This document shows positions 1 to 64,000 of a stretch of DNA of 64,000 nt, piece after piece. The stretch is from NCBI GenBank assembly GCA_002189035.1, contig NEEC01000011.1, positions 558,001 through 622,000 on the forward strand. The letters run 5' to 3'. Each line of letters starts with the position of its first letter. Within the stretch, counting starts at the first letter, position 1. The notes under the pieces are model-generated. The model saw only the letters and a list, made by a program, of their open reading frames with translations, had not been told where the DNA came from and did not search any database. A program made the translations under genes and the position numbers. This stretch comes from Utricularia gibba (Eukaryota > Streptophyta > Magnoliopsida > Lamiales > Lentibulariaceae).

Positions 1-655
1 CACTAATACTCAATGACCTACTCAAACAATTCGAGTGTCATTACCCTTGGCCCAGGACTTACTGTTAGGCTTTGATGCAATTACTTGAGATATAATCTCA
101 TAGCTAACATGAGTGATGAATCCTTTATTGATCAATCAACTATCTCCAATCTTAAGAAGTCACATCCCTACTCATCCATACTAGGCAAGCCATAGTTAGT
201 CTCCCATTAGTAATGAGCGAAAATATGAGCTTAAGATGAAAATAACTTTGTTGACCTCAAGTCTAAGCTTATTGCACGGCTATCATATTCGAGATCTTGC
301 TACTAACACTTGGTTAGCTTCCCATAGTAGCATCTCGAAGATAAGTCATTCAGTGAATCGATTCTCTAATCGACACCCACACATAAGTTCAGATAATCTC
401 ATTACATAAATCTCTAAACAGTTTAGGGAACTCAATGTGTGCCAGCTTATCCGTATTTGTGATATCATCATTTCAAAAATACTCTAGCCAGGGAGTTTTT
501 AAATTGAACATAAATGCTTGTAGAATCTCACATTATGATGTCATCATAATTTCTATAGCATATAGATCAAGTAGAAGATTTTATCAATGATATGAATTTG
601 ATCACAATTTAAAGTAAATATCAAAAGATAAGATTTGCCAATGAGTTGATTCTCC
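1..655 (-). repeat. Truncated copia-type LTR (family B)
   Basis: This stretch is nearly identical to 16402-17057, which lies inside a complete 1446-bp LTR read on the minus strand. The copy begins before the window and stops about 30 bases short of the LTR's TG end. There it meets a LINE fragment, with a few bases of shared sequence at the junction. No coding potential is seen. Confidence 0.75.
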
Positions 656-882
656 AAAGTGCTTTCTTTTGCATTATTCATTGTAGGCCATAAACATTTA
701 CCACCACGAATTCCTTCCCATTCTATTGCATTTTCCATCGGCATTCTATGACTGCTTCCCCTTGCCATCATTGGCAGTACCCTCTAAGTCTCACCCCAAT
801 TTGACTTCCGAACATGATTAATTTTGATCTCTCGATCGCATCCTTCCCACGTCAGGCTATTGTACCACTTGTTTTCGTAGCT
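655..882 (-). pseudogene. LINE endonuclease-region fragment
   Basis: The reverse complement closely matches the start of the better-preserved LINE at 45435-45670. That region leads into a non-LTR retrotransposon endonuclease, where motifs such as VVNVYG and RDFNTIL can be read. The LINE endonuclease nicks genomic DNA to prime reverse transcription. Only a short 5' piece survives here, wedged between an LTR fragment and the Athila-like element, so it cannot be functional. The assignment rests on homology to the second copy in this window and on the family motifs visible there. Confidence 0.6.
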
Positions 883-1437
883 CTATTGAATCAAAAATCA
901 AGCTGAAAATTAACAAGCAATCCGAAATTTGGAGGTTCAAGTGAGTCAGTTGGCAGTAGAGCTTGGAAACCTTAAACAAAAATGGAGTTTGCCATCTCAA
1001 CCCAAGCCAAACCCAAATTTCAGTGGAGGGCCGAACATCAGCACCATGATACTTAGGAGTGAAAAAGAGAAGCCTGGATGAGAATTAGTCAAGACTGAGA
1101 CTTAGGAGAATGAGACAGAAGAGTATGAAGTTATTGTACAGAGTGAGGATGAAATTGAAGTACTACCAGAACCTGTCACGGTGAAGCTGAAAGATGAGCA
1201 AACGGAGAAAGAAAAAATGTTGAAAGCATTGGGAAACACTCAATTGAATTTAACTCTCCTAGAGTATATTGATCTTGTGCCAAAGAGTGTCAAATATTTG
1301 AAGCAGCTATGCATGTCTAAACCCAAGCTAAAAGAGAAATGCTAGGTGAAATTAAGTGAAAGCTACTCAGCACTTCTCACATGGAAACTACCTGAAAAAT
1401 GCAAGGATCCGGGTACGTTTTTTATCCATGAAAAATA
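883..1437 (+). pseudogene. Athila-type gag C-terminus and gag-protease linker
   Basis: A readable frame gives EVQVSQLAVELGNLKQKW, then LPSQPKPNPN, and further on an acidic linker (EYEVIVQSEDEIEV). This is the usual C-terminal pattern of Athila/Tat gag, which forms the particle that packages element RNA. The same segment occurs at 30236-30395 in another gag remnant. In-frame TAG codons, for example in the ETxENE stretch, are best explained by CAG changed to TAG. The capsid part of gag is absent. Confidence 0.65.
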
Positions 1438-2226
1438 GGAGATTTGTGCATCAGGAGAGCTATGGCAGACCTGAGAGCTTCTATAAATGTCATGTCAAAT
1501 TCTGTTTATGAGGCACTTAGGTTGGGACCTTTGCAAGCATCGGGTGTGCAAATTGAGCTAGCGGATAGGAGAGTGATCTCTCCCAAAGGCTTGTTGAGGA
1601 TGTTCTGGTGAAAATTGAGCATCTTGTATTCCCATCTGAATTTTATGTGGTGAACATGCCTTTTGGAGGATCAAACGACACGACAATTATCTTGGGGAGA
1701 CCATTCTTGAGCACTTCGAATGCTATCATCAACGTGAAGATGGGGATCATTGAGCTTTCTTTTAATGAAGACAAAATCACACTGGACATGAAGGATGTCA
1801 AGAATTATCCTAGTGATTTTGAGAGCATTTGTGCTGTGGATGTCATGGATGGACTCATTGAGGAGCACTTGAAGAAAAAAATTCAAGAAAAAGAAGAGGC
1901 TCATGAAGAATATTTATTTGCAAAGTTGGAAACTGAAGAAAAATTCGAGCAATTAAATGTTGTACAAGCCAGAACTCAGGAAGAGAGGTTAGCTGAATTG
2001 AAACCATTGCCTAATCATTTAAAATATATTTTTCTTGACATAGAGTTCAGGAATCTTGTCATCATCTCCACTAGTCTGAGCCCAGACCAAGAGTCGCAAC
2101 TTCTCGAGGTCGTAAACAAAAACAAGAAGGCAATAGGTTGGACGTTTGATGACATTGAGGGGATCTGCCCATCCATATGCATGCACAGAATTTTCCTAGA
2201 GGATGGTGCAAAACCAGTTCATCAAC
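1438..2226 (+). pseudogene. Athila-type aspartic protease
   Basis: Retropepsin-like domain that would cleave the gag-pol polyprotein. The catalytic region reads ADLRASINVMS at about 1465-1497, where family members have D-L-G-A-S: the glycine is now arginine (GGA to AGA), which should abolish activity. Downstream the conserved ILGRPFL segment and a lysine/glutamate-rich spacer to RT are present in an open frame from 1608. A one-base deletion near 1597 separates the active-site half from that open frame. Both the active-site change and the frameshift make this a pseudogene. Confidence 0.75.
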
Positions 2227-2960
2227 CTTAAAGACGCCTCAACCCAAACATGATGGAGGTGGTAAGAAAAGAAATTGTTAAACTTCATGATGCAGGGATT
2301 ATTTACTCTATCACAGATAGTGAATGGGTGAGCCCCATTCACGTGGTGCCAAAGAAGACAGAGATGAGTGTGGTGGAAAATGAGAAAGGCAAGCTTGTTC
2401 CACAAAGGGTGCAAAAGAGATGACGCGTTTGCATAGATTATCGAAAATTAAATGAAGTGAAAAAGAAAGAAAATTATCCTTTGCCTTTTATTGATCAGAT
2501 GTTGGAAAAATTGGCTGGAAAATCATTTTATTGTTTTTTGGATGGAGATTTTGTATATAATCAGGTTCTTATTTCAAGGCAAGACCAAGATAAGACAACC
2601 TTTACGTGCCCATTCGGAACTTATGCTTATAGGAGGATGCCTTTCAGATTGTGTAACGCCCAACCACATTTCAGAGGTGTATGACTAGTATTTTCTTGAA
2701 TTTTGGTGATGATTTTATTGAAATATTTATGGATGATCTTACGGTATATGGAGAAAATTTTGAGTCATGCTTAGACCATTTAGATAAGGTTTTAAAGAAA
2801 TGTGTGGAAAAAAATTTGGATTTAAATTCTGAAAAATGTCATTTTATGGTGGATCATGAAATTGTTTTAGGGTTATTTCTAAAAAAGGAATTGAAGTAGA
2901 TAGGGCAAAAATTGAGATTATGTCTAGGCTTCCTTATCCTATTGATGTGAAAGGTATTAG
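2227..2960 (+). pseudogene. Gypsy reverse transcriptase
   Basis: Ty3/gypsy RT (RVT_1 family) that copies element RNA into DNA. Visible blocks are WVSPIHVVPKK, VCIDYRKLNE, YPLPFIDQMLEKLAG, FTCPFGTYAYRRMPF and the catalytic IFMDDLTVYG (FMDD box, about 2725-2755). The frame opens with a TAA where relatives have CAA, contains TGA in place of TGG before VCIDYRKLN, and shifts near 2680. The catalytic aspartates survive but the frame does not. It lies between the protease and RNase H in the normal pol order. Confidence 0.85.
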
Positions 2961-2997
2961 ATCATTTTGACATGTTAGTTTTTATAGAAGGTTCATT

Positions 2998-3643
2998 AAG
3001 AATTTTTCAAAAATTGCTTTGCCACTTAGTAGGTTGTTGCATAATGATGGTGCCTTTAATTTTGATGATTCATGTAAGCATGCTTTTAATTCTTTGAAAA
3101 AGGCTATTACTATTGAACCTGTGATGCAACCACCTGATTGGAGGTATGATGTTGAGATCATGTGTGATGCAAGTAATCATGCTGTGGGTGCTGTTTTAGG
3201 ACAGAAAATTGAAGGAAAGCACCATGTTATCTTTTACGCTTCAAAAACCTTGGATGAAGCCCAGAAAAATTATACCATCACTTAAAGGGAATTTCTTGCG
3301 TTATTTTTGCCTTTGAAAAATTTCGTTCTTATCTTTTAGATATCAAAGTGGTGGTATACACTGATCATTCGGCGATGAAGTACTTGATGGAGAAGAAGGA
3401 CTTCAAACCAAGACTTCTAAGATGGGTCCTTCTAGTTCAAGAGTTTGATGTTGAGATAAAGGACAGGCCTGGAAGGGAGAACCTTGTGGCTGATCATCTA
3501 AGCAGAATTGAAGGAAGTGAAGGAGATGGAATCATCATTGAGACGTTTCCAGATAAACATCTATTCTCAGTTCGGACTACTGTATGTGAACCGTGGTTTG
3601 CTGATCTTGCAAACTTTGTTTCTACACGTGTGATGCCATCTTG
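2998..3643 (+). pseudogene. Gypsy RNase H domain
   Basis: RNase H removes the RNA template during element replication. The linker (LPLSRLLHNDGAFNFD) is followed by the catalytic block IMCDASNHAVGAVLGQ, then [14 protein letters not shown], and after a stop and frameshift near 3285-3348 by [20 protein letters not shown] and [14 protein letters not shown]. All are standard Ty3/gypsy RT-RNase H landmarks. Two separate open segments (3019-3285 and 3348-3644) cover the domain, so it is broken by at least one frameshift. Confidence 0.85.
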
Positions 3644-4162
3644 AATGAACTATCATGCGAGGAACAAGCTTATGAAGGATGCCAAATACTGCATATGGGA
3701 TGATCCATATTTATGAAGTGGTACAATGATTGTGTCATTCGAAGGTGCGTTTATGAAAATTAAGTTACAAAAATTATTGATTGGTTAGAAAGTCTTATTA
3801 TTGAAAATTCAGAATTGGAGTAGTTGAGAAATGATGCGTACGAGAGCTCAAAATTATTCATGGCTCGGACTAAGAGTTATCATGACGTGCATATTTCTAG
3901 GAGAAATTTCGAGATTGGTTAGAAAGTCTTATTATTCCAATCCACGTTGAAATTGCATCCTGGGAAGCTGAAATCAAGATGCACAGGGCCTTTTGTTGTG
4001 AAGGAAATTTTTCCAAATGGTGCCATGGAGATATTTGATGGAGATTCAAACAAAGGATTTTTAGTAAATGGGCATAGGTTAAAAGTTTTTTATGAAAATG
4101 TTGATGACATGTTCATAGGAAATCTGGAGATGATCAAGCTGATGAATGCTCCAAAAACATAG
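3644..4162 (+). pseudogene. Integrase with its catalytic core deleted
   Basis: The N-terminal zinc-binding end can be recognised (AKYCIWDDPYL, then IRRCVY), and so can the C-terminal tail: ARTKSYHDVHISRRNFEIG, then LHPGKLKSRCTGPFVV, EIFPNGAMEIFDGD and VNGHRLKVFYEN. In Athila/Tat relatives the catalytic D,D-35-E core of several hundred bases separates these parts. Here they are almost adjacent (junction about 3750-3790), so the core has been lost. The C-terminal tail is an open frame from 3947. The enzyme cannot integrate DNA. Confidence 0.8.
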
Positions 4163-4503
4163 CCACACGAGATGTTGGGTCCAAGACTATAAACAAGGGC
4201 ACTTGTGGGAGGCAACCCATGGCTAAGTTTTTAATTTCAGCATTTTAATTTCTAGTTTAATGTTGTTATTTTAGGACTTTTATCCATATTTTGTGCTACT
4301 GGGAAATGATTGTTAGGTCTTAAGGGGAGTTATTGATGGGGAGTTACAAAAATTAGACCGTTGAGATGAGTGGGAAGTTGTACCGGAGGGGAATGACAAA
4401 AATGCCCTTCATGCTTAAAATTACTTGAAAGAACAGTTACTGTTCTTCACTTCACCCATTTGTCTATGATTTTTCTGCAAAAAATTACAGCTGTAGAAAC
4501 ACG

Positions 4504-5214
4504 ATGCCGACAACATGAAGCGCAAAGAATATCGCAAAAGAGAAGACTGTCCGGAAAAAGACGCAAAAAGAGCAAGCAAAGAAACGAACTGGGGATGCTG
4601 AAGCCGTCGTAACTGTTGCTCCTACCTAGGAAGAAGTGGTTCAGCTTGCTGCTGCCACTACAGAGAATCCTCAAGAAACAGATGTGATCCCTTAGACAGC
4701 GGAGGTGGGGAGCCCTCTACACGGAAAAAATGGAAGGACCCAGCCTCCAAATTAGAACATACCAGCCTCCTGCAATAATTGAACGACATGCAGCAGTTTT
4801 CCAAGAAGAGAAAAGCTCCAGCGGAAGAACCATGGAACGAAACATGCTGGAGACATGCTGCAGGTCTCGCCTAAGAAGAAGGGGAAGAAACATGGAACGA
4901 AAAAGCAGAAGGCACCACTGGGGGAACTTGTGCCTAAGAAAGAATCTGCTGCACCAAAAGAACAAGTGCTGCCTGCCGTGGAGAAAAATGTGGAAATTTC
5001 CAGCAATGAAGACGAGGCAGCAGAGGAAGAGACTGAGGCTGAAAATGAAATTCAGGAGGAGAAGAATCAAGAGGAGGCCAGTGATAAAAATGAAACGGGA
5101 CATGCACAGGAAACAGATGAACAGGGTGTGCAGCCACTGGTCTGAGGTTAGAAAGAGCAAGGAACTCCGCCTCCAGAAACCACCACAAGCACAAATGAAG
5201 AGGAGTAGGATGGG
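4504..5214 (+). pseudogene. N-terminal part of the Athila post-pol ORF, broken by stops
   Basis: From the ATG at 4504 one reading frame runs in phase with the open ORF at 5215. It encodes lysine- and glutamate-rich, low-complexity sequence (KKKGKKHGTKKQK; NEDEAAEEETEAENE). It is interrupted by eight stops at 4516, 4627, 4694, 4753, 4780, 5143, 5149 and 5206. All are TGA or TAG and none is TAA. That pattern fits CGA and CAG codons lost by C-to-T change, as expected in methylated transposons. The start choice is tentative. Confidence 0.6.
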
Positions 5215-6396
5215 ATGGATAAGGTGAGAAAAATTCTTCCAAAATTGGTCCCTATGTTCATGAATGCAGGGAAATTTGCAGTGGAAAGGGAACAATTTCA
5301 ACGACAAATGACCGGGAAAGGAATCCCTTATTTCAAGCATCATTCGGGCATGTTGAACGACAAGTACCTGAAGTTTGAAACAGCAGAATATGTGGACCGG
5401 TATGGAGAGGTAAGAGGTGCTAAGGTATGGCCCTGCCGCCACATTGACTTTCAAATTCTTGTCGAGTTGAACATAGTGGACAACGTTTATGAAATGATTG
5501 CAAACATAGCATTCATGACCTTATTCGAATTAAAACTTCCTGCTTATGTGGAACTCACATATGAATTTGCCTCCACATTTATTTACCGAATTCCAAAAAC
5601 TTTCTTAGAGCCAGCTGCCATTTCTTTTCGCTTGATGGGGACTGAATTTTCGTTTTCTTTGGCTGAGTGGAATGTAGCTCTCGATTTTTGTTCAAAACAA
5701 CAAGTAGATTTGCATGATTTCGCTGCCTCCTTATTTGATTATCCAACAGACTTTGATGCTGAAGAATTTTGTGGAATTTTGACCAATCAACATGTCATTG
5801 AATTTAAGGCAAAGGAAACGAAATCTGAATTGTTTATTGATCCGTTCATACATTATGTTCATATGTTAATCACTACAACTCTCTTCAGTAGAAACGTTGG
5901 ATTTAATGCTCTTTATAAATGTGAATTATTTGTGTTGTGGTGCATTATGCATAAGCCGTCTGTGAACTTAGGTGCAATGCTTGTTGAACAAATGAATAGG
6001 GATTTTAGGCGCACAAAAATTCAGCATTTAAGCTTTGGTCATATTGTTATGCATCTGGTTCATACTCTTTATTCTGAAAAGCTGTCCAAACTTGAAGTCT
6101 TCCATGTTGATACTAAGACAGTGCCCCTGGATGCATATTCGTTAAAAGTTGCTAGACTAATCAAAGCCCAAGGAAGTGGGCTTGTTTTCAAATCTTTGGC
6201 AGGGCTGGAAGAAAGGGTTATTCCAAGGAAGAAGAAGGAAGACACTACTGCTCCATCAACCTCTACTCCAGCTCAAGGAGAAAAGCATTGTTACTGCCCA
6301 GAAATATTGGAAGTGATGAGCGATAGAATTTCAGATTTAATTCGGGTAGTTACAGAGTTGAAACAGGGAGTGGCAGATGCCTCCCTGAACAAGTAA
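5215..6396 (+). CDS. Athila post-integrase ORF protein (393 aa open frame)
   Basis: An uninterrupted 393-codon frame follows pol in the Athila position. The protein has no catalytic motif I recognise. It resembles the plant-specific Athila ORF family (PF03078-like), with segments such as LMGTEFSFSLAEWNVALDF and HKPSVNLGAMLVEQMN and a charged tail (RKKKEDTTAPSTSTP). I see no signal peptide or convincing transmembrane helix, so an envelope role is not supported. The original protein probably started upstream at 4504; 5215 is simply the first ATG after the last stop. Why this part stays open while pol is degraded is unclear; chance or recent activity of the source are both possible. It is unlikely to be a host gene. 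Confidence 0.6.
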   Translation: MDKVRKILPKLVPMFMNAGKFAVEREQFQRQMTGKGIPYFKHHSGMLNDKYLKFETAEYVDRYGEVRGAKVWPCRHIDFQILVELNIVDNVYEMIANIAFMTLFELKLPAYVELTYEFASTFIYRIPKTFLEPAAISFRLMGTEFSFSLAEWNVALDFCSKQQVDLHDFAASLFDYPTDFDAEEFCGILTNQHVIEFKAKETKSELFIDPFIHYVHMLITTTLFSRNVGFNALYKCELFVLWCIMHKPSVNLGAMLVEQMNRDFRRTKIQHLSFGHIVMHLVHTLYSEKLSKLEVFHVDTKTVPLDAYSLKVARLIKAQGSGLVFKSLAGLEERVIPRKKKEDTTAPSTSTPAQGEKHCYCPEILEVMSDRISDLIRVVTELKQGVADASLNK

Positions 6397-7031
6397 CTTG
6401 CTGCTCTAATGATTTAGTATAGTAGGTTTTTATTTCTATTTTATTTTCTTTTTATGTTTAGGATCCTGGTTACGTCAAGAGAGAGTGGTATCTATTAGTT
6501 TAAGTCTAGACTTAGAGTCGTGCTTACTATAGTTTGGTTTAGTAGCAGTAAACTGTTTCCGATAACTATGTGATTGAACATAACAGCTGCTAGATAAATT
6601 CTGTGCATGAGTTTTGTAGAACTTTTTTATACCCATAAACATGTTTTTATCTTTTTGTGTGTGACTAGAGGAATCTAAGGAGTGTGCTCTAAATTATTTT
6701 TATATGAGTTTATGAACTTCATAGTTACTATGGAACTGGTTGCCAACCACGAAAAAAAGAAAGGTGAATGAAGGGTCGAAGAAAAAAAAGAGAAAAAAAA
6801 ATATGAGACCCAAGTCCTAAAAAGCAGCACATATCAAAAGAGCATGTGCGGACTCAATAAGTAGTGAAAGGGTGAGCGAGGATAGACTAATTCAGAGGAG
6901 TATGAAGAAGCCTGGGGCTATAAGGTGTGAGTGCTTGCCCAACACTCTGATAAGGAAAAGGCATTGACAATATACCCGGATTAGTCTAGAACAAGGTGTC
7001 CCTTCACTACCAAAAGAAAAAAAAAAAGGGA
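6397..7031 (+). other. Athila 3' untranslated region with two purine tracts
   Basis: Non-coding. A long A/G tract lies at about 6774-6801 and a second at about 7014-7030, directly before the putative LTR start. The second is the likely polypurine tract that primes plus-strand DNA synthesis; the first may be an accessory tract. No gene is seen here. Confidence 0.55.
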
Positions 7032-8418
7032 TGGCAACCATGACTGTTAATTGTCAATTTCTCACTATTTCTTAGCTTGATTTTATGCTTAATTTTGATT
7101 AAAAATGTCTAGTTAAGAGTCTATAATATGAGATTTAGGTTTTTATCTAGTTTAGGATAATTATCCTAAATCTTGTATTTTTTTTTAATAATTTTTCTAG
7201 CTTTAATTGAGTTTTTCTAGAGGCGCACACGTGGAAGGAAGTGAGAGAAATAGGGCAGCAGATGGCGACAAATTGGATCTTTTCGAGCTGACATTCCCTT
7301 GATTTAAGGAAGATTGCAGATGCCTAATCATGAGCCTTGACGTGAAGAACATGGGAGTCTCTGACAGGCGATATCATTAGTATACGAGTTTCAGAGCAGA
7401 CGTTTGCTTGCAAGTCACCCCAATTCACAGCAGAACCAAGGGGACACGAAAGATCAGACTCTCATTGAAGTTCAGTTCTGTTCAGGCGTTGGAGGAGAGT
7501 AGTTAGTTTAGTTTTAGACTTTTTTTTCTCTCTCTAGAAGATTTTCCTCACGCTTCTCTCTAAAATCTTGTTTTCGTTTCCTTTAGTTTGTATGGCCATT
7601 CGCGGCTAGAAACTTCTGTTTTTGGGTTGGGATACTCCTAGATCTATGTTTCGTTAGCTTATCTTCAACTCTTCTTGAATCCGAACGGGTTTCGTATGTT
7701 TTCGCGCAACTATGTTACAGTCTTTCTGTAGCAGTCTCATTATTCAAGATTCATGGTTAACTGGTTATTACCCGCGAGTTTTGGAGAGAAGCAAGGTAGA
7801 GAGCACTAACTCATGCCCTTTTGGTAAGAGAAAGACAGCGTTTTTCATTGGCAACACTCGGGCACACTCATTGGTCGTACCTCAGAATCAATCGAAAGAT
7901 AGTGACCTTGTTTCAAGACTCATTGGGTCATTGGCAACACTCGGGCACACCGCAATTCAGCCGTGAGGGGACGATGGCAGGACCTCTTATTCTCACGTTC
8001 GTCCAAGGAGGAGCAATATCGGGTTATTCCCATGCCTTCTTGCTAGAGAGTGTAAGGGAGGGTAGGCAATTCCTTACTCCAATAACCAAGTACTCGAGAA
8101 GACCAGAGAAGAGTGAAGATGAAACGAACATAGTTAGAAAGGATTCCAAACCCAGGAACATTCACTTTATTTAAGGTTCATCACTTACGTTTATTTCAGT
8201 TGTCTGTTCAAACACCCTCTTATTCCCTTACTCAAGCTTCATCATTTACGTTTCTTGTACCTTTACTTCCAAAACCGTTTACAAATTGTGATAGTTGTAT
8301 TCAGTGTAACCTCACCATTCACTGAAAAACAACTCCCTGCGTTCGATACTTGTACTACGCTTTTGTGTTTTACGAGTTTTAAAGATATTAAAATTTGTTG
8401 TGGAAATGACACGCATCA
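7032..8418 (+). repeat. 3' LTR of the Athila-like element
   Basis: Begins TGGCAACC immediately after the purine tract and ends GACACGCATCA (TG...CA, 1387 bp). Near its 3' end lies ccctgcgttcgatacttg, which resembles the conserved region close to the end of Athila/Tat LTRs. There is no 5' partner to compare, so boundaries rest on the purine tract and the terminal dinucleotides. Short ORFs at 7712-8174 lie inside the LTR and are not genes. Confidence 0.6.
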
Positions 8419-8648
8419 ATGACCTTGAGTGACTTTGGAGGGATCAAACTCTATAAGATATGATCTTTGAAAACACTCCTCATGATAAATCTACTCATTC
8501 ACATTTGAGTGATAAGTTGCACTTCTGTAGCTCATGCACTGAAAATTACTCTCAGTTGTTTATGTTCATCACTGATGATGAAGGAATTAGTTTTCTGTTA
8601 GTTTTAGGTAAGACTTGGGGACAAGCCTAGGGTCGTTGTAGCATAGTA
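8419..8648. other. Unassigned retroelement-like segment
   Basis: No ORF. The motif acttggggacaagcctagg near 8620 resembles the untranslated 3' part of gypsy elements of the Tat/Athila type, so this is probably another small remnant. Confidence 0.3.
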
Positions 8649-8805
8649 TGATAGTACACAAAATTTTCATGTTTTAGGATATGAAAATCACAAGTTTTTA
8701 ATTATGTTTAATTGCTTATTTTATGTTTTTAAGTATTTTTATATAACTTTGGAAAATGTGATTTTTGTGTTAGTGGGCTAAATCCTTAGATTCAGCCCAC
8801 CCTAT
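8649..8805 (+). repeat. 5' fragment of a TGATA-family LTR
   Basis: Starts tgatagtacaca and follows the first 150 or so bases of the complete LTR at 8994-10109, including the gggctaaatcc...attcagccc inverted motif. Truncated where it meets the FCP1-like duplicate. Confidence 0.65.
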
Positions 8806-10905
8806 TGTTACCCTTTCCAAAACTAATCCATAAAAACAATGCTCCAAACTAGGGAACAACACATTGTGGTGCTACTAATAAATGATGAAAGAGCATCACA
8901 TTGACATTAACTATTGTGGAGTCATCAGCCAAAGCACTGCATATCGATATACTCTATGCAGTGGTCATTTGTTGCATTGGATCTTTAGATACTTGATAGC
9001 ACACAAATTTTCCTACTTTTATGATATGAAAATCACAAATTTTTAATTATGTTTAGTTGTTAATTTTATCGTCTTAAGTATTTTATATAATTAGGAAAAA
9101 TGTGATTTTTGGTGTATTAGTGAGCTAAATCCTTTGATTTAGCCCACCCCATATTCTAACCCAATTTTGAGTTCTGCAGCAATTCCAAAAATCCAGTGGA
9201 GGCAGCATGGATTTCATGCAAGTCACCGTGCAGCAGGGAGCAATAAGTACACTGTCGCGGCAGTAGTCTGCAAGTTAGGGCAGTAGCAGTAGAGTTGTCA
9301 GAGATTGTACTTGCCTTGGGAAGTGAGAAATGAGAGAATGATGAGGAGGAGAGAGAATCGCAAGAGGGAGGGCAGAAGTTTGCAGCACACATACGAGGGG
9401 TTTCTCCCCAACTCAAGCATGAAGAATACTGAACCAGAAGAAGGAGAAGTGCGATTTTTCTGGAGAAGAACCTCCAACGTGAAGGAAGAAGATCAAGACC
9501 CAGTTTAGCGCTACTATTCCGACCTGTGAACAGTAGCAGATGGAAACCAGAACTCTATTGCTTTACTTTTGTTTGTTGATGTTTTTAGTTTCTGCAACAA
9601 ACTCTTTCACGATGTTCTTCACATTTTCGCTGTTTTATACTAATGTTATCATATTTTACCTATCAAGTATGAGTAGCTGTTTTATACTAATGTTGGTGAT
9701 GATATTGGGGACTAGCTTAGCCAAAAATGTGATGAATGACCTAGTAGACTTAGGTTATTTGAAGTTGTGAGTGTATGAATATAGTAAATTAAATTAGACA
9801 TCTTATCACCACATTACTCTGAGTTAGAACTAGTACTTGTTACCTTTAGCGTTAAGACCTGATATTGTTTACTGATCTTGTTTACTGAACTTGTTTACCA
9901 CTATTGGTCTGAGCTTAGACTAAGACTCACTGTTTATTCCGAATTATGCATCAATTGAAATACTTAGCGAGTATAAGCTCCTTGTGATCGACCCCGAAAT
10001 CCACTATACAAGTTTTCTAAATTTGTATTTTATGTATATTAGGGATTATAAATTTATTTTATACGGAATTTCTATTTTTACAACAACATTAAGAAATTTC
10101 TGTTTATCAATACTCAATGCTTCTACAATAGTTATTTGAAGTAACAAAAAAGTTAGAATACTATAGTTACTGCAACATCCATGCAAATTAAATCAACATT
10201 GTCTATCAAGAAATAATCTTGTAGTGCTTCCACAATGGATACTCTTCGTTTATCGAATGTTGACCTACTCGTTAGTGATCGAAGAATGTGGAAACATCCA
10301 TCTGGTGAATGAGCACTTCCAAGAACGTCTTGATATCACCCCCTCGAACCATGGAAGAATCGTTGACTGAGGTGTACTTGTAGGTGTTTTGGAATATGAC
10401 ATTCTTGAGCTGTCCAATGAAAGTATACCATCATAAAATGAAATGTGTGATGGAGTGGCGCAAAAGATTGATGGGACACTCACTAGGTTGTGTAGTGACT
10501 TATACAGCACAGCATCGATGAGTAGTGTATTAGGGCGGTGGTATTTGCCCTTTAACTCTGTGTTGGCACATCTTTACATTAACAGTGTTGTTCCTACTGT
10601 GATGCATTGGATAACTAGTGTCATATTCATGGATCAATCTCATTGGAAGACAACCTTGCCAGCGGCTCCGGGTCCCAATAACCACTAGATCACATTTTGC
10701 AACTGTTCCCTAAAACATGTTATCCAAATAATGGAACACCGGCATTGTGCATCCCCACCGCATAATAATTGGATAGATGTACCATTCTATTGAAGACAAG
10801 ATAGTGACGACAAAGTGTTCGATGCAAAACTATATCAACTCTCATGCTCTTGATCGGAGACAACTACATATTAAACTAATATCAAACATGAGACAACTAC
10901 ATGGG
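8806..10905 (-). pseudogene. FCP1-phosphatase-like fragment, copy 1 (with solo LTR inside)
   Basis: Read on the minus strand and skipping the LTR at 8994-10109, this matches 43080-43940 closely. The shared coding part includes QHRVKGKYHRPNTLLID and YKSLHNL, which resemble the WDQS...NTLLIDDSPYKAL region of plant FCP1/NIF phosphatases (PF03031, HAD fold). These enzymes dephosphorylate protein substrates such as the RNA polymerase II tail. The N-terminal DLNG-type motif is not in this copy. Stops and frameshifts are frequent. Confidence in the duplication is high; the family call is tentative. Confidence 0.45.
8994..10109 (+). mobile_element. Solo LTR, TGATA family, TSD ATACT
   Basis: TGATAGCAC...GTTTATCA, 1116 bp, flanked by perfect 5-bp duplications ATACT at 8989-8993 and 10110-10114. 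No internal region, primer-binding site or second LTR is present. The undisturbed target can be read in the paralogous copy at 43759-43763 (agtat on the plus strand). ORFs inside (9156-9416, 9305-9508, 9540-9770) are incidental. Confidence 0.85.
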
Positions 10906-11850
10906 GATAGTGTTTAGGGTCGAACACGAAGAGCAAGTGCTTGTCATATGATTATCAATGCATGCAATCGGTGTCATGTTGATAGAATTGGTCGTCACTA
11001 GGACTAAGGCAAAATTACGATGGAATATAGTGAAGAAAAGTAACAAACTTTTGAACTCGATTGTTCTTGAGATGAAATGGGTGATGCCTTGGGACTCCTA
11101 AGGGATGTATGCTCATCACTAAAACATGCTCACACAAACCATAAATCAAATATTTAACAAACAAAGTCTAAGTCTACCCGAACTCTTGTTTTCCTCCTAA
11201 TCTTTGGTCTACTTCTAACTAGGGTTGTTAAGATAAGTTTCACTACTTCCCCCTCCTAGATCTATCTTGGTTTCTTAAGGAAGTGGCATGACTTATGGTT
11301 AATAAAGTCTAAAAATTGATTAGCACACTTCTTCTCTTTTCACCCCAAGGCACCTCTAAGTGCATAGCCACTTATGCTTAAGGTAAATAAAAAATGAAAA
11401 ATAAAACATCATCCACATTGTACTCATTTGATAGCCGATTACCAGAAATGAAACAAGCAAGGAATTAAAAAAGTTCAATAGAAAACTTGAACTATCGCTA
11501 GCTACTCTTAGCTGAGAGTAATATTCGTTGGAAACAAAAGATAGTCTTCATACATCAGCTTTGTTCCTTGTTCATCTTCCTCCTTCTTCCCCTAGAAGTC
11601 TTCCCCAGAAGAATGTGTCATGTGCCTCAATGGGGAAGATCTCCTTTTCTCTCTCCATCTTTTCTCATTTTGTGTCCAAAATCCTCCTTTTTCCTCTCCT
11701 TGTATTTTGTGTCCTTCTTTTTAACCTTTTGCCTCATCATCTGCCACTGTACTATTCATATCTGGCTCTTTGGGATTTGGTTTGTTGATATGTGTTGCAT
11801 TGCTCAAAGAAAATTACTAGAACTAAGGTTGGACAAAAAATATAAGAAAG
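10906..11850 (-). repeat. Truncated TGATA-family LTR
   Basis: Reverse-complement copy of the family. It contains agggtcgaacacgaagagc near 10919 and the long shared block gggtgatgccttgggactcc near 11080. Both ends are missing: one meets the FCP1-like copy, the other a MULE transposase remnant. ORFs at 11528-11870 are LTR sequence. Confidence 0.7.
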
Positions 11851-11896
11851 CTCCATCTATGAATAAATAGTCATATATCCCGTTGTATTACTTTCC

Positions 11897-12102
11897 TGGT
11901 CATAGTATTGGGCAGATAGATTAAGTTTGTATTCATTGGAGTTGATTCCACAAAATGCAAACAATTGTTTGATGAGATCCTGAATTACAATATTTATATA
12001 AAAATCTACAAATCCTACCTATGGCATATTGTAAGTTGTAAAATCTCCATAGTTGATTATATTGCCTCCAGCAAAAATCCTTACATGCACCATCTTCTTC
12101 AT
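11897..12102 (-). pseudogene. N-terminal fragment of a MULE transposase
   Basis: From the ATG at 12102 the minus strand reads MKKMVHVRIFAGG, then NYGDFTTYNMP, then LFAFCGINSNEYKLNLSAQY. This is the same protein as the MULE transposase exon 1 at 35671-35992. One TAG interrupts the frame where the paralogue has CAG. The transposase would bind terminal repeats and cut the element out; only the extreme N-terminus remains because the copy ends at the LTR junction near 11890. The paralogue at 36 kb lacks the start region, so this copy shows where the protein begins. Confidence 0.6.
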
Positions 12103-12385
12103 TGAGATTTGCAAAAACAAATGAAGAGATATCAAGAAGGGTTCAAAGAATGAGCATAACCTCTCAGATGAGAGTGTGGCTATTTATAAGCTCTAAAATT
12201 AATGATTGTGGATACTAATGATTGCCCATGCGCATCAAATAATTATGGAGGCCAACCATAATAACGTGTAGATGTAAGTGGCAAACACATCACATGATAA
12301 TCAAACAATTCATTTAAATAAATTTATTTCAACATAATATTAATTTATTATTACATGATAAAAAGTTATTATTATATACTTAAAT
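12103..12385 (-). repeat. MULE terminal region
   Basis: Leader and terminal repeat shared with 36000-36240, including ggaggccaaccataataacg and catgataatcaaacaattc. The same sequence in inverted form ends the MULE at 34577-34645. Confidence 0.65.
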
Positions 12386-12699
12386 AATTGATCGAGTCAA
12401 GGATCGAGTCCAGCTCAGAACATAGAGCACCCACCAAGAAAATAATTGATCACAAGTGCGGATCCATTTGCCCAAAGGCATTTGTATGTTCATTCATTTC
12501 GGACAATATTCAACAAAAGCACATGAGAAGCGGAGTAACTCCGAGAATCTTCTTTGACCTAACTGGTTTAATGTGTCTACACTCCTGTCCCCGTCCGGTC
12601 CGAGGTAACATTTTTTTTACCCCCCCAAAAAACAACACAGTAAAAATCTCTGTGCATCCAAAAGTGAATCTTTACACACCTACAGGTCCCGACCTTGCA
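12386..12699. other. Unassigned MULE-internal segment
   Basis: Sequence between the MULE terminal repeat and a GC-rich block, without a counterpart at the 33-36 kb copy. An open frame at 12388-12714 has no features I recognise. It contains a run of C (about 12622) after a T run. Confidence 0.25.
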
Positions 12700-12920
12700 C
12701 CTAGTCGCGCATGATGCAAGCACGCCCCGCCCTCACAGGAGCGAGCGGGATGGTCAAGGGCTGGCACATAGGCGCACACCCTGCAAGGGAGCGGCGTCCG
12801 GGTAGCGTGTGCGGGTGGCGCCTCGCCCAAGACGAAGTGCCAGGAAGCGTGCGCTAGTCGCGACTTGCACACGATGCCCGCACGGCACGGCCACGATGCA
12901 AATGCCTGCCATGGTTTCAA
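12700..12920 (-). repeat. GC-rich block inside MULE-related sequence, copy 1
   Basis: Strongly GC- and CpG-rich block in AT-rich surroundings, repeated in inverted orientation at 33600-33950. Both copies sit beside the AT-rich MULE arm. It may be a captured host fragment; no protein family could be recognised in either strand. Confidence 0.55.
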
Positions 12921-13593
12921 TTTATTTTCATGACAAATTATGTTTTTTTATAAAATTTAATTTAGTTTAAAATACTATTAAATAAATTACACAATTTCTT
13001 TATTGATATGATTTATAATGAAATCAAAATTATATATTTATATATATACATTTATATTTATAATTTTATTTTTATTATACAAAACATAATATCATATAAT
13101 ATGAATAAAAAGCATGAATTCAAAAAATGAATAAATAAAAAATAGCTAGTTTGATCACAATTCCAAAATTGTATTATCTAACTAATAGATTTTTTAAAAA
13201 GAGTTATTTTACTAAAAAGTTTCGGTAATGAATAATGATATATGTTTTTCGATTTTTTTAAAATATTTTTCTCTTTAAAAAACCAAAGTGAAAAATTAGT
13301 TATATTTTTAATATTTTATAATTCCTTTTACATTTAATTATCATATATTTAGTATAAAATAATAATTTTGACATAATTTATCAAGTTTACATAATAAAAT
13401 AAATAGAAAACAAAATTAATAGAAAACCCAGTAGATAAAATGGATATATAGGATCTTTATTTAATAGAAATTGAATAAAATAGAATAAAATAAAAATTAA
13501 TTTTTGGAAGATGGGTACCTTTTAACATAGTAACACATAATGGGTATTTTTCAAATAGCATTAAAATGTAGTGTGTAGAAAAGTAAAATACCC
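12921..13593 (-). repeat. AT-rich MULE arm, copy 1
   Basis: Matches 33031-33590 in inverted orientation and part of 36330-36548. Read on the minus strand it begins GGGTATTTTAC exactly where copia coding sequence stops, which suits a transposon terminus inserted in the copia element. Confidence 0.6.
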
Positions 13594-14560
13594 ATCTCAA
13601 TAACCACTTCACAGCTGCCTAATGAATCTCATTTGAGTTGTGTGTGTATCTACTCAGTCTATCTACTACATACACTATGTCAAGTCGGGTATGATTCATT
13701 AGATATATCACACTTCCCATTATATATGCATATTTACTTTGGGACATAAGGTCATCGCTATTTTTCTTTAAACTAATACTGGGTCATATGTAGTCGGAGT
13801 TGGTTTCACCTAATTGAAACCAAACTTCTTTAAAAGTTTCTTAATGTAATGGCTTTGAGTTAGTAGAAACCCTTCTTCATTTCTCACAATTTTGATGTCC
13901 AATATGTAGCTAGCTTGAGAAACCCTTCTTCATTTCTCACTATTTTGATGTCCAATATGTAGCTAGCTTCATTCATGCCCTTCATCTAAAAATTTAGAGG
14001 CTAAGAATTTCATGGTCTCTACAACTGTGCCTAGGTTCAGCCCAAAGATCAGCATATCATCCATGTAGAAGGTTATGATCACACATTGATTATTAAAAGT
14101 CTTAGAGTAAACAAATCTCTCGACTCGATTTGAAGTGAAGTCTAATGATGTTATGACTTCATCAAATTTCTCATGCCACTGTTTAGGTGCTTGTTTCAAG
14201 CCATATAGTGATCTCTTCAGTCGACACACTTTGTGTTCTTCTCCAGCCTTTACACAATACTCAAACTGAAACATGTAGATTTCTTCCTCCAATTCACCAT
14301 TCAGCAATGCCGTTTTGACACTCATTTGATGAACTGTCCAATTGTGCACATATGTCATTGCAAAGAGTACCCGTATGGCAGAAAAGTGAACCATTGAATT
14401 AAATGTCTCAAATTAGTCAACACCCGGTTTCTGAGTGAAACCCTTCACTACAAAGCAAGCCTTGTATTTGTCTACTTTATCATTTGCAAGGAGGTTTTTC
14501 TTAAAGATCCACTTGCTCTCAATTGGCTTTGCCCCAGGGGTAGGTCCACTAGTTCTCATT
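13594..14560 (-). pseudogene. Copia reverse transcriptase (A1)
   Basis: Copia RT (RVT_2). The longest open piece is 13969-14394 and contains SVKTALLNGELEEEIYMF, VCRLKRSLYGLKQAPKQW and the catalytic box TFYMDDMLIFG with both aspartates. Upstream, stops interrupt the WKLVDLP-like start of the domain. Downstream are a tandem duplication of a 53-bp coding segment (13859-13964), not divisible by three and therefore frameshifting, and an end at the MULE junction in the WLLR block of RNase H. Not functional. Confidence 0.85.
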
Positions 14561-15000
14561 CGTTGTTTTGATGGAGCGAATCCATCTCACTCTGAATGGC
14601 TTTCATCCACAATGGAGCATCTGGAGAAGTAATTGCATCGTAGTAGGTCAGAGGATCTCCACTAGTGAAATACACATAGAAGTCATCACCAATTCTAGAC
14701 TCTACTCTCTGCCTTTTGCTTCGTCTCAGAGGCACTTCCTCTAAGGGTTCACTAGTTTCAATAGGTTTAGTGGTAGGTGTCTCATGGCCACCATCTTGTC
14801 GTTTTCCTACTAGAGGAAAGATGTGCTCAAAGAATTCTGCATTCTTTGTTTCGAGTATTGTATGATGATCAAGGATATCACTCTTGATCACAAGAAATTG
14901 ATATGCAGCACTCTCCTATGCATATGCTATAAATAGACAATCAAATATTTTTGACCCAATCTTCCTTTTCTTCGAATCAGGTAACATCACTTTTGCTTAA
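14556..15000 (-). pseudogene. Copia integrase-RT linker (A1)
   Basis: Open frame 14556-14891 encodes the variable linker with the landmarks RRSKRQRVES and PLWMKAIQSEMDSL, the latter opening the RT domain of copia elements. The GKL-rich tail of integrase precedes it with stops. The same linker lies at 31790-32040 in the plus-strand relative. Confidence 0.75.
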
Positions 15001-15640
15001 CACCCCCACACCCTTAAATACGTAAGTATGTAGCCTTTCCATATCTAATACGGAATTTTGTATATTTTCTTATGTGGGATTCAATTCTGAACTTGCAAGT
15101 TGTGAGAATCACTTTCCCCACATTTTATCTAGAATGCAAGAAGTAATAAGCATTGATTTCATCATTTCCTTCAATGTCCTATTCTTCCTCTTGGAAACTC
15201 TTTTTGACTCATGAGAGTATGGAGGAGTTTTCTCATATATTATTCCATGCTTCTTACAGAAATCTTTGAATAATACATACTCACCCCTGTATCAAATCTG
15301 ACTCACTTTATTTTCTTGTCAAGTTGGTTTTCTGCCTCATATTTAAATAGCATAAATTTATCAAATGCTTCAGATTTACGTTTCAACAAATACACTCGAA
15401 TATATCTAGAGCAATCATCAATAAAAGTAATCATAAACTTATTGCCACCTCTAGATACACATATCTTATAATCACATACCTCCGAATGAATCAATACAAG
15501 CAATTCAAATTCTCTTATAGAAAAGCATAATTTCTTAGTCATTTTTGCCTCTACTTAAATCTCACACTTAGCAGGTAACTCATGCAATTTAGGAATTAAA
15601 TCTAATTGCTACATCTTTTTCATATAGGCATAGTTACTAT
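15001..15640 (-). pseudogene. Copia integrase (A1)
   Basis: Integrase would join element DNA to the genome. The pre-integrase end and catalytic N-part are readable: LLVLIHSEVCDYKICVSRGG, then FMITFIDDCSRYIRVYLLK. The remaining core (ENSNG- and KMMK-type blocks) is broken by stops, whereas the 31 kb relative keeps it open. The domain starts at the boundary with the inserted LTR block at 15641, so part of the zinc-binding N-terminus is missing. Confidence 0.75.
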
Positions 15641-17086
15641 TGGGTTTCTCGTAGAAATCGTATGTTTCAAAAGCAGCGGAATTTTAAAATTTTGAGAAAC
15701 CCCCAACGCGGATCTTGGAATACGGTATACATCATACAAAGGGATGTTCAAAATACCTTTCAGATGACTCTGTTGTTCACCAACCGCCAATAGTAGACGG
15801 CCTCTATGGTATCCACATGTGGAGCACTCCATCGATAACCTTCTCAAGGCTCTTGAATGCTGGTCGAATTTCTTAGGTGCTAGTAGAGAAAAACGCCTCC
15901 TTGTGGATCAGTCTCAAAGAGCACGAAGACCTTGGAGCAGATCTCAAGATCTAAATCTTTTTGATAGATATTTTGTGATATATGAAATCATATCTATATG
16001 AGATCTTTTATTTTGAGTTTAATCAATATTAATCTCAAAATAACTCTGTATTTAATTTATCCACTTTACCAATTACATCTCATGTAATTGTGTCATTCTA
16101 TTTTATATCAATGAGTGACTCCACTATTGTGTATGACCCTATAGGCTTCTTAAATCAAGACTGTAATAATAGATTTATTAATTAACTCTTAATTAATCAA
16201 ATCCATCATTATCGATCATGAGTGATGTCTAGCAACATATCATGATCCCCAAGATTAAAGAATAATCAAGTGAACTGATTGAGACTTTCCATGACCAATC
16301 ACCATGCAATGAACAGCTTTTATCATACTTATATCTCATTTGATACCAGAACTTGGGTGTGTGTCTTTCTGATGTGTCGAACTTATAATTGCATTCAAGC
16401 ACTAATACTCAATGACCTACTCAAACAATTCGAGTGTCATTACCCTTGTCCCAGGACTTACTGTTAGGCTTTGATGCAATTACTTGAGATATAATCTCAT
16501 AGCTAACATGAGTGATGAATCCTTTATTGATCAATCAACTATCTCCAATCTTAAGAAGTCACATCCCTACTCATCCATACTAGGCAAGCCATAGTTAGTC
16601 TCCCATTAGTAATGAGCGAAAATGTGAGCTTAAGATCAAGATAACTTTGTTGACCTCAAGTCTAAGCTTATTGCACGACTATCATATTCGAGATCTTGCT
16701 ACTAACACTTGGTTAGCTTCCCATAGTAGCATCTCGAAGATAAGTCATCCAGTGAATCGATTCTCTAATCGACACCCACACATAAGTTCTAGTAATCTCA
16801 TTACATCAATTGTGAGAACCATTGCCTAAACAATTTAGGGAACTCCATGTGTGCCAGCTTATCCGTATTTGTGATATCCTCATTTTACAAATACTCTAGC
16901 CAGGGAGTTTTTACTTGATCATGAATGCTTGAAGAATCTCACATCATGATCTCATCATAATTTCGATAGCACATATATCAAGTAGAGGATTTTATCAATG
17001 ATATAAATTTGATCACAATTCAATGTAAATATCAAAAGATATGATTTTCCAATGAGTTGATTCTCTTTAGAACACATACACCAACA
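15641..17086 (-). repeat. Complete LTR of copia family B
   Basis: On the minus strand it runs from TGTTGGTGTATGTG (17086) to CGAGAAACCCA (15641), TG...CA, 1446 bp. Immediately before its start, on the minus strand, is aagtgggagat (17087-17097), a classic copia polypurine tract, so this is a 3' LTR with a stub of its internal region. It interrupts gag and integrase of element A1. A near-identical partial copy opens the window. ORFs inside it are not genes. Confidence 0.75.
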
Positions 17087-17123
17087 ATCTCCCACTTGAA
17101 CTAGAGCCAATCAATCATGTAAC
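17087..17123 (-). other. 37-bp internal stub with polypurine tract
   Basis: All that remains of the internal region of family B: the last bases before the 3' LTR, including aagtgggagat. It separates two LTRs that face away from each other head to head. Confidence 0.6.
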
Positions 17124-17294
17124 TGTTAGTGTATGTGTTCTAGAGAGGATCAACTCATTGGCTAGAGTCATCTGAAAGGTAATTTGAACATCCCTTCGTC
17201 TGATGTATACCATATTACAAGATCTGCGTTTGGGGTTTCTCAAAAATTCTAAATTCCGCTGCTTTTGAGACATACGATGTCTACGAGAAACCCA
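17124..17294 (+). repeat. Internally deleted LTR of family B, inverted
   Basis: Starts tgttagtgtatgtgttctag and, after about 45 bases of LTR start, jumps to the last 125 bases of the LTR, ending cgagaaaccca. It is therefore a 171-bp TG...CA derivative lacking about 1.27 kb, in the orientation opposite to the full LTR at 15641-17086. Confidence 0.65.
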
Positions 17295-18243
17295 AACAAA
17301 ACAATGCGTCTTTTTCTTTTTGATACCATCATTAGTAGGAGCTAAAACAATATGAGAACCAGCATTAGAATTTTTCAAGCGAGGTTTATACCTCCCTTGT
17401 TTATTCTTGAGGACATTTGTCTGGTACTCATGGTTGGTAGGCTTCTTCTCAATTTTTTTCTGCCTCTCCTCAATGGCAATGTGATTTATCAAGTGATCCA
17501 GAGTCATCTTGCGATTAGATTGGCGAATCTTAGCCTTGTAATCATCCCATCCTCGTGGCAACTTGTGGATAAGTGATTCAATGATGAACTCTAGAGGTAG
17601 ATTGATGTTCTGAGCAGCCATGTTGTCCAAGAGGCAATGGAATTTATCAATCTGAGCAACCACCTCCTTGTCATCAGACATCTCCCACTATAGGAAATTA
17701 GTGACTGCAAATCGAGATGTAACAGCCTCCTCTATAGTGTGCTTGGTAGTCATGGACTTCCATATAGAGGCAGCATCTTTGTAGACTACATACACATCAA
17801 AGAGACTATAAGAAAGTGTGGTAATTATGGTGTGACGACATACTCGGTTAGCCCAATCCCAGTCCACAATAAGGATCTTAGGGTCTACGGCTTCTGGCTT
17901 GATGATGTCAAGTGCCCATGCGACACTATGCATGTCAAGTAACTCAAAGATCCCGTCTTTCCAACGTCGAAAGTTCGTGCCATCAAAAGGTTCGATCTTT
18001 GCAGTATCAGGGATCTGGCAACCAATTGAATGATTCAAAGACAGATTGCGAACACTAGAGGTGACTTGTGGCAAATAGGTGGAGACAAGCGGATTCTGGA
18101 CAGGGTTTGTCTGTGGCGGCACAACGACCAAATCTGCAGCAGGGAGGACCGTCGGGGTCAGCGTGGCATCGCAGTGCGTGGGTAACCGAAGGCACGAACA
18201 ATGTCAAAGTAGGGTTTTCCAAATGGTCAGCGGTCAGATCCAT
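17295..18243 (-). pseudogene. Copia gag (A1)
   Basis: Gag forms the virus-like particle. The ATG at 18243 gives MDLTADHLENPTL; after a frameshift near 18120 the frame continues through TAKIEPFDGTNFRRWKDGI (UBN2-type gag, PF14227) to a TAG at 17682-17684 where CAG is expected (FLxWEMSDDKE). It then runs through LPRGWDDYKAKIR and IAIEERQKKIEKKPTNHEY to HCFV. HCFV is the start of the CCHC zinc knuckle, and the protein is cut there by inserted LTR sequence at 17294. RNA binding by the knuckle is therefore lost. Confidence 0.8.
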
Positions 18244-18264
18244 CGAGATACTCCTTTAGATTTT

Positions 18265-18480
18265 TGTAAATTGAACACGAAGAAGAAGAAGAAAAGATGA
18301 AAACGTTAGGCACATAAAACGTTGGATTCAAGAGACTCTTCGAGAACTACTCTCTCAATCTGAGAAATCAGTCAAATATATATACGTGAACCCTAAACCC
18401 TAATGGGCTTGAGACAAAACAAAGCAAAACATGGGATTGGGCTGCACATACGAGAGAGCCTTTTGGAGTGGGTTTGCACC
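18265..18480 (-). repeat. 5' LTR remnant of copia A1
   Basis: Minus-strand sequence matches 37050-37275: ctcattagggtttagggttc-type sequence, the tct-rich stretch and the end gtgttcaatttaca. It is truncated at about 18480, about half of the approximately 444-bp LTR. Confidence 0.65.
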
Positions 18481-20093
18481 TCCCCTCAAGGAAGATAACA
18501 ATATCACCTATTTTCTGAATCTCTGATACTATGCTATTAAAATTTACATTGCGATTTTATTCTAATTTGATGTGAAGATAGCAAGGAAAATGCCAAATAA
18601 AAAAAATTAAGCAAAGGGAGCTCCTAATTCACTAACCAATGTCAACAATATGAAGAATTACAAGCTACCAACAGCACTACAAGTTATGAAGAAACAAGAA
18701 AATACAAATGTGCTCTGTGGGAGATAGCCTCTACCGTGTTTTTTAAGTCAAGGAGACTTACTTTTTTTTTTTGTTCTTCAATCATAAAGCTGATATGCAT
18801 TTGCTTTGCTTCTACACTTCACCATTACTATTCGAACAAGTTAGTAGTTGTGGTGGTGGGGGATGCATGTTTAAATGAATTCTGTTGCTCATTTTGATCT
18901 ATTAAAAGAAATTCAAAAGAAATATTATATTTTGATATCAGACAAATCAATAAATCATCAGGATCCATCTACTTTAAAATTAAAAAAATATTAGTAATGA
19001 GTTTCAAAATATTTTTTTTTATGTTTTTACAAGTAACATCATATCTTACCCTTATTGACCTTCCATTATTTATAATTGATATACTCAACAAATTGAATTG
19101 AGTAATTTGACAGAATTTTATGTTACAACAAATTGATGATGCAATAGCTAGCCGAATAGTTGCTTCATCCATTGGAATAACTATAACAATGCAGAGAAAA
19201 TATCGCCTCTTAATTGAAAATTATTTAAAATATTACAAAATTCATACTTCTTGAGTTTAATATGCGTTCACAACATAAGGCTCTAGCGATAGTTTGGATT
19301 TTTGACAAGTCAATATGTATCAATAGCAAACAAATAGTCACTATAAAAAAACATGTATATACTCGGCTTCATTAACCAACTCCTTACTCATTTTGTTTCA
19401 TTTTAATTTCCAGAAAAATTAACTCAACTCGATCCCAACAGGCATGGAACAATCCAAGAGAATAAATCTGAATAGATTGATCTAAACTCAAAAGTAAGTT
19501 TTCTATTATATATTTTTCATAGGAATTCCTTTATTCTAATGCTTTTTATTCAAATTATATACTTTTGAAATTTATTATTTCAGGGCTATAGCAACTACAC
19601 TATTGAAGCTACTAAGACCCTGTTTGATATGAAAGTATAATGTTGGTTTATGATGGATTTAATAAAATTATATTGTTTGGTATTTAAATATAATTATACC
19701 AATTACATGGGTATAATTATCATTTTTATATGTATACCCAAGGGGGTATGGACATTTTTATACCTACATATTTGGATTTATTTAAACACAAATAATTTAA
19801 ATTCATCAATATCTAAATCAACCAACCAAACAAAACATAAAAGAATTACTGAACTAAGTTCAAACGGAAGAAAAAAGTCAGTGGATAAATGAATTTTTAT
19901 TTGTTCATTAGTACTTGTCAAATCGTGCTCCCGAATTATATTTGATTTTGTAATCCAAAACAGCTCATACAAGACGTGTCAAAAATAGTGGCAATTATTG
20001 CAATAAAAAGAATTGTAGAAACTGTCAAGATACTCGATCCCCAAAATACCAAGACAAATATTTGTAATATCCTGAATCATTCATAAATATCAT
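18481..20093. other. Unassigned AT-rich interval with one dispersed repeat
   Basis: No recognisable gene. Positions 18560-18765 match 53590-53770 in inverted orientation; a conserved readable strip in that repeat gives SYEETRK...ALxxIAST on the plus strand here. From 19612 the text accctgtttgatatg resembles a MITE end, but no matching partner was found. Confidence 0.35.
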
Positions 20094-20567
20094 AGTGCGT
20101 GTTTGTTTCAGGAAAATTGATATACTGCCAAATGTCTTAATAGGGATATTAAATAAGGAAGTAATATATTTAAATAGGGAATCATTTTAAATATCAGATT
20201 TCATTTGATAATAAAAATTAAGATAAGAAATATGTTTGACAATTGTACATTTATAAGCACATACTTTTTTCAAAATGCATATCGAATATCTATTAAGTTA
20301 AATAAAAAAGAAGATTGTGGGAGGAAGAATTTTTTATAAGAAAATGGATGGTCAGAAATAGAATAAAAAATATCATGACGATAAAATAATCATAACATAC
20401 TATTAAAGAATAATAAAATCATATTTAAATATTATTCAAAAGAATAAAATTATAATATATCAATTGGGATATTTAAATCCTCAATTTCTAATAAGGATTT
20501 TTGTAATTCATGATCTAAATAATGGAATATAATTTCCCTAACAATCCTACCCAACAAACACACACGT
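20094..20567. repeat. Possible MITE with GTGCGTGTTTGTT ends
   Basis: The left end agtgcgtgtttgttt and the right end, reverse-complemented acgtgtgtgtttgtt, form an imperfect terminal inverted repeat around an AT-rich non-coding 474-bp segment. No clear target duplication was seen. Confidence 0.35.
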
Positions 20568-20715
20568 AGCAAAACAATTAAACATTTACAGCCTCAAAGT
20601 ATATAAGGAGTTGTGTGGGGGCGACAAAATACAAGTTATAGAATAAAGTTATTAGGATGTTTGACATTAACATTATTTTAGAATGCAATTATTGGGCTTT
20701 TTTTATTTTGATTGT

Positions 20716-21765
20716 CGATAAACGAAAATAATGCAATGTTGTTAAAATGCAAATTCTCCTATGAAATAAAATTTATACACATTCTAGCATAAATTATAAG
20801 CATAATGATTAGGGTCGAACACAAGGAACTAGTGCTTATTATGTGAAAATTAATGCATTTAGTGAATGTCACGATTAAAAGATTTAGTATAAGTTAATAC
20901 TAACAGTTTCATAACAATATGTAGAAAGTCAGTAAATAGGTAAAATCAGTTATTTGTTTAAAATTAATCAAGATAATGCCTTGATACTTCTAAGAATTGC
21001 ATACTTATCATTAAAATAACCTCATCTAAATCATAAATCATGTATCTAAAAATAAAAAATCTAGGTCTACCCAAACACTTGTTTTCCTAATCCATGATTT
21101 TCCTCTAATTAGAGTTGTTAAGATGAGTTTCACAAACTTTTCCTCTTGAATCTATCCTGATTTGTTAAGCGACTTATGTGATTTATGGCTAACAAAATTA
21201 AAAAGAATGATTTGCACACTATCCTCCCTTTAGTCCCAAGGCACCCTTAGGTGTATAGCTATTCACAATAAGGAAAAATAAAACATTTTTATATCATAAC
21301 ATGAACATCATCTTCATTCCACAACTTAACAGCAATAAAAGAAACAATAACATAAGTAATCGGAAACATAAACAGTTTGCAAAAGAAAAAACTAAAACTA
21401 TTCCCAACAAGAAGTAACATTTTTCATAAACAAAAGAAGTTTTCAAAAGAGGGCTTGGTCCTTGGTTCGTCCTTTTCATTTGTTCTATAAGTTTTTCCCC
21501 AGATCTCCCTCCTAGAAGTATGTGACGTGTTGTTTAAAGTCTTGGAGATATTTTCTCACTCTTGTTATGTCCAAATCCTCTTTGTATCTACTTATATTTT
21601 GGTGTACTTCCTTTCAGCTTTTGTCCACATCTTCTGCAATTTCAATATTCTCTTTTGGCTTCTTGGAATTTGAGTTATTAAAACGTGGTGCATTCTTCAA
21701 GGGAATGATTAGAACTAAGATTGAGACTAAATCATAATTTAGTCCCAACTAGGAATAAAAGATGT
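20716..21765 (-). repeat. TGATA-family LTR, truncated
   Basis: Reverse orientation. Its 3' end is at 20716 (cgataaacg, one base off TGATAA) and it contains gggtcgaacacaaggaac at 20812. The opposite end stops around 21765 before the expected TG start. Internal ORFs (21294-21479, 21522-21737) are LTR sequence. Confidence 0.65.
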
Positions 21766-22069
21766 ATATTGTGTTTAGAACCAATGTTGTTTGATTGTAA
21801 TCATGATTATTCTCATGAAAGTATAATATTTATTTGGCATTATAAGAATACTTTATTCATTGTACTTAGATAAATACCACATGGGTTTTCATTATTTGCA
21901 AAAATATAGCATGTTGTGAGTATGGAACCATGGTTTTTAGATTATTACTCATTATATGGACACTTTATTCATTGTAAAAATGGATGAAGAACAACAATTT
22001 CAATTTTACATTTGATCTTATGTGATATTTTGTTTTGAATGATTTAAGAGTTCAAACATTGAGATATAA

Positions 22070-22372
22070 CCCATTCCCACTTTACATTTATTGGGAAGAG
22101 AATTTTGGACGAGATAGGGTGACTCACAAGTTTAGAGTAGGTTGCGGAGAATTTGTAGATAGAGTTCCAAAGCAAGTTAATGAAAGCGTTCGTTTTAGTC
22201 TCAAACTAGACTAGTTTCTACTAGCAAAGGCAGCATTTGAAAAATTTACCAATGATGTCTCTCAAGGAATGTCTGCGTCAAAGACCAAGCTACCAATCAA
22301 GCGGAAAAATGTGGCTTCAAGTGACCTTGATATGGTAGCTCACAACACAGGAGGGGGAGGTAGTAATATTAA
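22070..22372 (+). pseudogene. Harbinger Myb/SANT-like ORF remnant
   Basis: One frame reads YWEENFGRDRVTH, then RVPKQVNESVRFSLKLD, then FEKFTNDVSQGMSASK and a basic KLPIKRKNV stretch. The ENFGRDR block resembles the IFGKDRATG segment that ends the Myb/SANT-like domain (PF12776) of the accessory protein of plant PIF/Harbinger elements. That protein helps the transposase enter the nucleus and bind DNA. A clearer copy is at 44165-44900. Only the C-terminal half is visible, with at least one stop. Confidence 0.35.
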
Positions 22373-22419
22373 TCTTAAAACAATCCTAACAAAAATAGTA
22401 GACTTAAATCAATCCTAAC

Positions 22420-22809
22420 ACAAATGCTCATTGTTTAGGTAGGCTTGAACTCTTGTATTGTTAGTTGAACGATCTTTGGTATGGGTGAGATAAGGATAAT
22501 AATGAGCATATTGTTCTTGAAAGTATTAAGGCATCATATTATTTCATTTAGATAGTGATATTATTTGCTAGTTATTGCTTTTACTTCATTATACCATAGA
22601 ATTGCACTAGTCATAGCTTAGACTTAATCTTCATTGTGACAAAAACAGAATGTGTTAATCTGCACACAATAAGTACCATACTCTGTATGTTCAACTTTAA
22701 TTCCATTATGCTCATGTTTGTTTGATGTTTAATTGAGAATTAGATTTATAAATTTATTTGATACAAAAAATTATAATTATAAATGACGTGCAAGAATTTC
22801 TCATTTATC
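22420..22809 (+). repeat. Old TGATA-family LTR, 3' half
   Basis: Diverged match to the 3' third of the family. It includes gatgagcat-like and caaggcatc-like motifs and ends tatgctcat...ttctcatttatca at 22809. More decayed than the other copies. Confidence 0.5.
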
Positions 22810-23106
22810 AATCATCTGTATTCTGTGTTTCAACAAACATATTGTTCCATTTATTGGATAACAGGGAGTTTTGAAGTAGCCAAGTGCAATTCTCTTTTTT
22901 GTCTAAGCCTCGATTTTGGAATGCAACTCAAAATTTTATTTATTTATTTCTCGAGTCTGCTCTTCTAATGCGCAAGCAAGAGTGAGAAATGAGGAAAACC
23001 CTATAGAAATCTTAAAGGATTTCCTTTATTTATATGTGTAGATTCTTCCCTAAACCATTTCGCACGTGAGGGGTGATTTTTTTTTTTCAGTAATAAACTA
23101 GGGACT
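22810..23106. other. Unassigned interval
   Basis: No gene seen. The short frame at 22783-22968 straddles an LTR end and is not supported. Confidence 0.3.
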
Positions 23107-24276
23107 TGATAACACATATTTTTGAGTAGCTCAATGCATGGAATTTACTCATTTTATGCTACAAAAATTAAGCTTAATTGTCTATTTCTATATTTTTGCA
23201 CATAAGTACCGTAGGAGTGCACTTTTAGTCTTACTTGGGACTAAATCTACAATTTAGTCCAACAGTTCCTTTCAAGCAATGCAGCATGGGTCGCAACACA
23301 AATCCCAAGGAGCAGAGTATGAACAGTGTGGGGGTAGGAAAGGTGACAGAAGTCTGAAGAAGAGTACACACAAAGTCCAAGTAGGTGAAAAAGGAAGATT
23401 TTGGACAAAAAGGGAGGAAAGGTGGAGAGAGAAGTAGATCTCCCCTTGGAGACTCACGAACACATTTTTCTGGGGAGAAGGTTTTCTGGGGAGGAACAAG
23501 AAGGAAGACAAACAGGAACGAAGCTGAAGTTCAAGATTATTTGCTGTCTTCAAAAAATATTACTCCTAGCTAAGAGTAGCTAGTGACGTTTTTCAGTTTT
23601 TGTTGACACTTCACATTACTTGCTTGTTTGCTTTCTGGTATTTGATTGTGAAATAAGCACACTGTGGGTGATGTTTTCTTTTCCACTTTCGTTTACCTTG
23701 AGCATGAGTGGCTAAATACTTAGGGGGGTGCCTTGGGGTAAAAAGGGGAGAAACATGTTAATCAACCTTTAGATCTAAACACCCATAAGTCACGCCACTT
23801 CCTTAACAAACCAGGATAGATCTAGGAGGGGGAAGTAGTGAAACCCAACTTAACAACCCTAATTAGAGGTAGACCAAAGATTAGGGGGAAAAACAAAAAT
23901 CCGGGTAGACCTAGATCTTGTGAGTTAGTTGTATGATTTGTGGTTTGTGTGAGTTTGTTTAGTGATGAGCATACATCCCCTAGGAGTCTCAAGGCATCAC
24001 CCATTCCATTCCAGAAACAACCGAACTCTAGAACTTATTACTTTTCTTTACTGTATTTTGTTTTAGTTCTGCTTTAGTCCTAGTTAAGACCAATTTTACC
24101 AACGTGACATTGATTCCTTGCATTGACCTTCACATAGCAAGCACCTAGCTCCTTGTGTTCGACCCTAGTCCACTATGCTCATAATTGTTTTATGCTTGAA
24201 TGTGTATTAGGTTATAAATTTATTTGATAGAAGAAATTTGCAATTTAACGACATTGCGTAATTTTTCCGTTTATCA
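23107..24276 (+). mobile_element. Solo LTR, TGATA family, TSD GGACT/AGACT
   Basis: TGATAACAC...CCGTTTATCA, 1170 bp. Flanks are ggact (23102-23106) and agact (24277-24281), a 5-bp duplication with one difference. Highly similar to the copy at 47038-48194. Internal ORFs on both strands are LTR sequence. Confidence 0.8.
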
Positions 24277-26420
24277 AGACTCTAGATTCTCAGATGAATT
24301 GAATGATACGGTTCAATCTCTTCTTTCAATTGAAGGCAGAGGGTTGGCTCTGTTCAATCTCTTCTTTCAATTTAAAAGATCAAATTGACCCAACGAGCGG
24401 AATGGAAATGAAGCGAGTTAAAGAACAGAGCTCCCATTTGGAGCGAGTTTGCAGGAGTTGATTTGCAGTAGGTTTCCATGCGGGAGTTATTTCTTTATCT
24501 AATTCTAGGGAGCACGGCTCCCATTTGAATTATCTTAGCCCCAGTCCATGTTATTCCAGTTTCTTGGAAAGTTTGACCAATTGTCAATTCTTGATTTCAA
24601 AAATTGGATCGGTTTGATCTATAGTCACATGCAGATTATCTTCATGTCCAGTACCATTCGCTGCACAAGTCAATCTCCATTCATTTATTCTGCCAATTCG
24701 GAGAGGCAATTATTTAAGATGCTGTCTTTTTTTTACTAACACATTTTTCAGTAGGTTATATATTCACTTATGCTGGCTTCTTGCTTGCCTCCATCGGGAA
24801 AATTTGGCTAGGTTTGATGATGGTCAAGGTTTTGTTGTAAATAAACATATGAGTCAAAAAATGTGGATATAGTCGAATGGTAAAATTTCTCTTTGTCAAG
24901 TAGAAGAAAAGATTTTTCGTAAAGCCATTATCCAAGAGAATACTTGTAGTTATTGACTTGAAAAGGGAAAATGTTGTATAATTGTTTTATTTTCTGCAAT
25001 TTTCTCAATCTCACTATGTAAATTACCCAATATTGTATAAAGTTGGGCATCACATGCATGCATGAAGGGTTCTAATTTATTATATTGGGTTTGGAGGCTT
25101 CGAAACCCAAAAGACTACACACACAAGAAAGTGCAAAACTGACCCTAAAAGCCTCTTGCGTGCGTGTGTCCATTTGGATTAGACATATATATAATCGATT
25201 GGTTCCTAAAATCGAGATAGTGTTCTGGAAGAATCTTTTGAATTTTGAAAGATCAAAAAATTCTTTAGTATAACATACTATGTGCTTGAGGTTTTGTTCG
25301 TTTCTTGTTTTTGTATCAAAAAATTCCTGAAAACTTTAGGTCAGATCCATTTTTGGATCACATTAGCCCCAAGACGTAGGTACTGAACTAGATTCAGAAT
25401 ACACTCACTTGGTGACTTCTTACTTCTCAAGGCCGCTGATCAAGCTATTTACATAAGCAAAAAAAATGGAAAGGTATAAAGTCATTAAAAGCTGTAACCT
25501 CTCTATAGTACTCTAATTCTTCGGAAGATATAATTGGGGGACATGTATGATTAGGTACTTAACGGCCAATATCTGGTTATTGCCGCTAGAAAAGGTTTAT
25601 TGACACAAATCGAATTTCTACTATGAACTCTAAAGTCGCTCCTTGCTTTATCTTTTTTTCATTTTAGATTTCTGATAAGCTAAATACACTGCACTCTTCG
25701 GCTAATTGACTCTACCCATTAACATCTGTTGCACATCCTTACACCTCTCAACTCGAAACCCTTTCCTATCTAGTGTCAGCTGATAGGAATTGAAAAAGCT
25801 AATTGACTCTGAGTTTTGAACAAGCTACTGCAACATCCATTTCATTAGGAATTGATAATCTTTTAACAATACCCTCGAAGAGATAGCAGCTTGAGTAGTA
25901 AAGTCTTGATTTCCAGAGGCTTCTAGGCTCGCTTTTGTTACTCATTGATGATACACTTTTTTTTTGGAATTGATCGATAGATTTCTCGAAACAATCTCCA
26001 ACTCATCGGATGTCACCTAATGCTAACAATTGTAGAATTCTAAAGTGTAGCAGCCCTTGAAATGAGTGCATAACTCTTTATTAATTTAAGACATTTGGGA
26101 GTTCTTTGGACTCCTTCCAAGACTGATAGGTGCCATTCTTAATTTACTAAATTATACTAATTTATAAATTATTATTCAACCATTTCATTTTTTCAAGTTC
26201 AATCAGAACAACATAAGACAACGCAAGGAAAAAAGATCAATGATTTTTAGATAAGTCGGTAAGATGATTTAAAAACTGATCATACCATGATGATAGTATC
26301 ATCTAGACAAAAGTAAATTGCCTCTTAATCGTAAATAAAATTTTTCAACTTTATTTAAATTAAATTGACCATTTTTTCCTATGAGGTCAACAGAAGACCC
26401 GAGACCATTATTTCTTGTGG
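24277..26420. other. Unassigned interval with a copia-LTR-like patch
   Basis: No gene recognised. About 25080-25300 weakly resembles the LTR at 36832-37275 (cgaaacccaaaag, the agcctctt block, the gaatc...aagatc block). A tandem near-duplication of ggttcaatctcttctttcaa lies near 24310-24370. The rest is featureless to me. Confidence 0.3.
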
Positions 26421-26430
26421 CAAATAATTA

Positions 26431-26680
26431 CATATTTGACCTAAAAATCAAGAGTTTGAGCATAACGAGCCCAGAAATTTTCATAAGGGGGCATAATGGA
26501 CCCATGCAATTTCATGAATGACATATTTGACCCATAAATTTTGTTAATTGGCATATGTAACCCATGAATTTTTTTTACCGTAGAAGACACTCATCTTACA
26601 ACAACAGATTTGGTCCATAAAAGTTTTGATTTTGATATATTTGACCCAAATTGTTTACTAGTTTGGCATTTGACCCACAC
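26431..26680 (-). repeat. Left array of the 30-bp motif
   Basis: The core catatttgaccc recurs at 26431, 26461, 26492, 26522, 26552, about 26606, 26636 and 26666, mostly 30 bases apart, with degenerate members. On the minus strand each unit reads gggtcaaatatg followed by AT-rich sequence such as atgaatttt. Confidence 0.75.
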
Positions 26681-27298
26681 AGTTGAATCTGCTTTAATAA
26701 TAATAATAATTTAATAATATATAATTAACTATTAAAATATTTAAAATTCTGTTTTTTTTTAAATTTGACCCTAAATCGAATTGGGGATGGCACTTCCTTT
26801 CCTGTCGCAGGTGAAGGCGAACTATGAAGAGCTCGAGAGAAGTGATTCCTGAACAACCGGAAAGGTGTGAAGATTGGACATATTTTCTTTTTTTTTCTGG
26901 TCCTCTATACACGGAATAGAAAAATGTGGAAAAAGATTATAAAAGAGCAGTTGTTCTAGATCATCATTCTTTGAAGGTATGGTTTTCATGATTTTTTCGC
27001 TTCACTGCATTATTGCATTTATTTCTTGTTTGCCTGATTGCTATTGTTGAACTTTTGTGCAAAAAGATTTGCACCCAGACAATCCACATCCCATTTTAAC
27101 TCATTGTACTGATAGGTGTCTCAACAATTTAAGCTTTCTATCTTGAATGAATGAATAGTATGGGTGGCTACTAATATTGTTCAAATGAAGCATCATTTGC
27201 TCTCTACGTTACTGAGACTTTACCTGCGACTACGTGTTGGCTACATTCAAGAATACAAATCCTCAGATAACTAGTAATAAGCTACAACCTTAATGCAG

Positions 27299-27610
27299 GT
27301 ATCAGTGCAGCACCACTGCCGTTTCTGTTGGTAAGTATGATAATAAACAAATCCCTATGTTGGTTGCTTTGCTTCAGATGACTAACTTGGCATGCATGTT
27401 ATGCAGTGGCTCCTACTTGCTATGCTCACTTTGGTGGCAGCGCAGCTGGGTCAGTGGATTAAGTTTGAGCAAAACTTGGAAACATCCTTTAGACAAGGTT
27501 GTGGTCCCAGCAGTACAACTTCGGCTCTGGCTGTCCCTTCGATGCCTCCACTTAAGAAAAAAGTTAGAAACTTGTTCTTTTACTCACCAGGACTGACCCA
27601 TCATACATAG
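27299..27610 (+). pseudogene. AGO4-clade Argonaute, last two exons (fragment)
   Basis: An exon of 32 bases (27299-27330) reads YQCSTTAVSV. An intron (27331-27406, gtaagt...tgcag) follows, and then an exon with VAPTCYAH, AAQLGQWIKFEQNLETSF, ALAVPSMPPLKKKVRNL and FFYS. This is the end of the PIWI domain of plant AGO4/AGO6/AGO9-type proteins (family form STTAISV, VAPICYAHLAAAQ, ending in MFFC). Those proteins bind 24-nt siRNAs and guide RNA-directed DNA methylation. One extra T after CYAH shifts the frame, and the normal end FFC-stop has become FFYS with read-through to TAG at 27608. The intron shows a DNA-level copy. Upstream exons are not recognisable. Confidence 0.75.
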
Positions 27611-27804
27611 CCTATCTTTTTGGAGATAAATATGATTAATACCTGGTTTTTCAACCCTCTCACTTCTTTTCTGCTTGGATTCACCTACACTAGGATAAGG
27701 GTAGTTATTTTTGCTTAGATAGTTATCTAAGGCAAATTGATGCAGAAGCTAGGGCCACCAAGTGAAGCCTAACTTGTTCGTTCCTATCATACTTTATGCT
27801 TTAT

Positions 27805-28013
27805 GGGTTAACTATACCAATTAAAGTTCTATGAATTTTCTTTGGGTCAAATACGCCTCGTTATGAAATTTTATAGGTCAAAAGTGTAAAAAATAAATTT
27901 TTTATGGGTTAAATATATCATGTACATAATTTTTTGTAGGTCAAATGTGTTATTTCATTAAAATTTTGGGTCATATAAGCCAAACCGGTATCAGTTCTAG
28001 TCAAATATATCGA
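27805..28013 (+). repeat. Right array of the 30-bp motif
   Basis: Units start at 27805, 27844, 27875, 27906, 27938, 27968 and 27999, with forms such as gggtcaaatacgcc and gggtcatataagcc. Spacing is 30-32 bases except for one of 39. Inverted relative to the left array. Confidence 0.75.
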
Positions 28014-28016
28014 AAG

Positions 28017-29082
28017 TCCTTGTGGTACTTTCCACTACCCTAGAAACTTGAATAAGAAATCAATCAACTAAGCTCATATCCTTGCCTAAAAGAATGAGCA
28101 ATTCCAATGCAATTCACATAGCCTCTTTCTATCAAGAAAAAATGAGTGAAGCTCCCAATGTGCCTATGACAGCACTCGGGTAAGGCTATCACTTCATTAG
28201 CTCAGGTTGTTTCAAGTGTCTTCTTGGATAGTCATAGCGGCCCAATCAGAACTCCAATGAGAATGTGTTGTGTCATTGAAAAATGATCTTGTCCAGGCTT
28301 GAAAACCCTTTTGTTGCTCTTAGATATGATCAGTTCAATAAGAGATCATGCTTTTTAGAAAAGTGTTTTTTTGTTGAATCATCATTTCATATGATTTCTT
28401 ATGAAATAAAAAAGACGGAAGTAGAACTTGTTTTACTTGCTTATCATAAGCAATATTTTTATTTGCACTCTAATTTTTTTCATTTATCAAACTTGCGTTG
28501 CACCAAATGTCCTACGGAATATGAGAATTTCCACCTTGTTGAAGATCTTCACAAATATTATACTTGGCTTTCTAGTGCCTCCTGTCTGTCCCTTTCCTCC
28601 TCTATACGTCTAACTTCACAAGCACAAATTCCACTTTTGATAGGTCCAAAAATTCATTAATAAAAAAACAACCCCTTTTCGGTTTATTGGTTTTGAGATG
28701 TGTAAATTAATTCCTTATATTCGCCAAATGGGACCTGCAACAATGATGGAGCACTCTAAGTAATCGCCCATATGTCATTGTCTTTCGTGTATTGGATTAC
28801 ATATCCGAAAGTTATCGCAACTCCATCAAAGGAACTAAGTGCCACTTGATGAGTAACCAAGAACAAAGGAGAGGGATATGGAACCTCGGAAATGTTCTTT
28901 TCATGTCTTATCTTCTGAACGGCAATGATTTTGCAATTCATTGAGCCTCAAACCAACCTGAAATAGTACTTTAAAAGATTGGTTAATTGTTGAGCATGAG
29001 GAAGAAATCTTTTCAAACCTCTTGCAATAGTATGAGGTTTCGTGGACTTGATTAGTGTGAAATTTCTTTTCAAGAGCCATCG
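28017..29082. other. Unassigned interval
   Basis: Contains a 125-codon plus-strand frame (28283-28660) and smaller minus-strand frames, none with motifs I recognise. No promoter, splice pattern or family similarity was seen. Confidence 0.3.
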
Positions 29083-29300
29083 TGATAACATTCAAATTTT
29101 CATGTTTTTAGGATATAAAAATCATTATTTTATTTCGCGATTTGAATGTTTATACATTATTTTTAAGTATTTTGCTATAGCTTAGGTGGACTAAATCTTA
29201 TTATACTTTTTAAGTATTTGGCTATAGGTTAGGTAAAGTTGTGATTTTATGTGTAGGCAAACTAAAATGATTTAGTAGACTGTATGTTACTAACTTAGCT
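29083..29300 (+). repeat. 5' fragment of a TGATA-family LTR
   Basis: Begins tgataacattcaaattttca and follows the start of the family (ggatataaaaatca; ctaaatc motif). Includes a small internal repetition of ttttaagtatttggctatag-like text. Truncated before the gag remnant. Confidence 0.5.
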
Positions 29301-29329
29301 AAAATGATTCAAGAGTGCTGGAATTATAG

Positions 29330-30395
29330 AAGATTCGAGTTGTTTGAGAGTCTTTCAATTCACTTTGAAAGGAGGAACAAAGACATGGTTTAATTCAATA
29401 AGGCCTAAAAATATTGCCAATTGGGGTGGAATGATGATAGTATTCTTGAGCAAATGATTTTCCAGCATCTAAAGCTGAGGGAATTAGATAGGAAATTAGT
29501 GATGTTGAACAAATGAACATTGAATCGCTTCATGATTATTGGGAGAGATTTAACCTACTTTCGGGATCTTGCCCATAGAATGGCTTTCAAACGAGCACCT
29601 TGTCAAGTATTTTTATGATGCATTATCGTGCACTGATAGTGCCATGGTTGATTTGGCACCAGGACAATTTCTAAGCAAGAAAACACCAATCTAGGCTCTT
29701 TCCTTGCTTGAGGAGCTAGCTGAATGCTCAAGATATATTATCATAAAGCAGACCTAAAATAAGAGAGTGTATGAAGTGAAGAGCAAGTCCATAAATTTAG
29801 AAACTGAACTTATGAAAAATGTTGTTGCAATGTCAAAAATGATGAAAAAGCTATTCTTATTCCAAACTAAAAGCATGCCATGCGGAAACTATTACAGAAC
29901 AGCACATGTTGCTGACAAATGTCCAGATTTGTTTGAAGAAGAGCATGTAAAGGCCATGTGATATTTAGAACTACAATAGAGGAATAAGTATGATCTATGT
30001 TCAAACATATACATTCCAAGTTGGAAGGATCATCCAAATTTTTATTGCAGCAACAACCACAATAGAGAGAGTTCAACAATGGTTAGCCAAATTTTTTGAA
30101 GCAGCAACAATCCTATCAAGCACCTCCATTTTGAAGATATAATTAGTAGAAAAAGCAGCAATTTTAACCCTCCAGGTCAAGGCAATGCTGGAGGGAGTTC
30201 TGGAAATTCTTTAGAAAAAATGTTGAAAACATTCATGGTACAGTCCATTAAAAATCAAGCTGAAAATCAATAACCTATCTCGAATTTGGAGGTTCAAGTA
30301 AGTCAATTGGAAACAAAGCTTAGGGAGCTGAAATACAAAGGAAGTTTACTATCTCAACCCAAGCTGAACCAAAATTCTAGTGGAGAGCCAAGTTG
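29330..30395 (+). pseudogene. Athila/Tat-type gag remnant
   Basis: Pieces of gypsy gag (Retrotrans_gag, PF03732) are readable in alternating frames: FESLSIHFERRNKDM, EQMNIESLHDYWERFNLL, VDLAPGQFLSKKT and LLEELAECS. A cysteine-containing segment and a glutamine-rich stretch follow, then a C-terminal part matching 883-1010 (SNLEVQVSQLE-type). Stops are numerous. It ends where chromovirus-like sequence begins near 30396. It belongs to the same broad lineage as the element at 883-8418 and supplies part of gag missing there. Confidence 0.65.
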
Positions 30396-30935
30396 AGAAG
30401 AGGGTTGGGTGGCCAGTTGCTGTGGGGTCGTCCATCATTGCTGGGGCAGAGAAAGGACTAACAAGGCATTCCTATGTTTGTGTTTCAAGGTGGAGGGGTG
30501 TACCATTAAGGGTAGAGATGGAGATTGGTAATGATGATACTGTGGGAGTAGGATGGATGTTGGGGGCTGACCGACACCAAGAGTCTTTAATCTAACTCAT
30601 GAGGATGTGGAACATGATGTCAGTGCCATAATAGGTATGCTCAATTCTCTTACTCTTACTGTTCTATTTGATTGCAGAACCACACAGTTGTTTGTGGCCA
30701 AGGACATAGTTGATAAGGTAGGACTTGAAGGCAAGGTTTTGGACGTGGCAGCTTGGTTGACGATTGGGTGAGTTTATCATATGGGCCATATCTTTTAGAA
30801 CTAGACATCCGAAAGTTTGACGGGATATTGGGATCGAACTGGCTTAGTGCGCATAGAGCCCGAATAGGTTGTACGGACCATGTGCTAGGGTTTTAGGATT
30901 CGAGGGGGAAGCAATGGGAGATAAAGGCTGGGGAG
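30396..30935 (+). pseudogene. Gypsy (chromovirus-type) protease remnant
   Basis: From about 30580 the frame reads RVFNLTHEDVEHDVSAIIG, then VLFDCRTTQLFVAKDIVDKV, then after a shift LLELDIRKFDGILGSNWLSA. This is the gag-asp protease region of Tekay/Del-like gypsy elements, where the active site is VLFDSGATHSFV. Here D-S-G is D-C-R, so the catalytic triad is destroyed. The fragment is not the continuation of the gag upstream, which belongs to a different lineage. Confidence 0.65.
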
Positions 30936-31044
30936 GAGTATTGTAGATGAGGGGCAGATGATGGGTGCGAGCCAATAGCTTACTGTCTACTAGTGTATGC
31001 ATTGGGTGGTGGGGAGACATCATAGGAAGGGTGGGATCCCCCAT

Positions 31045-31580
31045 TGGTGAGTAGAAAATCTGAATTGTTTGCATTGATTCATTCGAAAGTATGTGATTAT
31101 AAGATATGTGTATCTAGAGGTGGCAATAAGTTTATGATTACTTTTGTTGATGATTGCTCTAGATATACTCAAGTGAATTTGTTGAAACATAAATCCGAGC
31201 ATTTGATAAATTTATGTTATTTAAAGCTGAGGCAGAAAACCAACTTGAAAAGAAAATAAAAAGACTCAGATCTGATAAAGGGTGTGAGTATGTATTATTC
31301 AAAGACTTGTGTGAGAAGTATGGAATGATACATGAGAAGACTCCTCCCTACTTTCCTGAGTCAAATGGAGTTGCTAAGAGGGAGAATAGGACACTGAAGG
31401 AAATGATGAAATTATTGCTTATTATTTCTTGCATTCTAGATGAAATGTGGGGGGAAGCGATTCTCACAACTTGTCACGTTCAGAATCGAATCCCACGTAA
31501 GAAAATAGACAAAATTCCGTATGAGATATGGAAAGGCTACACACCAAACCTTAAGTATTTAAGGGTGTGGGGGTGTTAAG
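31045..31580 (+). pseudogene. Copia integrase (A2)
   Basis: The catalytic core is well preserved: SKVCDYKICVSRGGNKFMI, TFVDDCSRYTQV (first Asp), RLRSDKGCEYVLFKDLC (second Asp) and PYFPESNGVAKRENRTLKEM (Glu). It continues to KIDKIPYEIWKGYTPNLKYL and ends with YLRVWGC. One frameshift lies near 31200, between two overlapping open pieces (31044-31259 and 31214-31579). The D, D and E positions are all intact. The zinc-binding N-terminus is missing because the copy starts at the junction at 31045. Confidence 0.85.
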
Positions 31581-31789
31581 CAAAAGTGATGTTACCTGAT
31601 TCGAAGAAAAGGAAGATTGGGTCAAAAAAATTTGATTGTCTATTTATAGGATATGTATAGGGGAGTGCTACATATCAATTTCTTGTGATCAAGAGTCATG
31701 TCCTTGATCAGCATAGAATACTAGAAATAAAAAATGTAGAATTCTTTGAGCACATCTTTCCTCTAGTAGGAAAATGACAATATGGTGGT

Positions 31790-32590
31790 GATGAGACACC
31801 TACCAATGAACCTGCTGAAACTAGTGGATCCTTGGATGAAGTGCCTTTGAGACGAAGCAAAAGGCATAGGGTAGAGTCTAGCATCGGCGATGACTTCTAT
31901 GTGTATTTCACCAATGGAGATCCTCTGACCTACTATGCTGCAATTACTTCTCTAGATGCTCTATTGTGGATGAAGGCCATTCAAAGTGAGATGGATTTGC
32001 TCCATCAAAACAAGTTATGGAAACTAGTGGACCTAACCCTGGGGCAAAGCCAATTAGGAGCAAGTGGATTTTTAAGAAAAAGATCCTTGCAAATGGTAAA
32101 GTAGAAAAATACAAGATTCGCTTTGTAGCGAAGAGTTTCACTTAGAAACAAAGTGTTGACTACTTTGAGACATTTGCCTCAATGGTTCACTTCTTTGCCA
32201 TACGAGTACTCTTTGCAATGACATCTGTGCACAATTGGACAGTTCACCAATTTCAAAACGGCATTCTTGTATGGTGAATTGGAGGAAGAAATCTACATGT
32301 TTCAGCTTGATTGTTGTATAAAAGCTAGAGATGAACACAAAGTGTGTCGACTGAAGAGGTCACTATATGGCTTGAAACAAGCACCTAAACAATGGCATGA
32401 GAAATTTGATGAAGTCATAACATCATTAGACTTCACATCAAATCCAATCGAGAGATGTGTTTACTCTAAGACTTTTAATGATCAATGTGTGATCATAACT
32501 CTCTACGTTAATGATTTGGTGATCTTTGGGATGAACCAAGGCACAGTGCTAGAGGCCATGAAATTCTTAACCTCTAAATTTTAGATGAAG
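31790..32590 (+). pseudogene. Copia linker and reverse transcriptase (A2)
   Basis: Linker landmarks (VPLRRSKRHRVESSIG; LLWMKAIQSEMDLLHQNK) lead into RT: TFKTAFLYGELEEEIYMF-type sequence in shifted frames, VCRLKRSLYGLKQAPKQW, SKTFNDQCVII, then LYVNDLVIFG. The catalytic YVDD box reads YVND (codon AAT for GAT), a loss of an essential aspartate that A1 retains. Frameshifts occur near 32040 and 32250. The C-terminal part is disturbed by the 53-bp tandem repeats at 32606. Confidence 0.85.
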
Positions 32591-32605
32591 GACATGGGTG
32601 AATCG

Positions 32606-32760
32606 AGCTACATATTGGGCATCAAAATTATGAGAAATAAAGAAAGGTTTCTCAAGTTAGCTACATATTGGGCATCAAAATTGTGAGAAATGAAGAAGGG
32701 TTTCTCAAGCTAGCTACATATTGGGTATTAAAATTGTGAGAAATGAAGAAGGGTTTCTAC
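32606..32760 (+). repeat. 53-bp tandem repeat in copia RT, three units
   Basis: Units start at 32606, 32659 and 32712 (agctacatattggg...). Each would encode SYILGIKIMRN-type sequence. A1 has two units of the same repeat at 13859-13964. The period is not a multiple of three, so each extra unit shifts the frame. Confidence 0.85.
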
Positions 32761-33030
32761 TGACTCAAAGTCATTACACTATGAAATTCTTACAGAAGTT
32801 TGGTTTAAATGAGGAGAAACCAACTCGGACTCCATATGATCCTAGTATTAACTTAAAGAAAAATAGCGATGACCCTATGTCCCAAAGCGAATTTGCATAA
32901 ATAATGGGAAGTGTGATATATCTAATGAATCATACCCGACTTGACATAGCGTATGCAGTAGATAGACTGTGTAGATACATACACAACCCAAATGAGATTC
33001 ATTGGGCAGCTGTGAGATAGTTATTGAGAT

Positions 33031-33590
33031 GGGTTCTTTAATTTTTCTACCCACTGCATTTTATTGCTATTTTAAAAATATCCACTGTGTTATTATGTTA
33101 AAAAAATACTCATCTTCCAAAAATTAATTTTATTTTATTCTATTTTATTCCATTTCTATTAAATAAAGATCCGACATATCCATTTTATTTGATTCTCGAC
33201 ATGGGTTTTAATTTTGTTTTCTATTTATTTTATTATGTAAATTTGATAAATTATGTCAAAATTATTATTTTATGCTAAATATATGATAATTAAATGTAAA
33301 AGGAATTATAAAACATAAAAAATATAACTAATTTTTCACTTTGGTTTTTTATTTATTCATTTGTTGAATTCATGCTTTTTATTCATATTATATGATATTA
33401 TGTTTTGTATAGTAAAAAAAGGTATTTTATTCATAAAAAATGTAAATACAAATATAAATGTATATATATAAATATATAATTTTTATTTCATTATAAATCA
33501 TATCAATAAACACATTGTGTACTTTATTTAATAGTATTTAAAACTAAATTGAATTTTATAAAAAAACATAATTTGTAATGCGAAAATAAA
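33031..33590 (+). repeat. AT-rich MULE arm, copy 2
   Basis: Inverted relative of 12921-13593, also partly repeated at 36330-36548 (tattatacaaaac...atgaataaaaa blocks). No coding potential. Confidence 0.6.
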
Positions 33591-33594
33591 TTGA

Positions 33595-33960
33595 ACCCAT
33601 GCCACCCCTCTCGGCGCGCTTCCCTCGCAGCGTGCCACTCTGCCATGGCAGGCATCTGCATCGTGGGTGTGGCCGGGCCTTGCGGGCATAATGTGCAAGT
33701 CGCGACTAGCGCACACTAGGGATGTACTATTCAAATGAACATAAATGATTTTAATCGAGTAGAACACAATTCGAATATGATTTGTTCGTTCATGATAACA
33801 TCATTAGCGCAGGCTTCCTGGCACTTGGTGCGTGCCAGCCCGCACATGGCACGAGCATCTTGTGCGAGGCGCTGCCCGCACACGCTACCCTGACGCCGCT
33901 CCCTTGCAGGGTGTGCGCCTATGTGGGTGCCAGCCCTTGACCATCCTGCTCAACTGAATT
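33595..33960 (+). repeat. GC-rich block, copy 2
   Basis: Inverted match of 12700-12920, including ccatggcaggcat, gcaagtcgcgactagcgcac and cgctcccttgcagggtgtgc. Interrupted by a 90-bp MITE at 33717-33806. Confidence 0.6.
33717..33806. mobile_element. 90-bp hAT-like MITE
   Basis: Ends TAGGGATG...CATCATTA form a short imperfect inverted repeat. Flanks gcgcacac (33709-33716) and gcgcaggc (33807-33814) each differ by one base from gcgcacgc, the uninterrupted sequence in the other GC-rich copy (12847-12854, reverse complement). An 8-bp target duplication is typical of hAT elements. Confidence 0.6.
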
Positions 33961-33962
33961 AT

Positions 33963-34645
33963 TTGATTATCATGTGATGTATTTGCCACTTGTATCTACA
34001 GTTTACTATGGTTGGCCTTCATAATTGTTTATATAATTTAAGTAAAATCGATGACCACTTAACAAATGAAGACATAAAAATTAAAATTAATACATTTGCA
34101 TAAGTTGATTGTATATATAATCAATATATATGTAACTAAATATAATTTATGATGAAATAGATTTTAACATCATATTTTCTATAAATATATTTAAAGATAT
34201 AATAATAACTTTTTGTTATTTAGTAATAAATTTGTATTATATTGAAATAAATCTATTTAAATGATTTTTTTGATTATCATGTGATGTGTTTGCCACTTCA
34301 CGTAATAAATGAATTATGGTTGGCCTTCGTAATTGTTTATATAATTTAAGTAAAATTTATGACAAATTAACCAATGATTACATACAAATTAAAATTAATA
34401 CATTTGCAAAGTTGATTGTATATATAATCAATATATATGTAACTAAATATAATTTCTGATGAAATAGATTTTAACAACATATTTCTTATAAATATATTTA
34501 AAGATATAATAATAACACTTTATCATTTAGTAATAAATTTATTTTATATCGAAATAAATTTATTTAAATGAATTGTTTGATTATCATGTGACGTGTTTGC
34601 CACTTACATCTTCACGTTATTATGGTTGGCCTCCATAATTATTTA
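33963..34645 (+). repeat. 307-bp tandem repeat, 2.2 units
   Basis: ttgattatcatgtgatgt begins units at 33963, 34270 and 34577, exactly 307 bases apart. The third stops after about 70 bases at the transposase side. The unit is the terminal repeat of the MULE, in inverted form at 36085-36330. Confidence 0.8.
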
Positions 34646-34649
34646 TTGC

Positions 34650-35992
34650 ACATTAGACATGTTGGCTTATCCAATGTAATCTAAGTACCAATATGCTGTA
34701 AAAACCAATGCCAAGATTCATCTGTCTCCTCATCTACAAAAGCAAAGGCAAGAGGAAACCACTTCCAAAGTGGTGTAAGTGTCACTGCAATTAGTCATTT
34801 ATGCTTGTAAGAAGAATACAAATATGTTGCATCGACGGAGTTAACAGAGAGTGTATGTTGGTATGCACGTATACATGGTCCAAATGCCCAAAATACATAA
34901 TGCAATGTTTCATCATCTTGCCAATGTTTGTAGTCAATAACTATTTCTTGATTTGGAAGCATTACTTCCTGCAAAAAAGTAGAGAGTTTTGGAACTGACT
35001 CTGCCTAAGTACCATAGAGCAATTGAAATGCTTTTTGTCTTCCAAACCAAGCTCAGTGGTATGGTATAGTATAACCGGTTTCCTGCAATTATTGTATGCT
35101 TTTTTATTTTAGTAATTATTGTAGATACTTTGGTCCCAATATCAAATTGAATATATGGCTTGGCCTTTTCTGCAATATACGTTACATTGATGTTATTGTG
35201 ATTAAAAAACCATCCTCCAAGGCGCCAACAAGTATGAGGCTCAATCAGTTTATTCACCTTCCATCTGTTAATTTTTTTGTAATGTACTACATGAATTCTC
35301 CATCTGCACTGTTGTCCTCCAAACATGGGGCAATGAAGATCTAGAACTCTTGGCTCACTATTATGCACAATATATTCCTTGCCCATTTTGATCATGTGAT
35401 TTCGCATAGCATTATGAAAGTCTTCCTTGGGTTCAATAATATTTTCATCATTTGTATCATTTTCATCATTAGACTCATTTGTTTCAGGTGGGAGTTCTGC
35501 TCCTGGAACTTGGTGCTCATTGTCATAATCCCAATAAGCATCACCATTATCATAATCTGCATATTCTTCTAATATATGAATTTTGAATTAGATTCATAAT
35601 ACATATCATACATTAAAATTAAAATATATCATAAAATGCTAAAATTAATAAAATTAATTATGTAATATACCTTTTTTACTTTCCCTTGAAGCTATTGGAA
35701 TATCATTATCTTCAACATTAATATAATTACTTGGAAAATTGTTAAAATAAGTTGAGGGATTTCCTAAATAGGAGGGAGTGACAGATTTGCTGGAACTAAC
35801 ATACAAATCCACAGGCAAAGTAATATGATTTGGATGAAAAATATAGTATTGAGCAGATAGATTAAGTGTGTATTCGTTGGAGTTGATTCCACAAAATGCA
35901 AACAATTGATTGATGGCATCCTGCATTTCAATATTTATATCAAAATCTGCAAATCCTACCTGTGGTATATCATAAGTTGTAAAGTCTCCTTA
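34650..35992 (-). pseudogene. MULE transposase gene with intron
   Basis: Exon 1 (35992-35671) reads GDFTTYDIP, FADFDINIEMQDAINQLF and INVEDNDIPIASRESKK. Intron 35670-35569 (102 bp, GT...AG). Exon 2 continues in frame with EEYADYDNGDAYWDYDNEH, the MuDR DNA-binding domain (CRWRIHVVHYK...EPHTCW; PF03108-like) and ITKIKKHTIIAGNRLYY. A frameshift near 35040 follows, then the first catalytic block FGPCIRAYQHTLSVNSVDAT and DESWHWFLQHIG. MULE transposases cut and rejoin element ends through a DDE catalytic core. The rest of the core and the zinc finger are missing: the gene stops at the terminal repeat near 34650. The true start resembles that at 12102. Confidence 0.75.
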
Positions 35993-36084
35993 GTTGATTA
36001 TAAGCTCTCCAAAGAGAGTGTGGCTATTTATAAGCTCTAAAATTAATGATTCTGGATACTAATGATTGCCTAAGCGCAATAAAT

Positions 36085-36548
36085 ATTTATGGAGGCCAAC
36101 CATAATAACGTGAAGATGTAAATGGCAAACACTTCACATGATAATCAAACAATTCATTTAAATAAATTTATTTCGATATAAAATAAATTTATTACTAAAT
36201 GATAAAGTGTTATTATTATATCTTTAAATATATTTATAAGAAATATGTTGTTAAAATCTATTTCATCAGAAATTATATTTAATTACATATATATATTGAT
36301 TTTACATAGAATCAATTTTAAAAAATGGATATGTATTGATATGATTTATAATGAAATAAATATATATATATTATATATATATATATTATTTACATTTTTT
36401 ATAATTATAATAGCTATTTTTATTATACAAAATATAATATCTTATATAATATGAATAAAAAACATGAATACTTACCAAATGAATAAATAAAAAAAACTAG
36501 TGTGATCACAATTCCGAAATTGGATTATTTGACTAATAGATTTTTTAA
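36085..36548 (-). repeat. Right arm of the MULE
   Basis: Inverted counterpart of 34385-34645, then AT-rich sequence shared with 33031-33590, including a TA-repeat microsatellite at about 36358-36392. Homology stops at about 36548, short of the left arm's outer end. Confidence 0.65.
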
Positions 36549-36831
36549 AAGTCTATAACTCACAAATGAATACTTAACAAATGAATCAATAGGAGCTGCA
36601 AGGGATTATAGGTGTACTTGAGCGTTAAACAGTCAATTGTGGGGGTGGGCTTGATGTGATTGACTTTACCTTTGTATCACAAAATAGTATTTGATTCATA
36701 GAAATATAATTTCACCATCTACTTAGTTATACATGTGGAGAGCAATCAAGAGACTAGTTCATAATCGAAAGATACCATTCTCTAAACATTAGAGTTTGCA
36801 TGACCTAGGCCTTCTCCAATATGTAGGGGAT
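36549..36831 (+). other. Copia 3' untranslated region
   Basis: Resumes copia-like sequence after the MULE. Ends with tatgtagggga, a degenerate polypurine tract, directly before the LTR. RNase H coding sequence is not recognisable. Confidence 0.4.
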
Positions 36832-37275
36832 TGTTGAATAAAGGTATTGAAGAAGGGGGTGGCCATCCCACATTATTAGTTGAACTGGTTTTCAACTAAT
36901 TTATATGGGAAGCCAACCCATTAACTTTGATGGATCTAAGAGTGAGCTAGGTCTGATGTGCACGTAGAGTTCCACTTCATTAGATTGGGTTGAGCTTCTG
37001 GAGGATCTCGAAACCCAAAAAAGGCTATGCTCAGGGGTGGTGGAAGGCCACCCTGTAAAGCCTCTCACGTCTGTGCACCTCAAGCCCATTTTTTTCTTTG
37101 TTTTGTCTCAAACTCATTAGGGTTTAGGGTTCAAATATATATTTAATTGATTTCTGAGACTGAGAGAGTAGTTCTAGAAGAGCCTCTTGAATCCTAGGGG
37201 TCAAGAAATCCTTTAGGAAAGTGTTTTATGTTTCTGAGGTTTTGATCTTTTCTTCTTCTTCGTGTTCAATTTACA
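36832..37275 (+). repeat. Copia 3' LTR
   Basis: TGTTGAATAAAGG...GTTCAATTTACA, about 444 bp. The second half matches the minus-strand LTR remnant at 18265-18480. The end could be three bases later (acaaca). ORFs inside are not genes. Confidence 0.65.
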
Positions 37276-37440
37276 ACAAAAATCACTACTGGGTGGCATA
37301 ACAAGGAAAGAACATTGAGATATTAGACTCGAGTGATCTATTAGGAGATGAGAACACATGGAGAATATGTATAGGAAATACCTTTGGAGGGCTGGAAATT
37401 TCTTGGTGCTTCTAACATGTGTTGCATGCAATCCTTTGCA

Positions 37441-38325
37441 TTCAGGATGTGTTACTAGAGACCCTAGTAGCTATTGAAGAACATGCATCCAAAAGACTAA
37501 CACTTCTAGGTAGACACATCTTTCATTTATGTTTTTTAGAATATGGCTGCAATTGACTATGTATTTGTAGAATTGTGTTGGGGCCATAGATGGTACATAC
37601 ATCGATATGTGAGTAACGCAATCTGAAAGTGTAAGATATAGAAATTCAAAGGATGTGATATCCACAAATGTGTTGGGTGTATGTGATGAGGACATGAAAT
37701 TTATATATGTGTTTTCTAGGCTGGCCTGCTATAGACAGCCGAGTCCTGAATGTTCTCCAAAGATCCAATGCCTTTCGTGTACGCCAAGGTATTCGATTGT
37801 TTTAGACCCTGCATGCGATTCTGATCATTTATGGTAATGGATACGTGATGATACAGAAACATATTACTTATGTGATAATGGATATGCCAATGGAGAGAGC
37901 TTCTTAGCACCATACTACCGAGTCCATTATCACTTGAAGAAGTGGGGACAGGGAAGTGAAATACCCCAAAATGGGAAAGAGCTATTCAACATGCAGCATG
38001 CATCAGCCAAAAATGTGATTGAAAGAGCTTAGGGCTCAATGAAGATACGGTGAGGTATACTACGATTGGCTAGCTACTACTCGATAGGTACGCAGAATCG
38101 GATAATATTGGCATGTGCTTTGCTCCACAACCTTAATTGAAAGGAAATGATTATCAACCCCCTTGAGGATGAGGTCCCATTGGACTTTCAGAATCAAGCT
38201 GGGGAAACGATGATATAGAAGATATCATAGCTTCTATTGGTGCAAGTCAAGCATGGAATAGGTGGCATAACGAGCAAGCTGAGGTGGTGTACACCAAGTG
38301 GCTCATAACCCATAGACGCTGCTAA
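37441..38325 (+). pseudogene. PIF/Harbinger transposase, copy 1
   Basis: Exon with DVLLETLVAIEEHASKRL (to 37509), intron 37510-37570, then CVGAIDGTYIDM (first catalytic Asp), RYRNSKDVISTNVLGVCDED and MKFIYVF. After a frameshift come DSRVLN (second Asp), YYLCDNGYANGESFLAPYYR, ELFNMQHASAKNVIERA (catalytic Glu) and TQNRIILACALLHNL. It ends EVVYTKWLITHRRC with TAA at 38323. This is the DDE_Tnp_4 domain (PF13359) of plant Harbinger transposases. A second intron-like gap lies near 37790-37850. The three catalytic residues are readable, but frameshifts and stops disable it. The N-terminus before 37441 is unclear. Confidence 0.85.
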
Positions 38326-39093
38326 TGTAGGCCTTCTATGAATTGTTGTGTCGTTGCTTTTCCTAAATGACCATTTTCAAGGCATAGAGACGTTTGTAAT
38401 GGATTTTTTATGTGAATCTTGTATGTGTCAGAAAGAATGAACGAGCACTTTAGATACACATATCCAGTGCAAGGTCATACGTACAAGGTCATATGTTGAG
38501 ATGAACACTGCTACTAAAGGTAGCAAGTACCGCATACAAAGATATCCAGTGTAGGGTGATACTTACAAGGAGCATACATTCACATGAACACCACTACTCA
38601 TGGTAATTGGTGCTTGCATCTAATAGTAGTCGGATTCTAGCACTCTAGTGCATGTTACCATGGGGTAAAAAGGTATTACATGGAGGATCGTTAGACCAAA
38701 CACCACAATTCATAAAATCTGGTACTTCAGAAAGCTTATGGGACACTACACATATAGTAGCACCGTCTGTTGTGTTGTTTGGTGTTCAGTTTTTTAAAGA
38801 GAAATGAGTTTCATGGTGAAGTTATCCAACATTAAATGCATTGGGCGGTTGTTAATTGCAATGGGTTATCAATTCCTACCTGCGCACAGTAATGGCACTT
38901 GATATTTCACGCCCTTACAATTCTTTCTTTTTGGCATACGTGCAGTAGCACCTCATACACAAGATACCATCTGCGACCCTCAGTTGTTATTTGGAGAGAT
39001 ACTCAATGGTAGGCAAAACAATACGTGGCATTAGTCATATGCATTTCAGATTCTTCCTTTCTTTTTGTAGTACTATTTTCATTTTTTTTGTAG
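38326..39093 (+). other. Spacer between Harbinger transposase and next exon, with 82-bp tandem repeat
   Basis: Non-coding. atatccagtg... repeats at 38460-38541 and 38542-38623 (82-bp period, imperfect). The end ttttttttgtag at 39082-39093 is a good splice acceptor for the exon that follows. Confidence 0.45.
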
Positions 39094-39413
39094 ATGTTGG
39101 TGTGTGAAAAACTATGTGCCTGCTACACAATTCCTGAACGACCAGCTAGAGTTGGAATAATGGGATGCGTCATCAGCATTAAGCACTCTTTATGTGGATT
39201 GCGACTGGCCCCACCTCCTTTCTTAGCGCAGATACTTGCCGCGCTCCAGATCTCCATGTGTGTGCAACGTAAGGGAAGCCCCCACTATTCTCTACATGGT
39301 AAACCAGGTGTGGATCTCATCACAGATGTTAGAAGTGCATATGATGATTGGTAGACTAGTTTCGTAAAGGCTGACAAGATTGAATGTGTCAGAACATGTA
39401 AGAGAGCCATAAG
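39094..39413 (+). pseudogene. PF04195-like exon downstream of Harbinger copy 1
   Basis: The exon starts after a strong acceptor and ends at a donor (39414, gtaata). It encodes ISIKHSLCGLRLAPPPFLAQ, then ILAALQISM, and later DVRSAYDDW. The CGLRLxxxPF core recurs at 50936-51415 and 63702-63995 and resembles the 'putative gypsy type transposon' domain (PF04195), for which no activity is known. A TAG at 39352 interrupts the frame. The same exon, with the same start after AG, follows the second Harbinger transposase at 63702. It may be part of a chimeric element rather than a host gene. Confidence 0.45.
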
Positions 39414-40117
39414 GTAATAACATGCACGTGCTTTATTATTCTAAATCTATGTGCATCAAAAGGCATACTATTTTTCTCTTGTTGTTGTAGGTATTGTTGC
39501 GTATCGTTTCCTCAATAAATTTTAAATATATAAAATGTAGAACAAAAAAGAGCATAGTACGAGTATCGATTTCAAGGAGTTGAGTTTTACAAAAAGTGTT
39601 TTGTAGAAACTTTCACAAATTGTAACGAATTTGTAAAAGGAGGTTTTTGAAGTATAAGAATAAAAGATACAAGCTAAGTAATGAACCTTGACTAAAGGTT
39701 TTAGTTCCTAGGAAATGGACTCCGTTTCTTCCTTTCATCAATCCTTGCATCAACTTTCAATGATTCCTTCCGAATAACTAGTTATAGGAGCAAAGAATAG
39801 CCTACTTTGTCTTACACTCTAATTGACAAGGAGGCATAGGAATAGCCTCATATGGTTCCCCCTTTGACGATTGAGAAGACAAGAGGATTGTCGTCGATTG
39901 CCTTCAAAACCGAATTGTGCATGTGTGTCCAGCTGTTGTCAATGACCAGTAGTAGGTACGAGGTCACTATCTATCCACTATTGCAATATCTCGGTCACAA
40001 ACACTTCACTACTTCGCTCGAACTGCTAGGGTTGGAGTTGGTGCTCTTCACCATTTATAATAATATATAACTAGAAAATGACACTTAATAGATACAGAGG
40101 TCATGTCAATGCATGCT
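39414..40117. other. Intron and LTR-like insertion
   Basis: An intron-like stretch to ttgttgttgtag (39490) is followed from about 39494 by tgttgcgtatcg... The motif gtacgagtatcgatttcaag near 39558 recalls the conserved spot in the TGATA-family LTRs, so a different, reversed LTR is possible. No target duplication found. ORF 39852-40070 is not supported. Confidence 0.35.
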
Positions 40118-41146
40118 TGATAACACATATTTTTGAGTAATTGAGTATAGGAAAATGACTCATATTGTGCTACAAATCTTAAGCTTTTATTGCCTATTTT
40201 TATGTTTTTGCGAATAGTATCGTAGTTGTACTTTTTATTCCTAGTTGGGACTAAAAATCAACGCACCACATGTCAACAACCCAAATCCCAAGGCGTCAGA
40301 TATAAATAGTGCAGTAACATAGGATGAGGCAAAAGGCTTAAAAGAAGGACACAAAATCCAAGGAAAGAAAAAGGAAGATTTTGAACAAAAAATGAGAAAA
40401 GATGGAGAGAGAAAAGGAGATCTGAAGACCATCTTTTTTTTCCAATGAGTATTATTCTTAGCTAAGAAAAGCTAGCAACAAATCTAGTTTCTGTTGAACT
40501 TTTTAATTCCTTGCTTGTTTAATTCCTGGTAATCGATTGTGAGATGAATACAATGTGGATAATGTTTTATTTTCCATTTTTATTTACGTTAAGCATGTGT
40601 GGCTAAGTACATAGAGGTGCGTTGATGTGAAACGGGAGAAATGTGCTAATCAATCTTTAGACTTTATTAACCATAAGTCACGCCACTTCCTTAACAAACC
40701 AGGGAAGTAGTGAAACTCATCTTAACAACACTAATTAGAGGTAGACCAAAGATTAGGGGGAAAACAAGAGTTCATGTAGACCTAAACTTTGTTTGTTAGA
40801 TGTTTGATTTATAGTTTGTGTGAGCGTGTTTTAGTGATGAGCATACATCCTCTAAGAGTCCAAAGGCATCACCCATTTCATCTCAAGAACAACCGAGTTC
40901 AAAAATTTGTTACTTTTCTTTATTATATTCCATCATAATTCTACCTTAATCTTAGTTATGATCGAATCTATTAACGTGACACTGATTGCATGCATTGATA
41001 ATCACATGACAAACACCTACTCTTTGTATTCGACCCTAAACACAATGCTCATAATTGAATTATGTTTGAATGTGCATTAGGTTTATAAATTTTATTTCAT
41101 AGGAAATTTTACAATTTGAACAACATTGTAAATTTTTCATTTATCA
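40118..41146 (+). mobile_element. Solo LTR, TGATA family, TSD ATGCT/ATGCA
   Basis: TGATAACAC...TTTATCA, 1029 bp, with flanks atgct and atgca (4 of 5 bases). No internal domain. Confidence 0.75.
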
Positions 41147-43680
41147 ATGCAAAAAAGAAGTTTTTGATTTTTTTCTATAGCAGAACGAAGTTACTCGAGG
41201 ACATCTTGCCACCTTTTGTAAATGCACCTAGAACACAACGTTTGTGGTGTGGAACTCCTTAGCATCGTAGACAACGTACGACACCATATGGGGATTGATA
41301 AACGGGAATTTTCCTAATATCGTTGCAAATGAAAATGGAAAATCCATATCAAATAAATTTATAGTCCCTAATCGACACAAAATACAAATTTAGAAAACTT
41401 GTATAGTGGATGTCGGGGTCAATCACGAAGAGCTTGTGCTTGCTAAGTATTTTAGTAGATGCAAGATTTCGGATAACAGTAGGTCTTAGTCTAAGGTCGG
41501 ACTAACAGTGGTTAACAAGTTCAGTAAACAAGGTAGGTAAGCAATATCAGGTTTCTACGTTAAGGTAACAAGTACTGGTTTTGACTCAGACTAATACGAG
41601 GACGCCTTAAGGATCTGCGGGTGGTGTTATGCTAAGCTTTCTAACTTAATTTATTATCTTTCTACACTCACAACTTCAAATAACCTAAGTTTACCCAGGT
41701 CATTCAACATATTTTTGGCTTAAGGTAGTTCTCAATATCATAACTAACATTGCAATTAGGTCTACCCGCATGCAAGGCATATAGAACTAGATCTACCCGG
41801 TTCTACTGGTTCTACCCTGTACTAACACCGACTGATCTTGTCTTGGTTTGTTGGTCTACCTCTAAACCAAGCATGTAAGTTGTGAAACTACTTGCTCCCC
41901 TCCTTAGGTCTACCCACGGTTTGTTAGAAACAAGAGTTAAGGAAGACAAATAAATTTCATCATCAACCTAAACACATACCCCCACTTCTCCTTAAGACTC
42001 CAGCCACTCATGCTTTGAAAATAAAACACGATTTCATTCATATAAGTTGGCCAAAATGGCAGAAACATTGTAAACAAGTAAAATGCAGAAAGTCGAAATG
42101 TTCAGAAAACAAGAAAGTAAATAACGATTGTTCTTCCGCCCGTTAGCTACTGTTCACAGCCCGAAACAGTAGCGTTGGACTGGGCTCCGGTGCTTTTCAT
42201 GGTGATGAAGGCCTCCCTTCCCCCTCTGGTTGGTGTTTCTCCCATTGAGGAAGAAGATCCCCTTGCATCCCCCTGGTCGCTTAACTTTTCGCTCTCCTTT
42301 TTTTTCGAAAAATAAATCTCCCCTTTCCTTCACTCCATTGCACTGTTGGTGTCCGCCAGTACTGTTCCCGACCGCCAGCACTGTTCCCGGCCTGAACTTG
42401 CAGACTGCGGTGGCGGTAGAACAGTGCTCTTTGTCCTTCTCTGGATTTTGCGCCCCTTTTTTGCTTGTTTTTCACGTTTGCAAGTCTGATTTTCGGCTCA
42501 TCTCCCTGCTGAACTTACTGAAACATTAGTAACAAGAGTTATGGACTAAATCAAAGGATTTAGTCCACTTTTCAACATAATCACATAGGATTAACATAAA
42601 CACCACTAAAGTATGAAAAACCACATTTATCTAACCTAAATCATGATAAAATATAGCTATTTTGTGTTATGAATTTTAGGAAAAATGTGTGTTATCAAGG
42701 ATGCGGAGCATGTAGTCCATGAAGAGGGTGAAAACGTGCAGCCAAATGGTGACAATAATGCATCAAAGCCAATTTCGACACTAGATAATGGGTGTGGAGC
42801 TGCCACTTCAAAGTAAATCAAGCTGGAGAAACTGTACGCAGAGAATCTTGAACTATGTGGACGACTTGCTTGGTATGAGTATAGGTGGCCATATGATGGA
42901 CATGCGAGCAAAGAAGCACACCCCGCTCCCCCACGGAAGTTATTCATATTGGAGGTAAATGACGTACTCGTGGACATCATATATCCTCAGATGTCAGGTG
43001 AGGAACTCCAAGGCCAGATGACATCATTTATGGATCAAATGGTAATGTGTTATATTCACCCATGGCCATCCATCCCCATGTAGTTGTCTCATGTTTGATA
43101 TCAGTTTAATATGTAGTTGTCTTCGACCATGAGCACAATGTTCCATTATTTGGATAACATGTTTTAGGGAACAGTTGCACAATGTGATCTAGTGGTTATT
43201 GGGACCAGAAGCCGCTGACAAGGTTGTCTTCCAATGAGATGGATCCAAGACATATGACACTGGTTATCCAATGCATTACAATATGAACAACACTGTTCAG
43301 GTGAAGATGTGCCAACATAGAGTTAAAGGGCAAATACCACCAACTTAATAAAATACTCATCGATGATGTGCTGTACAAGTCACTACACAACTTGGTGAGT
43401 GTCTCATCAATCTCTTGTGCCACTCCATGACACGTTTGATGATGGTATACTTTCATTGCACAGCTCGAGAATTTCATATTCCAAACCACCTACAAGTACA
43501 CCTCGGTCAACGATTCTTTGTTGGTTCGAGGGGAGGATATCAAGACGTTCTTGGAAGTGCTCATTCACCAGATGGATGTTTCCACATTCGTCGATCGCTG
43601 TCGATTAGGTCAATATCCAATAAACAAGGAGTATCCGCTGTGGAAGCACTACAAGAGTATTGCTTGATAGACGACGTTGC
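41147..43680 (+). pseudogene. FCP1-phosphatase-like gene fragment, copy 2 (split by solo LTR)
   Basis: Skipping the LTR at 41296-42697, the frame reads LLEDILPPFVNAPRTQRL, then LEKLYAENLELCGRLAWYEY and RKLFILEVNDVLVDI near 42935. After an apparent intron starting 43041 come DGSKTYDTGYPMH, QHRVKGKYHQLN, LIDDVLYKSLHNL, then RGEDIKTFLEVLIHQMDVST and INKEYPLWKHYKSI. The order fits the plant FCP1/NIF phosphatase domain (family KLLVLDLNGLLVDI ... WDQSHC ... NTLLIDDSPYKAL). The family's catalytic DxDG/DLNG motif is here EVND, so catalysis is unlikely. The 3' half is duplicated at 8806-10905. A captured host-gene fragment is the simplest reading; the function call is tentative. Confidence 0.45.
41296..42697 (-). 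mobile_element. Solo LTR, TGATA family, reverse orientation, TSD GGGAT/AGGAT
   Basis: On the minus strand TGATAACAC...CCCGTTTATCA, 1402 bp. Flanks gggat (41291-41295) and aggat (42698-42702) differ by one base. ORFs at 42154-42529 on either strand are LTR sequence. Confidence 0.8.
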
Positions 43681-44160
43681 TTTAATTTGCATGGATATTG
43701 CTTTAACTATAGTATTCTAACTTTGTCGTTACTTAAAACAACAATTGTAGAAGCACTAAGTATCTAAAGATCGAGTGCCACAACTAACCACTGCAGAGGG
43801 TATATCCATATGCAGTGCTTTAGTTGATGACACCACAATAGTTAATGTTAATGTGATGCTCTTTCATCATTTATAGGTAGCATCACAATGTGTTGTGCCC
43901 TAGTTCGGAGCATAGTGTTTATGGATTAGTTCTAGAAAGCGTAACAACGAGCTTTTTCATATGCAGTGCTTTCGAGGAGGCCATTAGAGCACCGTTTGTC
44001 CTCTACTATAGTGCTCATGCCTTGTGCACAACATTCCCTACTTCAATCTGGTGTTGCATATTTGAGTTACATGCACTCATCTTTGGCCCACACTTTCATG
44101 TGCAATACCATACACATTTGCTTAGAAGCTAAAATATTCAGTGCATAAACTAACAGCTGG
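43681..44160 (+). other. 3' flank of the FCP1-like fragment
   Basis: Non-coding; 43740-43935 is shared with 8806-8993. The phrase catatgcagtgcttt occurs twice (43808 and 43957). Contains the undisturbed target of the LTR at 8994. Confidence 0.45.
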
Positions 44161-44164
44161 ATGG

Positions 44165-44900
44165 ATGTAACAAAAGTTAGGCATACAACCATCCTTGAAG
44201 TCCACCAAAGTGCAAACACCGCACAAAAGGTTCAAGATCTACGGTCTGAGACTAGTCGCACCTCTTCGATGAATCCCTATCGAGTGATACCCGGATGTAG
44301 GGGACAATCCGAAGATTCATCCACATACTCACCAACCTCTTCGATGAATCTTCTCTTCCTAGTCGCACCTATGAAGCTCACAGTATTATCTCTGGTACCT
44401 CGATCCTTTCCGAAAATTTCTCACCACTCCATGTAATATGGCCACTCTTTTATCTTAGTGCACACAGCCTTGGTACATATTAACATAAGCACAAAATAAG
44501 CATTGAGTTTAAGTGCCGACTATAAGCAAATATGTACCCGATCAATCTCTTTCTATACCTCCTCATTGGCATCTACGATGTTGGTTATCTCATTGAAACC
44601 GGTGCCAGACCTTATTGAGAAATCCACAAGGAGGTAGTAGTCTTTTTTTCATACATGCACCTTACTAGATATATGTGGGTCTGCATGGATGTCAGTTCAT
44701 AGGCGATGTCTCAAGAACTCTGTCTCAAGAACTTGGTGATACCCGCCTCTGAAATCATTCTCAATCTTCCAGCCTTCTTTCACTATCTACTTTAGAGCAT
44801 GCAACAAATCCTTCTCCTCATTTGGCTTTCAGGCCCGTTTTGTTTTTCTGGTGGAATCTTCGACGACATATGGGTATGCATATCTATAGTCTACACCTGA
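44165..44900 (-). pseudogene. Harbinger Myb/SANT-like accessory ORF
   Basis: The minus strand reads KKAGRLRMI / IENDFRGGYHQVLETEF, then DPHISSKVHV, SIRSGTGFNEITNIVDANEE and KEIDRVH. After an intron-like gap come TKIKEWPYYMEW and EIFGKDRGTRDN. These are, in order, the blocks of the plant Myb/SANT-like domain (PF12776: ENGFRxGY, HIxSKVxxxK, SGFGWDxxTxxVxAxDEVW, IFGKDRAxG). In PIF/Harbinger elements this protein works with the transposase. Several TAG stops and frameshifts are present. It lies opposite to and downstream of the FCP1-like fragment; its transposase partner is not obvious. Confidence 0.6.
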
Positions 44901-45330
44901 GGAAATGAAGCAAGACGAACAAAGCAATTTTCAATTGGAAAACTCCACACAAGGAATGATGTCCACAATCAACAAGTAACCCATGCACCGAAGCCCTCAC
45001 ATACCGATGAAATTGCTGGAGAACTCATTGTGTGGCAACACCGTGTCCCAGCAGATGGTGTCGATGGGGAAGCAGGAAAATGAATTATGATATAAAGTGG
45101 TGGGAATTTTCGGGAAGGTATATATTGATAATTTTATGTGTACATTCATCATGTACCTAATTTAAACCCGCGTACCAAATGTGTTTTAATCTTAAATCGA
45201 AATAAATTAAACCCATAAACCAAACATAAATAATCTTTTAAGTCCATAAAATTCATTTATCTAAATCCAAATAAACTAAACCCACGTTTAAGCATTATCC
45301 ACTAACCAGATGTGCTCTAAGGGAAAGGAA
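44901..45330. other. Unassigned interval, possible Harbinger end
   Basis: Non-coding, AT-rich. The stretch ending ccagatgtgctctaag near 45320 looks like a transposon terminus, but no partner was found. Confidence 0.3.
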
Positions 45331-45589
45331 TATTCATTTATTCATGCTCATCAAAATGAACTTAGTACAATAGGTGAGAAGGAGAAAGATGGAACAACAA
45401 ATGACCAGACAACAAGGGAAATTGCTAGGTTAGAGCTACGAAAACAAGTGGTACAATAGCTTGACTTGGGAAGGATGCGAACAAGAGATCAAAATTAATC
45501 ATGTTCGGAAGTCAAATTGAGGTGAGACTTAGAGGGTACTGCCAATGATGGCAAGCGGAAGGAGTCATAGAATGGCGATGCAAAATGCA

Positions 45590-46157
45590 GTAGAATGGGA
45601 AGGAATTCGTGGTGGTAAATGTTTATGGCCTGCAAAGAATAATGAAAAAGAAAGCACTTTGGAGAAGGTTGAAAACTAGAATCCAAAACATAGACACAAG
45701 GATATGCTCGATGAGGGACTTCAACACCATTTTACGACAGCGCAAAAGAAAATGATGCAATACTAATATAGTGAGGGATAGAGAAAGGTTTCAGAATTTT
45801 GTCCAAGAGTAGGATTTACATGATCTGAACTTGGACGGCCGGAAGTTCAACTGGTTTAGTCAGAATCTGAAAAAAAATGAGCAAAATAAAACATTGTCTA
45901 GACTTCTAATAAATGATTGTTGGTTAGAGAATTTTCCAGATTGCAAGTTGACTTCCCTAGCGAGGGATGTGGCTGATCACTGGCCGATTTTATTATCAAT
46001 CGACATAATAAATGATGGTCCAAAACCATTTCGACTCCAAGGATCATGGTTTGCGCTGTGTGGGTTCAAGAAAATGCTCGAAAGTAGCAGGAAAATATTG
46101 GTAGAAACTGAAGTTGGAGGAAACTTACCCAAAAAGCTTAAGGATGTAACGTTTTAG
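45590..46157 (+). pseudogene. LINE AP-like endonuclease
   Basis: Motifs in order: FVVVNVYG, SMRDFNTIL (family GDFNTIL), NFVQExDLHDLNLDGRKFNW, LSRLLINDCW, VADHWPILLSI (family SDHCPIL, catalytic His region) and GPKPFRLQGSWFAL. The enzyme (Exo_endo_phos family) nicks target DNA to start LINE insertion. The C-terminal half is open at 45831-46157; the N-terminal half has stops. The catalytic His block is ADH, with the histidine retained. Confidence 0.75.
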
Positions 46158-46530
46158 TGTATTGTTATATATTTTGCATCTATCACTTAAAATAAAAGTA
46201 AAAATAAGTATTTTACATAATATATTTAATTTTTCTAAAACTTAACTTTTACTTTTATTTATTTTTACCTAATTTCAATTTTAACTACTTTACCTACTTA
46301 TCATACAAGTTGAGAAAATATGATTTATTTAAAAAGCAAGTTGTTTAACTTTTGACAGAGCCATGAACCAGCGGGTCGATGGAACAAGCTACAAGGACTG
46401 ATGGTAAATGGTCGTTGGTTAGAAAAACCCGAGGAAATAAGATAGGGAGCTAGAACACACTTTGAAGGAATTTTGAAAGGTGATGAGAAATAGGATGATG
46501 TTGTGGATATGGAGGGCATAAAGAAATTAA

Positions 46531-46730
46531 GGCTCTGTTTATTTCAGCCTTTACTTCAAATTAAGTGATTTTGAAGTGATTTTTATTGAAAACAGAAACA
46601 ACTTTTGCTTTTTTTGAAGCATAAACATTGAAGCGCTTCAATTTTTTTTTGAAGCAGATTAATACCCACTTATATCAGTTTTTGAAGCACTTTTTTTAAG
46701 CGCTTTTAATGAAGCGAAAATAAACAGACC
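46531..46730. mobile_element. 200-bp MITE inside the LINE, TSD TTAA
   Basis: The left end ggctctgtttatttc and the right end, reverse-complemented ggtctgtttattttc, form terminal inverted repeats. Flanked by ttaa on both sides (46527-46530, 46731-46734), or TAA if the duplication is 3 bp as in Harbinger MITEs. Internal sequence repeats gaagc-containing words. Confidence 0.7.
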
Positions 46731-46734
46731 TTAA

Positions 46735-47037
46735 AATGGTTATATCAGTTTTAACTTCATGCTGCTTTTCACCAGAATAAATAAAATGTCTAGGCCCAAA
46801 TGGATTCTCTTTTAATTTTTACAAGTGCATGTGGGATTTAGTTAGCAATGAGGTTATGGATTGGGTTAAGAGCCTTGAAGAATTGGGAAAATTAGGGATG
46901 GGGACAAATGCCTTCTTCATAAGTCTTGGTTCGAGAAAAACGGAATCCCCAAGTCTTGGTGGGTTCATTATACAAGATTATAACGAAATTGTTGAAAAAC
47001 CATCCAAATGGGGTGATGAGACCTAATAGATGTAACC
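46735..47037 (+). pseudogene. LINE reverse transcriptase, N-terminal part
   Basis: CLGPNGFSFNFYKCMWDLV (family APGPDGFSFxFYKxxWxxV), then NAFFISLG with a frameshift where family members read FISLVPK, then text matching the IGSIYKIISK block in another frame. RT would copy LINE RNA at the nick. Cut at 47037 by the solo LTR; RT text resumes at 48200 with MLNSALVANEI (family ILDxxLIANE). Confidence 0.75.
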
Positions 47038-48194
47038 TGATAACACATATTTTTAAGTGGCTCAATGCATGGAATTTACTTATTTTATGCTACAAAAATT
47101 AAGCTTAATTGCCCGTTTCTATATTTTTGCACATAAGTACCGTAGGAGTGCACTTTTAGTCTTAGTTGGGACTAAATCTGCGATTTAGTCCCAACCTTCT
47201 AACAGTTCCTTTCGAGCAATGCAGTATGGGTTGCAACACAAATCCCAAGGAGCCGTGTATGAACAGTGTGGTGGCAGAAGTCTGAAAAAGAGTACACACA
47301 AAGTCCAAGGAGGTGAAAAATGGAGATTTTGGGCACAAAGGGAGGAAAGGTGGAGAGAGAAGCAGATCTCCCCTTGGAGACTCACGAACACAATTTCTGG
47401 GAAGGTTTTATGGGGAGGAAGAAGAAGGAAGACAAACAGGAACGAAGCTGAAGTTCAAGATTATTTTTTGTCTTCGAAAAACATTACTCCTAGCTAAGAG
47501 TAGCTAGTGACGTTTTTCAGTTTTTGTTGACACTTCACATTACTTGCTTGTTTGCTTTCTGGTATTTGACTGTGAAATGAGCACACTGTGGGTGATGTTT
47601 TCTTTTCCACTTTCATTTATCTTAAGCATGAGTGGCTAAGTACTTAGGGGGGTGCCTTGGGGTAAAAAGGGGAGAAACATGTTAATCAACCTTTAGATCT
47701 AAACAGCCATGAGTCATGCCACTTCCTTAAAAAACCAGGATAGATCCAGGAGGGGGAAGTAGTGAAACCCAACTTAACAACCCTAATTAGAGGTAGACTA
47801 AAGATTAGGGGGAAAAACAAGAATCCGGGTAGACCTAGATCTTGTGAGTTAGTTGTATGATTTGTGGTTTGTGTGAGTTTGTTTAGTAATGAGAATACAT
47901 CCCTTAGGAGTCCCAAGGCATCACCATTCCATTCCAAAAACAACCGAACTCTAGAACTTGTTATTTTTATTTACTGTATTTCGTTTTAGTTCTGCCTTAG
48001 TCCTAACTAAGACCAATTTTACCAACGTAACACTAGTTTCGTGCGTCAACTTTCACATAGCAAGCACCTGCTCTTCGTGTTCGACCCTAATCACTATGCT
48101 CATAATTGTTTTATGCTTGAATGTGGGTTAGGTTATAAATTCAATTGATAGGAAAATTTGCAATTAACGACATTGCGTAATTTTTCGTTTATCA
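47038..48194 (+). mobile_element. Solo LTR, TGATA family, TSD TAACC
   Basis: TGATAACAC...TCGTTTATCA, 1157 bp, with perfect 5-bp duplications taacc at 47033-47037 and 48195-48199. Inserted in the RT of the LINE. Very similar to the copy at 23107-24276. Confidence 0.9.
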
Positions 48195-48330
48195 TAACCA
48201 CACCGCGATTTTTCAGGGAGCTTCATGTTGAATAGTGCATTAGTTGCAAATGAGATTACTAGTGTATTAATTGGAATTTCTTGTTGAAATTTGTTGTCAC
48301 TGATGGGGTTCAGCCTAAAATGGAATGGAT

Positions 48331-50935
48331 GGATTTGGGGTTAATTTGATGGATACCTATTTCTCTACAATTTAAAAATACTTATCTTATCAAAACCTTT
48401 TACAAAATACCCATTTTTAATATTTCTTTAACAAATGATTACCAAAAAAATGAAATACACATACATGACATGTTAGTGTATTTCAATTTTTTGTTTTTAT
48501 TTTTATGTATGCTTTTATATTTATATTCATATTCATTATTTTATTAAAACATTCAGAAAAAATAATAAATGTCATATGATGTGTAGTTAAATTATATAAT
48601 ATTGAAGAACATTGTAATATATTTAATCTAAAATATAAAAAATAAATTTGAATATAAATATTTGATAATAATTATCAATATATTATAATATTAAATCAAC
48701 TCATTATAATTTAAAATTATTATACTAAATGATTTCAACTCATTATCTTTAATCCTAAAAGATCTTTTCATTTATGTGTTAATGATATAATCGATATATG
48801 ATAAGTGATTTTGTGTCACTCATATTTGTGCTTTTTGAGACTCACTTAGATGGGTTTTGCAATTTTTTCATCTCATTTTCCTTATGTTTTTTGAAGAATT
48901 TTATATCTTTTATACCACTTTGATCTTTTTGGAGGTAAAGTATATTTTGTGATTTTTCAGGACGAATTTTTGCATGTTTAGGGTTTAGAGTCAAGTCTAG
49001 CATATTTTGCATGTTTTCCCTTTCGTTTTTCATCAACTTTTGTTATTTAAAGTCAAGCATGCGCGTGAGAGCGCTTGCGGCCGAGGATTTGTTGTGAAGT
49101 CTTGCTTGCGCAAGTTCTATGCATGTAGTCGTCTTACTATGTTTTCCAACATTTAATTTGAGGTATGATTTTTTTTTTTTGCAACGTTTTCTTTACCAAC
49201 GTGATCTTTTGTACCATATAACCCTAAGGGAGTGTGGGAGAATCTAAGGTTGGCCTCAAACACCTAAGGAGAAGGGATCAATCGGACATCATTGGTAAGA
49301 CACATTTTGTCTAATTTTTCTGCAAGGTGAGAGGTGTAGGGGTTAGATTTGGGTGTGGAGAAAACATGGGTTATCACAAGAGATGAAATGGCTCTGGTGG
49401 CGTGGTTGATTCCATTATCCAACAAAACAAGGGACGATGGTATAACGGTCACCGAGTAGTACTACTTTAGTATAACACCCCCAAAGCTTGCGCAAGCAGG
49501 TTAGTATTCAATGTTTGCACATATGCAAGGATGAGTTTCAAGTAAGGTGGATCTTAGATCCAAATCAACTTTTTTTATTGTCTTTGAAACCCAATCTTTC
49601 TTTTGTTTTTAGTCTTTTTAAATCTTTGTTTTGAAAGGAAAATTCCAATAACAATTTTTTGTGGATACAATTTTATATTATTACTTCGACTATTTCTGTA
49701 CACTTGCAGAATTACCATCAGTATACAACAGTTTTTTGAAATATATTTTTTTAATAACAAGCAGTGCCTAACATTAGTCAAATGCTGATAGAATCACAAG
49801 AAGAATGCAACATTTTATGGGTGCTGTTTCAAATAAAAAGCTGCATCCAGGAAAAGTTTTACAAGTTTTTTTTTATCTTTGCATTTGTATCTATATTCAT
49901 AATAATTGTTTTATTAAAATTTTCTGAAGCAATAATAAGTGTAATACAATAAATAAAATTTATGCATATATTCATATTTATTGTGTTTATTACTAATTTC
50001 AAAAACAATAATAAATATCATATTATTCATATCTAAATTGTGCACTACTAAAAACACATTGTAATAAAATGAGATATATTGTATTGTTTAATTTAAAAAT
50101 ACAAAATAAATATCGATATAACTATTTAGTAATAATTTTCGATATACTCTCATAGTAAATCAATAGAAAAAGATACATAAATATTGCATATTAACGATGC
50201 TTAGAATAAGAAGCAGCGACCAACATATTGTGGGCACTACTTCAAATAAGAAGTAGCACCGAGGAAAGGTGTTACTAGTAATACATATTGCATAATTCTT
50301 CTGAAACATGAGCATTCCAAAAGGGAAATACAATATCGATTTATGAAGAGACCGACAATTGGAGCATTTCTTCAGAAAATATGTCAATGGTAACTATATT
50401 TTTAAATAGAATACATTTGTTATTGGTGAAGTGCAGTTTAATACTTTCAATTTCCATTAATGGAAAAAAACCCAAAATATTGAAGTGATTTTATTGATGG
50501 GTACATATTATATGATTTTGTCGAAAATTCTACTATCCAATAGAGTGTTACAATATGGATTCTATAATGGACAGATCATCAACAATGTCCTAGAAAAATG
50601 TTCACTATGGATGTATTTTATTTTTTATTGCTTATTAGAATGTTATGTTTGAATCATTGGAGGGATTTTTCTAATAACTGAAATCTAAGCATTAATACAA
50701 TTCGCTTAGTACATACTACACCTCGGATATTCCAAGTTGGTGGTTCAATATCTCTTCATCTCATGTCTTTTACTATTAGCAATATCCCAAGACATTGTTT
50801 ATCATCTTCATTTAACAGTTGGATACCATAGAATATAAAAAACTCTTAGTTGGAAACTTAAGAAATGTTAGAAAATCAAAAGAATCTTACATGGAAAACA
50901 TTTTTTACCTGTTGGTTTTCCAACACTAGATGAAG
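48331..50935. other. AT-rich repetitive interval without a recognised gene
   Basis: Contains an imperfect direct repeat of about 190 bp (about 48525-48715 and 49970-50165). From 48410, reversed, the sequence gggtattttg resembles the MULE arm terminus at 13593. Words such as ataagaagcagcgacc and aaataagaagtagcaccgag repeat near 50205-50260. A host promoter or gene is not supported. Confidence 0.3.
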
Positions 50936-51415
50936 TCAAAAGGTGTCAATGTATTCTTTTCCTTCCATCTTCTGGTGGAGTGACCCATATGAAACTAGTT
51001 CACAAATTTCCATAGGAGTCTCGTAAACCTGTTGCCATTTTAATCCCGCTTTTGATAATATTGTGACATGATTTGTGTGAGCAACCCCGGAGCACTCCAC
51101 AATGCTAAACAATGTACCAACACTAAGCGGATATCCATAATCTTCACATAACCTCATAAATGTAACGATACTTCCAATGAAAGCTGGTGTTAAATGATAT
51201 AATGGAAGATGTACTGAACAAAGCATGAACTCGACAAATGGTTGGATAGGTAATCTTAACCCACATCTAAAATGTTCAATGCTAACTACAAAAGCACGGG
51301 TGCCAACACGCTGTGGTGATTGATCTGAAATTTGTTCATCTTCTTTTTTCTCTGATATTAGGAAATTTTTGGACACTGAGTATCTTTGTCTGATCTTGTC
51401 TCCAAAAGTCAACAA
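50936..51415 (-). CDS. PF04195-like ORF (159 aa), transposon-derived
   Basis: Open minus-strand frame: MLTFGDKIRQRYSVSKNFL, an acidic stretch, SIEHFRCGLRLPIQPFVEFM, LCSVHLPLYHLTPAF, IGSIVTFMRLCEDYGYPLSV and LFSIVE. The GLRLPIxPF...QLxPxxxxxIxxFxxLC pattern resembles the 'putative gypsy type transposon' domain (PF04195). No catalytic residues are known for the family. It is the least broken of the copies in this window and shares its core with 39094-39413 and 63702-63995. I see no introns or regulatory signals, so it is more likely an element remnant than a host gene. Confidence 0.45.
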   Translation of the reverse strand: MLTFGDKIRQRYSVSKNFLISEKKEDEQISDQSPQRVGTRAFVVSIEHFRCGLRLPIQPFVEFMLCSVHLPLYHLTPAFIGSIVTFMRLCEDYGYPLSVGTLFSIVECSGVAHTNHVTILSKAGLKWQQVYETPMEICELVSYGSLHQKMEGKEYIDTF

Positions 51416-51892
51416 TCATTGTGAATGCTAGTGAAATTACGGAAAATACAACATGTAGAGAATATATAAAATAAAGAGATGTCGCATACCTTGAATGAAT
51501 TGATTTGATTTGACATACAAGAACAAGATTTTTCTAAAAAAAACAATTTATCTTAAGAAAAATTCAAATACATAGGGAAGAATAAGTTGGAGATTTTGAA
51601 GGTGAAAGATGGTTGAAGAAGCGGTAAAAGTGGAGAAGAAGGTGTAGGGTTTGAAGAGGGAGTTTGTGTCTGTTTAATTAAGATAGGTATATATTTAATT
51701 TTTTGAAGTATTTTGAATTTTTCCAAAAATATATGAAAAAATTAACTACAATGTATATTTATGAGTGTCATGAGTATACTTTTTAATAAAAAATAGAATA
51801 TTATGAATACAAATTGCAAGGAATTAAATAGTTAAGACTTTCTTATTACAAAATTTTCAGTGTCTAAGCACTAGGCATTTTTATATGTAATA

Positions 51893-52085
51893 AGGGGTGC
51901 CCAGAAACACTTTGGCATTGCTTACGGATATAAGTGGTGTCTAGGAACGCTATGGGCGTTGCCTACAGTTGTATACTGTGCCCAGAAATGCTTTGGGAGT
52001 TGATTCAAAATGTCATGGGCGTTGCTTCTGAGTACAAAAGGTACCCAACATCACCTTTGGGTGTTGCTTCGTTATTTCAACAACG
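51893..52085 (+). repeat. Degenerate tandem repeat, about 42-bp period
   Basis: Units such as gtgcccagaaacactttgg, gtgtctaggaacgctatggg and gtgcccagaaatgctttggg, each followed by a gttgcct/gttgctt word, start near 51897, 51936 and 51978 with two more diverged units to 52085. Not obviously coding. Confidence 0.5.
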
Positions 52086-52689
52086 CCCATCAAGGCCGGG
52101 TGCTGCCTAGAAGTATATATAGCTGCCAACAGTGCCATGGGCATCATAGCTCTATTGTGCATGAGATACGGTAAATTATTTTATATGATATTCTTTTTAG
52201 CACAATGATAGATGTAATGATATGCTAATTTATTCTTTTTTACTTATAGAGATAAAATCCATAACTCCTTCAAATTTAGATTTTTACGAGGAATGCTTGG
52301 TGTAGTAGAGGTATCGGTCTCATGGGTATCATACCTCTTCTGTGTTGCAGGATAATGTATCGATGATCTAGGTTGCACATTGATGGGGTATTGGTACGGA
52401 TGGGATGATGTCTAAAATGATGCATTTATGTGACTCATCCAGTCTAGCCATATATCATCTCGAATTTCTACCTTGATAATCCATTGGCATTGTAAACCTC
52501 ATTGACTGAGGTCTGCCATAGCAGATATTCTTCTTACTAGTAGAGTCATAGATCAACAAAATTGTGCCAGCAGCCATGTATCCTTATATTGCAATGGTTG
52601 AATTTGATTCTTGTATATTTTGATTTACTAAGCCAGATGTAACATGGAATTGATAACATCCCTAGGATCAATGTTTAGCATTTGACATG

Positions 52690-53016
52690 CCTTCACACGA
52701 AAGTTACAAGTATAATAGAAAGTCTCAAATACATAATCAACAGAGTGGGGCATGTACCTATTGTCATGAAAGCATGGGATACCAAAATTTTCCACTTCCT
52801 ACACTTGCACATGCCTTGAAGAACCATCACTATGAGCTTCTTTTGTTTATCATTTTTTTTGCAACTGGTAATCAAAAACTTTTTCTGATAAGATAATAGG
52901 GCCTTACATTTCTTCTTTGTGAACATGACATTAAGACTTAAGTTCATAAGGTGTAAATTTAGGCTTTGAAAAATAGTGCAGTCTATGATGGTTTCATAAG
53001 CCTCTCTGATTACCAT
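52690..53016 (-). pseudogene. Possible MULE SWIM zinc-finger remnant
   Basis: The minus strand reads KKFLITSCKKNDKQKKLIVM, then MCKCRKWKILVSHAF, then TCPTLLIMYLRLS. CxCRxW...HA resembles the SWIM zinc finger (CxC...HxC) at the C-terminus of plant MULE/FAR1 transposases, but the final Cys is Phe. The text continues beyond 52690 with stops. Low-confidence call. Confidence 0.3.
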
Positions 53017-53214
53017 TGTGTCTAATGCTACACAATGTAGGGTCTATACTTATCAGCATCTATGCTTGATGTTGCATTTTGCATGAATTCATCCTCCATC
53101 TTATTGTTTGTGAACAGTTTCACATTTTCTTTTGCTAGTGTGTAATTCTTTGGCATCTTTTCCATCGAAGGTGGGAGAACAAGGGTGGTGTTCAATATTG
53201 AAGACATGAGAAGG

Positions 53215-53545
53215 ATTAGATTTGTGTGTGTGTGTGTTAAGTTTTGGTTTTGTGGAGTTGTAGCAAATGAAGGAGGCTTATATTTCTTTGCTTCATGTCG
53301 AGTTCACAATGAAGAGAGTGACTTTGCTTGAATCTTAACACTAAAGTAGAGAGATTTGTGAAGTAAACAGAATTGTGAAAATGTTATTTGGGTTATCACC
53401 CGTTCCTGTAGTTACATGGATGTGCTCCTTTTTATAGAGCAAGATTTTAATGATCGTTGGTTAGAACTATACTTGTTGTGTAGGCAACCGTTGCAAAGCA
53501 TCAGTTACAAATAAAATACTATCTTTTTTGAAAATTATTGGAGAA
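53215..53545 (-). repeat. LTR-like copy shared with 60550-60770
   Basis: Minus-strand sequence matches the plus strand at 60550-60770 over about 200 bases (gcaacggttgcctacacaac; aaatctctctactttagtgt). It includes a TATA-like ctctataaaaagg at about 53434-53446. The match lies downstream of copia RNase H at 60 kb, so a copia LTR is likely. Confidence 0.5.
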
Positions 53546-53589
53546 GAGTAGAAACCAAGATAACACATGTCAGTTACAAATGTAAGTCT

Positions 53590-53770
53590 TCTTGAGTTAC
53601 AACATATAGTAGAGGCTATCCCCAATAGAGCATATTTGCATTTTCTTGTTTCTTCATAACTTGAAGTATTGCTGATAGCTTGTAATTCCTCAAGTTTTGG
53701 TTAGTAAATTGGCGGCTCCGTTTGCCCATCTACGTAAAAATTCTGTGCTATTTGTTTTACTTTGTATTGC
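53590..53770 (+). repeat. Dispersed repeat shared with 18560-18765
   Basis: Inverted match to 18560-18765: agaggctatc, cttgtttcttcataacttg and agcttgtaattc blocks. Origin unknown. It directly precedes the plastid insertion. Confidence 0.5.
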
Positions 53771-53782
53771 TATTTTTACATC

Positions 53783-53945
53783 ATAGGGTGTACTCAATGT
53801 GTTTGAGCATGTCCTACCGTTATATTAATGACAAAATTGCTTCTGCCCCAAGAATCGAGGAGTATGTTGGTTGTAAGAGATGTGAATCCACATGTCCAAT
53901 GGATTTGCTGAGTGTTTTGGTTTATTTGGATTTATTTCATTTTCA
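53783..53945 (+). pseudogene. psaC: psaC pseudogene (plastid-derived)
   Basis: psaC encodes the photosystem I subunit that holds two 4Fe-4S clusters. Here atagggtgtactcaatgtg corresponds to IGCTQCV. After a stop and an internal deletion the frame gives [20 protein letters not shown], then CPMDLLSV. The second cluster motif CxxCxxxCP is complete in KRCESTCP context. The start codon and first residues are missing and the C-terminal WHETTRSMGLAY region is scrambled. The protein cannot be made. Confidence 0.85.
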
Positions 53946-54008
53946 TACTTTTTAGGAATAAAACTAGCTTGAGCATACAGTTCTTTCAACCAAGTCTATC
54001 TTGTCACC

Positions 54009-54565
54009 ACGAATAATTTCCTTGCTTAACAATGATTGTGGTTTTACCTACAATTATGCATTCGTTGATTTTCTTTCTTCTAAATAGATAAAACAGAGTA
54101 ATTGTATACTATATCTATGAATTGCTTCTAATGACTTATCATTTTCTTATAAATTGTAATTGGATTATCCAGTACTTCAGCTAGTTGACGATTATTATTG
54201 GATCTATTTTTCGGATTTCCATTGGAGATTGGGAATAGATGGGTTATATCTAAGACCCATTTGAATGAAAGGATTCATCACTCATTCACTGCTTTTTCTT
54301 GTTTTCTGGTTCATACAATTATGCTCAACCACTATCAAATATTGGCTAGTCGGTACTATGGCGTGGCATTCAAAATTATATTCCATATTGGATTTTCTTT
54401 TATTGCTTTTGTGGTCAAATGACCAATAATATCCCTAGGTTACCAGAAATGGAGAATCATATTGAAAATGGGAGTTTAGGGATTAATTTCCATCAATATG
54501 AAATTATTACCTTATGATCATTCTATATTTTCTCCTTGGTTGTTGTTAATAGGTATTCTTCTATA
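54009..54565 (+). pseudogene. ndhD: ndhD pseudogene (plastid-derived)
   Basis: ndhD encodes a proton-pumping subunit of the plastid NADH dehydrogenase-like complex. It starts with ACG at 54009 (acgaataatttcctt), the genomic form that many dicots edit to AUG. Further matches: [19 protein letters not shown], then [44 protein letters not shown] large internal piece between about 54290 and 54370 is missing, as is the C-terminal half, and stops are frequent. It is adjacent to psaC as in plastid genomes. Confidence 0.85.
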
Positions 54566-55085
54566 TTGCACATAGGTTTTAGGGGTCATTTGATACCAAA
54601 GTATTAGTATGTTTAAATGTAATATAATTGAGTATATATATACTCAATCGTCGATAACGTTTGATATACGAAAACAAAAATTTGAATATATGAGTGATAT
54701 ATAAAATAAAAATTATTTTATTTGAAAATTGTGTCTACAAAAAATGGAAGTTATGTGAAAATTATGCTTTCAAGAAATTACAATTAATTTCATGCATACA
54801 GAAAATTGATTGTGGAGATGTTGAAATTAAATAGTTTAATAAAATAAAATTATCTACAAGCATTTTGTAGGACTTGTGGTTCTTATATAAAAATTTTGTA
54901 TTTAGAAAATTTGAAATTATTTATAAATTATGAAAACAGTTAAATTCACTGGTTAATTCATTAGTTGAATTTGATAAATTAATTTACTTATAAATTATGA
55001 ATTATAATTATTTTCAAAATAATTATACGTATGTTTGATTTTAGTTATAATATATTTGATGGGATATAAACCGGTTCGGGAAATC
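54566..55085. other. AT-rich interval, possible MITE
   Basis: Begins near ggggtcatttgatacc, a MITE-like start, and is non-coding. A hairpin ataaaccg/cggtttat lies at 55066-55092 at its right edge. No clear right terminus. Confidence 0.3.
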
Positions 55086-55980
55086 GGTTTATCAAAAAGG
55101 CTGCCAGGCGAGATTTCCGATGAGATAATGCCTGACAGCAAATTGATCCCTGTCAGGGGATTTGAAAAGAACAACATGGACCAGTCTGAAGAATAACCGA
55201 GTTACGACAGTATAAGCGGCGATTGTCTGAAAAGCAGGAGGAACAAGTGAAGAAAGGCAGCCGACACTTGCGAAGTTCATGATTCAGTCGGGTCGGAGGA
55301 GGAACAAGACCTCGGCCTTATGATCACCAACAGGGAACAACTGAAGGAAAGGATACTATGAAGGAGGAGGAACAACAGGGAACAAGACCTCGTACAATAC
55401 CCCCTGATACAGAGACTGAGTCCGAGACCGAGGAGGAGATACTATGAAGGAAAAGACACAACCAAGTCATTTATGAACCCGGAACGGATAGGAAAAACGT
55501 GACTAGTGAATTCCTAGAAGAAAGGGAAGAAGAACTGAAAAGAGAGTTGGATCAGATCCAGAAAAGAAGAAGGCTCATCGCCACGCAAATGCTACCAGGA
55601 GAGAAAGAAAGCAGGGGCTTCAGGGATGCCTTCGACCAGAATGCCTACACTGGAAGAGCAGACGTTCTTGCCGGCATTGATCTAGCTTTGAAAAACAGTA
55701 TGGCAGGAGCTGCAAGGACCCCCGTCCTTCGCTTTGATCCCTTCTCGGATGAGCTAATCCAAGAAGAGCCCGAAAGGGGGTTCAGAGTTCCCGAGGGGCT
55801 GCCCGCATATGATGGGAAGGGAGACCCTATATCTCACGTGACCGATTTTGACATGAGGATGGCCACGGTCCGGTATTCGGAAGCCATGAAGTGCAAGTTA
55901 ATTGCTTGTTCGCTCCAGAAGGGAGCTAAGACCTGGTTCAAAAAGTTGGAGCCCTGTAGTGTGGGGTCCTATCGGGAGCC
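55086..55980 (+). pseudogene. Tat-like gypsy gag, N-terminal part
   Basis: Open frame 55499-56056 gives EEREEELKRELDQIQKRR, then RTPVLRFDPFSDELIQ, FRVPEGLPAYDGKGDPISHV, MRMATVRYSEAMKCKLIACS and GAKTWFKKLEP. This is Retrotrans_gag (PF03732) in the form found in Tat-like plant gypsy elements (P-LPxYDGxxDPxxH ... G-A..WF..L). The frame really ends near 55980, where gag similarity stops and AT-rich sequence follows; the codons after that are read-through. Upstream 55300-55500 is acidic and repetitive (gaggaggaacaa words). Capsid second half, nucleocapsid and pol are absent. Confidence 0.7.
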
Positions 55981-56129
55981 CACAACAATATTTAAATACA
56001 TCATCCGTGTATTATCTGTAAAATTATATACACTATACTTTGAAGTATTATTTTAATATTTAAAATACGTATTACCTCTCAATTGCTAAAAGTACTCAAA
56101 TGACCACTGAATTTTAAATATAATTACTC

Positions 56130-56345
56130 TCTTGATACTCTATTTAACCAAATTCACCGTTGTTGTGGTTAGAAATCGGTATCAAGGGAAAAACCGATTT
56201 CCAGGTGAGGGATACGGCTTGGGTGAGGGATACAATCAGACAACCCCTGAAATACCCATCGGCGATGTATCCGATTGGCAAATCAGAACCATTTCCGTAT
56301 TGATCTCGGATATGCTGATTTCATTTGGGTAACTTTGACCGATTT
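56130..56345. other. Non-coding segment with hairpin
   Basis: gaaatcggt (56170-56178) pairs with accgatttc (56191-56199). A direct word ggtgagggatac occurs twice (56203 and 56224). No gene assigned. Confidence 0.35.
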
Positions 56346-56649
56346 AGACTGATCTCCATGCTACATGTCGTTCCTCGGATGCCCCACGTTTTTCCCATGT
56401 TTCTCCCTTTGCTCCTCTTCCTTTCTACGAGACTTCAATGCTGTTCGTGCTCCGTCGCATCCACCGCCACAAAGTTCACCGGAAACTGCAGATTTCTCAG
56501 GTACCCGTGCACTCTTTATTTTTTCCCGCATTTCTCATTTAGTTTCGCCCACCACTGGGTTTTTGAGTCCTTCTTCCCCTTTTTTCTGTTCCCTCGTAGG
56601 GTTTCAATTTTTCTTTACCCCTTCACAAACTCTTTTCCTTTCCGACTCT

Positions 56650-57630
56650 CGAAAACAAAATGGGTAGAAAATCTAGTGAACTGAATATCTCTAGTATCCG
56701 TTCAAAGTACTTGATCCCAGAGGATTACATCATTCCCCAGCCCAGGGATGGCCAGATTCCTTGGGGATCTGGGGAAAGACCTCTTCCCGTTTCAGTCTCC
56801 CCATCCCCCTTGCCTACTTGATAAGGGGCCTCCGATTTACGCTCCATCTTTTACTCGTTCAGTTTCTCCACATGTTTTCCATCCCTCTCTATTGCCGCGT
56901 CCTGAATTCGATCTTCTGTTTTACCGTTTTCTTTTTCTACATGGTGGGTATGGATCCATCCATGACTCTGGTGGATTTTTTCCAACTTTTTAAAGTTGTG
57001 GTCCAGAAAGCTAAGCCGACGATGCATGGGCGTGCTCACTTTCAATTTCACTGATTTGAAGACCATCTCGATTTCGTCGTTATGCCCCCCGACACTCATT
57101 ATGATTGGTGGTCTTCTTTCATTTGGGTTGCTCTCCCTATAGGAGCTAGATGGAACTTTCCGGTTAAACCTCCAAGCCCCTTTGAGATTAAACCATTTGG
57201 TCATCTTCATCCTTCTAACAAGTCTCATAGAGACGTGTATCAGAGACTCAACGAATGCTCCGTGAAATATGAATCCCGATCCCAAATGCTTTCGCGGGAT
57301 ACTATGACAGCCTGTGGGATCCTCGGCCAAACTCGAGTTGGGCAATGGTCCGACTTCATCATTCCTCTAGGTTTGGAGTTAGAGTTTCGTCACCTCTTTC
57401 AATCTCCGTCTGATATTCCTTTCATTTCAGATACGCCTCCCGCTTCTGATCCGATAATCTCCATTTCATCTCGCCTCATCCGAGTGCCCTCAGCTCCAAA
57501 GAAAAAGAGGAGGGTTAAAGTTTGCGCTCAAAAACCCTCGAAAAAATGGAAAGGTAGCTCGTATCATTTTCCTGGCCATGAAACCTTTGTTGTTGTCCTT
57601 ATATATTTTAGTCTGGTGTGCAGATGAGGA
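56650..57630 (+). pseudogene. PF04195-like gypsy-associated ORF
   Basis: Starts MGRKSSELNISSIRSKYLIP at 56659 and after frameshifts (about 56760-56830) reads LRFTLHLLLVQFLHMFSIPL, FFYMVGMDPSMTLVDFFQLF, HRFEDHLDF-like text and THYDWWSSFIWV. It ends in a proline/serine-rich tail with a basic KKKRRVKV run in the frame 57082-57627. The G-L-R-F-x-L-hydrophobic core followed by DFFxLF and a WxxxFxxV segment fits the 'putative gypsy type transposon' family (PF04195). The family's role is unknown. It lies downstream of Tat-like gag on the same strand and may belong to a related element. Confidence 0.5.
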
Positions 57631-58600
57631 GATGGCATGAAGGAGGGCCCTAGAAGATTCAGTGATGGCATGCTTCGATGGCGAGATGCATAGAATGCAG
57701 GAACCGATTGCAGGTTCAGTTTTTATGAACCCTTGTTATGGGTCTCTGATTCTGATCTCTTTACCTTTTCTTCTAGGCCGATCCCGAGGAGGTTAAATCG
57801 AACACAGCCGATTACCTTTTGGAAGGAGATCAAGTGGTTGAAGTTTCAGGGGTCCAAGAGTCGACCCCTCCTACTCCAACGAGGAAGGGAAAAGAGAAGC
57901 TTTTTCCGTCTTCTAAGAATGTCGAGATCCTGATTCTCGGCGTGGGGCTCCATTCGGCAAGCCTTTCCACATCAGCCCCTCCGAATGAGATATGGAGGGA
58001 TTCTTCCCTCAGATTGAGATAAGTGAGGATTCTGCCCTTCCCCCATCTTCGGTCCCTCCTGAGCTACGAAGAGCCCTGGAGGAGGTGACCACGAGTCTTT
58101 TGGGCATTTAGTTGGACGTTATACTTAAGGGGATCTGGCAGGTATTCTTCTTCTCCTTTCTCGGAGTTGTACGCAATCAGATCCTTACTCGATGATCTCT
58201 TCCTCAATTTGGCCTGTTTCTCTGAGTTATTAGACATATATGCCGAAGATCTGATCGGCCTGCTCCTCCACTGGCAGAGGCATCAATTCAGTTAGGAATT
58301 TGGGTTGTCAATCACGAATCCACGCTTTGATAGGATCACCTTTGACGAAGGATGAAAATATGCTAAATGTCATTGTGGATTTGTTTGAGGCCCTAGAATT
58401 TGGGTTTGGAGCAGATCGGGAGTGCTTGACGGTGCTAATTCGGGCGAGGATCCAATGAGAGAATGAGGCCAAGCTGGAGCGAGGCTGGAAGGGTCGGCCC
58501 CTCAAACGATCCTCTCCCTTGAACTTTAATTTTCTTCTTCTAGAGCTAATGTTTTGGTCCCCGACTTTGGGCTTTTCGTACATTTGAGATCCCAGTTTGG
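57631..58600 (+). other. C-terminal extension / spacer of the PF04195-like unit
   Basis: Short frames in different phases (57733-58022) with no recognisable domain; an intron-like gap around 57712-57778 (tttcttctag). Probably the degraded tail of the preceding coding sequence. Confidence 0.3.
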
Positions 58601-59196
58601 GGTTTCTTCTTTCAGTCTAAATCTACTTCATTTTTGCATATCGCTTTCACTTCTGTCGATTTTTTTGATTTGAAAGTTGCCTAATTTTCCAGTCGTTTGG
58701 CTGGGCTTTTTGCTTAAGTATTTTTTTACACATGCAAGACCACTGCTAAGGATGTAACTCAGACCCCTGTCGGGTTAAGTTACATCCTGAGTCCGAATAG
58801 ACCCTCTTCTGGCAAGATATTTATGCTTTTGGGGCATAGTTGGTTCTACTTCGAGTGCACTTACCGTCTCGAGATTCGGTAGAAAGATCTTTACTTAGGG
58901 CATTTTCAAGGCTTACACGAACGGCTTATTGAAGCCAATGCACGGAATGTACCAAGGCTTATCCTCATCATTGGTGTCTGGGCTTAGTGGATCAACTACT
59001 TCGGGGGGAGCCCCCGGATGATTTGCTATACCGATTGGGGGGTATTGACTTAGAAGATTTGCCTGGGCTTACATGACTCGGCCAGGGCTTTGCTATCTTG
59101 ATACCCATCTCCTTTACGGAGGAATTACTTGAATGCCTTAAGATAGAAAATACCGAAATCGGTAAAGTCTTGAAATAGGAATCGATAACAAAGTGT
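58601..59196 (-). repeat. 3' end of a Tat-like gypsy element (non-coding)
   Basis: Lies downstream of the integrase tail on the minus strand. Contains a strong hairpin (58750-58787) and a ggggggagccccc palindromic run near 59001-59013, both common in LTR-proximal regions of such elements. LTR ends were not defined. Confidence 0.4.
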
Positions 59197-59427
59197 TTAC
59201 GCATAGAACTTCCCCAGATGGGTTGCATTCCATGATCTCGAGAATTCCACGCCGTCTAATTGTTCCAGACGATAGGCTCCTTTTCCAATCACTCTATAAA
59301 TCCGATAAGGGCCTTCCCAATTCTGTTCAAACTCCTTGAAGTTCTTTGCCAGCTCCTTCACCTTAACACAATATAAAGCTTTTAGGGGGTCATGAGTTTC
59401 ATATTCACCTGCAGATTGTCCTTTCAC
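59197..59427 (-). pseudogene. Gypsy integrase C-terminus (Tat-like)
   Basis: Open frame with [40 protein letters not shown] and [15 protein letters not shown]. This is the C-terminal tail of gypsy integrase (LxxNWEGPYxIxxxxGxGAYRL...RxWNAxHLKxFY) as in Tat elements lacking a chromodomain. It would help position integrase on DNA. The catalytic core is not present upstream (59428-59580), so only a tail fragment remains, oriented opposite to the neighbouring copia fragment. Confidence 0.8.
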
Positions 59428-59584
59428 TAGCTGTGAATCGGTGTAAGCATCGAGTTCCTATTATACTTCTAACCTAGAATATGCTATAGAACCTGGACAA
59501 AAGGTTGATAGAAATTATAAAGAAAACTGATTGGATCACTTGTTTACTTAATAGCCACATGATCAAACACTTTGTTTTCTGTCA

Positions 59585-60272
59585 ACCTACAGTCTCAATT
59601 CATGGCTAATCCCATGACCACACATCCGGAAGCAGGAAAAAAAATTCTCAAGTGCTTAAACAATACAAAGGAATTGATACTTTTCGACAAAGAAAATGTA
59701 TGTATCAATGGTTAATATTATATTGTGATAACAAGTATGTAGGTGATAACAAATATATGAATTCTACAAGCAGATATGTCTTCATTAAAAGTGGTTGTGC
59801 ATTTGCATGGAATAGTAAAAAACAATCCATGGTGGTGCAATCATCCAAAAGTGAATACATGGTCACTGCAGCAGTCTCTAATCATACTATGCAAATTTAC
59901 AAATTACTAAAGGACTTGGATTTTCAGATTTACAAGCATGTTACAATATTTCTAGACAACATATCTCCTTTTTCGATGGAAAACAATCCGACTATCTATA
60001 GAAGTGACATCAAAATAAAATTTCATGTGGTGAGAAAGTACATCAAAGAGAAGTTGACCAAGCTTAAATATATTCCAACCAAAAGACAAGTGGTGGACAT
60101 TCTAACAAAATTGCTGTATTCTAAGCAATTTAATCAACTCCGAGACAAGTTAGGTATGATATCTTTATTGTCAATCCCTGAGGATAATTATGAAGCTCAA
60201 TTGAATTCTCGTACAAAAAATCTAGAGAATTTGGAGGTACAAGGATATATCCCTTCCCCTAGAAATCTATGA
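59585..60272 (+). pseudogene. Copia RT end and RNase H
   Basis: The RT tail (SQFMANPMTTHPEAGKKILK) leads by a frameshift near 59690 to the copia RNase H frame: WLILYCDNKYVGDNKYMNST, YVFIKSGCAFAWNSKKQSMV, SSKSEYMVTAAVS, IFLDNISPFSM, DIKIKFHVVRKYIKEK, IPTKRQVVDILTKLL and FNQLRDKLGM. The order matches the copia RNase H (D, E, D region: YCDN, SEY, LDN). The segment 59652-60272 is open through 206 codons to a stop, so this C-terminal domain is largely intact. The remainder of pol is absent upstream. Confidence 0.85.
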
Positions 60273-60955
60273 AATCAAACCCTAAAACTAAGTGAAGACA
60301 ATTCAATCAAAGGAAGCAATTAACAACCTACCTAAGCCTCTCCAAATCTAAATTACCTACTTCATCATGACAGTCTATTGATTTTCCAGTTAAAACTTTG
60401 ATGAAGCATGTTGCCATAGCACCACACAGTAACCAAAATGAGCAAAAATTCACAAGTCACATGAGAAGGTAAAAGATGAAGCCCAACTTATTCAAGATGA
60501 CCCATGAAGTGGATAAATCTATGCATGGCCCAACTCACCCATTGTAGATCTTGATGCTTTGCAACAGTTGCCTACATCCCAAGTATAGGTATAGCCTATG
60601 GTCATTAAAATTTTATCATACAAAAAAACCACATCTATGTAAATATAGTAATGGGTAATAACCTCAATAACATCTTCACAATTTTGTTTACTTCATAAAT
60701 CTCTGTACTTTAGTGTCAAGATTCAAGGAAAATCACTCTCTTCACTATCAGTATTGTAACTCATTTTTTCTCAGCAAATCTTTCCACCGTAACGTAAAGA
60801 AGAGGTCCGCTTTGATCTTTTAAATAAGCACTAATTTTTTATTGATTATTAGTTAACAACCCTTATACATTAAAACATTTATTTGCTATCCAAACCCACC
60901 AAGTTCTTCAAATGTTTGCATTGATAACTGACAAAGGCTTCATCAAATCATCCGC
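60273..60955 (+). repeat. Copia 3' region and LTR
   Basis: Non-coding; 60550-60770 matches the minus strand at 53215-53545, consistent with an LTR following pol. Exact LTR ends were not resolved. Confidence 0.45.
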
Positions 60956-60959
60956 CACA

Positions 60960-61705
60960 ATCTGATGTATCAACTTTCTCCACGTAACCTTCTCCTTGAT
61001 ACAATATATCCTTAATAAAATTATAACAAATATCATGTATGTAGTACAGCTGCGAAACATTGCATCCCTAGCTAGTTAAAAAGTCACATTGATTGTCACA
61101 ACTAATGGGTTTCATGAAGGCTTCAGGTCATAATTCAGAAAATAGCCCTTTCAACCAAATACATTCTATGATGGCTTCTCAAAGTCCGTGAATTCAGCTC
61201 TTGTGATACACAAGGTGATGTAAACTATAGCATAGCTTTCCGTGAATTCAACCAAATAGCCCTTATTTCTTTCTCTTAATATTTCCATAGCAAAAATCTT
61301 CTTATCCACCTAAGATCTTTCATTTAGAACTTGGAAGCTAGCTTAAATGTCTGCTATTATAGAGCCTTCTTCCCACACTTAGTTGCAATTAGCATATCAT
61401 CAACACAAATTAGTAAGGTAGTAATTATGTGGTCATGAGATTCATAAAGGAAGAGACATAGATCATATTTACTTCTTGAATATACAATGCTGGTCATAAA
61501 AGAGCCAAACCTATTATGCCATTGTCTGGTAGATTGCTTTAATTCATAGAGTGTTTATGCAACTTATCAACCATATGCTCTTTTCCTTTCTCTATGTATC
61601 CTTTGAACTATTCCATATGGATGGTTTCATCAAGTTCTTCATTCAAGAAAGTTGTCTTTATGTTCATATCATAGAGTTCCGAATTGTTGTGCAACAATTC
61701 CATAG
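60960..61705 (-). pseudogene. Copia reverse transcriptase fragment
   Basis: Minus-strand text: ELYDMNIKTTFLNEELDETI, FKGYIEKGKEHMVDKLHKHS, then with frameshifts WHNRFGSF-like text, IITTLLICVDDMLIAT (catalytic YVDD box as CVDD) and QVDKKIF. This is RVT_2 of copia type, diverged from A1/A2 and opposite in orientation to the RNase H fragment at 59585. Stops are frequent. Confidence 0.7.
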
Positions 61706-61954
61706 AGTTCCCAATTGTTGAGAGCCAGGATCTGGTGGTTGGTTGGTGTGAGGTGCTGTCGTGTGGGGGTGTTCCTCATGACCAAAGCCTGGTCCCTGAA
61801 TTCCTGCCACAATATGAATTTTTCTTGTGAGTATCATATGGTGTTGATTGGGGTAGCAATAGTCTTAGGGGAATACATGTTTGGTGTGAATATGTTGATA
61901 TATTTGTATGCAAAATATTATGGGTGGAACTCTCGACCGTGACACATAAATTCT
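61706..61954. other. Unassigned interval
   Basis: A 75-codon frame (61715-61942) has no recognisable motif. It may include Harbinger upstream sequence. Confidence 0.3.
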
Positions 61955-63015
61955 ATGACCACAAAGATTTCTAAGCAAGTGGAGTATATGAGCCACTTAG
62001 TTAGTGATGTGAGGTCATCGATTGAGAATCTGAGAAGTAGTAGAGATGCTTTTTATATATTGTGTAATTTGTTGGAAACCCATGTTGGATTGATGCTTGG
62101 AAAATATGTGAGTGTACTAGAGATGGTATGCATGTTTTTGGGAATTTTAGGCAAAACAAAAGAATACGAGTGTAAAAGCACATTTACAGGAGAAGCACTT
62201 TGTCATGGTGCTTTCACCAGGTGCTGTACGCAGTGCTCTACCTCCACGATGTGCTGTTGTAGAAGTCGATAGTTGTAGGTGCACATGCATCTGAAGAAAA
62301 ATTCAAGTACTTCCAGGTAACCTAATGTTTTAGAACTGATTTTTCTATTTTTGCTGATATCCGTGTACGTGTACACAACATTCTGTAGTTGCATTGGATG
62401 GTACACATATTGGCATACGAGTAAGGGCCCATGACGTAACAAGGTATAGAAATCGAAAGGGTTTTGTTTCAAAAAATGTGTTGGGTGTGTGTGATGAAGG
62501 CATGAAGTTTATTTACATGCTTGCTGGTTGGGAGGGATCTACGGCTGATAGCCGTGTGCTAAATGACGCATTGTCAAGGATAGATGGGTTTCACAGATAT
62601 CCAGGTACAACAAACTCTTGATTGATACATGTGTGATAATGGGTATGCTAATAGGGAATGATTCTTGACCCTATACTGAGGGGTGTGCTACCATTTGAAG
62701 AATTGGGTACAAGGAAATCAAGCATCACAGAATGTGAAAGAGCTATTCAACATGCGCAATGCATTAGCAACGTGATTTAATGAGTATGGGGGTTAAGGAA
62801 AGATGCGCTGGGGTATACTATGGACTGCTAGCCACTATTCAGTTCGCACACAAAATCGAATATTATTAGCATGTGGCCTGCTACACAACCTCATTAGGAA
62901 GGAAATGCTTGTCGATCCCTTGGAGGGTAAGGTGCCGCAGGATTACGGTGTTGACAATAGTGAAAACATTGATGTGGAGGACGTAACGACTACAATTGGC
63001 TCGAGCGATGCATGA
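61955..63015 (+). pseudogene. PIF/Harbinger transposase, copy 2
   Basis: Exon 1 gives SSRDAFYILCNLLETHVGL, then VSVLEMVCMFLGILGKTKEY and, after a frameshift, LHDVLL and EEKFKYFQ. Intron 62317-62388. Exon 2 gives ALDGTHIGIRVRAHDVTRYR, NVLGVCDEGMKFIYMLAGWE and STADSRVLNDALSRIDGF, then after stops CDNGYAN, ELFNMRNALAT, HYSVRTQNRILLACGLLHNL and EGKVPQDYG, with a stop at 63013. First and second Asp (ALDG, ADSR) are intact. The Glu block that reads NVIER in copy 1 is NVI-stop-stop here. The intron sits at the same position as in copy 1. DDE_Tnp_4 family (PF13359). Confidence 0.85.
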
Positions 63016-63701
63016 AATGCATGGTGGTATGAGTAGGCTGAGGGTATGTATCATGAGTGGGTCACATCGTAGATGTGCTGGGCAGTGATTGCGTGTTGTT
63101 TGTTAAGTGTTGAAACTATTTATGCTATATGTTGTATCTTGGATGTTTGAGATAATAAATTAGTGTGAGATAGGTGATTACTTCTCACTTTGCTTCGGGG
63201 AGTTCATTGTTATTGCATCGTATATGTTTCACATGTGTGCTGTAGGTATTTACCATTTGTGCAGCACGTCCCAGTTTTCTGCCTCGTCCTTTGTACGTAC
63301 ACTACAAAAGCATATGACATTAAGTTATGGAGCTTTTGGGGAGTTGTGAGTGTGACTTGCATATGTTCATATGCACAGCACCCCAATGCACAACGTGCAA
63401 ACCACATCATGCACCACCTTGCTTTCAGTGTGGAGCAAGGTGTGAAACAACACCATGTTGGGAAACACCATGATTACACCGATACATTATCTTTCCCTAG
63501 GCGTTTCATTTATTGAGCCCTTTTACGACCTCTCTCAACCATTAGGGTCTAACAACACCATGTTGGGAAACACCCCCTGCCGCCCATGCTATGCTCGTTC
63601 TCAATGTCCGTCACCCGACGGCGTATGTTCTCAACTGAAGTGAGCACTTGCTATTCACTTATGACAGTCATCTAGAGTTGTTTCCTATTGTTGTCTTGCA
63701 G
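63016..63701 (+). other. Spacer with 24-bp direct repeat
   Basis: Non-coding interval between Harbinger copy 2 and the PF04195-like exon. A 24-bp word (aacaacaccatgttggg...) is repeated exactly at 63446 and 63551. Ends with the acceptor ttgtcttgcag. ORFs at 63190-63643 are not supported. Confidence 0.45.
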
Positions 63702-63995
63702 ATGTTGATGTGAGAGAACATCAATGCTCAATTCACTGTCCTGGATGCATTTCACATGTGGAACAAATTACCCAATAAACTTCAGACTTAGAATTGTCGA
63801 AGAGGGTTGGACCCATAGGTTTCGCGATGAGCGCCAAGCACTTTCAATGTGGGTTGCGTCTACCTCCGCCTCCATTCATGATGTAGATCCTTGCGGCACC
63901 GCAGATCCCTTTCTCACACTATAATGTCATTTATTCACATATGTGAAGAGGAGAGCATTCCATTGGAGGTGTGCCTCTTGTTTGCATTGTCCATG
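63702..63995 (+). pseudogene. PF04195-like exon downstream of Harbinger copy 2
   Basis: Follows a clear acceptor and begins atgttgatgtgaga, matching the start of the exon at 39094 (atgttggtgtgtga). Frames give AKHFQCGLRLPPPPFM, ILAAPQI, then FIHICEEESIPLEVCLLF, corresponding to GLRLPIQPF...FMRLCEDYGYPLSVGTLF in the ORF at 50936-51415. Frameshifts and a TAG occur. The window ends about here, so any further part, including a possible FCP1-like section as at 41-43 kb, is out of view. Confidence 0.45.
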
Positions 63996-64000
63996 TGTGT

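Follow-up and report, generated by a model that had tools for sequence, protein, structure and literature searches.

Inverted Arrays of 30 bp Units Flank an Argonaute Fragment

The window (the whole 64 kb stretch of DNA that was analyzed) contains, at positions 26421–28016, a nonautonomous Mutator-like element (MULE) with foldback-type ends made of ~30 bp units and with the 3′ end of an AGO4-clade Argonaute (AGO) gene inside it. An initial annotation had described an AGO-like piece between opposed arrays of a 30–31 bp motif, with an imperfect 9 bp duplication (ttcttgtgg/tccttgtgg) outside the arrays. Each part of this arrangement was found again at or very near its annotated position, and the two copies of the duplication, at 26412–26420 and 28017–28025, are identical at 8 of 9 bases.

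The left terminal arm (26421–26700, + strand) consists of degenerate 30–31 bp units and carries the family end (GAG)ATAATTACATATWTGACC, and the right terminal arm (27797–28016, − strand) has the opposite orientation. When up to one mismatch was allowed, the core TATTTGACC was found five times on the + strand (the last at 26762) and never on the − strand of 26421–27299, and five times on the − strand and never on the + strand of 27611–28016; the whole 64 kb window holds 14 occurrences on the + strand and 11 on the − strand. The units are well decayed, with 68%–74% identity to the reference copy of the longest repeat family, and Tandem Repeats Finder scored a ~30 bp array only at 26492–26571. 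The two arms (26421–26700 and 27796–28016) pair at −103.9 kcal/mol, compared with a mean of −65.0 kcal/mol (SD 5.7, best −77.7) for 100 shuffled pairs. The element therefore has the long inverted ends of tandem subrepeats that define the foldback type. No RNA family reached the Rfam gathering threshold in 26000–28500.

These ends are also the terminal inverted repeats of a MULE, although the right end of the window copy is shortened: its arm lacks nearly 70 bp of the family's right end (66–68 bp in comparisons with three family copies). The shortened arm adjoins the sequence that resembles a duplication, which would fit the use of an inner unit as the end. Either this copy last moved by way of an end that was already shortened, or the missing part was lost afterward.

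Between the arms, an element-native stretch that matches family members, including members that lack AGO sequence (26701–27191), is followed by the left copy of a 10 bp duplication, ATCATTTGCT (27192–27201), the AGO fragment (27202–27718), and the right copy of the 10 bp duplication (27719–27728). A second element-native stretch (27729–27796) leads to the right arm, and in transposase-bearing relatives this stretch runs on toward the transposase gene.

The Fragment Is the 3′ End of an AGO4-like Gene Located Elsewhere

The AGO4-clade identity proposed for the piece held up: window 27202–27718 (+ strand) is collinear, introns included, with the 3′ end of an AGO gene at C2:4191670–4192190, with 82.9% identity over 526 alignment columns (82.1% in the genome search). 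In parent coordinates, the captured stretch is bounded by the start of the penultimate intron and a point ~130 bp beyond the stop codon, and so comprises intron, exon, intron, last exon, and 3′ flank. The first exon equivalent (exon A, 27299–27330, + strand) encodes YQCSTTAVSV; the acceptor before it is conserved, as are the donor and acceptor of the intron that separates it from the last exon. The last-exon equivalent (exon B, 27407–27586, + strand) contains a +1 frameshift and has lost the stop codon. A functional AGO4 has N, PAZ, MID, and PIWI domains and a catalytic triad; the fragment holds only the last two exons, and these are frameshifted. When a 71-residue peptide read by hand from the fragment was compared with the sequences in the PDB, nothing relevant was returned (four chance hits).

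A search of the genome with the AGO piece identified a single place that is set in an AGO gene, C2:4191670–4192190. Within the 5.5 kb around this match, only the matching stretch resembles the element, and PIWI exons lie directly upstream. The element thus carries a host gene fragment whose parent can be identified: the AGO4-like gene with the upstream exons lies elsewhere, which speaks against the exons in the window being the remainder of a longer gene at that position. The parent gene is contained within C2:4189185–4202600; its exons, spliced by eye, encode 887 residues, including what we take to be the catalytic triad, recognized by eye. The protein is 57%–70% identical to the 120 homologs listed, many of which carry the name Argonaute 4; those that have names come from flowering plants. 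AGO4-type Argonautes are part of the plant transposon-silencing machinery (RNA-directed DNA methylation). It is unusual that the parent protein is evenly distant from each of the 120 listed homologs; judged from its sequence, it may be a copy that has evolved rapidly, or the plant may be distant from those that have been sequenced.

The Element Belongs to a Dispersed Family with Target-Site Duplications

When we searched 100 Mb of the same genome for further copies with the 30 bp arrays, a family emerged. Left-arm matches, defined as matches that start within the first 51 query bases, are present at at least 24 places, the window included, and the whole element gave at least 67 matches (the best 40 of 45 candidates having been scored). 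Two of the left-arm places, on C414 and C415, have identical 30 bp flanks and may represent a single locus that was assembled twice. Most of the 19 left ends that were compared read (GAG)ATAATTACATATWTGACC or a near variant. Right ends in the family read ...GGTCACAAATGCCAACACCCC or similar; right-end motifs were not found in the stretches examined for C510, C409:484k, C375, C255:705k, and C451:3725k.

MULEs produce target-site duplications (TSDs) of about 9–11 bp. Six copies have both ends, and four of these are flanked by exact TSDs of 9–10 bp: C321:64k (2,619 bp; 10 bp, TTTTCTACAC), C1:3322133–3328982 (6,850 bp; 10/10, CTGAAAATTC), C409:179k (1,452 bp; 10 bp, GTAATCGAGG), and C142 (9 bp, TTTCAAAAC). 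The fifth is the window copy, with 8 of 9 bases (the chance of at least 8/9 within 11 offsets is 0.0032 in the window), and the sixth, C4:1961k, lacks a matching TSD. A length of 9 nt is typical of MULE TSDs (PMC4486113). The boundaries of the window element are confirmed independently by the other family copies; the boundary that the initial annotation had placed at the 9 bp duplications holds within a dispersed family in which four copies have exact duplications of 9–10 bp.

Common Breakpoints and an Element-free Related Site

AGO sequence was found at 11 element places in the genome searched. Nine of these contain exon sequence (the window, C321:64k, C510, C142, C409:484k, C375, C255:705k, C4:1961k, and C451:3725k), and two (C1 and C2:3293k) contain the AGO tail only; C321:27k, with only ~18 bp of AGO tail, was left out of the count. 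Both arms were seen in 5 of the 11 copies (the window, C321:64k, C142, C4, and C1), and all or part of the left arm in five more (C510, C409, C375, C255:705k, and C451). No arms were seen in the stretch examined around C2:3293k.

Four copies (the window, C321, C510, and C409) have a common left breakpoint at parent position 10411–10414, and seven (the window, C321, C510, C142, C4, C1, and C2:3293k) have a common right breakpoint at 10931–10939; in C375, C255:705k, and C451, neither breakpoint is kept in the alignment. The copies also have in common a 3 bp insertion and 1 bp deletions relative to the parent. Because the breakpoints coincide wherever they are preserved, the AGO sequence was likely captured once and then amplified.

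A search for an empty site, which the initial annotation had suggested, succeeded for the left flank and the junction. On the window's own contig (C255), ~74 kb downstream of the element, related sequence (86% and 91%) follows the left flank. The stretch at C255:657789–658232 is collinear with the left flank of the window element and ends in CTTGTGGTACTTTCC, which consists of the last seven bases of the TSD and the first eight bases of the right flank and is uninterrupted at C255:658218–658232. Without mismatch, this 15-mer stands at just two places in the genome, C255:658218–658232 and the window itself, and the joined flanks of the window element align across the junction at the related site. 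With up to two mismatches, the junction pattern was found 87 and 73 times, versus 167 and 165 times for the reversed control; as it is no commoner than the control, it is the exact match at the collinear position that argues for an empty site. The right-flank side of the search fell short: the flanks of the window element recur at C255:657571–663159, and the place that the element occupies in the window is taken there by 4.7 kb of other sequence, after which the right flank begins again, so the related site has its own later history. For the left flank and the junction, at least, the sequence at C255 represents a related site without the element.

Preservation of the intron and of the exon order might suggest that the AGO exons are the relic of a gene that decayed in place and that the inverted arrays around them are unrelated repeats. 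Decay in place, however, is expected to leave different breakpoints at different loci, and we found the same breakpoints and the same flanking element sequence at several places, as well as the related element-free site and the family TSDs. We therefore reject an in-place AGO gene as extremely unlikely. The proposal that a nonautonomous element carries part of a silencing factor is borne out by the location of the parent elsewhere, the dispersed family, the TSDs, and the element-free related site.

Transposase-Bearing Relatives Define a MULE Family

A genome-wide search with the Pfam MULE model gave at least 150 matches (the best 150 of 239 candidates having been scored). One member with the same ends, C1:3322133–3328982, encodes a MuDR/MULE transposase: the open stretches between its arms contain the domains DBD_Tnp_Mut (PF03108, E = 8e-9) and MULE (PF10551, E = 3e-10), both above the cut-off. 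Seven of the at least 24 left-arm places, C1 included, match the 210-residue open reading frame (ORF) of C1 that bears the DNA-binding domain, on the same strand and within 5 kb downstream; at C451:5399k the match extends over only 26 residues. When four transposase pieces were compared with 26421–28016, no match was found. The window copy thus contains no transposase and is nonautonomous, and the domains in C1 identify the family as a MULE family.

AGO sequence and transposase occur together in C1, C375, and C2:3293k, which indicates that capture is not confined to nonautonomous copies. An AGO match is absent from five arm-bearing places with transposase (C413:1948k, C413:2775k, C2:2156k, C317:1799k, and C451:5399k).

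The AGO Fragment Interrupts Element-Native Sequence at a 10 bp Duplication

At C3:2123270–2123481, the element-native sequence is continuous and lacks the AGO insert. This is the only 1 of 12 matches that spans the insertion site, and no arms were seen in the stretch examined there. Positions 122–131 of the C3 stretch, a single copy of ATCATTTGCT, recur to the left and to the right of the AGO insert in the window, C510, and C321. In C510 the two copies are identical (10/10), and the right copy has decayed to 6/10 relative to the left in the window and to 8/10 in C321. The duplication in C510 is the sole 10/10 repeat at a spacing of 540 bp (within 3 bp) among 4,441 starts in that stretch, and no such repeat was found among 63,400 starts in the window. 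At the left junction, the insert has a 3 bp overlap, GCT, with the parent.

On sequence evidence, the uninterrupted C3 relative and the flanking 10 bp duplication point to filler repair of a staggered break, and a staggered cut such as the family itself makes would leave 10 bp duplicated. With a probability of roughly 0.87, we interpret the window element as a transposase-less MULE with foldback-type ends, into an ancestor of which the AGO4-clade 3′ end was likely copied once, as filler during repair of such a break. A staggered break would have arisen inside the ancestral element, perhaps by the exit of a nested MULE that had inserted there with a 10 bp duplication, and the gap would have been filled by copying from the AGO locus, with the GCT overlap at the left junction. 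The chimera would then have been spread by a transposase of the kind encoded in the C1 relative, and internal deletions would have given rise to copies such as that in the window. The family ends, TSDs, element-free related site, parent with upstream exons, common breakpoints, uninterrupted relative, and 10 bp duplication are observed directly, and from them we infer the single capture, the copying of the AGO locus during repair, the spread by a C1-type transposase, and the internal deletions.

The fragment could instead have entered by template switching at a replication fork or as part of an AGO-bearing element that inserted and then lost its ends, with C3 as a secondary deletion between the 10 bp repeats. 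A direct repeat of 10 bp, the family's usual TSD length, is expected around a nested insertion, and a later deletion between the two repeats could have yielded the structure of C3, which has too little sequence in common with the other copies to be ordered in a tree. However, in the window, C510, and C321 the 10 bp repeats and the AGO sequence have no terminal repeats left between them, neither at the left nor at the right, and an overlap with the parent like that at the left junction is often seen in repair. We consider these other routes of entry possible but doubtful.

The Captured Fragment Looks Noncoding

For five pairs of copies, exon and noncoding identities were 84.6% and 89.3%, 81.7% and 83.3%, 80.3% and 81.1%, 81.5% and 81.8%, and 92.0% and 89.7%; the two values are close in four of the five pairs, and in the remaining pair (window and C321) the exons have diverged more than the noncoding parts (84.6% versus 89.3%). 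No clear coding constraint was detected by dN/dS in 21 pairs of copies: values ranged from 0.37 to 1.23 over 31–68 codons, with 18 of the 21 pairs at 0.5–1.2. Comparison of the parent with the copies gave dN/dS of 0.29–0.64, and values below 1 in such comparisons can reflect constraint on the parent alone.

It is very unlikely that the fragment encodes part of a chimeric protein. The parent–copy dN/dS values, the last exon of C510 and C142, which is open and ends in the stop codon (59 of 59 codons without an internal stop), and the acceptors and donor kept in the window, C321, and C510 would be consistent with such a role. On the other side stand the dN/dS values between copies, the similar identities of exons and noncoding parts, the condition of the other nine copies, which are frameshifted, contain stops, are cut, or lack the exon, and the loss of the donor and the last acceptor from C142. 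As the exons are about as diverged as the noncoding parts and 9 of the 11 copies are broken or cut, the fragment looks noncoding, and we predict that it is passenger DNA without a protein product.

We also considered whether the fragment could act as RNA. The inverted arms would, according to the pairing model, allow a hairpin or read-through double-stranded RNA to form, and transcription across them might generate small RNAs that lower expression of the parent AGO and so help the transposon. In addition to the strong pairing of the arms, this idea can draw on exact runs of identity to the parent of 23 nt in the window, 31 nt in C321, 25 nt in C510 (in the coding exon), and 23 nt in C409. No other copy has a run that reaches 21 nt, the longest in the remaining 7 of the 11 copies being 13–17 nt. 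Moreover, the run in the window spans the end of an exon and the intron and that in C409 is intronic, so neither would match the spliced mRNA over its full length. The copies differ from the parent by 17%–23%, and the exons show no clear constraint. An action of this kind is quite unlikely. A broader version, in which the MULE lineage has kept the AGO4 piece through many rounds of transposition and dampens the host AGO4 with small RNAs made from it, as an anti-silencing device at the RNA level, is quite unlikely as well; if true, it would mean that RNA-directed DNA methylation had been turned against its own Argonaute. Silencing of donor genes by elements with captured sequence has been described in maize (PMC13317346).

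Relationship to Known Elements

Jiang et al. reportedly described Pack-MULEs in 2004 (cited in PMC1808428). The window element works like a Pack-MULE with foldback-type ends and, by the features we tested, is one: like the Pack-MULEs of rice and maize, it has MULE ends, the family's 9–10 bp TSDs, a host gene fragment, no transposase in the copy, and a parent elsewhere (PMC4858842, PMC8903248). It differs from those elements in its AGO4-clade cargo, its arms of tandem units, and its transposase-bearing relatives that keep parts of the cargo. The initial annotation had called tandem-array terminal repeats with an Argonaute fragment unusual. The Argonaute cargo is indeed unusual, but tandem-array ends are of a known type: in FARE and other foldback MULEs of Arabidopsis, the inverted ends are long and repeated, and the family includes a MULE-type transposase (PMC4486113, PMC3169594). 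The likeness is one of structure and transposase type, and the passages in which those elements are described mention no captured Argonaute piece (PMC4486113, PMC3169594).

Among animal Pack-TIRs, Ssk-FB4 is similar in that a foldback element, FB4, contains captured host sequence, and gap filling with short overlaps or template switching has been proposed for the origin of Pack-TIRs (PMC8277862). Those elements are animal; in the present case, the insert lies between two copies of a 10 bp stretch of element sequence. Among MULEs, VANDAL and KIU contain additional genes or domains captured from the host, with a bearing on host silencing (PMC13317346, PMC10398659); according to the same sources they act through proteins, whereas the present cargo looks noncoding.

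Nothing in the literature searched, in which subscription journals are thinly covered, reports an Argonaute fragment inside a MULE, which does not prove absence; the word “argonaute” appears in the main text of neither PMC13317346 nor PMC8903248. What is new here is the AGO4-clade cargo and the number of capture stages preserved in one genome. Most of the stages are present together: the parent, the uninterrupted relative, the insert flanked by 10 bp repeats, the amplified copies, the transposase-bearing relatives, and the element-free target. Their presence in one genome makes the repair model for Pack-MULEs testable at the level of single bases, and because the cargo comes from a transposon-silencing pathway, feedback between fragment and parent can be asked about where its effect matters most to the element.

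Surroundings of the Element in the Window

The AGO-bearing element is enclosed by a 2.3 kb inverted repeat (87% identity) with arms at 13276–15515 and 31053–33351. Both arms hold copies of a 53 bp tandem repeat (13865–13969 and 32606–32758), and the inverted repeat could represent either a further large element or a duplication. A decayed piece of a MULE transposase of another type (37% identity to part of the C1 transposase) lies at 34642–34839 on the − strand, adjoining a 307 bp tandem repeat at 33955–34646. The window also contains a 1.18 kb direct duplication (23104–24276 and 47035–48194, 91% identity), and related pieces are present near 10.9–11.8 kb, 20.7–21.2 kb, and 40.4–41.1 kb.
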